64,000 nt of DNA, from assembly GCA_030323885.1 (NCBI GenBank), contig CM059196.1, forward strand, positions 40,500,535-40,564,534. Direction: 5' to 3'. Shown here piece by piece: positions 1 to 64,000 of this stretch; positions within the stretch are counted from its first letter, which is position 1; each line of letters starts with the position of its first letter. The translations under genes were made by a program, and so were the position numbers. This stretch comes from Branchipolynoe longqiensis. Its lineage: Eukaryota > Annelida > Polychaeta > Phyllodocida > Polynoidae. The notes under the pieces were generated by a model, which saw only the letters and a list, made by a program, of their open reading frames with translations, was not told the origin of the DNA and made no database searches.

Positions 1-259
1 GGCGACGGGCCTGACGTCACGCTAGTCTGAACGGCAAAGGCAGTTTGTTGTCTCGAAAATGGCCACCCCCATAGGTGGCCCCCATAGGTGGATGAAACCA
101 CTGGACACGGCGGCCATTTTCGAGGCGCTTTTTGTCTCCTGATTGAAAAGGGAGGCATCGCCGAGACATCGCCGAGACACACCCTGAACGCAAATAAGCC
201 AAAAGCATCGCCGAGATGTCACCGAGGCGCCTCCGAGACGGACCCTGAACACAGCCCTG
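1..259. mobile_element. MITE (family M1), cut by the window start
   Basis: This is a partial copy of the element found complete at 9953-10271. Both carry the same order of blocks: a TGACGTCACGC segment, a TCGAAAATGGCC segment, then repeated CGCCGAGACG units, and an end in GCCCTG. The left terminal inverted repeat lies outside the window. There is no coding capacity; the small ORFs here are by-products of the GC-rich repeats. Confidence 0.6.
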
Positions 260-1410
260 GTTTGACCTGAGGGTTCCATCATTCCTATAATCAAATCTGT
301 TGGGTTTTAGTTTTGTGTGTGCAGAAACTGACACAGTTCCTATATAATGCACTAACCAATATTAAATTGATCGATTTAACTGGAAAGAACAACAAATTCC
401 ATTTGACAAAATACAACTCAAATGGATTTTTCGGTTTTTTCATTTGAACTCTTCTATATTATGATGTCAGGTCCAAAGTACACTCAACAACCAACTGAAA
501 GCTGTCAACAAAATGCTCTACAAACATTCATCGCATGACTCCGCTAAATAATAATATAGTTTAAAAAAAATACACCTTCAACTCTGTATTCTATTCATCA
601 CACAACAATAAATGAACAGCAGCATTTAAATATATCTATTTACGCTGGACAATGAAGTGACGACCACAAGTAAAGCACTCGCTGCAGAAGCTAACGAAAC
701 AAGTAGGCCTAACTAGCATAAACCTTTTGTACTCCATTGTGTTGTTTCCTCAATTACACTATCCTGATATTTTATTCTTATTTTATTTTACCATAAAATA
801 TGGTACTTTGGGTTTGGTTGGTATCCCCCAAAAGGGTAATCTTCCTGCTTGTACACCCACATTTCTGACATTTCTAACAAAACTTACGATAGCTGAAAGC
901 CATTGGCAATGTTAAGCTGAGCAAGATTCTTTGGATTTGTTCCTATAGACATCTTGGTTTGTGCATACAGTGTCTGTATCATTCGGGATGTGATTTATGC
1001 CTGCTTTTTATGGCAATACAGAAATGTAGAGATTGATTATATATTTTTTCGAACCTTGCTACCTTGACCTCGATATGGATGGGATTTTAACCATTGTGTG
1101 CTAATGTACTTATGTAGTTATGGGTGAATCAAACTAGTAAATTATTACTCTACACAAAGGACGGTTTCTGACATGACATGAAAGCACTAAGAAACTTAAC
1201 ATAGTTGAGTCATTTAAACTTGAGTCAGAAACATTCTCTATACACGTGCATGTACCTGGATATGATATTTATGCTTAATTATACCAGAGAGCGTGTATAT
1301 AGATGAGAGGGACAACTCCCACGAAAATCGGTAACACAGGCTACAGTGGCGCCTCTCGCGGTTATTGTTGAACAAGCCTTCAGTTTGCTGGTACGCGCAG
1401 TGCAAAACGT

Positions 1411-1640
1411 TAGTTTTATTCAAAATTAATAGAAATCCAGAACCCTAACCGTATAAATTTAATATAATGTTTTTGGTAAACATGTTTTCTATATGTATAC
1501 CAAGCGATTTGTTTCTAGGTGGTGTGATTTTAGAGATATTTCACTTTTTCTGGTTGAAGATTGCACGCGACCATTGACAATGCATTGAGGCAAACTCAAT
1601 GCATTGTCAACGGCAGCGAACCCCTCTCATCTATACATGC
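1411..1640 (-). repeat. 206-bp repeat family (R1), single copy
   Basis: One unit in reverse orientation relative to the 52.9-53.6 kb array. It contains the family marks AGAACCCTAACC-like, a GATTTGTTTCTAGGTGGTGTG-type segment and GACAATGCATTGAG. It ends in a palindrome, 1572-1613, in which a CAATGCATTGAG segment is followed by its complement. Confidence 0.6.
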
Positions 1641-2034
1641 TCTCTAATCTGCTTTACTTTAATTTGAAGTAACTTTTTTTAATTTAAAAGAGCTAACTTT
1701 GGGGATATTCGAAGTGAAAATAAACCACATTAATTTTGGCATGCACATTGAAATGCTGGACATTGTAGGCTTCAGCAGTGACACATTCCATAAGCTGACT
1801 TGGTATTCCTCATATGATGCAATCAAAGTTTAGGCTAATAAGTGCAACAGCATCCAAATTGGATGTGTAAGAGCAAATTTAGGTAAGCGCATAAAAAAAA
1901 AATATCAAACTATGCAGCTTTAAGCACTGAAGCTACGTCAATGGGGGACCTCCGACTTTTTAGTTCAAATTCCTGCCGTTCGCGTCTCCACTGAACGAGT
2001 GGGCCTATTCGGCAAACTGTCACACTGCAAACCC

Positions 2035-2460
2035 AATGACTATGAGCAATCTTAATACAGAAGAAGTCAAATATCTCTAAAACCACAAGACCTACAGACA
2101 AACCACTTGGTATACATATAGAAAACATACAACGAATACATTATATTAAATTTCTAAGGTTAGGGTTCTGTATTTCTATTAATTTTGAATAAAGTAAACG
2201 TTTTGCACTGGGCGTACCGCCAAACTCAGTGCATTGTCAATGGCCGTGAGCAATCTTCATACAGAAGAAGTCAAATATCTCTAAAACCACAAGACCTAGA
2301 GACAAACCGCTTGGTATACATATAGAAAACATACAATGAATAGATTATATTAAATTTATAAGGTTAGGGTTCTGTATTTCTATTAATTTTGAATAAAATA
2401 TATGTATTGCACTGCGCGTACCGGCAAACTCAAAGCATTGTCAATGAAAGTGTAGGCCCA
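2035..2460 (+). repeat. 206-bp repeat family (R1), about two tandem units
   Basis: Two head-to-tail units, each running AGCAATCTT, AAATATCTCTAAAACCACA, GCTTGGTATACATATAG, AGGTTAGGGTTCTG, TGCACTG(G/C)GCGTACCG. The period is close to 206 bp, as in the larger arrays at 52.9-54.5 kb. Noncoding. Confidence 0.65.
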
Positions 2461-2744
2461 CTAGTACCGATGCGCCACCAAGTGTCGGAAAATGAACTAC
2501 GCCACATGTCCCCCATTCAAATTACCCAACAAAAGAGTTGGGTATGAAGTGAATAATAAATGCAAGAAACCACCACATACCGATGTACAACGTCTTATCT
2601 AAGTCACGTGGTCATTGCCAGTCGCCAACCCAGGTTCAAACCGATTCATTACTGAATTTCAGTTTTATTAATAGTGTACTAGGCTGCACTGACCTCCCAG
2701 TCTCAGGCAAGGAGCCACATAGACAGGTCGACGTGGATGGGGAC

Positions 2745-2880
2745 ATTAGGGAGCCTAACTGGTGAAATGGTTACCACACTGGCCCGGAATGCAAGGGACG
2801 TGGGTTCTATTCCTGCTCTAGGGGTAATATTTCCCATTTTCATCACCCCCCACGACAATAAATTTCTCGAGCCATGAATC
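2745..2880 (+). mobile_element. tRNA-derived SINE (type C)
   Basis: A tRNA-like head: an A-box-like AACTGGTGAAATGG, then CCCGGAATGCAAGG, then a B-box-like GTGGGTTCTATTCC. It is followed by a short body (AATATTTCCCATTTTCATCA). The same sequence recurs in reverse at 56320-56440, so it is a dispersed repeat and not a single tRNA gene. No cloverleaf acceptor stem is evident. Confidence 0.6.
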
Positions 2881-3107
2881 AGGATGACACTGACATTTTT
2901 TTTAGTATTCTTCACAATTGTTGTGTAACCCTAGGTGATGGCATTATTACCTGGCATAATGCGCCTGTCAAATATAAGAGTGAGTAAACAATTGTAAATT
3001 AAAGCCAGTTCAGCAACAACTGCCATGTTCAAAATGGCCATATTCAAAATCTGAGAAGCAAAATAATAATGATCATCATGTACTAACAATTCAATAGAAG
3101 GAGGTAT

Positions 3108-3340
3108 GGCGCCATGCCCCGATTTTTCACCCAGTCACATTATCCTGGTACTGGGCTAACAAATCCTTGTCATATATCCTAGTAGTACATGTAGTACTGC
3201 TGAGTGCCAGGCTAGGTAGGGACAATTATCAATGTTGTAAGTCATTGGTTTGACTCAGCTGAGTTTAGTTTGATCTCCCATACGGGAGAACCACAGGAAG
3301 CCTGCGCTCTTTCCGATTCGACCACCGCAGACACCCACAC
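3108..3340 (-). mobile_element. tRNA-derived SINE (type A body), 5' part diverged
   Basis: On the minus strand this shows the shared SINE body: a CAATGACTTACAACAT segment, the CCTAGCCTGGCAC region, and a diverged GGATAATGTGACTGGGTG. The tRNA-like head (about 3260-3335) is degraded. The 3' tail ending in the GATATGACC..GGACGTAAAAC motif is missing at this copy. Confidence 0.55.
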
Positions 3341-3351
3341 ACAGTTAGATA

Positions 3352-3529
3352 CAGTAAAACCTCCGTAACCGAACACCTCCACAGATCGACCACTCCCATA
3401 TATCGATCGCTTTATTTGGGTCCCAACAATACCACTGTAACCATATTCTAACTCCCAAAACCGACCACCTGCCTAAATCGACCACTTAAAGTCGGTCCCT
3501 AGGTCGGTCGATTTAGAGAGGTTTTACTG
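3352..3529. mobile_element. 178-bp MITE with TA target duplication, Tc1/mariner-pogo type
   Basis: It begins CAGTAAAACCTCC and ends with the inverted GAGAGGTTTTACTG. It is flanked by TA on both sides (3350-3351 and 3530-3531). The interior repeats the motif CGACCACT several times and has no ORF. TA duplication and CAGTAAAACCTC-like ends are typical of short pogo/Tigger derivatives, so the superfamily is an inference. Confidence 0.75.
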
Positions 3530-3583
3530 TATATATATAAATATATAATATCTATATATAATGTCTATATATAATATGCATAG

Positions 3584-3640
3584 CCGTCCTGATATGACCT
3601 TATATGTTGCTAGGACGTAAAACAACAACAAACAAACATA
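3584..3640 (+). mobile_element. SINE 3' tail fragment
   Basis: Only the 3' end of the type A SINE is present: CCTGATATGACCTTATATG, TTGCTAGGACGTAAAAC and an AACAACAAACAAAC tail. It is flanked by AT dinucleotide repeats. Confidence 0.6.
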
Positions 3641-4209
3641 ATATGCATATACATGTGCATATGTGTATTATCAAATAATATATATATATATATATATATA
3701 TAACTAAATAGTAGACATTTTCTATATATGTTGTGCATATAACATTAAACACTGTTTTATATGCTGGAATGACTTACATAAAGTGCGCTTAATAACGCAT
3801 ATAAGACAGTAGTGTTTTAACAATTTACCATTTTACGCCATGCAATAGCATTAAATAAATGATCCGAACAAATAAGTTCAGATCCTGCCTAGGCACCATG
3901 TTGCATAGATATGCCTACATTACTACCTAGTGAATACACAGTAAATTGAACGGTCTTCTAAGCTATTTGTCAACAGGTAAGTTTGAGTCATTGTGAATAC
4001 TGGGCAACAGTGGCCTTGTTAATATTCATGGCTTTACAATTCACAGTTTAATTAACTCTTTCCTACGACCACTTAGTGAGGAGACAGCATTTCCAGTTTA
4101 TTTGAATACAATTTAGACCACAAGCAATACGTGCATATACTTAACGTGGTCTTCCCATCGTCAGAGGTGCAAGATACACTTACATACACCAACTGTGGAT
4201 TTTTTTGAT

Positions 4210-4500
4210 TTTTTTTTTGGTCCATTAGTTGTTTAAGCAGGGGAAATTTCAGTCATAGACGACTGGTCTTCCTCATTCCACTGCTGGTCGATAGAATGCC
4301 CGAGCCTACACTTTTACCGACCCAAGGGATTTTTAACCTCCCACACCACATAGACATGGTATGAGAGCAACCGGCCTTTGATGACGCTGTAAGTTATACA
4401 CAGTGGTGGAAATCCAAAGTGGCAGAGCTGGGGGCACGGGGAATCGAACCACCAACCCTCAGATTAGGAGTCTGACCTAGAAAAAAGTCAGATTGATATC
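4210..4500 (-). mobile_element. tRNA-derived SINE (type B)
   Basis: Reverse copy of the SINE at 54522-54832. On the minus strand it has an Arg(CCT)-like tRNA head with B box GGTTCGATTCC, a body with TAACTTACAGCGTCATCAAA, and the type B tail GACCAGTCGTCTATGACTG. It is followed at 4487-4547 by an inverted repeat, TCAGATTGATATCAA against TTGATATCAATCTGA. Confidence 0.7.
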
Positions 4501-4703
4501 AAACGAGACGAGGTTGTCTAGCAGCAAAGCCTGGGTTGATATCAATCTGAGAGCAGTGTAATCTGTTCGAAGTGACCAAAGTTAGTAAAAACCATCAAAA
4601 TTATTATGAAATGTGTATGGAAAGGCATAACAAAACATGCTATTAACAACCCATACATGGCAAAGCGTCGGTGGAGTACGGTGATGCACGTTTGGAGCGC
4701 CGA

Positions 4704-5035
4704 TTAAAGCTGCATAGTCCCATGAAGCATCACATTTTCAAAACCAAAACAAGTATCTCAATTTGATTCTACATATCTAACTTAAATACTGGTGGACTTG
4801 TTAAACATTTGTCCCCACATAGAAGGGCACACTTAGGAAATTTAATAGAACCTATTACTGCAGAAACCTATGGTGTGAGAGTTTTGGCAAGCTTGCACTT
4901 CAAATACCTCAAAAGTTAGCTATTTAAAATAAAAGTTACTTCAAGTGAAAGTAGGGTAGATTATAACGATCACCCTAATATGTTTATCTCAGAAAATGAC
5001 AGAAACTCAAAACCCATCGGACTATGCAACTTTAA
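4704..5035 (-). mobile_element. R2 MITE, full length, 332 bp
   Basis: It begins TTAAAGCTGCATAGTCC and ends with the complementary GGACTATGCAACTTTAA. The interior matches other R2 copies (39221-39649, 45002-45344, 61063-61391): AGAAAATGACAGAAACTC, CACTTCAAATACCTCAAAAG and a block CTATTACTGCAGAAACCTATG. There is no ORF. The superfamily is not clear from the ends. Confidence 0.75.
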
Positions 5036-5199
5036 CAGAGGGGTAGTGATCAGAACGAGCCTAAAACTTACCGTTTGGTATTATATATTGCTGCGGTACA
5101 AGTAATATTTGGGTATGTTGCGATACCTTTCCGATATGTAAGTTTTTTTCCTGCTCACTTCCGCGAGCCTAAAATATATATAGAAAATGCCCAGAACAC

Positions 5200-5446
5200 C
5201 TATGCCTGATTTTATAACACATTTAGGTTATTTTTCTACCAGCAGATGATTTTATAACATAATTATGTTTTTTTTCTACTATCAGCTGATTTTATTACAC
5301 ATTTAGATTATTTTCTACCAGCATTTGATTTGATAAAAGAATTAGATTATTTTTCTACTGGTCAGCAGTTGATTTTATAATACGTTTAGGTTTTTTTTCT
5401 ACCAACAGCTGATTTATAACACATTTAGATTTTTTTCCGACCAGGC
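5200..5446. repeat. Tandem repeat, about 41-bp unit, six copies
   Basis: Units follow the pattern GATTTTATAACACATTTAG, then a T-rich run, then CTACCAGCAG. About six diverged copies lie head to tail. Noncoding; it lies 0.3 kb downstream of the glycosyltransferase stop codon. Confidence 0.75.
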
Positions 5447-5733
5447 ACAGTAAATAATCTCAACCTATGATCAGTAATATGCAACAAAAGCAATATTATA
5501 GGCTTCTACCACGTCTAGCAAATGTGAACCTTTGCTGCTTAATGTATTTCCTTGGAATTGGAAGTACTTTTTTTAATCATTAATGGAATTGTACACCTGT
5601 AAATGAAGGTGTTTTTTTAATGGGTCAGTGACTTCAAGCTTCCTACTGTGCTTTACCAAAAAGCAACAAAAAAAGCATTAATATGATATTTCTTCTAAGA
5701 TTAAAGCAGTCTGATGAACTAAGAGGTCTCAAA

Positions 5734-7692
5734 TCATCTACTTGTCTTGAAATCAGATTGCTCTTGCTGTCCCTCATGTCCTTTCACAAAAGGCTTCGCC
5801 TTTCTATTGTTGAAATATTTCTCACGGAGCTGCTTCAGAAGGCCTGCCTTCTCGAGAACATTGCGGCCGACCTCAGCAGCCATTGTCTGTGACGTCAACA
5901 GCAGTTCTTCATCATCCAATTCGGGTGGCGTGGGCAGTGTCCAGTGGAAGGCGTAGGTGTCATTTCGCCAGTCGCGGATGCTGGGCGTGTTCATGTGATG
6001 GATACTCTCATTGTGGTAGTCGGGCCACCAAGTTGGGTGGCACAGGTACTGGTAGCAGATTACCTGAAGATGAGGATCAATCCGCACCAAGTCAGGATGC
6101 CGCTCCTTCACCTTGTATGGCTGCCGCAAACCATTCCACGACCAATCACTGTCAATGAACCACTTCATCGTCTTTTGGAATTTGTGCCAATATGGTGCAT
6201 TGCGCTTCCCAATCGCTACACCGAAATTTATCGTATCCGGGAATGGCAGATTCCAGGAGGTCCAGTCGTAGGACCCCACAGCATCGTAACCTCGAATTTC
6301 CAAGTCCAGTTTCTTAACCCAGACAGTGTCGGTGTCCACGTAAATTCCCCCGTACCGAATCATAAAGTCAACTCTCCAGATGTCGGTCACGTGAGATAGA
6401 ACCTTCACCTGCTGGCCGTAGACAGTTTTCGGGGTCTCACGGTAGATCAACTTCACACGTGGATGGGACTTGATTCTATCCCACAGGTCACCAGTAGGCG
6501 GTGCATTGCCGTGGATGTAAACCACCTCCACCTCAGCCACGTAGAGCAAGCTGAGAACGCCCAGGTAGAACAAGTAGTCCATCCGCCCACCCCCAAGCCA
6601 AACAACATGCGCAATGTTGGGAATAAGCTCATCATATGATGGTTTTGCATCAATAGGAGCAGGATTGCCGTAAAAGAGAGTGCGAATGAGTCGCGAGAAG
6701 TCAGCTGGATCCTTCCAAATATCCTTGGGATAGAAGATGCTTTTGGAAGATACACAGACCGGCACATTCTTGGCTTCATTGTAAGCATTGACACTCACGC
6801 AACTCACTTGAGTTGAATTAATGCGCCTGTTCCTCAAGAGGCCTGTGGCGGAGTACTTTTGTAGAAGACCCCTCTTTGCTGATATGAAGCCACGCATGTT
6901 TGTGTTGTCCAAAGCATACACATAGTCATACTGGCGTAGTTTGAATGGGTACTTAGCGAGGATTGTGAACTCATTTAGATACATGCCTCCGGTAGCGCCG
7001 AGCAGATTGGTAACAAAGGAGATGTTCGGGAGACCAGCTTCAGCGCACCCGTAACTCTTTGCCGACAGCTCTTCGGTGTGAAAGAACGGATACATCTGTT
7101 TGATCTCGTCAATCCAGGTGTTATAGAGCCAGTAATCCATGACCGGATACTGGTCATAATAGAATACAACATTGTCCGGCTTCAGATGCTTAATAACGCT
7201 GAGAACGCTCATGTAGTTGTTGAACTCGAACCAGCGCCGCCCGCACCACACCATGTACACAATATTCGGCGTGATGTCAGAGTGCAGCAGGCTCTTCGCG
7301 GGCATGGCATCTGGGTTGAACAGGGACGCTGTGGTTCGTCGCTTCGCTGGTGGAGACTGTATCATCACCTTGCCCAGCGGGGCCAGCTTGGCAGCTTTCA
7401 CTACCATCTTCGCATCATCCTCTTCTTCATCAGCGCCCCGCCGGTGTGGGTTTAGCATGTTCAGCTTCAGTTCCCCGGAGTTCCGGGGCGCCGGGCCCGG
7501 CAGCTTCTGGGTGGTCACCGTCTTCGGACAGCCTTCCTGGGTGTAGCTTAACATGTGGATGGTGAAGAGGAAATAACCAATGGCCAGAAGGCCGAACAGA
7601 ATCCAGGGCCGACCGGGTAGGTTCTTGAGTAGCATGTTGGCTGGTGTTCGTTGTCTCATACGACTTGCACTTGTGTGATGTTGTCCGTACAT
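5734..7692 (-). CDS. Golgi-type membrane glycosyltransferase with tandem sugar-transferase domains
   Basis: A single-exon gene for 652 aa. Residues 30-48 form one hydrophobic signal anchor after a basic N-terminus, so I predict a type II Golgi membrane protein. A low-complexity stem with an acidic run (EEEDD) follows. Two related domains come next: about 140-290 (starts TPNIVYMVW) and about 365-600 (starts IPNIAHVVW). The second has the Gly_transf_sug/GT32 signature YGGIYVDTDTVW, with the metal-binding DXD at residues 453-455. In the first, the aligned place reads GGMYLNEF (residues 235-242), so the DXD is lost. Family knowledge: relatives move hexoses from nucleotide sugars to glycans or glycolipids; donor and acceptor cannot be read here. 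A second methionine at residue 12 is an alternative start. I see no intron and no convincing poly(A) signal close to the stop. Confidence 0.88.
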   Translation of the reverse strand: MYGQHHTSASRMRQRTPANMLLKNLPGRPWILFGLLAIGYFLFTIHMLSYTQEGCPKTVTTQKLPGPAPRNSGELKLNMLNPHRRGADEEEDDAKMVVKAAKLAPLGKVMIQSPPAKRRTTASLFNPDAMPAKSLLHSDITPNIVYMVWCGRRWFEFNNYMSVLSVIKHLKPDNVVFYYDQYPVMDYWLYNTWIDEIKQMYPFFHTEELSAKSYGCAEAGLPNISFVTNLLGATGGMYLNEFTILAKYPFKLRQYDYVYALDNTNMRGFISAKRGLLQKYSATGLLRNRRINSTQVSCVSVNAYNEAKNVPVCVSSKSIFYPKDIWKDPADFSRLIRTLFYGNPAPIDAKPSYDELIPNIAHVVWLGGGRMDYLFYLGVLSLLYVAEVEVVYIHGNAPPTGDLWDRIKSHPRVKLIYRETPKTVYGQQVKVLSHVTDIWRVDFMIRYGGIYVDTDTVWVKKLDLEIRGYDAVGSYDWTSWNLPFPDTINFGVAIGKRNAPYWHKFQKTMKWFIDSDWSWNGLRQPYKVKERHPDLVRIDPHLQVICYQYLCHPTWWPDYHNESIHHMNTPSIRDWRNDTYAFHWTLPTPPELDDEELLLTSQTMAAEVGRNVLEKAGLLKQLREKYFNNRKAKPFVKGHEGQQEQSDFKTSR

Positions 7693-8270
7693 CTAACAGA
7701 CGGATGGTGTTGCTGCTCTCTTGATTTCTACGCACTTGTCTGAATAAGGAGAGGTAATTGCTTTGTTTATAGTTGTATATGTGTTTTATACCCAAAGTCA
7801 ATTAAAGGTGTGATGGTTATAACTCCGATCACTTAGAATTTTCCCTTTTGAAGCGTTATAATTAGATCAATATTTCATAGATTAGTTAAGTTTCTTCAAA
7901 TTGAAACCCCACTACTAGTCCAAAATGGAGACTAGAACCAATACCAATCTCGAATCATACTCTCCATACACTAATACACATCAATCAATCAATAGGATAG
8001 AGCTACAATAGAGGTCAGGCAAAGTAGGTCAAAAGCCAAGCGGCACCACGCATCAAGTGTACAAAAAATCGCACTAAAAGCGATTTGTGACGCCCGCGTG
8101 ATAACTGCCCGCACCAGTGTGTTCGACTTCTCTTTATTACATGCATTTTGATTTTTTAGGCATGTGTGACGCTTGACGCCAGCGCCAGAAACGCGTCCAG
8201 TGTGTTCGCAGCTTTACTGACAAATTTCAAACGGATGCACGCAAAACATACATTTACATACATACATGAC
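7693..8270. other. Upstream region of the glycosyltransferase gene
   Basis: About 580 bp of AT-rich sequence with no recognised repeat. It should contain the minus-strand 5' UTR and promoter. I see no clear TATA box, and no splice acceptor that would need an upstream coding exon. Confidence 0.4.
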
Positions 8271-8610
8271 CAGACGGGATGGCCGAATGAGTTAGAGCGT
8301 CCATCTCCCGTGTTGGTAGATCGTGGGGTCATGGGTTTGAATCCTGGTTGAGTCAAACCAATGACTTTAAAATTGATACTTGTTGCTTCTTAGTCTGGCG
8401 CTTGGCATTATTAGGATAGGACAAGGACTGGTTGGCTCAGTGTCAGGATAATGTGACTGAGTGGAATGTCAGGTCATGGTGCTGCCGGCCTGGTATTCCA
8501 GTGGGGCAGCACTATAGAGTCGCCATGAGTGCGCATTGTCACAAGTCGGTACCCATCCTGATATGACCTTAGATGTTGCTAGGACATAAAACAACAACAC
8601 ACAAAACAAA
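8271..8610 (+). mobile_element. tRNA-derived SINE (type A), near full length
   Basis: Head GATGGCCGAATGAGTTAGAG (A box) with a diverged B box GGGTTTGAATCC. The body contains GGACTGGTTGGCTCAGTGTC and GGATAATGTGACTGAGTGG. The tail is GATATGACCTTAGATGTTG, CTAGGACATAAAAC and AACAACA repeats. It is the reference copy for at least six other type A copies in the window. Confidence 0.8.
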
Positions 8611-8705
8611 CATACATACATGCATGCCTGCATACATACATACATACATATACATACACACATACATACATACACACCTTGTTTATGTGATGTCCTATAC
8701 ATACA
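8611..8705. repeat. (CATA)n microsatellite
   Basis: Imperfect run of ACATACATAC-type units directly after the SINE tail. It probably grew from the A-rich SINE end. The ORFs rich in CMYVCMYV on the minus strand are artefacts of this run. Confidence 0.8.
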
Positions 8706-8732
8706 TAACCTGAACTGAGACTAGTAATCATG

Positions 8733-8815
8733 TGTGGTCTCTGTGGCCTAGTGGTTAGACTGTTGAGCTTGTAATCTGAAGTTGTTTGGTGGTGTGGGTT
8801 CAAACCCCATACACT
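8733..8815 (+). pseudogene. tRNA-like sequence, pseudogene or SINE head
   Basis: It has an A box (TGGCCTAGTGG) and a B box (GGTTCAAACCC) at tRNA spacing. The predicted acceptor ends do not pair and no CCA-proximal stem is visible. It may be an isolated SINE head or a decayed tRNA. I do not call it a functional tRNA. Confidence 0.4.
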
Positions 8816-9299
8816 TCAAAACCTTTTTACATTCAACAACAAAAAAACGTTTTTCATCTATGTGTTTCTTATTGAATTATGCAATGTAATTGTACTAACA
8901 TATATTTTATGTTACGCAAATATATTTCCTGATTGAACTACTCTTAAGAAGATTGAAAATACCCCAGTTTTACTCTCCCTTCTCTCCACTCACCCAGCCA
9001 TTTAGCTGCCAGCTAGTCCCAGCCTCAGAACTGACCCACTTCATCTGGTGGTGAAGTGGGTCCCCTACTCTCGCCACACACATTTGGTTCTTTAAACATA
9101 AAAACTAAACAAGGTTGTGCTTGGAGAGCATTTGTCAGAGTATGGTTCCTGTGGCCACGAGGTATAGCTCGCCACTTTAAGCCATTAGTAGTGTTTGGAT
9201 TCTTGATAGGTTGGCCTTGCAGCGTATGCAACTACTATATGTGATATACTTATCTAGTACAGATGTCTGCGGCGTTTCATATTACAAAGTGGTCAACCA

Positions 9300-9460
9300 T
9301 ACAAATACTGACAAGGCTCAATTTGTTAGAATCCCCTAAATAACCCTTTAAAATAACTGTTTCTTCGAGCTCAAGTAACGTAGATTATAACGACCAACCT
9401 AATATATTTATCATGCAAAAATATGATAGAAACTCAAAATTATCGGACTACGCAACTTTA
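9300..9460 (-). mobile_element. R2 MITE fragment
   Basis: Carries the R2 terminal part: a diverged tract through AGTAACGTAGATTATAACGA, CAAAAATATGATAGAAACTC and ATCGGACTACGCAACTTTA. The other half is missing or diverged beyond recognition. Confidence 0.55.
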
Positions 9461-9952
9461 GCTCAGTTCATCGGACAAGAATCAGCATTTCCAATATGAT
9501 ATATTATACAACAAAGACTCTGTATAGTACGTTCTCCATTTTTCTAACTTTCTAGCTTATAGATAAAAGTACAGCTGCATTCACCATTCGGAACCCTACC
9601 TCCCACGGCTCTCTCCATTAAAAAGCGTTACACAGACACTCTATTTTTTATATTATATATCCAACTTTCTTTTCTATAAAAAGAAAAGAAGAATTACAGT
9701 TGTTAATTAAGTAGGACAAATGAATCAAAATGCTTACCCGCCCCCAAAAAGAAAAGAAACCCCAAAACCACACACAATCACACGCGCAAACACAAATTCG
9801 TATGATGAGGAAAGACAAGGGGAGGTTTGTGGAGGTGGAGGGAAATGAAAAAGGAGGAAATGTGTGTGACAGATAGTGGGGAGGTAGGAGGGGTAATGGG
9901 AGTAGGAGTGGGGGTGAGGTGGGGTTGGATACATACCATGGGAACCCATGGA

Positions 9953-10271
9953 CAGGGCCGCGTTCAGGCTCCGTCTCGGAGGCGCCTCGGCGACGGGCAT
10001 GACGTCACGCCAGTCTGAACGACTACAGCAGTTGGTCGCCTCGAAAATGGCCGACCCCATAGGCGGCGGCCATTTGCAATGGACAAGCTGTGCTGTAATT
10101 GGCTGAAAGCACTGAATGCGGCGGCCATTTTCGAGGCGCTTTTCATCTCCAGTCTGAAAAGAGAGGCGTCTCCGAGACGTCGCCGAGACGCACTCTGAAC
10201 GGTATTAGGCCAAAAAGCATCGCCGAGACGTCTCCGTGGCGCCTCCGAGACAGACCCTGAATGCGGCCCTG
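9953..10271. mobile_element. MITE (family M1), complete, 319 bp
   Basis: It begins CAGGGCCGCGTTCAGG and ends with the inverted CCTGAATGCGGCCCTG. Inner inverted repeats extend this with GGAGGCGCC on each side. The interior has repeated CGCCGAGACG units and a GCGGCGGCCATTTGCAATGG block. It is GC-rich against AT-rich flanks and has no ORF. CAGGG ends suggest a hAT-like or related element, but I could not find an 8-bp target duplication. Confidence 0.75.
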
Positions 10272-10499
10272 ACGTCACCAGTCTAGGCGGGCAGGGAGTT
10301 GCGTGTGCATGCATACATTTAAGTCATTGGCAAAGAGCGGGAAGAGGAGAGAAGTAGAGGCACACACTGCAATCGCTCAACTTTACTGGTCTATGTATAG
10401 GACTACGAGAACCTAGCAACTATGTTCCAGCAGAGTTTTCCTGTGTAGTAATCAAATTCGAACTCACATGACTGTACTACATCCCGTATTTGGGTTAAT

Positions 10500-10762
10500 G
10501 TGGCATAGTCTGATGTTTTTTTAAATTTCTTCAATGCATTTTAGATCTTTATTATCGACCTTACTCTTGCTTGAAGTAACTTTAATTATATACCCCGGTA
10601 TGGCTAAATTGATAATACTTGGATGAAAACATGCCAAATAACTGTTGGTATGCTGGAGACCATAGGCTTCTGTGGTAACAGGTTCTAATAAATTGACTCA
10701 GTATTCCCTTCTATGCAGCAATAACTGTTTAATATGTTTATCAGTACCGAAGATGTATATGT
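10500..10762 (+). mobile_element. R2 MITE fragment, host site of the LTR element
   Basis: Matches the R2 order: GTGGCATAGTCTGATG, ATCTTTATTATCGACC, CCATAGGCTTCTGTGGTAAC and CTCAGTATTCCCTTCTATG. Its continuation lies beyond the LTR element (12716 on), so the LTR element inserted into this older MITE copy. Confidence 0.6.
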
Positions 10763-10878
10763 TGTCCAGATACGCAACTAGTGTTAGCCACCAGAACTAC
10801 TTCTGGTGGTTGGAGGCCATCTTGTCTTAAATAAATCATAACAACACACATGCCAGAGAGTGATGGTTGATCTTTACA
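10763..10878 (+). repeat. 5' LTR
   Basis: 116 bp, TG..CA ends, with an AATAAA at 10828-10835 as expected for an LTR poly(A) signal. It contains the inverted pair CCACCAGAA / TTCTGGTGG, which could fold into a hairpin. Confidence 0.9.
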
Positions 10879-10910
10879 TGGTGCCAGGAGTGAAAAGGAA
10901 TTAGCGGACA

Positions 10911-12080
10911 ATGGAATCATTAAAGCCACCTGAAGTTCTTCGTATGAAAGATGGGAATGTGGCGGAGAAATGGGAAAGATTTAAGGAACAATTTGAATGG
11001 TATGCGGTGGCGATAAATGTGCCGGAGGGAGCAAGAAAAGTAGCTCTACTGCTATCAGTTGCCGGAGCGGAGGCACAGGCAGTGTATCGTACGTTCAAAT
11101 ATGCACCAGCCAGAAAGGAGGGCGATGTGGAAATTCCAGAGGAGAATAATATGGACTACAAGTTGGTTGTACAAAAGTTTGATGCTTACTGTCTGCCGAA
11201 GAAGAACCTCATATATGAGAGGTTTGTGTTCAACACAAAGGAGCAGGAAGAAGGAGAGATGATTGATGCGTACGTGACCGACCTCAGGCTAAAGGCAGCC
11301 ACGTGTGAGTACGGGGATCTATTAGAGTCACTGATCAGGGACAAACTAGTGGTCGGCATCAGAGACAAAAGATTGCAAGAGAAAATGCTGAGAGACTCGG
11401 GGTTAACGTTGGATTCGGCGATAATCATGTGCAAAGCGGCCGAGACCACAAAAGCGCACATGAAAGTCATCAACCCAGTGGAGACGGAGCCGGTAGGTGC
11501 TGTCAGAGCGAGGTATGACAGCAACCGACGCAGCAGTGACAGTAGGAACAAAGGAGCCTGGAGTGACAGCAAGTTGCGCGGAGCGGAAGCCACAGCGGGA
11601 CCTCATGGTGAGAGCGGCAATGGCGAATTCAACTGTAAGCGGTGCGCGACCAGACATAAAGTAAGACAGTGCCCAGCATTCAGAGAGAGGTGTGGAAAAT
11701 GTGGCTTCAGAGGTCACTACACACGTTTGTGTCACACTAAAGTGAACGTGATCAACAGCAAACAGGCAGAGGAAGGAGAGTATGGCTCAGACCAAGACGT
11801 GTTTATCGGGAGTATAGGGGCAAGTGTCAATGAGGTATGTGTTAACAAAGACTGTCAGTGGGTCCATATGTTAGAGGTTGGCGACTCGTTAATTCAGGTC
11901 AAGTTAGATACGGGAGCTGGTGCTAATCTCCTGAATGCCCGTGAGTACAGGAAACTGAGAGACAGACCCAAACTGAAACAAGCAAATGTGCGCCTGACCG
12001 ATTATAACAATGCTGAAATAAAAGTGAGGGGCTCGTCTGTGCTGCGAGTAACTGTAAAGAAGAAGACCTACCCCCACTGA
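10911..12080 (+). CDS. Retrotransposon gag-protease polyprotein (3'-truncated)
   Basis: 389 aa. The N-terminal part resembles Ty3/gypsy gag (a WERFKEQFEWY segment and many charged helices). A double zinc knuckle follows at residues 242-275: CKRCATRH..C, then CGKCGFRGHYTRLC, which fits CX2CX4HX4C. An aspartic protease starts near residue 325 with the catalytic motif LDTGAGANLL (D333, T, G). The frame stops eight codons beyond the protease region because a deletion near 12065 joins it out of frame to the end of pol. The start at 10911 lies 32 bp after the 5' LTR. It probably still makes capsid-type protein. Confidence 0.85.
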   Translation: MESLKPPEVLRMKDGNVAEKWERFKEQFEWYAVAINVPEGARKVALLLSVAGAEAQAVYRTFKYAPARKEGDVEIPEENNMDYKLVVQKFDAYCLPKKNLIYERFVFNTKEQEEGEMIDAYVTDLRLKAATCEYGDLLESLIRDKLVVGIRDKRLQEKMLRDSGLTLDSAIIMCKAAETTKAHMKVINPVETEPVGAVRARYDSNRRSSDSRNKGAWSDSKLRGAEATAGPHGESGNGEFNCKRCATRHKVRQCPAFRERCGKCGFRGHYTRLCHTKVNVINSKQAEEGEYGSDQDVFIGSIGASVNEVCVNKDCQWVHMLEVGDSLIQVKLDTGAGANLLNAREYRKLRDRPKLKQANVRLTDYNNAEIKVRGSSVLRVTVKKKTYPH

Positions 12081-12451
12081 GTCAAAGTGATGTAGTCAGA
12101 GTAAGAGGTACTCATTGGGATTCGACGGCCCGGGTCAGTGAGCAGGTGGGACCCAGGTCATACAAGATTCAGACGGAAGAGGGTAACGTCATAAGACGCA
12201 ATAGGCGTCACCTCTTGAAAGTTAATGAAAGGTTTGAACTGAAGGGGGTCAGGGACAGTGATCTGCCTAGTCAGACCGCTCCTACTGAAAGCTCAGAGGA
12301 GGTCACAAGTGAGGCAGTGGGTGAAGGTCCACAGGATCAGGATCCAGAAGCAACTAGTCCGGTCAGAGGGGAAGTAGTCAGAACACCAGTCACCAAGGAG
12401 ATCAGGCGATCCTCAAGAATCACTAGACCGGTAGACAGGTTAAATCTGTAG
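12068..12451 (+). pseudogene. C-terminal remnant of the retrotransposon integrase
   Basis: In the frame read at 12146 and traced back to about 12068, the sequence shows the end of a Ty3/gypsy integrase (LPPLSQSDVVRVRG, WDSTARV, GPRSYKIQTEEG, RRNRRHLL), then a Ser/Thr/Glu-rich tail with RRSSRITRPVDRLNL. It is separated from protease by the internal deletion and is in another frame, so it cannot be made as part of gag-pol without a shift. Confidence 0.75.
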
Positions 12452-12594
12452 ATAACAAATGTCATCTTTGTTATATCTCTCTATATACATATACTTTTGA
12501 CGGTAAACTGTCACATTATCTCTATCTTTCAGTTCTACGTTGTGTTCAGAACTAAATGGATGTGTAGAGTCAGATTGTTCTATGAGGGGGAAGA

Positions 12595-12710
12595 TGTCCA
12601 GATACGCAACTAGTGTTAGCCACCAGAACTACTTCTGGTGGTTGGAGGCCATCTTGTCTTAAATAAATCATAACAACACACATGCCAGAGAGTGATGGTT
12701 GATCTTTACA
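12595..12710 (+). repeat. 3' LTR
   Basis: 116 bp; no difference from the 5' LTR found by eye. A purine-rich priming tract lies directly upstream. Confidence 0.9.
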
Positions 12711-13088
12711 TATGTCGGATCAAATAAATTATTAATATATTTACCAAAAAATATAAGAGTCTGAGTGGGTGGGTGAAAGCTGAAGACTGATGCATTTGGA
12801 AGCGGTACACCCACCTACAAGGACTGCTGTGGTGGTATCTACAAATGTGTATATTCATGTCTTTCGAGGTTTAAAAAAAATTGTACATGGACAGAGTTTG
12901 GTTATTATTTATCATGCAACGAGACCTATACTCTGACGGGTTCATAGTTGCTTAGAAAGCTAGAAAAGCAAAAAGTATCTTTGTGTCAAAGTAACAAATG
13001 TGCAATAATGTGGGGGGAAAGTGGCGCCACCATGGCAGTTAGCAATCACCAGCGAATATCCATTCTTTCTTTTTGTGGAATCATCTTT

Positions 13089-13657
13089 AGCCGTGTTCAC
13101 ACGGGCAATGTAAATCGATTCGTAGAAATTGACTTGTATAGTTCGGGTTACATTTCGCGTGTGAACGCGCGGCTGAGTCGGATTAGGGCTGAATCGATTC
13201 CTGTGATCTGGATACTGTAAACCACTTGTCGAGGTAGTTTACGTGAGTGGATTTCTGTGAACCGATTTATTTTGCCCGTGTGAACGCAACCGACTTACTT
13301 GAGGCGGATTAAGGACGTGACAGTCGAGACCTGAGTTTGTTGACTTTCCGGTAAATTTGCTTTATGAAACCGCTAGCTGTGCACAGATATTTTTTTCATC
13401 ATTTATTTTTAGGGTTTCACTGCCCAGCAGAAGTTTTGACTGTTCCAAAACAATACGATTCAGTCGAAACAGATCTAGGTCGAACCCACACTCTCTCGTG
13501 CCGACGTCGACTAACTGAAACTGGCGCAGATATCCACTTCCGCCTTAAACCGACTCAAAGCACTGCCCGTGTGAATGCGAAACACTTTCAAACTAAATCG
13601 ATTCACATGATTCGCCTTGTCTAAATCGCTTTATATTTTGCCCGTGTGAACACGGCT
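13089..13657. mobile_element. 569-bp MITE with GTTCACACGGGCAA ends
   Basis: Begins AGCCGTGTTCACACGGGCAA and ends with the inverted TTGCCCGTGTGAACACGGCT. TTT flanks both ends and may be the target duplication. The interior repeats the inner motif (CGTGTGAACGC, GCCCGTGTGAATGCG) and AATCGATT-like motifs several times, which could be subterminal binding sites for a transposase encoded elsewhere. ORFs at 12948-13220 and 13364-13624 run through the repeats and are not genes. Confidence 0.8.
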
Positions 13658-13955
13658 TTTGATTCAACATCGCAACACCGATCGAGAAGGGTCCACAGCG
13701 ACGAAAGGAGCAAAAACTGGTGACCACTGGGTCATATTGAGCATACCCTTGCAGGAATAGTTTCCCATTCTTTAAGTCCTGATATTGTGTGATTTAAAGA
13801 GAAGTTGATGTAGATAAATTAAAAATATACTTCAAGCACTTTAATCTGTGCAAAAGATACATATATATGTGTAACTATGTCTGAACAAGGAACTACTAAA
13901 AAAATAATGGGATCTTTCCATAATTTGAGCCAATCAGAGGTGTTCTTTTCGATTG

Positions 13956-13995
13956 CAAATGGCCACCCCTTATGGGTGCCGCCATTTGCAATATG
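13956..13995. repeat. Short hairpin
   Basis: GATTGCAAATGGC pairs with GCCATTTGCAAT around a short loop. The same CATTTGCAAT word occurs inside the M1 MITE, so this may be a remnant of a related element. Confidence 0.5.
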
Positions 13996-14159
13996 TTATA
14001 CGAACTGTCGTTTCGGTGGAATAAAGTAATAATAAAGTAATAATATTGCATTTGTGCACCATGTTTATGCCGAATTGTTCTTTATTTCTTTTAATTTTGA
14101 GTAAAAATTCTATGGCAGCGAGCATTTGTTTTGATATATTATTAACCAATTGCTGACCC

Positions 14160-15212
14160 CGAATACCTTTGTCACGGAAACAAGTGGCTGGTTGGGTCGC
14201 ACCGTGGCTGGTTGGGTCGCTCCGTATAGCGCTGAATATGCTTATGGAGAAACACCGATCGGGTACTACTAACTACTATCATCGATCAATACATGCCACT
14301 CTTCAAATGTCTAAAAAGGGTCAAATCCTCTTTGGTCAGAATGAATAATGGTGGTCGGTAGTACTGCAAGCACGGGGTGAATACTTGATCTAGCTGACAC
14401 TCAGACACCCACCGTCAGGTATGATTGTGCCGGCCGACCTACCTTGACAATACCGGTCTGACATAATCACGAGCGGCGAGACAGCTGCAGACTCCCACTT
14501 CCAATGACACTTTCACAATCACAACGCCTCGTTCCTACGACAGTCAGCCTCACACCAAGAAGCCCTCATAGCGCATTGACTGCCGGTTCACATGGTACCC
14601 AATCACTTGTGTGATGTTGATAGGATTATAGTATGGTGTGAGGGATGTGGCAAAACACGGCGACGTGGCTCCTAGTTCTAGCGCCAGTGCCGAAAACAAG
14701 GGGGGAGAATGGTTCCTGAGTGGGAAGGGATCGGGAGAGCCAGGGAACTGGGGGGCGGGGGGGGGGGGGAGGCGTCATGCATGGCTGACTACCTGGGTCA
14801 TTCCCGCAAAGGGAAGGAGGCGGGGCTTAGCACAGGTGTCGCAGTTTGAAAAGGTAACCGGTTTAAAACGGGGCTTTTAGCAATGCACATGCGTCAAAGT
14901 AGAATGGCAAGGCTGAATTTCCGGCTTGCTTCTTCTCTAGGGCGAGACTTCAGGAATAATTGTAGTAATTATGTTATGCTTGGTTGTGTAGGAGGGGCAG
15001 ACCAACACAGAAACTAATAGGCGTATATGGTTAGTTTTATTTGGCTTATATCATCGCAGTGTAATCATGACTCAACCGTAACCATATTTGGCTGGGCAAC
15101 CCGCCCTACCCATAACAATCATAAGAAGAATAAGCGATCAGCTCAAAACATAGTGGAGCATAAGCTTCAAGATTATAAGCATAAATTGAACACAATAACC
15201 AAGTCATAATAG
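14160..15212. other. Noncoding region with one arm of an inverted repeat
   Basis: A short duplication of GTGGCTGGTTGGGTCGC occurs near 14182-14222. 14832-14893 (GTGTCGCAGTTTGAAAAGG, CCGGTTTAAAAC, CACATGCG) is inverted at 15504-15576. ORFs here (14638-14880, 15027-15209) show no recognisable protein. Confidence 0.45.
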
Positions 15213-15425
15213 CTATATAAACTTTTTTTTTTAATAAAAAAAAATCGGGAAAACAGGACAGGAGCATGTGTTGCCTGGTGCAGGCAAGTAAGGAATGGGC
15301 CGAGTCGCACGACGAGGGGAGCGAGGAAAGGTGGTAGTGGCGCCACCTGATGGATTCGAACCCAACTATCGATAGAGACATGCCAACCTGCGAGGGGGGC
15401 GCCCTCCCTACACCAGTATATCATA
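15213..15425 (-). mobile_element. tRNA-derived SINE (type D)
   Basis: On the minus strand: a diverged head, then TAGTTGGGTTCGAATCC (B box), then a body rich in CCTTTCCTCGCTCCCC, ending in a T/A-rich tail at 15213-15245. It differs from types A-C in the body. Confidence 0.5.
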
Positions 15426-15970
15426 GATATACGCGTGTATATATTATCCTTTGCGCTAAAAAATTAACAAGTGATTAAACATGGGTACAATCTCAATCAG
15501 GTAGAAATGCAATCGCATGCGCACAGTGAAAAAAAATCGTTTTAAACCGGATGCCCTTTTAAACTCCGACACCGGCAGTGACAGGTGGGCGTGAGTGAAC
15601 GAGCGAGGGCGCGCTGAGAACTTCCCGATTTCTAATCATGTTAATGGCTGGCGCACACCTCCCGTTTACGACGTAAAACTGCCCGTTTACGACGTAAAAC
15701 TGTGTTTTAGTCGTTAGGTGTGCGACCCCCGCGCACACCAGAGCCTTGCGATTCGCGACTTAAAACTCAGTTTTAGGGCTTAAAACTCGAATCGCAAGGG
15801 ATTCGAAAAACGAATCAGGCCGTTCGAGAAACGGTAGGTGTGAGCGGTCAGTCGTATCGTAAACGGTATATCGGTGCTAGCCGCCGATCGGTCCCGTCCG
15901 AGTTTTAAGTGCCAGCCAATCACAAGGCCCGAAACCGTCATGTGACTTTGTCCCTACATACAAAACAAAA

Positions 15971-18023
15971 ATGGCGGACTGGACGGGCGAAACGGAGGGA
16001 AGGATGGTAGTCATGTGGCAAACTCTGCCCTGTTTATTCGATGTATCGTGTGCGGAGTACTCGAACCGAGTAAAGAAGATTGCCGCATTGGCGCAGATTT
16101 CAGCTGCAGTCGGACAATCCGGTACGCCCTTTTATCTCGTTTTAGCATGTTAATTCTGTTTGTAAACTCGGTCCGTGTGCACTCGCCACTAGTTCGCTTC
16201 ATTTAATTCGGCTCAATTGCCCATCGGTAGGCACATGCATACAAATTTTTAACTTCCACACTTATTATTTTTAACAAATGTTATTGTAATTGAAGTTCTG
16301 AACGTGTACTTTAAATATCAATATCCTTGAAATGTATACTTTTTTCAGCGGAGACAATCCAGAAAAGAATGACCAACCTACGCACACAGTACACCCATTT
16401 GCGAAAACAAGCGGCCTCTGGTTCAGAGGCCAAACGACTGACCACAAGGCAGAAGTGGATTCAGCTCTCGTTGTCCTTCCTTTCGCCACATGTCCAGAAA
16501 AGACAGAGTGTATCCAACCAACTGCTCCCCCTACCACGATGCACTGAAGCACCGGATGAGGTAAGGATAACTGTCAAGACTAATTACACTACGAGTTCTT
16601 AATTGTTTTTATTTACCGGCTTTATAGACAAGTGGAGTTCTAGATCATGTCCGACTGCCACGGCACAGAACTGGTCGATGAATTCACGTACTCCACCAAA
16701 TAGTCTCTTTGGGCTTTCGCACGTTGCGTGGAGTTTGTGCCTGATGGCAGTGTCGCCTGGCTCAGCAATCCATCACTTCTCCAGCTACCGGGGGTTACAA
16801 TGTGGGTAGTGGGGTCCTCTGAGTCAATGGTTGATGTCTGCCCAACCTTATCACGCAGGAAATTATGGAGCGCACAGCTTGCCATGACTACTTTTTCCAC
16901 CTTTGCCGGTCCTATGGCGATGTTGGTTTGAACGACGCGGAATCGGTTGGCCAGAATGCCGAAGGCATTTTCGACCACACGGCAGGCTCGCGACAGTCGG
17001 TAATTGAAGATGCGGTGATCAGTCCGCATGTCTCTGTGACTGATCGGCTTCATGATATATTCCTTCAGAGGAAACGCGTCATCAGCCACAATGAAATGCC
17101 TAATCGCCCGCTCGTCGCCGGGGAGAGCTTTGGGGGGTGGGAATGACTCAGCATGGTTCTCTAGGGCTTGCTGGAGGGTGCAGCCGGAAAACACTCCTCC
17201 GTCACTTACGCGGCCATTGCAGCCCACATCCACGTACAGAAAGCGATAGTCAGCATCCACTAGGGCCATCAGGACGATACTGAATGTATGTTTATAATTA
17301 TAGAATGAGGACCCTGAGTTCTTTGGTGGCTTTATGTGGATGTGCTTTCCATCCAGGGCGCCCATGCAATTTGGGAAATTCCATCGGGTGCTGAAGAGAT
17401 CAGCGACCTTCTTCCACTCGTCAGGGGTGGACGGGGACTGCAAAACATAAATACAAAGACAATCATATATATATACCAGTTTTGTTAATAAATCAATTGT
17501 TTCTCTCTTCCCCATGCAGGTCCCCGGTGATTACGAGGATAGTAACGATGAGGGGGAAGCACTCAGTATCTCATCGCAAAATCTGAGTGTGGTCGGAGAC
17601 AACCCGGAGGACGATGAGCTTCACTCCACCCGGACGACCCCCTCAAGGTCCACCCTAGGATCCGTCAGAAAGAGACCGGAGGGAGATAAGCGAGAGAATG
17701 CATTGATGGAACTTGTTATCCAAAACTTAGAGGAGAGCAAGACCGCTACTAAGCCCGAAAGTGAGGATGCGTTAGACATTTTCGGTAAAGACATAGTTAT
17801 GAAACTACGCCAGATAACCGACCCACGCATACAGTTGATCGTGCAGAACGAGATTGAACAGGCGTCTTTCCGCCGGAGGATGAAACTGCTAGAAAATCGA
17901 GGCCAAAGCACCCCATTGCAAATTGCTAGTTCACCGGGAACCGAAGTCCCTAGCCCACGCCCAGGGTCCTTCTCCTTCATTAACCTGTTGGGATCACCGG
18001 AGTACGCCGAGTATGAAACCTAA
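15971..18023 (+). CDS. MADF-domain DNA-binding protein of the Harbinger element
   Basis: Exons 15971-16121, 16349-16560 and 17520-18023 join in phase to 288 aa. Donors are GTACGC and GTAAGG; acceptors are TTTTTCAG and CCATGCAG. Residues 12-95 form a MADF (Myb/SANT-like) domain: MVVMWQTLPCLFDVSC, then EYSNRVKKIAALAQIS across the first splice, then LRTQYTHLRKQ. The middle is acidic and Ser-rich; the C-terminal LDIFGKDIVMKLRQI helix region is BESS-like, a protein-interaction motif. AATAAA at 18023-18028 overlaps the stop codon. Family knowledge: accessory MADF/SANT proteins of PIF/Harbinger elements bind the ends and help bring the transposase into the nucleus; a role here is inferred. Intron 2 contains transposase exon 3 in antisense. 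Confidence 0.85.
16608..16613 (-). terminator. Poly(A) signal of the transposase gene
   Basis: AATAAA on the minus strand, 27 bp past the stop and about 50 bp from the end of MADF exon 2. Confidence 0.65.
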
Positions 18024-21000
18024 ATAAAAGAACATACAAATACTCATGGCGTAATTTTTGTCCTTTAGCAAATCTTACCTTGAAGTAGTCATCCTTGTGT
18101 GCTGCGTATATGGCGTCACAGGTGTCGGGCACAATCTGGCCAATGGTGGTCGCCCCCACCCGGAACTGGTAGCTTAGGCTCTTGTATGACTCCCCTAGAA
18201 GCAGTGGGTATGGTTAAGAAATTTGTCCTACTACAGGTGGGTTGTGGGGTTTTTACTTCGTGGCATGGGTACCGAGTTGTGGCCGTGTATCCTTATCACT
18301 CTCTGGCGATAAGACTGGCGATTAGAATTTTAGGTACGTCTGATTATAATTAGGTTAACAATGGTTTAATCTACTCGGATTAACGACTTCACACACATGC
18401 GAACACAAACGATTCTTTTGTTTTTATTTCGGTCACTCGCGCACGCGCTGTCAATGTTTTCAACGACTCGTCACCGGCAACAGCTAATTCAGGAGCAACA
18501 CAATCATCCGCATTATGGCGACTTCTTCACACGGAAACTCCAGAATGGACAACTGGGACGACGAGGAAGTGACCGTCCTCATCAACCTGTGGGGTGACGA
18601 ACAAGTGCAGACAGCACTGGGGAGTTCTAGAAGAAACATAGAAGTGTACCGGCGGTTGGCCCGGAGGCTGCGCCGTCTGTGTAGCAGATGTCGGCCGGAA
18701 AGGAACGCCGTGGCATGCCGCACCAAATTAAAAAGCTTGACTCAAGCATACAAGAAATGCCGGGACAACAGCAAGTAAGTAATGTTGGTGTGTTGTGTGC
18801 TTTACGATCATTGTTGTTGCTAAATATTAACAAACGTCAGTGACTAACCCAGTGGCAGTTTATCTTCTGTATTAAGGTCCCGATCAATTTTCAGCCGCAC
18901 AACATATGTGAACATTAACCCATTTCTGCATTTCATCACTCGCAGTGACCGAGCGCGCGAGACGTTCCGATATTATGATGCGATAGAGGACGTTCTGGGG
19001 CCGAGGCGGCCAGCTGTACCCGACACCCTCTCTGTGGAATCAGGTAAGGGCCCCCCTTGGTGTAGCGTGATTCATTTCACACAACACAGAACCCTACAGA
19101 AAATAGTACAGATGAACCGTTGCACATGAAGCGAACTATTTGCAGTTGATTTATTACAGATGAACCATTCTATATGAAGCGAACTTGTTGAGTCGATTTA
19201 AGACCACACACAAAGGTCACAAAGGTCACAAACTCTATTATATCTACCTGTGGCCATGAAGCGGATTCATTTCACACAACACAGAACCCTACAGAAAATA
19301 GTACAGATGAACCGTTGCACATGAAGCTAACTATTTGCAGTTGATTTATTACAGATGAACCGTTCTATATGAAGCGAACTTGTTGAGTCGATTTAAGACC
19401 ACACACAATATATTTTTTAATTTTGTTTTCCAGACGCCGCCCCTGACGCCGACCCTGAAGAAATGGGCATGATGGAGGAGGAAGAGCTGGACGTGGCCCG
19501 TGAAGCGGCACCAGCCTCACAGACTGGCACCCCGGCCAGGCAACCCACACAGCCAAGTAAGCAACGTTGTAGTCATTGAAAGCGACGCCGCACTAACATA
19601 ACATCGCCAACCACTAAAAATGTGTACACATATCACGCAAGAACAAAAAGTCAATATTGATCAGTGGTGTAGTCGTATAGGAAACGCACTGTAAACAACC
19701 CGGTTATACATATAGCCCGTTGCCTGAATAACTCTATAAACACTCCATCCTTCTAATGACGCCTTTGTCGTAACAATATTTTTGGGTTCACCCATTGTAA
19801 TGGGATCGGGTTAATAATTGTCATCCAGAATATGGCCCTTTTTAGACATTATGCAACAAGTAACTTTAAACCAATTCAGGCTCAGAGGGTTTACGTAAAG
19901 TCCATTAGATGAAACCAACTAGTTGAGGCGATTTAGCTTATACTTGAAACCCACTCTGTTGACATTGCAGGGATGGGAAAGCACCACCACGTGATTGATA
20001 CAATCATCACGCAGTTCGTCACCGCTCAGAAAGAATCCACGGCCCTATACCAGGCGCACGAAGAAAGGCGGCAGCAAAGGGAAATGGACTTGGAGGAAAG
20101 GTGGCAGCAGCGGCAGATGGAACTAGAGGAAAGGCGGGACGAGCGTGAGATGGTTAACAAGAGGGAGCTCCGTAAACATGAGGAGCGGGTGATCGAGCTC
20201 CTCACGTCGATGCAACAGCGCGCACCACAGCCACAGCCGCAGCCGCAACAATTCCAGAGTGCGACGGCTGATGGGGTGACACGCATCACCCTCCTGACCC
20301 CACAAACAGCCCAAGCCGGACCGTCAAACCGCAGTCCAAGAACGAGTTTCTATGAATAGAAATAATGTGAACATTATCGGACATTATCGGAGATTGTACG
20401 AAACCAGTTTGTTGAAACCAGTTTGTGTTGAATTTTAATTCTCTTCTACACACTTTAACCCTGACCTTTCCTACGTGTCATTTGAATAAAAATGCACTTG
20501 TAGTTCCCTATATTATGCTTTCTTCCATCTTTTCTACACACTTCGTTATGTCATGATGTGAAATCGCCACTAGTTCGCTTCATATAATTCGGTTCATATA
20601 ATTCGGTTCATATAATTTGCCTTGTCTAAGTCGGCATACCATTACAGGGTTTAGCAGAGTTGGATCTGATCTAGGTCACAAAGGTCACAAACTCTATTAT
20701 ATCTACCTGTGGCCAGGAAGCGGTGGGTGATGGAAAGCCTCTCCGCAGGCGAGATCGACTCGCGATACCGAGTATTCTGCCGAGATATGCGATCTTGTAC
20801 CCGGCTGAGAAACTCGTCAAATTGCTCCGACGCCATCCTGGTGTAGTTGCTGAAGACTTGCGGTTCATCTGCACGCAATCCAGTCAACAGGGCGTTGAAG
20901 GCTCCAAGCTGGTCATGTTGCGCAATGTGTGGACGAACCCACACTTGCCTTCCTCGGTTACGCTGTCGACGACGACGTCGTATCACAAGCATCACAAGGC

Positions 21001-21049
21001 CAAGAGCAAGAGCAATCTTTCTCCTCTGTACAGCTGAATGCGGCGCCAT
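16640..21049 (-). CDS. PIF/Harbinger DDE transposase
   Basis: Exons on the minus strand: 21049-20707, 18194-18079 and 17437-16640, giving 418 aa with phase kept at both junctions. The first junction rebuilds the family motif FLATG / ESYKSLSYQFRVG; the second joins DDYFK / SPSTPDEW. The DDE_Tnp_4 nuclease core is intact: D in CMGALDGKHIHI, D in GRVSDGGVFSGC, E in RVVENAFGILANRF. The N-terminus (RRRRRQRNRGR) is basic. A minus-strand AATAAA (complement of 16608-16613) lies 27 bp after the stop. Family knowledge: it cuts and re-joins the element at TTA/TAA targets and usually needs an accessory SANT/MADF protein. Intron 1 (18195-20706) holds the whole trihelix coding region, and intron 2 (17438-18078) holds MADF exon 3. 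Confidence 0.92.
18023..18028 (+). terminator. Poly(A) signal of the MADF gene
   Basis: AATAAA starting on the last base of the TAA stop. The transposase intron 2 donor (complement of 18077-18078) lies only 50 bp further on. Confidence 0.65.
18515..20359 (+). CDS. Trihelix (Myb/SANT-like) protein of the Harbinger element
   Basis: Exons 18515-18774, 18946-19043, 19434-19556 and 19971-20359 join in phase to 289 aa. Residues 11-110 form a Myb_DNA-bind_4 trihelix domain: WDDEEVTVLINLWGDE, then CRTKLKSLTQAYKKCRDN, and after the first splice FRYYDAIEDVLG. An acidic linker follows (MMEEEELD), then a charged coiled coil (ERRQQREMDLEERWQQRQ and on), then a Gln/Pro-rich segment. AATAAA at 20485-20490. 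The gene lies wholly antisense inside transposase intron 1. NAIF1, the partner of the domesticated HARBI1 transposase in vertebrates, has the same domain class, so a DNA-binding helper role is a reasonable inference. Confidence 0.85.
19069..19213. repeat. 145-bp direct repeat, copy 1 (Harbinger internal)
   Basis: Near-identical to 19264-19408; both begin GATTCATTTCACACAACACA and end GATTTAAGACCACACACAA. Both copies lie in trihelix intron 2, which is also transposase intron 1. The 50 bp between them match the end of transposase exon 1. Confidence 0.85.
19264..19408. repeat. 145-bp direct repeat, copy 2 (Harbinger internal)
   Basis: Second copy at an offset of 195 bp. It contains CAGATGAACCGTTGCACATG and CTATATGAAGCGAACTTG. 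Confidence 0.85.
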
Positions 21050-21075
21050 CTTGCTTTGCCGCTCACTAACTGCTA

Positions 21076-21222
21076 GGAGGCGCTCAAGCTAGTGTAGTTC
21101 GCGCTAAAGACACCAGGTTCGTGCGAGGAGGCGCTCAAGCCAGTAGTGTAGTTTGTGCTAATGAGACCGGGAGGCGCTCAAGCTAGTAGTGTAGTTCGCG
21201 CTAAAGACACCAGGTTCATGGA
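21076..21222. repeat. Subterminal tandem repeat of the Harbinger right end
   Basis: Three copies, about 48-53 bp each, of GGAGGCGCTCAAGC, AGTGTAGTTCGCGCTAA and GACACCAGGTTC. They lie upstream of the transposase start codon, so they may be promoter elements or transposase-binding sites. Confidence 0.75.
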
Positions 21223-21377
21223 CCGCAGTCGCGAAATGGACGGTATATGTGAGCCCCCCAGTCGTTATATGTGTGCACCCCCTGTCGCCAGTTTTAGTGG
21301 CGAAACGGGTCGGGTCGGGTCGTGATGCGCAGTCAGTTTTAGATCCTTAATCGTAAACGGGAGGTGTGCGCATGGCC

Positions 21378-22022
21378 TTAAGGCCTTGGCGAGAAAGAAG
21401 GAATATCTAACATAATTTTAGCCAGTCTATATGCAGTGCGGGATTTAGGTGGAGAGAGGCCCTAGGTTATTCTACTAGTGAGGTCGGACCAGACAGGGTG
21501 GCCGAATGAGTTGAGCGTCCGTCTCCTGGTTTGGTAGATCGTGGGTCTCGAACCCACAGGTTCGAACCCTGGTCGAATTAAACAAATGACATACAAATTT
21601 ATACTTGTCGCTTCAGAGCCAGGCACTCTGTATTATTAGGATAGGGCAAGGACTGGTTGTCTCAGTGTCAGGATAATGTGACTGAGTGGGATATCAGGTC
21701 ATGATGTTGGTGACCTGGTCTCCCAGTGGGGCAGCACTATAAAGTTGCCATAATCGCCGGAGCCCCCCTAGATAGTGACGCCCTAGGCTTCAGCTTGCCA
21801 ATCCTATATGGTAAATCTGTCACTACCTATAAAAATGGATAATTGTCCCATATGTATAGGTTATTAAACAGCTAGAACCCAATAGGATTGTCCAGGGTGG
21901 TGTAGGTGTGGTAGAATGAGATTCTAAAAGCACAATATTAGCGCAATATTGAAATTCCATAGTCCAATGGTTTTGAGTTTCTGCCATTTTCTGAGATGAA
22001 TCGGTAATGTCTATTTTACTTT
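21378..22022 (+). mobile_element. Truncated type A SINE followed by an R2 MITE fragment
   Basis: 21488-21757 is a type A SINE (GGTGGCCGAATGAGTTGAGC, CAGGTTCGAACCCTGG, GGATAATGTGACTGAGTGG) that stops at GCAGCACTATAAAGTTGCC and lacks the tail. 21955-22015 (TCCATAGTCCAATGG, TTTTGAGTTTCTGCCATTTT) is an R2 piece broken by the element starting at 22023. No gene. Confidence 0.6.
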
Positions 22023-23207
22023 GATGCGCGAAAAGGAAGACAGAACTCGGAGCTGGGAAACTGAGGCGTTTATTGAGATGCCTCGGGCAATAATAATATG
22101 AACAAGCAATATACAGCAACAAATATCAAAACATATAGGAAAGATATACAGGGTAGGTATCACTCTGAAGTACATATCAAATTAAGAGAAATCGAGGGTA
22201 GGCTATAAGCTGAAGTGAGTGTCCGAGGGAGCGGCCCGAGGAGGGAGTCCTGAGGGTCTATGACCGGGGGTGCGCCGAAGAGCCCTCCACCTGAGGGAGA
22301 AGGAGCTAGAAGGAGATAGTTGGGTGGGTGGGTGGAGAAGAAGGGCGGCGTGGTGGAGACTGGAGGCGAATGGCTGAAGGAGGCGGGCGGGCGGCCTTAT
22401 AAGGGAGAAAGTGAGCAGTGGCAGGGAAGGCGTGAACGCTCAGGGCCGGGGGAGGGCGAGGGTGAGCAGCGGGCGTCGCGCGAGGCGCGAATGCTGCGCG
22501 ACAGCGCGGGAGAGGAGAGGGGGGGAGGGACTCTTCCTTTCCTCGCATCAAACGTAATGCTTCGCATTACGACCGATGCGCGAAAAGGAAGACAGAACTC
22601 GGAGCTGGGAAACTGAGGCGTTTATTGAGACGCCTCGGGCAATAATAATATGAACAAGCAATATACAGCAACAAATATCAAAACATATAGATAAGATATA
22701 CAGGGTAGGTATCACTCTGAAGTACATATCAAATTAAGAGAAATCGAGGGTAGGCTATAAGCTGAAGTGAGTGTCCGAGGGAGCGGCCCGAGGAGGGAGT
22801 CCTGAGGGTCTATGACCGGGGGTGCGCCGAAGAGCCCTCCACCAAAACGGTGGAGAGGGCTCGAGGCGCGCCCGAGGGGGCGAGGCGGAGTACATAGGAG
22901 TGCACCGCCTCGGAGGTCCAGGTCCCCTGGGCCATGATGTCGGGGAGGGGCACCCCGGCGCGCTGGCAGGCCTGGGCGGCGCCCCGGCGGAGGCTGTGGA
23001 GGGTGAAGGCCTCGGGCGCCGGAACGCCTTGGGCCTTAAGGGCGCCCCTCAGGAGTTCGGTGAGGGAGCGCGGGTCGAGAGGCCGGCCGGAGGGCATCAA
23101 GAAGGCCAGTGCGTCTTGGGGCGCGGGAGACTGGGCGAGGGCGAGCTGCCAAGCCGATACCGGGCATAGAGGCGATCCGGGGTTGGCAGGGATGAAGAGG
23201 GCCACCG
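22023..23207 (-). mobile_element. DIRS/Ngaro-like tyrosine-recombinase retroelement, 3' part
   Basis: A GC-rich block in AT-rich surroundings. In minus orientation it reads: recombinase C-terminus (to 22810), direct repeat B1 (22843-22575), a 283-bp GC-rich segment, direct repeat B2 (22291-22023). The two 269-bp repeats differ by about two bases by eye. A B1-A2-B2 order after the recombinase ORF is the split-direct-repeat layout of Ngaro-type elements; the 5' half, including A1, is missing (truncation near 23207). Reverse transcriptase is absent, so the class is an inference from the repeats and recombinase. Confidence 0.7.
22810..23205 (-). pseudogene. Tyrosine recombinase, C-terminal catalytic part
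   Basis: About 131 aa, open to its stop but lacking its N-terminus because the element is truncated at about 23207. It shows the HxxR box (TLHSLRRGAAQACQ), then QGTW, then the presumed tyrosine in VHSYVLRL. The first catalytic arginine is in the missing part. Family knowledge: such enzymes insert circular DNA copies of DIRS/Ngaro elements. It probably is not functional here. Confidence 0.75.
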
Positions 23208-23820
23208 ATGTAATGTTATGTATTTCTTTTTTAAATGTTTGTATAATATTGATTTATCATGGTTGACTTTCATTATACGTTACTAGAAAAATGTTGTAAA
23301 ATATTTTTCTTTTAATCTTACATTGAAACACAGAAAACCGTGTTTAGCACATGTCCATACCAGCATTTATTGACAGACAATGTTGAGATAATTATATATA
23401 TATGATGCATAACGCATTATATGAGTATAAATACAAGGGTGACATGTACATCCTATACTTCCTCTTGCGCATTGGTGGAGTCCCCCCCCCCCCCAGCTGT
23501 TGGGCGCCCCCCTCGCGTCAAACACTGGAGGAAATTTTCCTCAAACATAGGACCAGACCGGACGCCCATTAATTGACTTTGCGCCTCGTTCACGTACTGC
23601 ACCGTGTCTGTCCTTTAGTCAGACCCCTGGATCCGCCCCTGTCAATGTTAATAAAAAATAAATAAAGAGAACATGTGTACCCTTGGTCCTGGAAGTAATT
23701 CCAAGAATAGGCCCCTAAGGATAATCTGTTTGAATGTCTATATTTTCCACAGATGTGTAACAAGTAAATAGAATTAATATCCCCACATATATAATATGTA
23801 TGGTAGCTCTAAGCTTGTTG
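23208..23820. other. Intergenic, no gene seen
   Basis: AT-rich; contains a C10-type run at 23488-23499 and a few TATATA stretches. No protein likeness found. Confidence 0.5.
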
Positions 23821-23821
23821 T

Positions 23822-24440
23822 TAAGGCCCTGTCACATTACAATGCATCTCGCAAAATCAATTTTTTATGTCGAGAAACGTTTTCGGCATGGTGGGGGGAG
23901 GGGCAAAGTTGGACTTATACATACCGTATGACCAATGTATGACCAACGTATGTCTAACGTGCCTCCTGGCGAAAAACGCTCGAATTACGCTCACAGTACG
24001 TTCGCAGAATGCCAGTGAACATTATATACGTTATTCGATCACCAGAACTACACCTCATAAGTTACATACGCCAAGACACACTTGAGAAACGTTAAACGTA
24101 TGCTATCCATACCTTGTCAGTACACGGACCGTACATTCCCACTCCTTTAACATAGGTTAACGTAATGCAACATAGTGAACAATGTTTGTCTAACGTACAT
24201 CGACATACGCATACATAACGCGTGGCCGATGTAAAATCCACACATTGTCAAACATCAAAAGTTTTGTGCATGCACAAAACTTTGTCGACCCCCTGATGCA
24301 CGACGCCATATCTCGACGAATGTCGAGGTATACCAATGAGCGCCTAATGCATGCATAACGCATAACGACGTAGTGGCCAAAAATCACATACGTCGGCGGG
24401 ATGGGTCGTAATGCAAATATTACATGGGGGTGGGCGGCTC
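23822..24440. mobile_element. MITE-like element with ACGTATG-rich interior, right end eroded
   Basis: Starts AAGGCCCTGTCACATTACA, the same end as the element at 59488-60284. The interior is rich in ACGTATG, ACGCATAAC and CGTATGACC words. I could not find a clear matching right end; 24410-24440 is only weakly similar. Confidence 0.45.
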
Positions 24441-24769
24441 TTAAGTACAAAAGAACTTGATAAAAATGATTATTGAAACGACCGTGCTATTTATTTGCAT
24501 ATATTGAACTAATGAATGATGAGTTTTAATTAAATAACGCCACCAAATCGTAGCTGTAGGCCATACCTCAAGCAGGCCAGAAAGAATTGATGAGAAGGTG
24601 CAGAAGTAAATCAAAGGGGGAGTGGGCACCGTATGGATGTAAGTGCGGTAATTGATTTAATAAAACCTAGAAATATATCGCGACTATCTCAGTCTCATAC
24701 TGTACAGATATTATATGTATATAAGTTAGCTTAAACTAATGTAAATAATTTAGACCAGAGGCGAGTTAA

Positions 24770-24905
24770 ATAGCCGTCCGTTTGTTTATGGCCGCGTTCG
24801 GTTTTCCACCCAACCACGCCTACGCCGAACCTATGATGGCGGCTTTAAACACAATACCTGCCTATTTTGTGTAATTTACAAGATTTGCACTGCACATGCT
24901 TTTTC
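24770..24905 (+). promoter_or_regulatory. Likely MSL1 promoter and 5' UTR
   Basis: Relatively GC-rich for the area and without a TATA box near the start. It contains ATGATGGCGGC (24833-24843), a YY1/Pho-like motif common near TATA-less start sites. The transcription start itself cannot be placed from sequence. Confidence 0.4.
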
Positions 24906-27900
24906 ATGACAAGAGAGAATATGAAATCGGAGTTGACTTGTTCCCGTGAGTGTAAAATTGAGGGGAGACAATCCATACATGCCAGGAAGATGTCAAAAAC
25001 TGCACCGACTCGGAACGGTGACGTTGGAACAAACGCCCATATTGCTGAGGATGGGTTCTCAATCACCCTGCAGAGCAGCGGAGACTGCGTAAAATATGCA
25101 AAATCTCAACGGGAAATGGAAAACAATGATGGGAAGACTGGAATAGTCACAGCTATCGACGGCCAATTGTGCATGAGCGAGGTCATGAAAGCAATAGATG
25201 AGACGCCAGAGACAAAACATTTGAAGGACTTGTTGTTGCTCCACCTGGATTGGAGTCAACAACAACAGGAGTCTATTTTATCAAAGGATAAGCAAATTCA
25301 GGCATTGTTATCAGAACGAGATGCGGTAAGTTCAATTATGGAAAAGATAGTGTATGCTTTATTGTAACTGTCATGTTTTTCTGTGTTTCTTGACGCTCGG
25401 AAACTGTCATTGTTGTGATCGGCAACGTGAGAATTTAGAGCCAAAAATTCAATATGGCGGACACGGTATTTTGAACGTACTGATACACAACTTGTGCACT
25501 GTAACATCTCATCATTGCATGTTGTGAACTGGAGGATGTATTAAAATAACGCAAATCAAAATATATCACTTTCATAAACATGTATATTAATTCTCAATCT
25601 CATTTTAATTGAGCCTCGGTACCATGTAAAGCGATAACATCACGTTTAGGAATGGGCCTGTCGCCCTGGGGCTGTGCTTTTGTCAACTTCCGGACTAGCA
25701 ACGTTACAACTTAGAATCGATGCGTAAGAACACACTAATTATAATCAAGCATGCAACAAAATGGCAATACATTCTTCTAATAACCCAACATACATGACAA
25801 TATATAAGAGCGAAATTAAAATTGAATATACAGAGCATTTGAACATTTAGAATAACCGAAATAAACGTTTTGTCACGTTGGCTGAGAGACAACCGGAAAA
25901 CCGCACGAAAGAACAGTAACGGTGAATGCACAATTTACGACACAATTAACCCTAACACAGTAACAGTAACAGTGGGCGAAACAATCATATTGATAAATGA
26001 TCAACACATGCAATCATATTAATAGACTATGGGTGAAGTGCTTATACTGGACTTTGTCATTGGATACAAATTTTGCTATCGTTTACTACGCTTTTGAGTC
26101 GGCCTACACTGTAGTGTAGGAGTAGGATAGCCATACCATAGCCATACTCCAGCCTGGGTCCCAGGTGGAGAGCGTAAACATGTGACCAAAACGTTTATAC
26201 CGCTTACGCTTGATCCTTAGAATGCACGCATTTGTCAAGTATATTTGGCCACAACCTTAATTCAATCATTTATCACGTATTCGAGGGCAATGGGATGGAT
26301 CTCATTAGTTGTCAGATTTTTATTCCTGTAATAACATGTAACTAATTGAAGGTATGCAATGGCAGTGTGCTTACGTTGTTAGTGGGTTCCGTGGTATGAA
26401 AACACAAAACCTGTAACCAGTAAACGGAATGTGCAAGTCGAGATACCGATAGAAATAGGTTTCAAATCGAAATGAAACTATTATGGTAGATATAACATAA
26501 ATACTCAATATTATATTATGACAGCAAGTTACTATGCTTAGCGAACCTACGGTTTGCGCCCATTCTTTGAGTTTGACACTATGTTTATGGTGTTCGTAGC
26601 TGATAGCGAGACACATACAAAAAGATAAAGATAGCCTTTGATGTCGATATGGCATTTAATCACTAAATCTCATTCACTACATTTAGCTCACTGTTGTAGC
26701 GGTTCGGCAGCCATTATCTGATTACTATATTCCCTATGTATATATTTAGAAATATACTTATATAAAAGAGGGTAATATGTGCATGCAAATAATTATCCAA
26801 AGTTTCCTTAATATTATGGTTATAGCGCTCTGGATACTAGGCACCATGCGTCTAGTACCGTAAGACGACACTTCTAAACAGACGGTCACCTGGGCAAACC
26901 CAACTTGATTTATAACCTAAGATTACACTGTCAGAGCTATTTCTTTGCTTTAGCCACCATACTATCTGTAATGTTTAATATTTCTCACAGTTACAAATGG
27001 TATTTATGTTGAGTGCACGGAAGTAATGTAGTGTGCCTAGCCATTTCCCCGCTCCACTATCAGATAATGTAGTCGACCTGCATCTGCACAGACATCACAC
27101 ATGAGCCAGTCGTGTTGATTTTCCGGCGGCCTGTGATTGGCTGTTCCCGACCCTCTGCCAGCGCGGAACCTAGGTCAGCAGGTTGACCCGACAATGCAGC
27201 TGGCCTAGTGATAACACTAACTAGAATTATCGGCACATTTTGAATGAAACGGTTCAACATTTGGCAGACATTGAAGAAAGGTCTGAACATGACCGAAGTG
27301 CTTCTCCGAAGTCCCCTCAAGTTAAATGGGGAAGGCCACTGGTACAGCCAGGTAAGGGTTTGGCGGGGAGCGTGGGGGGTCGGCTGAGCGTTGCTGCTTT
27401 TGTCATTTTGTGTGGCCGCCGAGAGACAAGAAAATGGTCGGCGCTTGGGCAGTGCACGAGTCTCCTGGGCAGACACACAAAGAAATGACCCCGATATCGT
27501 AGGCACTGCACCACATTGGCGACACACTTGGTAAAACTAAAGTGCAATGTAGCATATATAGTGACGGGGCTGCAGGTTTATTGCTCAGTTGCTAGTGTTA
27601 GCTTCGTAGACAATGCCAATGGAGGATCCACTCTTGTGCAGACGACGAACGGGTACTATTATTGGGGTCGGGGACCTGCCCTTGTTAGAAATTTGAGTAT
27701 GTAGGGACCTGTCCTGGATACACAGACTAGCTGTGATGCGGTTTGGGTAGAGAGGTACTCAACGATCCAAGCATTTCTACAAAACGCGCTCACTAAGTTA
27801 TTAGTTAAGTAAGTAAGTAAGTTATCGCCGGCTATGGACCCACTCGCCGCCTCTCTTTGAAAAGGCAATTATCACACAAGTGCATTGGTAAAATAGTTGG

Positions 27901-30900
27901 CATTTACAGGTGTTCATTCATAGAGAAACATGTTGACTTTACAATTAGTATCGTCTGGTTGATTAAAACTACCAGTATGCGCTGATCGTGTTATCGTGCA
28001 GCTGTCTGTGCCGCCTTATCTCCTATGTTCAAATGGACTCTACAAGACAGTACCGCGCCACCCCTTTTCGGCTTCCCGAGTGGGACACTTTCGCTTACGG
28101 CACAGCTGTTAGCGCGACCGCTCCAATTCTCGACGGAGGGGTGGCCGCGTGTGGGATGTGAGTGGGCCGGCGACCCGATGTGTAGCCGGTGTCATGGTAT
28201 AAAACCCCTGCCTGATCGCAGCCCCTGCCGTGAAGACAGTTGACTAAGCATTTATTTTTGTAAAATAAATTAAAAAACTTTCAGTGGATCGATTAAAAAT
28301 ATCTTAATGCGCGATTGAAGAGGAAGATCTGAAGTATTTAATGTAACCTAAGAGCAATTTATGCTGAAAGTATTAAAAACAGAGATAATAGACTAAATAG
28401 TGAAAGTTGGGATATTCTGAGTGTCAGTGCAATCTTCATACAGAAAAAGTGAAATATCTATGAAACTATACACCACCTAGAAACAAACCCCCTGGAACAT
28501 ATATAGAAAACATATCCAACGAACAGATTATATTAAATTTATATGGTTAGGGTTGTGCATTTCTATTAATCTTTAATAGACACTGGCAGTGTGTAGTCGT
28601 TCTGCAGCCGAGCTGGGCTTGTTTACAACCTCTGCGCATGCGCAGAAGCCACGACAGGGGCTGCGATCAGGCAGGGGTTGTATACCATGACACCGGGAAG
28701 CGGGCTGGATAAGGCCGGTGTCGCAGTTTGAGCGCCCTGCCAGTTTCAGCTGACTGTCAGTTTCATGCGCATGCGTACAAATCTAACAGCATCATCACTA
28801 ACCTTATGAATTTAATATAATGTTTTTGGTAAAGATGTTTTCTATATGTGTACCAATCGATTTGTTTCTAGGTGGTGTGCTTTTAGAGATATTTCACTAT
28901 TCCTGTATTTTCTGTATGAAGATTGCTCACGACCATTGACAATGCCTTGAGTTTGACGGTACGCGCAGTGCAAAACATTAGTTTTATTCAAAATAAATAG
29001 AAATCAAGAACTCTAACCATATAAATTTAATATAATCTTTTTGGTAAAGATGTTTTCTATATGTGTACCAATCGATTTGTTAATAGGTGGTGTGGTTGAT
29101 CTATTGCTCATATGCACCAAAGCTGACAGCTATTGTTCAGGTGTATGTATCCCGATATTTCTTTTCTTCTTTCGGGTAGATAAAAACCGCTAATCACGCA
29201 ACAACAAAAATACCTCATGAAAATACTTGTTTCTCAGCAGTTTTTAAGTCCCGCCCATCCTTTTAAAACAAAAAAACGTCAGGTGGAATTTCAATGGGTA
29301 CTCCGGCAGTTCAAGTATGCTGTTAGGCGGGTGGTATTTTCACTTTAACCATGCGTATTTAAATTTGATTTGTATGCTCAAATGTTGTTATACCACCACC
29401 CCACAGTTCTCTAACCGAATATAAATTTTAATTAAAAATCACTACATCCGTAAATTTCTTTGCACCCCCCCGCCCCCAAATTCCGACAAAATGTGCCTGA
29501 GAAACTAGTTTGTTTGGCTTTAGATCACTCATTAAAAGCGATGGTTTGAACAAAAAACAAACATTTCTCACCGTGAATATGGCCTATGCTGCCGACACGC
29601 CGTAAAGCAACCATCAATCAACTCATTAAAATATTGTACTGTCATTGTTTTTGTTTGCACATAGCTAAAATGCCGCCTGGACCGTATGGAGAGGCGAATG
29701 TCAATCTTACGTCAGAAGGGCCCTGGGGCAAACGGCTCACCGGCCGTTCGCGACAGCCCCCGGGCCATCACACCCATGTCCGATGGCCGGGAATGCCGTG
29801 GTCAGAAGCGGTGAGAAAATGATTAAATTAGTACCAATTTCAGGGATGAGCAATTTCCCGTTTAAACATAAAACAAAATATCCGGTGTATATATATATAT
29901 ATATACATTTTTTAGGGGGCGGGGGGAAAGCCTTGGACTTTCTATATCAAAGATCTGTAACCTATTTTCAATGTGATTTCTTTTTTTTTAAATTGTGGGT
30001 GGTATGGACTATGCAATAAAATATATATATACCAAGAAAAAAACAAAAAAACTAACATAGACTACTAACCATACTAAGCAACCACTTACCTGCTACTGAA
30101 AAACTAACATAGACTACTAACTATACTAAGCAACCACTTACCTGCTACTGTAATTCAGGCAATCAAACACCTTATCAGCTACTACTGTGTGATAAGATAA
30201 CTCCACCACTACAGCTGGTCAGCATTGAAAACAAGCCCGAGTACTCGAGCTTATATGCTATGGACAGTATAAACACAGCCTCAATAAAAAAATATAAAAA
30301 ATGCAAGGATTTATCACTTAAGAATCATGAGACTTAACAAAAAAAATAAGTGTTTCATTTTGCGCGACCGACCTTGCCAAAATGTGCCGACTGTGTTTTT
30401 TTTTTGCTTCAATGAACATTTTCGGATAAATTACATGGCTTTATTGTGTTAAATTACATGACGGTCAAGTGATTCATGTTGTTTGATTTGTTTTTAATTC
30501 ATTCCTACCTACCATACTTCTTTGCTTGCCTGCAACCCGAAACACATTCTTTTATGGCCGGAGTTTAATCAAAATAAATGGCTAGATAATTCTATGTAGC
30601 GACTAGTGAATATTTAGTCTCAAATTTTAAAGTTAAGCATTTTAATGGCATGGGTGAATATGAAAAAAAGAATAAGACTAATTGTCTTGAGTTGCTTTTA
30701 ACAAAATTTCAGGAAGTTATCTCTAGAACCACAGAATCTGTCGAAGCGCTTCAGCTCCACTCTGACGAGGCGCGACCGGACTGGAAGTGTGGACCGTGAG
30801 CGGGGGTCACGTGGCACTACCATGAGCGGTGGGGGTGACATGGTGCCGGCCTTGCCCTGCACGACGCGCCGGACACGACTGACGTCAGAGATGTCTGACT

Positions 30901-32819
30901 CGCTGTGCAGTGTGGCGAGCAGCCCGCGTCACAACCAGAGCCGGTCCTGTGAGAACACTGAGACCGAGAACACCGAGGACGATGACCTCAGCCAACTGCC
31001 AAAGACACGCAACTTTTTCCGTAAGAAATGGCAGGCGGACAGCATGACGGCCACCGAGGCCCTGCAGCGGACTCGCAAGTTGAGACAGATTGTGTTTAGG
31101 CAGACTCGGCAAGGGCGCGAAGACGCCATGCTGCGCACCGGCAACATGTACTATGTGACGGAGCACAAGGAGCTGGTGCAGGTCGCTTGTCTCAGTCCCG
31201 TCAAGCCCGAGGTGGAGCAGCTCAAAGGTGAGGCTGCACGGAGGGGGGTGGGGGGTGGGTCAACAAAGCTCCTAATCATATAACATTATTTTTATATTCT
31301 TTTTTTATATATTCCTTGATTGAGTACCAGGAAATTTCAATAAGTATGTTATTCCATGTTTCTGTGCATTGGTTCCTGAGAAGGGACTGAAACTATGACT
31401 TGGTGTGTGTGCACGGTCAGAAATGGGTGTGGTGGTTGAGTCTTTGCCCTATTCTTTAAAGTTGCATGATGGTTTTGAGTTTCTATCATTTTCTGAGATA
31501 CATATATTAGGTATGGGAAGTTGCTGATGCACGAGGAATAAGGGAAAGTCAAAATTGCGTTATTAATTATATTTTTATTTTATTTCGTAATTTAGATTTT
31601 TAGTTCCCCTCCAACTACGAATACTGAAGTTTGTTCCCTATTGTGCGAGCTTGTTCCTCTCCTCTGATCCTTACCGTTGTATTCATACATTCGTAAGAAT
31701 CCTGGTGAATCTAGTATATTTTCTATGACTGCTTTGACTCGGACAGGGATTGAATCTGTAGGTAAATGACCGGCCGGCTGGTAATCATGCACTGTACTCA
31801 GAAAGTCAAAGAAATCAGGAGTCCTGTTCTCTGTATGAGCTGTTTGTTTGTTGTTGTTTTATGTCCTAGCAACATTAAGGTCATATCATGACGGGTACCG
31901 ACTTGTGACTGCGCACTCATGGGACTTTATAGTGCTGCCTGACTGGGAGACCAGACTGTCCGCACCATGACCTGATATCCCACTCAGTCACATTATCCTG
32001 ACACTGAGCCAACCAGTCCTTGCCCTATCCTAATAATGTCAAGCGCCTGGCTAGGAAGCAACAAGTATCAATCCCACGGGGGACGGACGCTCTAACTCAT
32101 TCGGCCATCCCGTCTGCTTCTCTGTATGAGATCACATTCGGAAGTATTCACAACGGTATTCTGGTTTTTAAATAGAAAGCAATCTGAATAACTACAGAAT
32201 ATTAAACCTCTCGTCGAAGTGGTGTTCATATACTCAGTGTCCCGTCCCGATATGACCTTGACTGTTGCTAACCCCAGTAACTAAACAAACTGTGCCCTGT
32301 CTTTTCAGTTCCTAGTTGGCGTATTCACCAGGTCCCCACTGGTTATCAACTGGAGGGCACGGAGGTGGGTGTTTTCATTCATTCATCCGTCCGTTCATCC
32401 TTTCATCCTAGCCCCAATAGCCGATGTCCACTTCTTGTGCTGGCAGGTTGTTAAACACCCACTTCAATGTTAATGGGGGATCTTTGTGGGTGGATTCCTC
32501 TGGTTACACGCTGGGTGGCAGAAGCCGACTCCGGGCCTTCTGCGTTCAATTAGACTTGACAATAGAGAAGATTCCAATTGAGTTAATTTTTTAACAAATA
32601 TTTTAGATGTGTTCTGCTGAAGACATATTTATATAAAGACACCCACATATTCATCGTTTATCTAGCATTGCATTTACACCAATCTAATCAGCACTCGATA
32701 TACCATCTGCATTTAGATCTAAACAAATCTGGGCACTGAGACTAGTGTTAGAGCTGGAGCCAGTCAGTTTATCTGAGTATTTTATTCATATATTTATTTA
32801 TATCCTATGGTTAATGACA

Positions 32820-32885
<66 letters not shown>

Positions 32886-35800
32886 CCTCTTCTTTGATGC
32901 AGGCTTGTGGTAGCCTATACAAAGCTCTCAGCTCTCAGCTCTAATGGTATGCAGCCTCCAAATCGTACAGGAATGTTTCTCTGGCCCAGGCCCTGTCCAG
33001 CGCATTCTTGAATTGATTCATGGCAGCTGCTTCCACCGCTTCTTCCGGTAGCTCATTCCACATGTTTATCACTCGCTGTGAAAAGAAGGCCCCTCTGAGT
33101 GAGCTGTTGTACCTTGGCTTGAAAAGCTTCTTGGAGTGACCTCTGGTATCTCTTCCCTTTATGCGTCTGAATAGCAAGGCCTCATCCACATTATACTCAG
33201 CATTCAGGAACTTCCTGTATATGTACAGCTAGAAAATGAGTATGGTTAATCAGACATTGGTTATTTATTTCTTTGAAACAAGTTTCTATTGAAACATTTG
33301 GCATTTTAATATTTAGAACAAGAATTAATAATGGTCATGAATATCAGCCTTAAAGTAACTGATTGTTTTGTGTGGAATTGCATGTTTCTTAGCTAAAAAT
33401 GCTTAACTATGGCTAGTTTTGTCTTAAATATATTCATTATATTATTATATTGCATGTGTGCATCCATGTTTATATCAAATTGTTATGTATTTCTATTAGT
33501 TTTGAATAAAATTGACGTTTTGCACTTCGCATATCGGCAAACTCAATAGCCGTACATTTTTGTTTTGCTGTCAGCGCATGCGCTGACGGAATTACAAACT
33601 AGTCTTTTGTCTCAAAACTAGCCATTTTTCATCAAAATTAACTCCGGACTAATGATTAGTACGTCATAACGATCAATTTGTATCTACAAAAATTCAAACG
33701 TGATCGGACTATCTTTAAGCATCAGAGTTGGGAAATTGCAAAAGACGCAAGACCTTGGCCTCTCACAAGTCGCCACCTGCCGGCAGTATATTATAAAAGG
33801 GTGTTGCAACAAAAGTCATTCAGGTTTATGATCAAACCGCAAATGATAGAATGATTACTTAGTAAAAATGTACGATAGCGTCAGGCTATAATCCATGAAA
33901 CAACTTCCTCAAAACCAAAGTATTGTAGGCTAAGTAGTTAATCGACGAGTACACACATTTTTTCATAGGCTCTGTGATGTCACGGAATAGCTGAAAAATC
34001 AACGGAATGCAGGTTTTGTACACTGCTATCCGAACATAGTATTAGCACTATGCCTATGACCACTCGTTACAGACTGGTCGCAGAACATCATGCTATCGTT
34101 GTTGTAGCCCGATAATCGCTCACCATAAATTTCCGAGTTTTTTTGTCAGAGACCACTTAGACCCCTGACTACTCTACTAGATGGTACATAACGCGTTGCT
34201 TGTTTTGCACACCTCGCCTACAGAATCTGGACGACGAGATTTTCCTGAAGCGCCACCAGAAGCCGGAGCAGGAGGAGCGGCGCCGGAAGCGGTGGGACAT
34301 GCAGCGGATCCGGGAGCAGCACCGGTACGAGAAGCTGCAGGGCCGGGCACCGGAAGTGAGCGGTGCCCGCTCCGACAGTGACCATCCCTGCACCTCGTTC
34401 CTGCCCGACCCGGACGATGGTAGGCCGCGTCTTGTTTTGGTCTCAGCACTCGGGCTACAACGTGAAATATGCAGGGTCCGTACGGAAAGTCTTGACAAGT
34501 TTTGAACTTTATTTGTCCCATTTCAAGACTTGAAATGCCTTGAATTTAACCTATTTTGGGTAATTAGTCTTGAAAAGTCTTGAATTCTGTTAAACTGTCC
34601 CCATTGATCTAAATCACGTCAGAAATCGCCATTTGCCATTGTTTTTTTCCCCTTCAATCCAAATGACAGCCTTGAAAAGCTTTGAAATAGCCTTGAAATC
34701 AATATCTTCATTTGTGTACGGACCCTGATATTCGTGTTAGTCCCATGCCTATGGCCAATCAGTACACACTGTTTGACACATTCTGTCAATGTAGTGGCCT
34801 TTAGCATCCATGAAGAGTAGATTACTCAGCTCTTATTCTCCACTTCTTTTTTTAAAACCTGACACTACTACTCAAATATTCTAAATATTTTACGTATTTT
34901 CGCCAGCTGTTACTTAAATACTATAAAATGTCAGGAATATTTGATGTATTCAACCATGTTCTCGTACAGAAAATATTTGATGTCCACAAACACTCCGAAA
35001 GGTTGGTTGTTGGAGTTTTATGATCTGGCAACATCTACGGTCATATCAGGACGGGTTCACTTCGACACATAGGCTAAAGCATTGTCAGGGAATCATGGCG
35101 GGGTGGGGCGAGCTGGAAGTCAGATTTCACCTATCCCTCTCCAAGTATTGTCTTTGCACTATACCTATGAGCAATCTGTACAAACCATGCTTGGAGAGCA
35201 TTCGCACTGTGTTTTGAGTTGTGTATTCAAACTTGTTATCTCCTCGATCACTTACAATACCTGCATATATATTCCTGAACATGACGTATTTATGGCTGTT
35301 AAAGATGAACTCGAATGCGCCAAGTATTTACAATTACTTAAAATTTAACCCGTTCAAAACAACGAGCTATTGACAATTACTTGAAACTTGAAATCACTCA
35401 ATTGGTAATGTTTATTACGTACTAGATTTCACCTCTTTCTGAAATCGTGTTTCATGATATGACATGTTTAATGTTGATTAGAGATAGCTGAAGGTTACTT
35501 TAAAAAAGAGTGGGGTGGGGGGGGGGGGGGAGGGAGCATCCAGTTTGAAACCTAAAACGATGCTTGAATCATTAAAAGAACATCAGCAATGCTTTAATTA
35601 AAAAATTAAAAAATCTTTCTGTTCCAATGTGATTGTATCAACTGTTGTATTCACAATGTTAATCTTATCTACCCGACTACTTCATTAAACTATCAGCACA
35701 GTGATGATTTGACTCAAACTGACGTCTGTGACTGGTGTTGCATTATTTACAGTAAAATTTATAGAAGTCACAGATCGCATCCCGGTGTCAGCATTTGGTT

Positions 35801-36552
35801 ACCCCATTCCTGTGTTGAAAGCTTCGTAAGTACCGCTCTTATTTATGGCTCCCTCAGGTGCCAGACACCACTAGTTGTTTTTAAAGTAAATTTGTTATAT
35901 TATTATTATTCAGGGGTCGAAGATCTCTACGATTGCGAGATTAATTTTTTTTTTTTTTAAGTAATGTGATTTGTTATTTCTAAAATATCTAGGGTTAAAA
36001 TCCCAACAATCAAACCAATCTAATTGTATGTACATATACATAAATAATAACCGAATTATATTTTATACATAATTTCTATTTTCGTTTGGAATAAAAGTAA
36101 TGATATATTTAACAACAAAAAAACCCATCCATTATGAAATTGTACTTTTTGAGAATATTTAAGGACAATGATTTTCGCTTTCGTCGTGAGGGGAGAGACC
36201 TGTATTAATTAATATTCAAAACATTGAGACTTACTATTGAATCCTCGGGACAAACATGCAGTGATGATCCCAACATTTAAAAGCTAGCTGTGAGAAACAA
36301 CTAAATTAGCATCTAAATGTTGGGATCATCACTGCATGTTTGTCCTGAGGATTCACTTCAACTAAATTAGTAAATAACGTGGGTGTTCTCAGACTTCAAT
36401 ACCATAAATCGTCACACACTAAAGTGTGTCTCATGACTTATTAGCCCCGCCCTTGGTGTCCTCTGTGCAGAGAATTCAGTTTGCCGTGGTTCGACATGGA
36501 CAAGCGCGATCGGCACGAGAAGAAGGTGGGTCGGCCCAAGAAGCACCGGTGA
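24906..36552 (+). CDS. MSL1: MSL1, male-specific lethal 1 homologue (MSL complex scaffold)
   Basis: Coding exons 24906-25325, 29665-29810, 30713-31227, 32309-32364, 34224-34419, 35753-35825 and 36471-36552; phases 0,2,1,0,1,2 all agree, giving 495 aa. Residues 106-157 form the N-terminal coiled coil (LLLLHLDWSQQQQ, then LKCRLDRMERRMS across intron 1), which in the family dimerises and binds MSL2. The C-terminal PEHE domain covers about 361-478: VPSWRIHQVP, NLDDEIFLKRHQK, RRRKRWDMQRIREQ, VSAFGYPIPVL, EFSLPWFD; it binds MOF/KAT8 and MSL3. The last residues, VGRPKKHR, look like an AT-hook or nuclear signal. Shorter than human MSL1 (614 aa). Role: nuclear scaffold of the H4K16 acetyltransferase complex. 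Repeats make up much of the introns. Confidence 0.93.
28196..28696. repeat. Long inverted repeat in MSL1 intron 1
   Basis: Left arm 28196-28232 and right arm 28650-28696 are near-perfect complements (CCGGTGTCATGGTATAAAAC, CCCTGCCTGATCGCAGCCCC), separated by about 420 bp that hold part of an R1 repeat. Two CGCATGCGC words lie near the right arm. Confidence 0.75.
28425..29100. repeat. R1 (206-bp family) copies in opposite orientations
   Basis: 28425-28580 is one forward unit (CAATCTTCATACAGAAAAAG, TTATATGGTTAGGG). 28795-29100 holds about one and a half reverse units (TTTCTAGGTGGTGTG, CATTGACAATGCCTTGAG). The forward and reverse parts face each other around the right arm of the inverted repeat. 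Confidence 0.65.
30048..30150. repeat. Tandem duplication of about 52 bp in MSL1 intron 2
   Basis: Two near-identical copies of AACTAACATAGACTACTAAC, followed by AAGCAACCACTTACCTGCTA. One base differs by eye. Noncoding. Confidence 0.8.
31842..32118 (-). mobile_element. tRNA-derived SINE (type A) in MSL1 intron 3
   Basis: Minus-strand copy from GATGGCCGAATGAGTTAGAG to the GGACATAAAACAACAAC tail. The middle of the tRNA-like head, including most of the B box, is deleted. An R2 MITE fragment lies upstream at 31455-31510. Confidence 0.75.
32820..32885. repeat. (ATT)n microsatellite in MSL1 intron 4
   Basis: About 21 perfect ATT units. Confidence 0.95.
32935..33230 (-). mobile_element. LINE 3' fragment (non-LTR reverse transcriptase C-terminus)
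   Basis: The minus strand encodes RDTRGHSKKLFKPRYNSSLR, FFSQRVINMWNELPEE and FKNALDRAW, the typical end of a jockey/CR1/L2-type reverse transcriptase. The frame is open for 82 codons and begins abruptly, a 5'-truncated LINE copy. The ATT microsatellite lies next to its 3' end, where such elements often carry a short tandem tail. Confidence 0.75.
34471..34728. mobile_element. 258-bp MITE (CAGGGTCCGTAC ends) in MSL1 intron 5
   Basis: Begins CAGGGTCCGTACGGAAAG and ends GTGTACGGACCCTG. The interior repeats GTCTTGAAAAGTCTTGAAT and AGCCTTGAAAT motifs. Related older copies, in the other orientation, lie at 41800-42010 and 46548-46830. hAT-like by its ends; target duplication not clear. Confidence 0.65.
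36239..36354. ncRNA. Perfect-stem hairpin in MSL1 intron 6, candidate small-RNA precursor or MITE
   Basis: 36239-36279 and 36314-36354 are complementary over 41 bp; the only difference gives a G.U pair in RNA. The loop is about 34 nt and contains AAAGCTAGCTGTGAG. It lies 117 bp upstream of the last MSL1 exon and would be transcribed with MSL1. A stem this perfect also fits a recent foldback element, so the RNA call is uncertain. Confidence 0.35.
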
Positions 36553-38573
36553 TGTGTGGTGGTGGACGCTAGTGCAGATTGGTGTCGACAGGGGGCGTGG
36601 CTGGCGAGGCCCCGCGCCCCCTCCTACTGAGGTGTCCTGGAACCCTCCGCCTGGCCGTGCGCAGGCCCAGTGCCGCCCCGCGCAGTGCGCGCCGGGATTG
36701 ACCGGCTAAGCCACCCAGGGACCCCGACCCAACACCCCTGCCTGCCGCTGATGGCCAGGCCCTGAGCGACCGGTCAAGGCCTGGGTGACATGCATCAAGG
36801 TTTTGACAGTGCTACTGGAACTTCAAACCCGTCACTAAAGGACCCCACGGAATCTTACCTGCAAATATGACGATCACATTGGTCGTGTTATTGATTGTTA
36901 TTCTGGTTTAGACTCTTATTTGTGAGCACTACTTTGAAAGAAATGTATTAAAATGTTGTAAGTGGGCATTTCAGATTCTTCCAACTTGGGTCGAATAGAT
37001 TTGTTCCCTTCCATCCCCTCACCTCCCCGTCCCACACGCCCCCATCCCCCGGTCAACGTGATGCAGATTGCTATTTGTGTTCCTGGTGTTCATCCACATT
37101 GTGACTATATGATATCGGTGCTCAAAGCGCAGCTGTAGGGCTGGGTTTATTTTTCTGAATGGCCTAATTGTTGGAAGCGACTAGATTGGCTGTTGGATTA
37201 TCATCCGCTGGTTGACGAGGCAGTTACAGGTTCACAGAGTTTCACTCTCCGTGCCGACACGGTGTCTTTCAAACTGAGTTTCAGCGCTGTGACTTGTAGC
37301 TCCACGCAGGTAATTTGTCTTTCCATTAGGAGACTGTTCGCTGTGCATACAGATGAGATATTGTCATCCTTCGCTATTTCAGTGGTGACGGTAGGGTCTT
37401 AATTCTCGCGGATGCTTTCTGGCCGAGGAACAAGTTGTGAATGCTTTTCTGGCCGAGTGGCAAGTCCTTTCTATATCTAGCTGCCATGCCAAAGCAAGTA
37501 GGTAGAGTGGGTCGAGTATAGGTTTGTAAGCTATGGTTCTGGTTGGCACAGGAACTTATCGAAGATATACTGACTTAGAACAAATTAACATTATCACTGT
37601 CCTAACACACTGACGCACAATTGATGGAGGGCTAATCTTGCGTATCATTTCACGACAGCCTCCAGCTGTTTCTAAATTTAACTCTCCCCATTGGGACCAA
37701 CTATGTAGAGTCGATTTGTTGGTGCGGGGCGAGGTTAACTTACTCCTGTGGGTGAGTGGTGCCTACCTGATTGTGTACTCCTCAAATGTCATGAAGGGAC
37801 GCGGTGTGGGCAGATACTGCCGTTTGTAAAATGTCGACACATTGCCACCGTTATCGATCCGACTGTTGTAAGCCGTGTCGTGTGTGGGCATCTTTTCGTG
37901 ATGGCGGGCCGCGTTCTGTAGATCTCGGTGTGTGTGTGAGGTTGGGGAGGGGTACAGCAGGAGGAATGGTTGCAAGCTCAACATTCATTTCCTATAGCGG
38001 GCAGCCAGTCTGTTTCAGCTCTTGTGCCTGCACTATTTGCATGTACTAGGTGCAGTGGTTGCCGTGCCGCCATCCGTTTGTGATTTGTTAGTAATGCGGT
38101 ACAAGCATTCTATTAAGGTTCCTCTATTTTGAATTCCTCTATCAACAACTTGAGTTTGTTAAAATTCAGGTATGCTGTAAATAGTACTACAAGAAGCAAC
38201 ATTTTAGCTGCTGGTAAATTAAAAAAGTGACTCCTATTTTTTGCCCTTGTCACTACAAAGGACACAAAAATCCCCCCCCCCCCCCAAAAAAAAAAACACC
38301 CCAACTAAACCCAACAACAACACCGCCCACACTATTTATTTCTGTATTTGTTTTGTTGGGAGGGATGTTGTGTTGTTTTGGAGCAGGCAGATATGAGGAT
38401 TTCCAGCCATGTGCGGAACACTCATTTTACCTTGTGGTATAGTTAGTTTGAGGTGTAAGTTGTGTGCGAGTTGACAGGCGACCCACATCCTCAACCAGCG
38501 CTTCACTGTCGGGGTCAGATTGCCTTTGTGTTATGTTGTGCCTTTTTAATTAAACCAGAAAAAAAGAAATAAA
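36553..38573 (+). other. MSL1: Probable MSL1 3' UTR
   Basis: About 2 kb with few recognisable repeats, starting GC-rich and ending with AATAAA at 38568-38573 before an A-rich run. No earlier canonical AATAAA seen. ORFs at 37193-37402, 37638-37829 and 37804-38049 have no family likeness. Confidence 0.5.
38568..38573 (+). terminator. Candidate MSL1 poly(A) signal
   Basis: AATAAA followed within 20 bp by an A-rich stretch. Confidence 0.5.
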
Positions 38574-39220
38574 GTTTTAAAAAAAAGCCTGGTTCTATTG
38601 AAAGGAACCGGGCCATGTAGGGTGACTCCTGATATGACCTAAGATTTTGCCAGGTCGTAAAACTCCCAACAAGCAACCATATATGGTGTGCTGTCCATTG
38701 TGCCGTTGAGTCGAGTGGCAGCCGTGACTGACCAGTATTTTTTAATTGATATAATATAATTATTATATCAATTGATGGTCATATGAATGTAGAATAGACT
38801 GTAGAATCCAAGTGATCCCCCGGCGAGTGTGTGTCGTGACTGGTTGTATTATATATATACACGCTAGGTAGTGTTGTAAGACCAGTAGCTGGTTATTTCC
38901 CTTTGTGATAATGTACATATAACAGTTAGGGGTGTAGCGCCTCTCAGATTGCTATGGGTACGTTGACGCCGGTTCAAACTGGTCAGCTGTTGGCCCGACA
39001 TGAGAGGAACGCGCTGTGTAAGCTGGAGCGTAGACAGCTTGCTAGCAGCGAGGGCCCACTTATTTATTCACTACTGCATGGCATTGTATATTACACATCT
39101 CATCTGACTGCCTGAGTGAAAGGAGTATGCACATTTCAACAGCTCGTCGTATAAGCAGCATGCATGCATAGAGCCGTAGCACGTTGTCAGTGTTGAGTTG
39201 AATTCAATTTTATTTCAACA

Positions 39221-39649
39221 TTAAAGTTGCATAGTCCGATGGTTTTGAGTTAATGTCATTTTCTCAGATGAGTATATTAGGTTTTGATTGATTGGTGGTT
39301 TCTTTACGACGTGTTGGCAGCTTAGGCCATATTCGCGGTGAGATATATTAGGTTGATTTGATTGATACAATCTACCTTACTTTGAAGTAACTTTTATTTT
39401 AAAAGGCTAACTGTCGAGATATTTGAAGTGCAAATATGCTAGATTAATTTTGGCAAGCATCCCAAAACTGACACCATATGCTTCTGCAGTAACACGTTCT
39501 ATTAGATTGCCTCCGTATTTACTTTTATGCGGTGACAAGTGTTTAATAAGTGCACCAGTATCTTAAGTTAGATATGTACAATAAAATTTAGATACTTGTT
39601 TTGGTTTTAAAATAAAATTTGATGTTTTCATCGGACTATGCAACTTTAA
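39221..39649 (+). mobile_element. R2 MITE, long copy
   Basis: Begins TTAAAGTTGCATAGTCCG and ends CGGACTATGCAACTTTAA. It is about 100 bp longer than the 332-bp copy at 4704 because of an extra block near 39280-39360 in which TATATTAGGTT-like sequence occurs twice. Confidence 0.75.
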
Positions 39650-40439
39650 ATATATGGAAATGTGGATTTGGTCGGCATCCCCCTATGGGGTGATCCTCCA
39701 ATCCCTACACGCAAATGCTAGTAATTAGAGCGGCTAAGAGAAGATGCCAACTCGGTAGTTTAGCACAGATTCCAACCACCTAGTTTTCAACTATTATGAG
39801 CCAGTAGTACCTTTTTTCAACGACCTCTGTGATCGACGGATTTCTGCCATGTGTGGGCAGTCTTTTCAATGTATAAACTTGTTTCATTTGTCCCTCTGAT
39901 GATGGGGCCCCTGCTATGTCAGGACAATATTTGTTTGGATACAGAGTTGTCCGTTGAAAGGAGGTACTGTACCCGAATGAAATGGATGCAGCCAAGACAA
40001 ATTTTGGTGGATTAAAAAAAACAACCTAATTGGCATAAATTAAGTTAAAACCACCAAATCCAGGACACAATAGACAATGAGATGATTTTGATTTCATTCT
40101 TAGCCATTTTGAGTTAAATTTACGGGCTCCGCATGTAATGGTTGAAAAAAAAGAAAGATTAGAAGCCGCATGGTCGAAAATAAACAATCTATCATGAAAT
40201 CTCGCGATTCCTTTTGACATTGCTACCTCGATTTGAAATTCATGAGAAAATTCCCGCACAACCTGCATATTTGTGTTAGTCTTCACATTGGTCTTCGTAA
40301 TATATTTGATCTACTAAAATCCGTTGCAACTCCAGATAATTATTACAGAAATATTGAGACACTGAACCGATTTCGACCAAACTGTCCAAGCTTACACGTG
40401 AAGATTGACCGACAATCGTAGTAACTGTGATGTGGGTGG

Positions 40440-40725
40440 AATGGTAATAATTGCCATGATACTGTTGAGGTAATAATTGCCCCAACATTGTTGAGGTAAT
40501 AATTGCCCAGCATTGTTGAGGTAATGATTGCCCAACATTGTTGAGGTAATATTTGGCCTGACACTGTTGAGGTAATAATTGCCATAACAAAATAATTGCC
40601 ATGACACTTGAGGTAATTGCCCTCACCCTGTTGAGGTAATACTTGCCACAACACGTGCTGAAGTAACAATTGCCCTGAGACTGTTGAGGTAATAATTATT
40701 TCAACACTGCTACGGTAAAGATTGT
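40440..40725. repeat. Minisatellite, about 25-bp unit
   Basis: About ten diverged copies of GTAATAATTGCC followed by CAACATTGTTGAG. The long minus-strand ORFs rich in LPQQ and NYYLN here are by-products of the repeat. Confidence 0.85.
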
Positions 40726-43140
40726 CCAACTACGTAGTGGCTGGCATCTCTGGCTAAATTAAATATATGAAATGATATCATGCCCTGACAACCCGTTACT
40801 ACGTCAATTTGATTATCTGGAATCTAGGTAAAAATCTCCCAGGCAGAAAATTTATATAGTTCACTTTACAAATATTTGTCTCCATTCTAAATGTCTATAC
40901 ATGTGCCCTTCCGGCAATTATTTTTTATTTTATTGATTAAAAATAGTGAGGAATATGGAGTCCTAACGGCAACATTTAGTATCTAATAAAAACTTAGCGT
41001 TTATTACTGACAAAACTCCTGGTTATTGCAAATTTCATCACCAGATGTAGTTTTCACATTTCAACATATAATCACATATCTGTTATTTACTTTTCATCAC
41101 CGTCGGGGCTGTAACATACCATTTTGGTCGCGCTATCTCATGCACATTTCACATTTAGATCTCATTAAATGACCATTCTGAATGGCATGGTTATCGAGCA
41201 CATGAGTATGATCATTACCTAGTACCCATGTCAATTCTCATTTGATCATGTATTTTTCTCCAGGATATTTCTCAACTCAGAACTTGTAAATTTGCTTTGT
41301 ACATATTTTGTGTTATATTGTTGGCCCGTATTTTTCAAATATGGTAGTACTTTTGGAATTCGATGTTCAAATGTAAGTTGAAAAAGAAAGAAAAAATAAT
41401 TATGATTGTCTCATTGTAGTAGCGGATTTGGGGAAATGTTGAGGCAGTTCAATAAAACGTGAACACATGGCGTTATAGAGTCTATGACTCAAATTACAAT
41501 CCATGGCTCCCCATTATTTACAATCTGGTTTTCTCTACTTGATAAATTCTATCAAAACAAATCCAACGTGGGAATTGAGGCCCTGGGGCTCAAAGCCAAT
41601 TTAGGACAAGTGGATCAACAGAGGATTAACTTGTTAGGCTGGTGCACTGACATCCCCAGGTGAAATACCACATACGTAGGGATGTTCATTTCATCAGGGA
41701 GCTAAGATGGACGTTAGCCCCTGCAGAGGTCTTCAGTTTGAGGATTGCTCAAGACACAATGATTCCTTTCATTTCGAAAAAAACACATCCCATCCGCATG
41801 AAGATATGGAATTCAAGGCTATTTTTGATAGGAAGACTTTTTCATTTGGATTTCAGCGGGGAGTGGTGGGGAACTGGTGATTACGGATGAATTTAGATCA
41901 GTGGGGACAATTTAATAGAATTGAAGTATTCTCAAGACTAATTACCCAAAATAGGTTAAATTCAAGGCTTTTTGAGGCCTTGAAATAGGGTAAATCAAGG
42001 CTTTGCCACATTATCAGAATGCAAGCTAATTGCTGTATGATGAATCATCCCTGTATCATTTCACCTGAGGAGGGGAGTCTCTTGATAAATTTAATTCTCA
42101 CATGTTTAATATAGCTTTTTATAAATGAAATTTCTTTATTCTCCAACTATTGTAAATATGCCATATCATGGCTTTACTGTACAACGCCTTCAAATGACTC
42201 CTGCTAGTGAGACCGTTCTATAAAATTTACATTATCAAAGCATTTGCCTACAGTCAACTCGTACTGGTGCACTTATTAAACACTTATTGCTGCATAGAAG
42301 GAATGTTAAGCCAATTTATTATGCATACAAAAATTTATTTTGTGGGGTTTATTTCACTTATTTTATCTGTTATTCTAACCTAAAGTGAAGTACATTATTA
42401 TTTATAACAATCTACCCATTTATCTCAAATCTATGACCTTAGGTGTTGCTACGACGTAAACCAACAATAAACAAAACTAACTTCAGCTCTCCTGAAGTTA
42501 GTTGATTAAGACTGCGGCCTTAATCAACTATGAAAAAACCTCTTCCACGGAACACGATGGGCGTAATCATTAATCAACTCGGGTCACCTGAGCCACTTGT
42601 TGGCGCATGTGCACATCCTACAGACTCGGGTCGAATACGCTTCTCCACGCTTGTGGTGGAAAAAATGGTGGCTTAATCCAAAATTGTTGTTGTAATAACC
42701 GATATAACTACAGCAAAATAGGATTTAAAATATTTGATGATTTCTTGGTTTAGTTATATTTACATTTCATTAATCTGGGTTAATATTTAAATAGCACGTA
42801 GATAACGAAATCAATATCTGGGTTGATGTTTTAAATTACACACTAGGTTTGAGCTAATAGCGGACACAATTACAACCCGAACATAAACATATCCTCACTA
42901 ACTTATGGAAAATGAAAAACCGGAAAATTTTAATGATTTGTGGTGCATTTTGGACAAAATAATCCGTAAGCTTTATATAATTTTGGAAAATGCAAAAACG
43001 GATGGGTATGGGGGGCATAAAACATTGTACACCTTATGTGAAACGGCAAGGGTTGGAAATGATGCTTATGAGGACCCCTCTATAAATTAGTATACCACAA
43101 CGATAACAGGTTTACATCCAAGCAGCACCAAACGGCCTTC

Positions 43141-43146
43141 TTTATT
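43141..43146 (-). terminator. WDR12 poly(A) signal
   Basis: AATAAA on the minus strand, 55 bp downstream of the WDR12 stop codon. Confidence 0.75.
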
Positions 43147-43200
43147 ATACTTTTAATGTTTTAGTTTTTTTTCATTTGATTTTTTGTTATTATTCAATTT

Positions 43201-46200
43201 TTATCTAGAATCAGTCATTGTAGTGGATCCCCGCGATGTCCTGTCACTGTATTTGAAGATTTTCAGATGGTTGTCGGCTCCCCCACTCATCAGGTACTGT
43301 GGAACTGACCAATCGACGACCAGAACTTTGTCCTCGTGACCAGTGAGGTCATATATGGGTGCTTTAGGGCTGAAATTAGATACGCATCCAACTTAATGTA
43401 ATATAAAATTCAACCATGGAACCAAAACAGTAAGATCATCCATAAACTGACATATACTATGCCACTTCAAATGTACTACTTATTAAATCAAATGAATGAC
43501 GCAAAAGAATTAAAATAAAAAATAAAATTCCACAAAAACAGCTGACTGAAGTGAATGATACGGTCACAATGACAACATAATTCCCTCCGACCAGTTTGTA
43601 ATCATTGGTGATAGGCAGAGTGTGAAAACTATGCTTGGAGAGTGCTAAACTTAAACACATACACCAACACCCCATCCCCATATGCTGTCATATATTCACT
43701 TAACCAGCAACTATCAAAATCCGCTGAAAACGCGAAGATGTTGCATCTACGATATTAACAGTGTTTTTCACATATCGGTCCGACAGTTATTAAAAACTAT
43801 ATATAAGGACTATATAAATAACTCGACACAATAGGCAACTAAAAGTAGTTATTTGCCACAAAAAAAAACAACCCTGGAAATATATGGCGAGATTATCAGT
43901 AAATAGTGCTGCTCCAATAATAGTATCCATATCCTAGTAATTACTGCCTTACATTCATTGTTGTAAGAATTCCTGGATGAAAGTGACTGCGGAGAACAAA
44001 AGAAGGGAAATGGACGCCGACGTGTGTAATAATAGTCACAACAACACAACTCATGGGAGTCTGTGGATGAAACCTGACTTCTGGGATTGTCGTGAAATTA
44101 CCATTAGTCAGGAAAAATAAAAGCCCAGAAATCGCAGAGATCCATAATCTCCGGATAAAAGTGTTGGCTGGATTCCAGTGCAGTAGGTCGTGGGTTCGAG
44201 CCAAACCAATGTCATAACAAATTAATACTCGTCACTACCAAGTCTGGCATTCGGCATTAATAAGACAGGACAAGGACCAGTTTCCTCAGTATCAGGATAA
44301 TGTGAGTGGGATATTGGGTCATTGTGCCAATGGCCCAACCTTTCTTTCAGTGGGTCGGCAGTATAAAGTCGCCACGAGTGCGCAATGCCACAAGTCGGTA
44401 CTCATCCTAATATGATGATCTTAAATGTTGCTAGGACATAAACACCAACAAACAAGCCCGGGTGAAGCCTCTCATACAAGCTTCACGGTGCTTCAGTTCC
44501 TTACCAGCGCGTATCCCACAGCTTCATCAGCGAGTCGTATGCACATGACGCAAACTCGTGCTCATTGTTGGGCGACCAGGCGACTCCCGACACCCAGCCA
44601 GTGTGCGACGTGAAGGTGGACTTCACCAACTGCCCGTCTGGAACACGCAGAAGGAAGATGACGCGTTATCTACAAACTAACTTATCCGCTACTGATTTAC
44701 CCGACTATATAAGCCTGTATCAGGATGTCCAATGCACCTCGCATTCCAGGTTAGTCGTGCAACCAAGTACAGATGATACTCTACATTGTTGAATGTCGGT
44801 GATCAGATGAGAACAGGAGTTTCCGACATTTTTCACTGAGTTCTTTACATCAATGTTACCATTTTAAAGTAAACATATTTTTCGGATTGAAGAAACTTAG
44901 TAAATGTAGTAATGACATTTTATTATTATTATTTAAAAATGGCTCCAAATTTCTGACAAAATTAAATTAAAAATAAAAGTATCACCAACTAAAATGATTA
45001 TTTAAAGTTACATAGTCTGAAGGTTTTTGAGTTTCTGTCATTTTCTGAGATAAATATATAAGGTTAATCGTCATAATTTACCGTACTTTAGTTTGAAGCA
45101 ACTTATATTTTAAATTGCTAACTTTGGAGATATTTGAAGTGCAAACATGTGAAATTAATTTGAGTAAGCACACCAAAACTCTGATACCATAGGCTTCTGG
45201 AGTAACAGGTTCTATTAAATTGCCTCAGTATTCCCCCCAATGTGGTGACAATCATAAGTGCACCAAACCTGGGTATTTAGAATATAAATATACATAGTTT
45301 TGGTTTTGAAAATTTGATAATTTCATCGGACCATGCATCTTTAATTAACCATGGCCCCAAATTTCTGACAATTAAATTTAAAATAAAATTTATCACCAAC
45401 CAAAACAATTATTGAAAAACACTGAAAACACCCGTCCCCAATTAGGATAAAAGGTACCTAAGAAACAAGTAGTTTTTTTTGGGGGTGGGGGCTTCAGGCA
45501 TACAAATAGAGCTGAATCTGTTACCGGTGACTCTGGGATCGTATAGCCGCACGTGTCGGTCAGCGGAAGCAGCCACGATCGTCTTGGACAACACTGAGTA
45601 GCTGATGTCTAGGAACACCTTATTGCCCATCTGGAACAAAATAAAACACATTTATTTCCTTTAAAATCGACAACTGAGGATCCTCTAGCGACTGGTAATA
45701 TGAACACATGTTATTCAAAGTGATACAGTCTACTCTGTCTATAACGGATACCCATGGGACTGGAGCAATATGCCGTTATAGACAGAGACTGACTGACGGA
45801 GGACACAGGCACATAATCTGGCAGTCAGTCACATGCACATGCACATGCACGGACAGATGTTAGAATAACTATACGGCATGTCGTTATTGACAGAGAATAT
45901 TGATCAAATAGGTGAAAAAACGGCTCGTTGTCCGTTAGACACAGAGGCAATGCTATTAAATTAAAGGGGTGCCGTGACGGGCCCAGCACTTTTTGCCGCT
46001 ATTGACAGAGATTCGTTATTGACAGAGTAGATTGTACATATAAAACAGTGTACAATGAAAAATAATACAATGTGACAGCAACTAATTCTGTGCGATCTCC
46101 ATAGTCAGATATCATTGGCCAGATCAAAGTCGGTGACAAGGAGGGCTAACATTCGAACAAGTATACAATGCTAGCTTCTGGTTGGTTGTCGGAGTTTCAC

Positions 46201-49200
46201 GCCTTAGCAACATCTAAGGTCATATCAGAGCTGCTTGCTTCTACTGCATTTACTCGATGCTGACAAAGGATGCATACTGGTGAAACATATCTGCTCATAA
46301 AAAATAAAATCAAAATATAAATAGACAGCATGCTCTAGTCGATAGGCTAACATCGCATCTAGTCGATAGGCTAACATCGCATCTAGTCGATAGGCTAACA
46401 TCACATTTGAAACACTATCCCTCATTCTATCATCGAAGTTGAGCAACATTAGGCCCCGCCGGTCCTTGAATGGGTACCTCCTTCGAACAATACAAGGCGC
46501 ACTAGACATCCTGATAGTCTACTAAATCAGCAGTCGATAAACACAGGGTCCATACAAATGTGAAGATATGGAATTCAAGGCCAATTTCAAGGCTATTTTT
46601 TATACAAATCAGGCGAGCATTGGCATTATATTGTGTATAGGTATGTCAGATTATCGTCTGCCGAATGCCGATTTTGGACTAATTTAGATCAGTGGGTACA
46701 GTTTAATCAATGGAATTCAAGGCTTTTCAAGACCAATTACCCAAAATATGTTAGATTCACTGCTTTTCAAGGCTTCGAAATGGGGCAAATGAAGTTCCAA
46801 GACTTTTCAGGCCCCATACAGACCTTGTAAACAACAAGACAAGTTTATCCAGGCTCACCAGAATGGACTTCTGTGCGCCAGTCTCCAAGTCCCACATGCG
46901 AATGCTGTGGTCCCAAGAGGCTGTGCACACTTCGTCGTCAGTCATCCATAAAGTGGCCGACACGCCCTCATTATGCCCGCTCAGCGTCATCAGAGGCACC
47001 TGGAAGGCGGCACAACACACTTTTATTAAAGTTGCATAGTCTGATGATTTCGGGTTTCTGGCATTTTCTGAGATAAATACTCTAGATTGATAGTTGTAAT
47101 CTATGTTACTTTAGTTTGAAGTAACATTGATTTTAAATGGCTAACTTTTGAGATATTTGAAGCGCAAACATGCTCACCATAAGCTTATGCAGTAACAGGT
47201 TCTATTAGATTGCCTCAGTCTTCCCTTTTATGTGATGACAAGTATCTAAGTTAGATATGTAGAATCAAATTTAGATAATTATTTTGCTTTAGAACTTTTG
47301 AGGTATTTGAAGTGCAAACATGTCAAATTAGTTTTGGCAAGCATGCGTACTGTGAAACGATGAAAACATTGGATGACCCCGTCTCCCGTGTTGGTAGATC
47401 ATGGGTTCGAACCATGGTCGAGTCAAACCAATGGCGTAAAAATTGATACTTGTCGCTTCCTAGCCTGGCGCTCAGCATTCTTAGGATAGGGCAAGGAGCA
47501 GTGGAATGAGGAAGACCAATCATCCGCAATTGAAATTTCCGCTGCTTAATCATCTAATGTACCCCCCCACCCAAAAAAAAAGAAACTTGGGGCAAAGTGT
47601 TGGTGACATATACATAAGACTGCAGGCACGTACCCGCTCTTTGGAGCTGTCGATCTTTTTCCGTTTCCGGGCTGCCTCGCCAGCACCACACTCTTCTATC
47701 AAGTCTGAGGGATCGGTGGACCAGATCTTTAACATGCGGTCCCACGAGCCACTGCAGAACTGCAGCGAACAACAAACAATGCATGAAAATTCAATTCAAT
47801 TCCGGAGAGACCACTGGGGCCAGAGGGAGGCGGACAGGAGCCAAAGGGGGAGGGGAGAGAGGATAGAGGAAAGAGGAGAGAGGAGAGGGAAAACGTGTTC
47901 TGTAATCAATGCACTGGTATTTAGTCGCGTTGTTTGGATAAGTTTAAAAATTTTTTTTATTACTATTAGGAAATGAAAACGATTACTTTAATAGGATGTT
48001 TGTTTGTTTGTTTGAGTTTTACGTCATGGCAACATCTAAGGTCATAACAGGACGGAATAGGAAGTGAAATATCAATATCTCAACGGCAAGCAAGAGTACT
48101 TAAACAAAAAACAACAACAAATATATATTATCTAAACAGTACGCAATAATACCCATGTAATTTCAGTTTACAGCAGCCAGAAGAATATCCATATGATTTC
48201 AGTTTATGCAGCCAAAAAGAATAGCCACAACAAAAATAGTTATATGACACATACGCGTGACTTATAGGACACATACCCGTGACTTGGTGGGGTTGACTGA
48301 GACGGCGTCCACACTGCCCGTGTGCCCCCTACACTTGGTGACGCAGTCGACTGCGTTGCGCTGCTGGTTCCACTCCCAGACGAGCAGAGTGGAGTCATGG
48401 GAACCAGTCACAAACCGGTGGACAGCGTCATCGTCATCTACCAGCAATGTTTCACAGCAGTTACAAGAAAAGCACCTCTATGGAGCTCAACCGGATTGGT
48501 TGGTTGGTTGTTGTACGTTTTCGCAACATCTAAAGTCATCAGGACATGTACCGACTTGTTACAGTGCGCACCACTGTGAAATTAGGCTGCCGCCACATTG
48601 ACCCGATATCCCACTCAGTCACATTCTCCTGACACTGCGCTAACCAGTCCTCGCCATATCCTATTAATGCCGAGCGCCAGGCTCGGAAGCGACAAGTATC
48701 AATTTGAAAGGTCATTGGTTTGACTCAACCGGGAACCCAAACTGCCGATCCCCCGCACTCTACCATTTAGCCACCACGTCTTGTAGGTCAATCAGAAGTG
48801 TTACACACAACCTGACCCATTTCCCACTGAACATGCCTGACACTGTGAGCTGCTACTGCTACGAAATAGATTAGTTCTCGCCACTGCACTCAGAGGGCGG
48901 GTTGTTGGTGGGAATTGTCTAGAAGACCTTTCCCACAGAGGCACAGTGAGCTGATTTCCACTACCAACTTGTCCTCTGATTGTAGTAGCTAGAACTAGTC
49001 AATAATAACTTTTATTAACGATGTACCGATGCATTAAATTGAGACCCAACATATTACTTCTTGTCATGGCCTGCAGAGGCCGTGTTGGTGATGGAAATTG
49101 TTGAATAAAAGAACTCACAAACAAGGAATTACTTCTCGTGACAGAATCATAAAAACCCTAAACTGAGAGCCGTATTTGTAAATACGTTACAATATATTTG

Positions 49201-50337
49201 CAAATGTTCATGTAGTACTTTGTTCATACTTTGGTACCACCACAAACAACACAATCGCCCATGCATAGCTCGTTCTTGTTTAGGTTTTATGTTCTAGCTA
49301 CATCTAAGGCCATATAAAAACAGGATTCGAACTACCAAACTTTTGGAATATATACATCCCGATTCCTTAGATTTCTGCTTAACGTTAAATATAAAAAATC
49401 GCGGATCTTTCATCTCTGATTGATATAACTTTATTACATGTACATATAATAATAATAAATTTTTTTAAAGAGGACACAACATTGTAGATGTACCTTGCTT
49501 GATCCAGGCCACACATTTAACCGGACCAGTGTGGCCGGGGATGGTGATGAGGTTGTCTCCTTCCGTTGTCCACACCCTCACAGTGTTGTCGTAGGAACCA
49601 GACAGGATACTTCAAACAGAACAGAACCGTGAATGAGACTAGAGACTACATAATATATTTATCTCAGAAAATGATAGAAACTCAATACCATCAGACTACG
49701 CAACTTTAAATACGACAAGCTGCCAAATGAGCAGTCGCTGTTGGGTACTCACTAATCCCCGGCCGCACGGATGCTGCTGACCCAGTCGTCGTGTACAAGC
49801 GAGTCTTCGGGTTCTGGGGCAGGCCGCTGTTCCACGTACTCCACCTCAACCACAGTTTCCTGCATGTGGATTTAGATGTCTCAATGCCATGTTCCGATCA
49901 GAATTACAAGTGCAAGGGGAACTACAAATGACAAATTGCACCGTGTCATTATTTGTGCAGTGTATGAATTTCATACACTGCACAAATAATGACGATACGG
50001 CGGAATATAGCCAGAAAACACATTCATTCCATTTGTGTAGAAACCACGGAATAATTTAATTGTTCATTGGTGTAAGTTAGATAAATGAGGAGAAAAATCC
50101 GTCTTAATTGACATCATGGGCCAACATATCCAAAGACATTCATGTATGCATATGCATACATATTCTATCAATTTTTTAATGTTTAATAACTATATTAGTA
50201 TCCAAGATGGATATAATATGGGATCAAATCTACGAATGAACGAAAATTCCTACATAAATAAAAAAAAAGATTGAAGATATAGCTGTAAGCTCTGCCGGTA
50301 TTTGCTGGCAGTATTGATAAAACTGGGTTTGTGTGTT

Positions 50338-50370
<33 letters not shown>

Positions 50371-53300
50371 TGAGTGAGTTAGTTGGTTGGTTGTTGGAGT
50401 TTTACGTCCCGGCAACATCTAAGGTCATATCAGAACCGGTACAGATTTGTGACAGTGTACACTCATTGCGACTTTATAGTGCTGACCGACTGGGATACCA
50501 GGCCACCAGCACCATGACCTGATATCCGACTCAGTCACATTATCCTGACACTCCCACCACACCCTGGTGCTCAACAGATCACCGACTGCATACACAAAAC
50601 CTCAGAAATCAGCAAAAAAAAACAACCCACCTTTCATCCCTGTTAAAAAAACATTATTGAGATGCTGGGGCGTATGTTATTTTTAAAACAGAGCAGAGTC
50701 TCCGAGCCATGTACCGTTGAGATGGAGTGTTGGTCCATGTGGTTCTGCAGCGACACCTGAAGGAACTCCCCATCGACGAGGAAATTGAATGAAATCTTGA
50801 TATCGCCATCTCCACTGTCTGTAAGAAATTGCAATCAAAAGAAAGTTTCAAAAATACACAAAAAAGGTAATTGCATGGAGTTAATATTATTTTCAAGCTG
50901 ATTGGCGTAAAAGAATAGTGGGTACCATTATTTATAACGGGTGTACATATCTCCAAGTTGGGGACTCCACCACCAGGGCCCACCACATGTGGTGAGGATG
51001 CTGTGTTCAGTTTTGTCATGTGCAGTAATGAGTTTGAATCTGCTGGCGTTAGCTGGGTGTATCCTGGAATCTGTAGTTCATATAACAGTATTACTAGACT
51101 TACTTGTAAATGTAAGTTGACGTATTACTAAGATTCTTACGCTGGTTCTTGATTCTGCTGAGACTCCAGCCTTCATATACAATGTATTAATTTTACAACA
51201 CCAATTACTGATTGCCACAGGGATTCATTTTTGATGAAACCAACACAGTCAAGTCTTTTCTGTTATAAATTATGTCGGAATAAAACACTTACCTGGAAAG
51301 AGCAGAGAGTTTATGAGAGAACTTAGTTCTGAGATTCCCACAGTGGCTGGCACCGAAAAGGGATGATCTGGCACCGAATACCTAAACAAACAACAGATAT
51401 TCTAGAAGTTAGATGATCTCTTATTGGAAATTGGAGATGGCATTTTTAGCTTAAATGCGTTCCGCCACTCATCATAGTTTGATATGGGAGTAGTGATACA
51501 ATAAATGCACTTTAGTAATATTAATGCTATAAACTATAATAAAGCTTTGTCTCACTATTTAACAATAACAAACATATTTATGTCCTGGTAGAAATCAAAA
51601 TTATTACTATATTAGTATCTGTATCTAGTTTAGTGGTAAGCAGTCACTGAAATCGTCATTCCATTTTAAAGCTAACATTCCATATATATGCGTATGCAAA
51701 TGCGGTATTAAATGGCAAAGAATATAAATACACAGGGGTGCTTCCATATGTCCGAATGCGAATGCGGCAAATGGATTGACCCATGGACTGATCGGTGCAA
51801 ATGTGAATGCTGCTGTATTTGCCACAGTAACTTTTTTGACTTTCCTTCACAAATTTGGATTGACAAAAAACCCTAAATCATGAAAATGGCATCTGGGTAT
51901 CTTTAAAAAAAATTTTGGCACAAAAAGTAGACATCGGCTATTGGAGGTCGGCATGGGTATCTATGCTGCCTACCGCATTAGCATGCCGCATACATGGAAT
52001 CTTAGCGTAAAGTCGCCTCGTATCCCTCGCCCAGAAACAAACGAATTCAGCATCAAAAGCTCTCCAAACATACCTTTGCTTACTTTTGTTCAGTTCATGC
52101 AACTGAACATGTGGGAGGAGAGTGTTGAGGTCTGTGATGTATGAATGACATCATAGGTGGGATTCCCTCATCACATGACCTAGAGGGGTTCCCCACACAC
52201 AGGGGGATCCATGGCAACCACCAAGATGGCAGCCACAGGAAGCTCTCAATTCAACTTTTAAAGTCTATTAATCTACATGATTGAATAAATTATTCACACA
52301 AAAAGTAGCTGGTTATGAGAAATAAACATTTGAACTTTATATTTAGTATTTTAGATTGCAAATTCTAACATTTTTTTCTCCATGGGGGACCATGGTTTTC
52401 TAAAAGCCTTGTCAGTGCTGCTGGACTAACTACAACACAACAGGAGCAACACAATTTCAGCACTCTCCCCCACATACAGTTGCATAAATTGAAAACCTGC
52501 AAAGGTATGCCTGGAGAGCATTTGTCGGAGTACGGTTCGTGTCTCAGCAGCCTATACCGGGTCTGTTTAAGATTCTTAGACTAGATCAGTAGTCTGAATA
52601 GATGAAATATTTACCCCATCACATAGATAAAGAATTCACCCGTACATCGAGTTCAGGGTTGAAAACCAACATATTAGAAAAACAGGCGAAGAATTTCGAC
52701 ATAGCAGGTAAATGAATTTAATTTAAGAAGCTAAATATATTGACATAAATCTTCATATTTACCTGCTACTTTTGATTTGAAATATATAATAAAACCGGTA
52801 GTTTAAGGAATTAAAAAAATAAAACCGATGGCGTTTTATCACCGCCATCTTCAATATAGGGTATGCACTGACGTCACACTAAGCGGAAGCGTGGCCATTG
52901 TGGCAATAGTAACCACAATAATAACACTGCAAACTCAATGGCTATAACAAGTATAAGCAATCTTCATACAGAAAAAGTGAAATATCTATAAAACTAATCC
53001 ACCTAGAAACATATCGGTTGGTACACATATATAAAACATGTTTACCAATATGATTATATTAAATTGATAGGGTTAGGGTTCTGGATTTCTATTAATTTTG
53101 AATAACACTAATGTTTTGCACTACGCGTACCAGCGAACTCAAGCCAGTCAAGGCATTGTCAATGGTCGTGAGCAATCTTCACAAAGAAAAAGTGAAATAT
53201 CTCTAAAACCACACCACCTAAAAACAAATCGCTTGGTACACATATAGAAATCATATTCAACGAATAGATTATATTAAATTTATAAGGTTAGTGTTCTGGA

Positions 53301-55309
53301 TTTCTATTAATTTTGAATGAAATAGACGCTTTGTACTGCGCGTACCGGCAAACTCAAGGCATTGTCAATGGTCGTGAGCAATCTTCATACAGAAAAAGTG
53401 AAATATCTCTAAAACCACACCACCTAGAAACAAATCGCTTGGTACACATATAGAAAACATATTCAACGAATAGATTATATTAAATTTATAAGGTTAGGGT
53501 TCCGGATTTCTATTAATTTTGAATGAAATAGACGTTTTCCACTGCGCGTACAGGCAAACTCTATGGGATGTTTACTAGTTGATATCGCCACAATGGCCGT
53601 GCATCCGGTTTGTGACGTCACCTGAATACCCTATAGACCTATTTCAATGTTTACAAACATCGTGTATGCGCGCGCAGCTTGGCTGCAGAATGAAGGCACA
53701 CTGCCACTGAGTTTGCTGGTACGCGCAGTCAGTTTTAGTCAAAATTAATAGAAATCCAGTACCAGAACCTTATAAATTTAATATAATGTTTTCTATATAT
53801 GTTCCAAGCGGTTTGTGCTTAGGTCGTGTGGTTTTAGAGATATTAAATCTTTTCTGTAAGAAGATTGCTCACGGCCATGGACAATGCATTGAGTTTGCCG
53901 GTATGCACAGTGCAAAACATCAGTTTTAGTCAAAATTAGTAGAAATCCAGAACCCTAACCGTATAAATTTAATATAATCTTTTTGTTAAACATGTTTTCT
54001 ATGTGTACCAAACGATTTGTTTCTAGGTGGTGTGGTTTTAGAGATATTTTTCACTTTTTCTGTATTTTCTCTATGAAGATTGCTCACGACCATTGACAAT
54101 GCCTTGAGTTTGACGGTACGCGCAGTGCAAACCATTAGTTTTATTCAAAATTAATAGAAAACCAGAACCCTAACTGTATCAATTTAATATAATCATTTTG
54201 ATAAACATGTTTTCTATGTGTATTCCAATCAGCTTGTTTCTAGGTGGTGTGGTTTTAGACATATTCAACTTTTACTATATGAAGATTGCTCACAGCCATT
54301 GACAATGCATTGATTTTGCCGATACGCGTGGTGCAACATGCAGAACCCTAACCTTATCAATTTAATATAATCTATTCATTGAATATGTTTTCTATATGTG
54401 TTCCAAACGGGTTGCTTCTAGGTGTTGTGGCTTTAGAGATATTTCACTTTTTCTGAGTGAAGATTGCTCATAGTCATTGAGTCTGCAGTTTGACCGCGTG
54501 CGCACTGACCTAAATACATGTGGCGTTCTCTGTGGCAGAGTGGTTAGAGTGTCTGACTTTTTTCTAGGTCAGACTCCTAATCTGAGGGTCGGCGGTTCGA
54601 TTCCCCGTGCCCCCAGCTCTGCCAATTTGGATTTCCACCGCTGTGTATAACTTACAGCGTCATCAAAGGCCGGTTGCTCTCATACCATGTCTATGTGGTG
54701 TGGGAGGTTAAAAATCCCTTGGGTCGGTAAAAGTGTAGGCTCGGGCTTTCTATCGACCAGCAGTGGAGTGGGGAAGACCAGTCGTCTGTGACTGGGATTT
54801 CCCCTGCTTGGAACAACTAATGTATCAAAAAAAAATGAGAGACAAATAAGTGTTCACACTTCCTGTCTACCATTCGCTATATCGCTATATGTGCTGACGT
54901 CACATGAAATTGGTCAATTTATTGTCTCTTTGCATTCTCTCCTATTTCACCAACTCTGTGCCGATATATGTAGCCATTTGATCATAGAACCACAGTTTCT
55001 AGTTCCTGTTGCATACTAAAACTATTTATGCTAGGGTTCTTTTAATACCATCACAGTGAATGAGTGATCACTACTTGAAGTTGACGTCTTGAGTCTTGAC
55101 AGTGTCAGTGACAGTACTGACACTAGTCACTGGTATCAGCCTGCTATATTACTATTACACAATTTCTAATTAATATTTTGGATAACAACAGATTGTACGC
55201 ACAAGTGGTTACACATTAACATAACTAATACATTATTTACTGATACGTACTGTTCTTGGCGAGTGAAAAACCTTGCCTGAACATGCGGCACATTTTCGGA
55301 AGAAGCCAT
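43201..55309 (-). CDS. WDR12: WDR12, ribosome biogenesis protein
   Basis: Eleven coding exons on the minus strand: 55309-55251, 51381-51293, 50818-50715, 49859-49753, 49609-49494, 48437-48277, 47759-47634, 46999-46859, 45630-45525, 44637-44505, 43369-43201. All phases agree; 436 aa. Residues 8-90 form the NLE domain ([20 protein letters not shown]). WD40 repeats follow, with [70 protein letters not shown] and [12 protein letters not shown]. The basic insertion ARKRKKID after the third repeat is also known in other WDR12 proteins. Length is close to human WDR12 (423 aa). Role: nucleolar partner of BOP1 and PES1 (PeBoW), needed for 28S/5.8S rRNA processing and 60S assembly; the NLE domain binds the ATPase MDN1. 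Introns hold many repeats. Confidence 0.95.
44180..44455 (+). mobile_element. tRNA-derived SINE (type A) in WDR12 intron 10
   Basis: Diverged head (GTGGGTTCGAGCC), body GGATAATGTGAGTGGGATAT and AGTATAAAGTCGCCACGAG, and a tail TTAAATGTTGCTAGGACATA. It is antisense to WDR12 and stops just short of exon 10. Confidence 0.65.
45002..45344 (+). mobile_element. R2 MITE in WDR12 intron 9
   Basis: TTAAAGTTACATAGTCTG at the left and GGACCATGCATCTTTAA at the right, with the R2 interior (TCATTTTCTGAGATAAATAT, CATAGGCTTCTGGAGTAAC). Confidence 0.7.
45726..46034. mobile_element. 309-bp pogo/Tigger-like MITE in WDR12 intron 8
   Basis: Begins CAGTCTACTCTGTC, ends with the inverted GACAGAGTAGATTG, and is flanked by TA (45724-45725 and 46035-46036). 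ATAACGG-like words are repeated inside, including an internal copy near 45766. The CACATGCACATGCACATGCA run at 45831-45850 is a short tandem repeat. Confidence 0.75.
46334..46405. repeat. 24-bp tandem repeat, three copies
   Basis: Units of CTAGTCGATAGGCTAACATC plus four bases, in WDR12 intron 8. Confidence 0.9.
46548..46830. mobile_element. Eroded CAGGGTCC MITE in WDR12 intron 8
   Basis: Begins CAGGGTCCATACAAATG and ends near CCCCATACAGACCTTG. It shares AATTCAAGGCTTTTCAAGAC and TTAGATCAGTGGG with the copies at 34471-34728 (reversed) and 41800-42010. It ends about 30 bp from exon 8. Confidence 0.55.
47028..47330 (+). mobile_element. R2 MITE in WDR12 intron 7
   Basis: TTAAAGTTGCATAGTCTGATG at the left; interior and a second AGGTATTTGAAGTGCAAACA block follow, but the right end is replaced by a SINE (47375 on). 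Confidence 0.6.
47375..47575 (+). mobile_element. tRNA-derived SINE, type A head with type B tail
   Basis: The head and first body part (GTGTTGGTAGATC, GGGTTCGAACC, CTTCCTAGCCTGGCGCTC) are those of type A. At GGGCAAGGAGCAGTGGAATG it switches to the type B tail (GAGGAAGACCAATCATCCGC). The same chimera is at 58305-58550. Confidence 0.7.
48497..48778 (-). mobile_element. tRNA-derived SINE (type A body, alternative head) in WDR12 intron 5
   Basis: Minus-strand copy. The body is type A (GAATGTGACTGAGTGGGATA) but the head reads GACGTGGTGGCTAAATGG (A box) with GGGTTCCCGGTTGAGTC in the B-box position, different from the GATGGCCGAATGAG head. The related copy is 58570-58840. Confidence 0.7.
49945..49993. 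repeat. Perfect 24-bp-arm palindrome in WDR12 intron 3
   Basis: GTCATTATTTGTGCAG and the following TGTATGAA are exactly inverted after a single T. It is noncoding and about 90 bp upstream of exon 4 in the transcript direction. Confidence 0.9.
50330..50365. repeat. (GT)n microsatellite
   Basis: GTGTGT run followed by GAGAGA. It borders a minus-strand SINE tail at 50385. Confidence 0.9.
50385..50552 (-). mobile_element. Type A SINE, 3' half, in WDR12 intron 3
   Basis: Minus strand from GTGTCAGGATAATGTGACTG to the GATATGACCTTAGATGTTG and GGGACGTAAAACTCC tail. The head is missing. Confidence 0.7.
52060..52530. mobile_element. Element with inverted ends (GGAGAGCATTTG type) in WDR12 intron 1
   Basis: Left side CTCTCCAAACATACCTTTGC and right side GCAAAGGTATGCCTGGAGAG are inverted copies. 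Inner pairs TTCATGCAACTGAACATGTG and CACATACAGTTGCATAAATT continue the inverted repeat. The outer word GGAGAGCATTTGTC also occurs at 9125 and, shortened, at 35190. Confidence 0.55.
52855..53635. mobile_element. MITE carrying 206-bp tandem repeats (R1), in WDR12 intron 1
   Basis: Left end TATAGGGTATGCACTGACGT and inverted right end TATAGGGTATTCAGGTGACG continue with matching CGGAAGCGTGGCCATTGTGG and CGGATGCACGGCCATTGTGG. Between them lie about three tandem R1 units at a 206-bp period (for example GTCGTGAGCAATCTTC at 53165 and 53371). So the R1 repeat is, at least here, the internal satellite of a terminal-inverted-repeat element. Confidence 0.7.
53695..54500 (-). repeat. R1 tandem array, four units, opposite orientation
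   Basis: Directly follows the MITE above but runs the other way (TTTCTAGGTGGTGTGG, AAGATTGCTCACGG, CATTGACAATGC, AGAACCCTAACC). It has about four diverged units of about 200 bp. Confidence 0.75.
54522..54832 (+). mobile_element. tRNA-derived SINE (type B), full length
   Basis: A box TGGCAGAGTGG, Arg(CCT)-like anticodon arm, B box GGTTCGATTCC. The anticodon arm carries an extra TTTTTTCTAGGTCAGAC block, a duplication also present in the copy at 4210-4500. The tail is GAAGACCAGTCGTCTGTGAC. Confidence 0.75.
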
Positions 55310-55408
55310 GCTGCCTATTCTGTTCTATATTGGATGCATTCTCTTTGATACCCAGGCCGCGTCAACAACTAACCTGGTTCTCTGCTTACTCCATAGATGG
55401 CGCCAGTA

Positions 55409-56163
55409 GGGTGCATGTAAACGAGAACGGGTCCAGTGCGGCGGAAGTAAATAGACTCATGAATATTAAGTTTGACCTATATGTGATGTATCACACCCAT
55501 CCGGCCACACACAACTTAGGGGAAAAGTATTCAACCAAGATGTTTTGATACAAAAATGAACTTGAATATACGTTTGCTATGAAATATGAAGTAAGTTATA
55601 TGTGTTCTAATAACAAACCACGAGGGCATCCTAGAACACACTCCACCTGTTGTGTTTTGTAAATGTACAACAAGTCAAGTGAGGTATCCCCAAAAATAAC
55701 CCCCCCCACCCCTCTCAGCAATACAAAAATAATGATTAAAATAATCGCTTGGTATACATGTATAAAACATGTTTACCAAAAAGATTATATTAAATTTATA
55801 AGGTTAGGGTTCTGGATTTCTATAATTCTGAATAAAAGTAGGTTTTGCACTGCGCATACCGACAAACTCAAGGCATTGACAATGGTCGTGAGCAATCTTC
55901 ATACAGAAAAAGTGAAATATCTCTAAAACCACACCACCTAGAAACAAATCGCTTGGTAAACATATAGAAAACATGTTTACCAAAAAGATTATATTAAATC
56001 GATAAGGTTAGGGCTCTGGATTTCTATTAATTTTGAATAAAACAGAAGCGATGCGGAGACCAAGTTCAAGGTCGATTCATCATATATATAGGTCAAACCT
56101 AATGGGTTCATGAGTCTATTTACTTCCGCCGCACTGGACCCGTTGTCGTTTACATGCACCCGC
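55409..56163. repeat. 80-bp inverted repeat upstream of WDR12, with an R1 pair inside
   Basis: Arms 55409-55487 and 56083-56163 are inverted copies (GGTGCATGTAAACGA, ACGGGTCCAGTGCGGCGGAA, GTAAATAGACTCATGAA). Between them, 55735-56050 holds about one and a half forward R1 units. The left arm starts 100 bp from the WDR12 start codon, so it may overlap its promoter. Confidence 0.75.
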
Positions 56164-56239
56164 GCCAGTAGGGTTGGGTCTCCATTTTCAGGTGTGTATA
56201 CTTAACAGAGCTAGATTAGCACAAAGTCCAGCAAACATA

Positions 56240-56251
56240 TGTGTGTATATA

Positions 56252-56295
<44 letters not shown>

Positions 56296-56325
56296 TATAT
56301 GTGTGTATATATATATATATGTTGT
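56240..56325. repeat. (TA)n microsatellite
   Basis: TATATA run with GTGTGTATAT interruptions; it borders the SINE at 56326. The ORFs full of YIYIYI are artefacts. Confidence 0.9.
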
Positions 56326-56440
56326 GGGTGTGATGAAAATGGGAAATATTGTGCTTAGACTTTAGAGCGGGACTCGAACCCACATCTCTCTTTGCATTCC
56401 GGGCCAGTGTGCTAACCATTACACCACCTATTTCGGAGGT
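56326..56440 (-). mobile_element. tRNA-derived SINE (type C)
   Basis: Reverse relative of 2745-2880: on the minus strand it has AGGTGGTGTAATGGTTAGC (A box), GTGGGTTCGAGTCCC (B box) and the short body with AATATTTCCCATTTTCATCA. The clean B box suggests it is younger than the copy at 2745. Confidence 0.65.
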
Positions 56441-56590
56441 ATCAGTGGCAAAAACTGCAGTTGGAAGATCCCAACCTTTAGCTGCAGCAGTCTTAAACCA
56501 CTGACAGTATGCGGTTACTGTTCCCCTTCTTCTTGCTTCATAGCCATCACTACCCCCTTTAAATGACTACGTTCAAAAGAGTAGATGTTA

Positions 56591-57103
56591 TCACTTCCTT
56601 AATTTCTTTCCAGGACCTACCATCTTTATGCCGAAAAGCGGTGAAAAGAATCTCATGCAGTGTTCCTGCTGCATTTGACAAAGCCAAAGCGAATAATGTC
56701 TAGCTAGGTCTGAAACATCTGCAAGAGTCCCGATAAGTTCGATCAAGTCAATCCAATTACGTAATGCCCCTTTGTCTGACCTGTCTAATAGGGGAACAGA
56801 CTTGCCGTACGCCTTTAATGATCTATTTCGTACCTCTCTCTGTCTATGCTCAACCTGCAATAGTTCACATGCCTCCCTATGTTCTTCTCTATCCTCCCAT
56901 AAATCTGTCCTGTCCCTAAGATCATTTAAACGTTCCTCATTTTCTTCTTTAAGAATGTCTAGACTAAGTGCCATAAATTTAGACCATTCTTCTAATGCTC
57001 CCGTTTCAGCAGAATAGTTGCCCAGTCTACATTGACCTTGAAACCAATGCTGAAACTCATCACGCAACAGTTCCTCCTTTGCACATATGAGTGGCATCTT
57101 CAA
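56591..57103 (-). CDS. Unrecognised ORF, probably part of a transposable-element gene
   Basis: 170 aa, rich in charged helices (LKEENEERLNDLRDRTDLWE, EACELLQVEHRQREV). The C-terminal part (LRNWIDLIELIGTLADVSDL) loosely recalls a retroelement gag. Past about 56660 the better protein-like frame changes (HEILFTAFRHKDGRSWKEIK), and further down a third frame reads YEARRRGTVTAYCQWFKTAA, so the region seems to be an old coding sequence with frameshifts. I do not recognise the family. A host exon is possible but less likely. Confidence 0.35.
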   Translation of the reverse strand: MKMPLICAKEELLRDEFQHWFQGQCRLGNYSAETGALEEWSKFMALSLDILKEENEERLNDLRDRTDLWEDREEHREACELLQVEHRQREVRNRSLKAYGKSVPLLDRSDKGALRNWIDLIELIGTLADVSDLARHYSLWLCQMQQEHCMRFFSPLFGIKMVGPGKKLRK

Positions 57104-57529
57104 GCTGCTGTTGTATGCGGTGGTAGAAAAGATTTAACAGAATTGAATCCAAGTATAGATGTCTGTAAAGTAGAAGAAATAGTAAAAAAACACGCTGAAG
57201 TGTATTTCTATGCTGACCCCTTCATGTCGAGGTTAAAGAAAAGTCAAAAGTAGTCACATACAATTCTTTTTTTTGGTGGCGACGCGAGGCTTCAATGATG
57301 GCACATTACAGACATACCATCAATAAAGTCTAGTGGACGTTCTAAAATAGTAGTATTGTCGGAAATAATCGTCGACAAACCAAATTCTGAATAAATTTCA
57401 AACCCCCACAGAGTTGAAAAAATAGCTGAAAAAACATTACCTACACAATGCACCATACACGCATTAGCCAACAAGTTCTTAAATTAACACTGTATCAACA
57501 ACCAACTTGGTCACTACGCATTGTGTCAA

Positions 57530-57668
57530 TAACCAATGTGATCACTAACCATCGCGGTCACCGGTTTTGTAAAGTCCAATCAACTAAACCACTCGTCATG
57601 GTCACCAGTTTTGTAAAGTCTAATCAACTAAACCACTCGTGGTGGTCACCAGTTTTGTAAAGTCCAAT
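57530..57668. repeat. Tandem repeat, about 48 bp, three copies
   Basis: GGTCACCAGTTTTGTAAAGT, TCAACTAAACCACTCGT repeated with few changes. The intervening 57104-57530 and 57670-58250 show no gene. Confidence 0.85.
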
Positions 57669-58304
57669 GCTCAAATCTGTGGCTGTGGAGGCATGCTAGG
57701 GTGAAATCAATACAGACAAAGAGAAAGGAAGAGTATAAAGTGTAAAGAAGAAGAGAGAGTCCAGCCCTCTGGTTTATTATTTATATGGTTACATGGGTTC
57801 ATTGTAGAGTATCACCCCACCCCTTTCCCCCAATGGGAAACAAGCATTCATGGCCCTACCAATAGGGATCCAGCATTCCTGGTCCCCATGAATATCCGTG
57901 GTATGCCCACCACCACAAGCTGTATGACCCCATGACCACCACCAACCTTGACCTTTGAGTGTGGTGATCCCTATCCCAGCAGAGGGGGTAGGTCCTGAGT
58001 GCACTCACACCCAGACCTGCCTGCACCACTATCTCTATTTACATCCCACTCAGGTACCACCAACCCATACATATATATATATATACATACATGTGCCTGG
58101 TCACATACACTGATCAGTAATAGAACATTTGCATTCTCCACTATGCGAATATCAGAATATTTTACAACGTGATATACATTTATACTAATATATGAAAGCT
58201 GCAAGGGTAGAAAGCTGTGATGGATCTTAACTATAAAGTATAAGCCATTCCTTTTCAGACGAGTTGGTTGATTGTTGGAGTTTTACGTCCTGTCAAATCT
58301 ATCA

Positions 58305-58550
58305 GATGGGATGGCCAAATGAGTTAGAGCATCTGTCTCCCATGTTGGTAGATCGTGGGATCGTGGGATCGTGGGATCGTGGGTTCGAATCCTGGTCGAG
58401 TCAAACCGATGACTTAAAAATTGATACTTGTCGCTTCCTAGCCAGACGCTCGGCATTACTAGGATAGGGCAAGGAGCAGTGGAATGAGGAAGACCAGTCG
58501 TCTGCGACTGAAATTTCCTCTGCTTACACTACTAATGTACCCCAACAAAA
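58305..58550 (+). mobile_element. tRNA-derived SINE, type A head with type B tail
   Basis: GATGGCCAAATGAGTTAGAG, a tandem GATCGTGG expansion (four copies of about 9 bp), B box GGGTTCGAATCC, body CTTCCTAGCCAGACGCTC, then the type B tail GAAGACCAGTCGTCTGCGAC. Confidence 0.75.
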
Positions 58551-58552
58551 AA

Positions 58553-58840
58553 AAATATCAGGACGAACACCGACTTGTGACAGTGCACACTCATGGTGAC
58601 TTTATAGTGCTGCCCCACTGGGAAATCAGGCCACTGGAACCATGACCTGATATCCCACTCAGTCACATTATCCTGACACTAAGCTAACCAGTCCTTGCCA
58701 TATCCTATTAATGCCGAGCACCGGGCTCGGAAGTAACAAGTGTAAATTTTAAAGTCACTGGTTTGATTCGACCGAGAATCGAACTCCAGACCTTCCGCAC
58801 GCGAGGTCTCCGCTCTACTAATTAGGCCACCGCGTCCGGT
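58553..58840 (-). mobile_element. tRNA-derived SINE (type A body, alternative head)
   Basis: Minus strand: GACGCGGTGGCCTAATTAG head, B box GGAGTTCGATTCTCGG, body GGATAATGTGACTGAGTGG, ending TCGTCCTGATA. It abuts the SINE at 58305-58550, tail to tail. Confidence 0.7.
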
Positions 58841-59131
58841 CCTTTTCAGATGAAACCTGCCAATTCCCATGATTACACATAAAACTCAATATTGCAGACG
58901 ACGCTGATAACAACAACCAACACGCGGCGAATATATATTGGTTCCTGTAGTGAGCTACTATGTACTCATGTGTTTATGGGAGGTAGTGGTGGGTTGCGAG
59001 GACACCAAGACGAATAGGACGTAGATGAGATGGAATGGTTGCCTGGCCTCCTACTAGCATTAGCCCCGGCTATCTATCAAGACCACAGGCCGCAAACAAG
59101 ATAAAAACGCCCCTAATGCAATATCTAACCT

Positions 59132-59486
59132 AACGGGATGGCCGAATGAGTTTAGCGTCCGTCTCCTGTTTTGGGAGATCGGGGGATCCGAACGCATGGG
59201 TTTGTGGGTTCGAACCCTGGTCAAGTCAAACAAATGACTTAAAAATTTATACTTGTCGCTTCCTAGCCAGGCGCTCGGCCTGTTTAAGATAGGGCAAGGA
59301 CTGGTTGGCTCAGTGTCAAGATAATGTGACTGAGTGGGATATCAGGTCATGGTGCTGGCAGCCTGCTCTCCCAGTGGGGCAGCACTGTAAAATCGCCATG
59401 AGTGTGCACTGTCACAAGTCTGTACCTGACCTGATATGACCTTAGATGTTGCTAGGACGTAAAACAACAAAAAACAAACAAAAACC
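59132..59486 (+). mobile_element. tRNA-derived SINE (type A), full length
   Basis: GATGGCCGAATGAGTTTAGC, B box GGGTTCGAACCC, full body, and tail TGATATGACCTTAGATGTTG, CTAGGACGTAAAAC, AACAAAAAACAAAC. The next base begins the MITE at 59488. Confidence 0.85.
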
Positions 59487-59487
59487 T

Positions 59488-60284
59488 AAAGGCCCTGTCA
59501 CATTACGGCGTATGGCGGGAGCGTATTGAAAACCTACGTAGGTCCTGCGCGTGCCGGCCTATGATGACCTTTGGTGACCTATCGGGTGTTTTTGAGCATA
59601 TGCGTAACCTATGAGGAGCGTACGAGGAGCGTACGAGGAGCGTATGAGAGCATACTGTGACATTTTTTGACGGTTTTGATTGGCATATGGAACCTATGCG
59701 TAACGTATGCGTAGCGTATGCATAGTGTATGCATAGCGTATGAGTGTATGAGTAGCGTATGAGTCAAGATCGATGTCGAGACCTATGGCATACACTTGGA
59801 ATACGCTGTGCATACGCTGTGCATACGCTAGGAGTACGCTCCCATACGTAACTCGTAGGTTATGCGTACGCTACATACGCTAGAGATACGCTAGAGATAC
59901 GCCGGTGACGCAAGTTGAGCATATGAAAAACCTATGCCGGCATACCCCTAGCGTACGAGGAGCGTATGCCGGCATATGAGGAGCGTATGCCGGCGTATGA
60001 GTAGCGTATGAGCAGCGTATGGGCCATACACCCTCATAGGTCGAAATCTTTTGAGCATGCACAACAAAATTTGGACGGACGGATTTATGAAAGCGTATGG
60101 CGGCGTATGCCTCATACGCTTCACATAAGCCGGCATCTGGCAGCATCTGGCGGCGTATGAGTAGCGTATGAGTAGCGTATGCGTAGCGTATGAGTAGCGT
60201 ATACGGCGTATGCCGACGTATATGATGTAACGCGCCTACGCCGCCATATGCTCCCGCAAAAAAACCTAATGTGACAGCCCCTTA
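59488..60284. mobile_element. 797-bp MITE with GTAGCGTATG-repeat interior
   Basis: Left end AAGGCCCTGTCACATTACGG, right end TAATGTGACAGCCCCTT. The interior is built almost wholly from AGCGTATG / CATACGCT words (for example GAGTAGCGTATGAGTAGCGT near 60155-60180), in both orientations. No transposase. ORFs here (59880-60146 and others) follow the repeat. Confidence 0.8.
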
Positions 60285-60714
60285 ACCACGGGTAACGCAG
60301 GTAGGCAGCAGCACCGGCCGGGTTCCCGCCACCACTGAGACGCGGATGGGCGTCTCTGATTGGCTGGCTGCCCGCTGCTGACGGTGTCAAGGTGTTATGC
60401 CGCTACCGGGAATCCACGTTGTGATTTCTCTGGGCGGGGCGTCTGAAGCTGATACCAGTTGGCATGGGTCTCGAAAAGGCCGGAGAGTGCTGATGGAGAT
60501 AGGAGCAGCCCACCACTACAATTAACTGAAACCTGGGTACAGTGGAAGCGACAGGTAAGGTGCTTTCTATTCATGTACATGGATATACATTATACTTTTT
60601 TTTTATAGGGATCCAATAATTTTTTTTATTAAAGCTGAATACTATGATGAAAATATTAACATTTCGAAACCAAAACACTCACCTATATTTGATACTACAC
60701 ACCCAATTTAAAGA

Positions 60715-61055
60715 CCAGACGGGATGGCTGAATTAGTTAGAGCGTCCGTCTCCCATGTTGGTAGATCGTGGGGTCATGGATTCGAACCCTGGTCGAGTCA
60801 AATCAATGACTTAAAAATTGATACTTGTTGCTTCCTAGCGTGGCGCTCGGCATTATTAGGATAGGGCAAGGACTGGTTGGCTCAGTGTCAGGATAATGTG
60901 ACTGAGTGGGATATCAGGTCATGGTGCTGGCGGCCTTTTCTTCCAGTGGGGTAGCACTATAAAGTCACCATGAGTGGGCACTGTCACAAGTCGGTACCCG
61001 TCCTGATATGACCTTAGATGTTGCTAGTACGTAAAGCAACAACAAACAGAAACAA
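60715..61055 (+). mobile_element. tRNA-derived SINE (type A), full length
   Basis: GATGGCTGAATTAGTTAGAG, B box GGATTCGAACCC, complete body and tail. It is followed within 10 bp by the R2 MITE at 61063. Confidence 0.85.
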
Positions 61056-61062
61056 ACCAAAT

Positions 61063-61391
61063 TTAAAGCTGCATAGTCCGATGAAAACATAAATTTCAAA
61101 ACCAAAACAATTATCTTAAATACTGGTGCACTTATTAAATATATGTTGGTACATAGAAAGGAACACTGAGGCAATTTAATAGAAGCTGTTTCTGCAGAAG
61201 CCTATGGTGTCAGAGCTTTGGGTGTGATTGCCAAAATTAATTTAGCATGCTTGCACTTCAAATATCTTAAAAGGTAGCCATTTAAAATAAAAATTACTTC
61301 AAACTAGAGTGAGGTCGATTATAGCGAGCAACTTAAATATTTATCTCAGAAAATGACAGAAACTCAAGGCCATCGGACCATGGAAATTTAA
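61063..61391 (-). mobile_element. R2 MITE, full length
   Basis: TTTAAAGCTGCATAGTCCG at the left and CATCGGACCATGGAAATTTAA at the right; same orientation as the copy at 4704. Confidence 0.75.
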
Positions 61392-61557
61392 ATACTGGTG
61401 CACTCATTATAAAAATGTATTACAATCTGCATGGTATCGTTGTGCTATGTTCAAAAACAGGTAAACAAAGCCTGTCTATCATTTCAATGTGGCACTAAAC
61501 ATAAATTTGGTATCTTTTAATTTCAAATATCTCCAACGTTAATCCCATAAAACAATC

Positions 61558-61860
61558 GGTAGATCGTGGGATTCAAACCCATGTGTTCGAATCCTGGTCG
61601 AGTCAAACTGATGACTTAAAAATTGGTATTTGTCGTTTCCTAGCCAGGCACTCGGCATTATTAGGATAGGGGAAGGACTGGTTGTCCTAGTGTCAGGATA
61701 ATGTGACTGAGTGAGATATCAGGTCATGGTGCTGGTGGCCTGTTCTCCCAATGGGGCAGCACTATATAGACGCCATGAGTGCGCACTGTAACAAGTCGGT
61801 ACACGTCCTGATATGACCTTAGATGTTGCTAGGACGTAAAACCACAAGAAACCAAACAAA
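61558..61860 (+). mobile_element. tRNA-derived SINE (type A), 5'-truncated
   Basis: Starts at GGTAGATCGTGGG, has B box GTTCGAATCCTGG, full body and tail TTGCTAGGACGTAAAACC. The A box is missing. Confidence 0.8.
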
Positions 61861-62159
61861 AATCCACCATAAAACAAAATTTACTCGAAACTAAAGTAAA
61901 GTAAATGATAATGATCAACCTAATTTATTTATTTATTTAAATAATATGGCGGAAACTCAATACCATCAGAGTATGCAACTTGAACACATCACTACTCATA
62001 GTCATACCCCGTGCTTCCTGCAGGGATAGACCTACACTAAATTTCAACAGTAAATGAAATGAATCCACCAATATGATTGTTATGCAGTGAACTTTCAAAG
62101 TGATTATTGTTGTTGCATTCGTTGATTAAACTGGAGAAGTTTGAACTGCGGACAATCGG

Positions 62160-63270
62160 TCTTCCTCAGATCATTGTCACATGCTCTATCCCAGTATTAG
62201 TAATTAATGCCAAGCGTCAGGTTAAGTAGCAACAAGTGCACATTCTTAAGTGATCGGTTTGATTCGACCAGTGTTCGAACCCATGGGTGGGGCCAGGTTC
62301 TAAAGTTAGAGATTGGGATCAAATAAATAAAGCGCTATGACACATACCAACTAATTTAAAATTCATTATACAATTTTATTTTGTATTTAGTATCAAAACA
62401 CAAAAATCACAAGGAACATATAGTTTTAATGGAAGTACATATTTGTGCTTTGGTATTTGAAATCAAAACACAAAAGTGATGTGACTTTTATTGCACAAGG
62501 GAACTAAACAGTTAATTTATGGTTGAACATACATTACTTTTGAAGAATGTGCTCAAGGGGAGCAGTCATACCTCTGCTCTCACTCTTGCTACGCCATTGG
62601 TTCAAACTCAGAAACCAATGGCGTATATGGGCCATTCTTTAAAACTGGGCACCACATATTTGGTTTCCCCATTACGATGCTGATAATTTGTTCTTTCTTT
62701 TATTGATTGCAAGTCAAATAATTATTGTATCCTCTGTGTATTAAGTATGTTAGCAATAGTACATTTATTGAAGTTATCCCAAGAAAGAAATTAAAAGTTT
62801 ACTTATATGAAAGTGAAAATTTACACATTTACACTAATCATGTGACCAAACTTTTTTCAATTTATTTTTCATCTTTTTTCTTGTAAGTCATAACCTTGTC
62901 TGCGTAAGAGTAATCAATAAAATCTTGTTTGACTATGTTGTATATGTTGAAATGAGGTTCCGGATGTGTCTTTGATTTTCATGTTACACGAGTGATATTA
63001 ATGTACTGCTCAATTTGTATAAGATCTAATTCAAAAAGTGAAATTAATTTTTTTCAACTCTGACATATGCACAACATGCAAACCTTCATAGGTTATTGGA
63101 TTAGGCTATTATTTGGAAGTTTTTTTGCTATTATTTGGAAGGTTTTCACTTTTGGTTTCGATATTACACTTTTGTTCCCAGTTTTAAAGAATGACCCATT
63201 ATATATATGTCTCTGCACACCCAGAAAGAAACCACATACGAGAGCACATAATTGCCCATGTTTAAATAGG
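62160..63270. other. Intergenic, SINE relic and no gene
   Basis: 62175-62285 is a degraded minus-strand SINE (ATGCCAAGCGTCAGG region, a GTTCGAACCC B box). The rest, to 63270, is AT-rich with CACAAAAGTGA-type words repeated near 62395-62480 and nothing else recognised. Confidence 0.5.
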
Positions 63271-63271
63271 T

Positions 63272-63420
63272 AAAGCAGCATAGTCCGATGAAGCATAATA
63301 TTTTCAAACCCAAAACAACTACCTACATTTGATTCTACAGCTAACTTAGATACTGATGCACTTATTAAGCATTTGTTGTGATGTAAAAGGAATACTTGGT
63401 CTGCTACTACATAAGCCTCA
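63272..63420 (-). mobile_element. R2 MITE fragment
   Basis: Begins AAAGCAGCATAGTCCGATG and breaks off after the block with CTACTACATAAGCCT, where a CAT trinucleotide run and the LINE fragment follow. Confidence 0.6.
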
Positions 63421-63463
63421 TCATCATCATCATCATGCTGTCGTTCGTGATGCGACAAAGACT

Positions 63464-64000
63464 GCTTTCATTACTTGACTGCCGCTCTCCATTTAGCTTT
63501 CTGCTGTGAGAGTGATGTCCATGACTCAGTCTTAATGTCTCTCAGCTTCAGGTTTCTCTTAATGGTATCATTGAACTGGAGACGAGGGCACCCTCTCTTT
63601 CGGTAACCAGAAGACAGTTGAGAGTAGAGGATCTGCTTTGGTAGCCTGTCTGATGACATCCTCATGAGGTGTCCAGTCTACCGGAGATTCTTTTTGATCA
63701 GAAGAACTTCCATCGAGGGCAGCCCTGTCTATTCGAGTATTTCCTTATTTGTCACTTTGTCCTTCCAGGTTAGCATCATTATCGAACGCAGATGCCGCAT
63801 CATGAAGGCATGCAGCTTTTTCACCTGTCGTCTGTACACTGTCCAGGCCTCGGCTCCATATAGTAGGGTGGATAGCATGATTGCATGGTAGATCTTGCCT
63901 TTGCCTAGCATCGACACATGGTGGTTGCTACAGAGTCTCTGGCATAGTCGGCCGAAAGATGCACTAGCCTTGGCCATCCTCCTCTGTATTTCAGCATCAA
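63464..64000 (-). pseudogene. LINE reverse-transcriptase 3' end, cut by the window edge
   Basis: The minus strand reads the C-terminal part of an endonuclease/reverse-transcriptase LINE protein: AKASASFGRLCQRLCSN, LSTLLYGAEAWTVYRRQVKK, MRHLRSIMMLTWKDKVTNKE, then in another frame LPKQILYSQLSSGYRKRG, CPRLQFNDTIKRNLK and WTSLSQQKAKWRAAVK. The frame change near 63725 means at least one frameshift, so this copy is dead unless that is a sequence error. The 5' part lies beyond 64000. The clade is not resolved. Confidence 0.8.

Follow-up and report, generated by a model that had tools for sequence, protein, structure and literature searches.

How many genes a PIF/Harbinger transposon can hold, and how they can share its two strands, are questions raised by a locus of the annelid Branchipolynoe longqiensis. 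In the accessible part of PMC9710019, all known plant and animal PIF elements are stated to have two genes, whose proteins are both required, the helper being needed for nuclear colocalisation and binding to a subterminal motif; two ORFs are likewise given in the accessible part of PMC9179366. The window analysed here, a stretch of 64,000 nucleotides (C11:40500535-40564534 of a 1.85-Gb assembly), had been predicted to contain a Harbinger element with three complete genes, and the reading of its exons together with Pfam matches bears this out. At window positions 15645-21377, limits that had been given in the original prediction and that are the element's own ends, there is a PIF/Harbinger transposon whose inverted ends measure 27 nt, whose flanks are TWA and which holds three complete spliced gene models.

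The element and its three genes

The features of the element are as follows, in window coordinates (L035 is a sister element and ATGAAGCGAACTAGTTGAG a repeated motif, both described below).

15642-15644, no strand: left flanking TWA (TAA)
15645-15671, plus: left terminal inverted repeat, 27 nt
15661-15702, plus: subterminal repeat of 21 nt, present twice in tandem
15971-16121, plus: MADF exon 1
16184-16202, minus: ATGAAGCGAACTAGTTGAG copy in MADF intron 1, not part of the trihelix block
16349-16560, plus: MADF exon 2
16640-17437, minus: transposase exon 3 (DDE domain), within MADF intron 2
17520-18023, plus: MADF exon 3, within transposase intron 2; the stop codon's last base is the first of AATAAA
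18079-18194, minus: transposase exon 2
18226-20704, no strand: trihelix block without DNA match in L035, which has about 200 bp there
18515-18774, plus: trihelix exon 1 (Myb_DNA-bind_4)
18946-19043, plus: trihelix exon 2
19126-19387, plus: four ATGAAGCGAACTAGTTGAG copies in trihelix intron 2 (starts 19126, 19174, 19321 and 19369)
19434-19556, plus: trihelix exon 3
19909-19927, plus: ATGAAGCGAACTAGTTGAG copy in trihelix intron 3
19971-20359, plus: trihelix exon 4
20565-20611, minus: three overlapping ATGAAGCGAACTAGTTGAG copies 3' of the trihelix gene
20707-21049, minus: transposase exon 1
21351-21377, minus: right terminal inverted repeat, 27 nt
21378-21380, no strand: right flanking TWA (TTA)

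The ten coding exons can all be read, with fitting phases and GT/AG junctions, without altering any base, and every intron is of the GT-AG type; the splicing of all three genes is predicted from these junctions in the DNA. The minus-strand transposase gene encodes 418 aa, and the plus-strand MADF and trihelix genes encode 288 and 289 aa, respectively. The interlocking is as had been proposed: transposase exon 3 lies in MADF intron 2, MADF exon 3 lies in transposase intron 2, all four trihelix coding exons lie within transposase intron 1, and no coding exon overlaps another.

The three products match Pfam families, all above the curated cut-offs: DDE_Tnp_4 (PF13359) for the transposase (E=2.6e-31), MADF_DNA_bdg for the MADF protein (E=1.9e-12) and Myb_DNA-bind_4 for the trihelix protein (E=1.3e-15). 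The MADF protein also gives a weak match to Myb_DNA-bind_4 (E=0.055). The idea that MADF and trihelix are duplicates of one gene was rejected, the BLASTP similarity between them not being meaningful. The motifs LDGKH, SDGGV and VENAFG, which we take to belong to the catalytic triad of the transposase, occur in each of the 17 open transposase frames. Residues about 200-245 of the MADF protein, C-terminal to the MADF domain, may form a BESS-like stretch, which the Pfam scan does not report. A sequence search for PDB relatives of the transposase gave none at E<=1, and a comparison of the trihelix protein with a large protein collection gave no homologue at E<=0.001. The element has the marks of the Harbinger superfamily, namely a DDE_Tnp_4 transposase, terminal inverted repeats and a second gene with a Myb/SANT/MADF domain (MADF, to which trihelix is added). 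It departs from the two-gene arrangement in having three genes, each with a low Ka/Ks between subfamilies; this does not exclude it from the superfamily, because the accessible part of PMC4482050 ascribes two genes to "most" PIF/Harbinger families.

TWA flanks, a PIF/Harbinger feature according to the same accessible text (PMC4482050), are seen on both sides of every one of the 22 family copies with two ends, the window copy included. Their middle base is the same on both sides in just 14 of the 22, with a chance expectation of 11.3 (hand calculation), and it differs in the window copy (TAA left, TTA right). Ectopic conversion and an unusual cutting mode are candidate readings of the unlike middle bases. 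The family copies typically start with TGGCTGGCGCACACC; in the right terminal inverted repeat of the window copy, the outermost 6 bases are unlike those of the other copies. Searched on both strands, TAAAACTG occurs three times in the left 300 bp and twice in the right 300 bp, with no occurrence in the intervening 5133 bp. Being confined to both ends, it may serve the transposase or the MADF protein. Within trihelix intron 2, two 145-nt copies (99% identical; window 19069-19408) flank a 51-nt stretch at 19214-19264, which duplicates, at 98%, the stretch spanning the donor of transposase exon 1 (window 20673-20723). This duplicate looks like repair filler and would place the donor sequence again inside transposase intron 1.

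Sister families, a second lineage and the probable source of the trihelix gene

When the genome was searched with the transposase and MADF proteins, many diverged relatives were among the matches listed. These matches include 76 transposase places outside the 28 places of the window's own family (see below), and 15 of them have a MADF piece within 4 kb. In all 15, MADF lies on the strand opposite to the transposase, and a MADF piece precedes transposase exon 3 by 624-811 bases (midpoint to midpoint, in transposase sense); by coordinates, MADF pieces flank transposase exon 3 on both sides in only 5 of these 15 listed places. One of the 15, L035, is interlocked in sequence: its MADF exons at 626-844 and 1806-2306 lie around transposase exon 3 at 1740-922, while transposase exons 2 and 1 are at 2706-2581 and 3262-2921, respectively. 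Its transposase exon 2 lacks an AG acceptor; all other readable junctions are kept. The claim that the layout is unusual therefore stands in part: the element departs from the two-gene description in the accessible text of PMC9710019, but transposase/MADF interlocking is found also in L035 and in the 5 listed places. The interlocking is probably not universal, because some MADF relatives are in one open frame (e.g., C9:57551403-57552212). Another of the 15 places, C11:83464347, possibly belongs to the window's family as a decayed copy.

Identity between L035 and the window is 70%, 83% and 82% in transposase exons 1, 2 and 3, respectively, and 58% in MADF exon 3. Since the DNA homology stops at window 18225 and restarts at 20705, the trihelix block is present in the window and absent in L035, where transposase intron 1 has about 215 bases (some 200 bp in place of the 2.5-kb block). 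No trihelix match at E<=1 is found in L035 within 5.4 kb, a stretch starting inside MADF exon 1. A trihelix piece is found at 4 of the 15 listed transposase/MADF places, and 11 are without a listed trihelix, some of which may be deletion copies.

Another Harbinger lineage in the same genome, called lineage 2 here, has a trihelix gene too. At L036/L037 (C12:65805800-65814000), it adjoins a DDE_Tnp_4 transposase 30% identical to that of the window. Identity to the window's trihelix gene is 64% in exon 1, 45% in a piece of exon 2 and 49% in exon 4; the junctions, read by eye, are at matching places, and AATAAA is found downstream. L036/L037 gave no MADF match at E<=1, and a search for terminal repeats of lineage 2 gave no clear pair. 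With the lineage-2 transposase, the genome search gave 150 places among the matches listed. Leaving the family copies aside, 71 trihelix places are listed. A lineage-2 transposase lies within 6 kb of 28 of them (27 elements), and in 28 of 28 the trihelix gene is on the other strand, 3' of the transposase, in agreement with convergent two-gene elements. The other 43 comprise 4 near a window-type transposase and 39 with neither partner listed. A MADF place lies within 6 kb of a lineage-2 transposase in 1 of the 150 listed (C6:91890010-91893973, opposite strands); such absences of partners are soft, since only the best candidates are scored in these searches. The lineage-2 Harbinger appears to lie within a retroelement, with a reverse-transcriptase-like frame to its left (L037:447-1268) and a possible gag-like frame at the right end of L036, both read by eye.

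The motif ATGAAGCGAACTAGTTGAG, which was picked after both elements had been seen and some copies of which are tandem duplicates, was counted with up to 5 mismatches, with 20 letter shuffles as a control. It occurs nine times in the element (shuffle mean 0.05) and eight times in lineage 2 (0.2), as well as six times in the stretch of the family copy L013 (0) and nine times in that of L002 (0.05). None occurs in L035 (0.15), and none elsewhere in the window (58 kb; 1.85). The motif is proposed as a putative binding site of the trihelix protein.

A helper gene that is 64/49% identical beside a transposase that is 30% identical is hard to explain by whole-element descent, because helpers outpace the transposase within the group. 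Judged from these identities, the trihelix gene most likely moved between Harbinger lineages. That the gene passed from lineage 2 to the window's family is suggested by its absence in L035 and by the 11 listed transposase/MADF places without it; this direction is a weaker conclusion than the exchange. At C6:68933211, C9:45149404 and C3:28388815, trihelix pieces 80-81% identical to those of the window lie on the corresponding side of a transposase exon; the acquisition thus probably predates the present family. The contrary case weighed in the original prediction, that one gene was inserted later, appears to apply to trihelix, most likely a later acquisition in view of its non-detection in L035 and its being typical of lineage 2. 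It is not a recent foreign insertion, being common to the family copies and having a low Ka/Ks.

The best explanation, which we regard as probable, is a chimera: an interlocked transposase/MADF Harbinger, the ancestor of which gained a trihelix helper, together with its introns and repeat motifs, from another Harbinger lineage. The transposase and the MADF helper would have been interlocked tail-into-tail, an arrangement common to the sister families, and the four-exon trihelix gene, of the type of a distant Harbinger lineage, would have been set in transposase intron 1. One route to this chimera, rather than its opposite, is the arrival of trihelix as a lineage-2 transposon nested in transposase intron 1, with later loss of its ends and transposase. 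We consider this route possible while leaning against it. Both Harbingers are present in one genome and the edges of the trihelix block are near those of the intron, but the sole match to the lineage-2 transposase in the element at E below 0.1 is the native transposase; nor is there an end-like repeat at the block borders, where matches with <=3 mismatches are scattered inside the block only, a weak test since the lineage-2 ends are guessed. Nesting of a complete second element was rejected, no second set of terminal repeats being found around the trihelix block, with the same reservation about lineage-2 ends.

Copies of the family and probable selection on the three genes

A whole-genome DNA search gave 102 matches, which were grouped by hand into 28 places (the window and 27 fetched); copies beyond these exist, as protein searches show additional places. 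The sequences of L011 and L022 include runs of N. Further copies had been suggested as a check on the layout: 22 of the 28 places match all ten exons (some partly) in the same order and on the same strands, and exon-by-exon BLAST gave a contrary order or strand in none of the 28. The remaining six (L022, L024, L028, L032, L033 and L034) are without one or more exons, and those left are in order. Trihelix exons 1-2 are missing in L024, and all four in L034. Junctions other than GT/AG are found only where an exon or exon end is missing, in trihelix intron 1 of L009 and L025 and in parts of L022, L024, L028 and L032-L034. The copies are related by descent, and therefore they show the layout as a property of the family.

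The closest pair of copies (L030/L031) is 99.3% identical, from which it follows that the family moved fairly recently. The subfamily of the window includes L002, L009, L010, L024 and L033, each about 98% identical to the window copy. L033 sits inside another related element, its right flank being about 90-93% like the left ends of the family. At C6:68932654-68936101, transposase exon 3 is 95% like that of the window, two MADF pieces are 70% and 84% like theirs, and trihelix is 80%, an uneven divergence that suggests recombination between families.

Open frames are kept at 17 (transposase), 18 (MADF) and 9 (trihelix) of the 28 places. All three are open in four (the window, L013, L015 and L030), and 24 are without at least one. 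Between the window and open copies of the other subfamily, Ka/Ks is 0.26-0.43 for the transposase (13 copies, of which L011 looks mixed), 0.28-0.40 for MADF (14 copies, the highest two of which, L020 and L028, have a shifted end) and 0.23-0.30 for trihelix (8 copies), values that are somewhat biased downwards by the choice of open-frame copies, which are not independent. Inside the window's subfamily, it is 0.74-1.15 over few changes for the transposase (3 copies) and 0.17-0.54 for MADF (3 copies). The frames are regarded as genes because of their Pfam matches and Ka/Ks. This combination of Ka/Ks and broken frames is what one would expect if the genes were under selection during transposition and then decayed in place.

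That trihelix is a passenger without a role in transposition would agree with its being open at about half as many places as either of the other genes, but its Ka/Ks between subfamilies is the lowest of the three, and pieces about 80% identical are kept at three further transposase places; a mere passenger is thus unlikely. A three-gene ancestral state, from which L035-like families lost trihelix and lineage 2 lost MADF, is quite unlikely. Losses are easy, as in L024 and L034, but they would be needed repeatedly, at the 11 of 15 listed transposase/MADF places without a listed trihelix; moreover, transposases 30% identical between lineages stand beside trihelix exons at 64/45/49%, yet helpers diverge faster than the transposase inside the group (58% in MADF exon 3 vs 82% in transposase exon 3). 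Interlocking as a gene-calling artefact of antisense or chance frames, to which gene models built on DNA alone are open, is scarcely credible in the face of three separate Pfam families, conserved junctions, exons that correspond in L035 and lineage 2, and a Ka/Ks that is low for every gene.

Two putative helpers in one element and the predicted ends of its transcripts

In the chimeric element, the transposase would cut at the inverted ends and join them to TWA, and MADF would be the native helper for nuclear import and/or end binding, as in other Harbingers. By analogy with the two-gene Harbingers in the accessible text of PMC9710019, transposase and MADF would constitute the basic machine. 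The trihelix protein would bind ATGAAGCGAACTAGTTGAG, adding the function of a second DNA-bound recruiter or a regulator. It is conceivable, if rather doubtful, that two helper systems operate simultaneously: the native MADF, tied to the transposase by the exon order that they share, and a captured trihelix with its own site array, the latter borrowing target or end recognition from the other lineage or competing for its sites.

The two-gene PIF/Harbingers, as presented in the accessible parts of PMC9710019 and PMC4482050, share with the window's element a DDE transposase, TWA flanks, terminal inverted repeats and a Myb/SANT/MADF helper, but they do not share its three genes, two unrelated helpers and interlocked exons on opposite strands. 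Zebrafish Harbinger3_DR likewise has a transposase and a Myb-like protein, and its helper binds a short subterminal motif; unlike the window's element, it has one helper only in that description (PMC9710019, accessible part). Third genes without Myb/SANT are reported for fungal Harbinger relatives. PHISTA, fungal relatives that carry TET, and HarbingerS, which carries SET, resemble the present case in extra genes and in gene passage between transposon lineages, whereas their extra gene is for an epigenetic enzyme, their flanks are TA and interlocking is unmentioned in the accessible part (PMC12730594). Kolobok/KolobokP is likewise a DNA transposon with a second gene, and a transposon helicase gene is mentioned as lying on the complementary strand, but it belongs to another superfamily, and interlocked exons are unmentioned in the accessible text (PMC9587614); that of PMC7998251, too, holds nothing on such a layout. 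In searches of open PubMed Central text, no paper was recognised as describing a Harbinger with both MADF and trihelix, or with interlocked exons; a relative that is unpublished or catalogued elsewhere may exist.

If its trihelix gene was borrowed, as appears to be the case, this element shows how Harbingers can collect helper genes. Why they need a helper, and how transposase and helper stay matched, are not settled questions; with an interlocked family, a convergent lineage and a probable three-gene chimera in one genome, helper swapping and the role of interlocking become testable. If the two-helper reading is true, interlocking would be a way to keep cooperating genes together. Annotation that assumes one strand per transposon would probably split such elements.

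The primary transcripts of the three genes should overlap, which could hold expression down. A[AT]TAAA follows the stop codon of MADF in 25 of 25 copies and that of trihelix in 24 of 27, but that of the transposase in 4 of 27 (absent in 23). Transposase intron 1 contains 6 AWTAAA in transposase sense (1.5 expected). With so few transposase signals and these six in the intron, clean transcript ends are not assured; a clean separation of the transcripts by poly(A) signals was rejected, the transposase signal being present in 4 of 27 copies only. The interlocking itself may, as a conjecture that has no trace in the sequence, have arisen when the two adjoining last exons were duplicated in tandem and one copy of each was then lost. 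In a comparison with six copies of the other subfamily, divergence is lowest in two short stretches that separate exons on opposite strands: it is 0.003 over the 55 bases from MADF exon 3 to transposase exon 2, and 0.013 over the 82 bases from transposase exon 3 to MADF exon 3. Coding exons show 0.024-0.075, and a third such stretch, the 79 bases that separate MADF exon 2 from transposase exon 3, is ordinary (0.036). As the copies are related, the low values are suggestive only. In the two least-diverged stretches, the splice sites of one gene adjoin either the splice sites of the other gene or its poly(A) signal.
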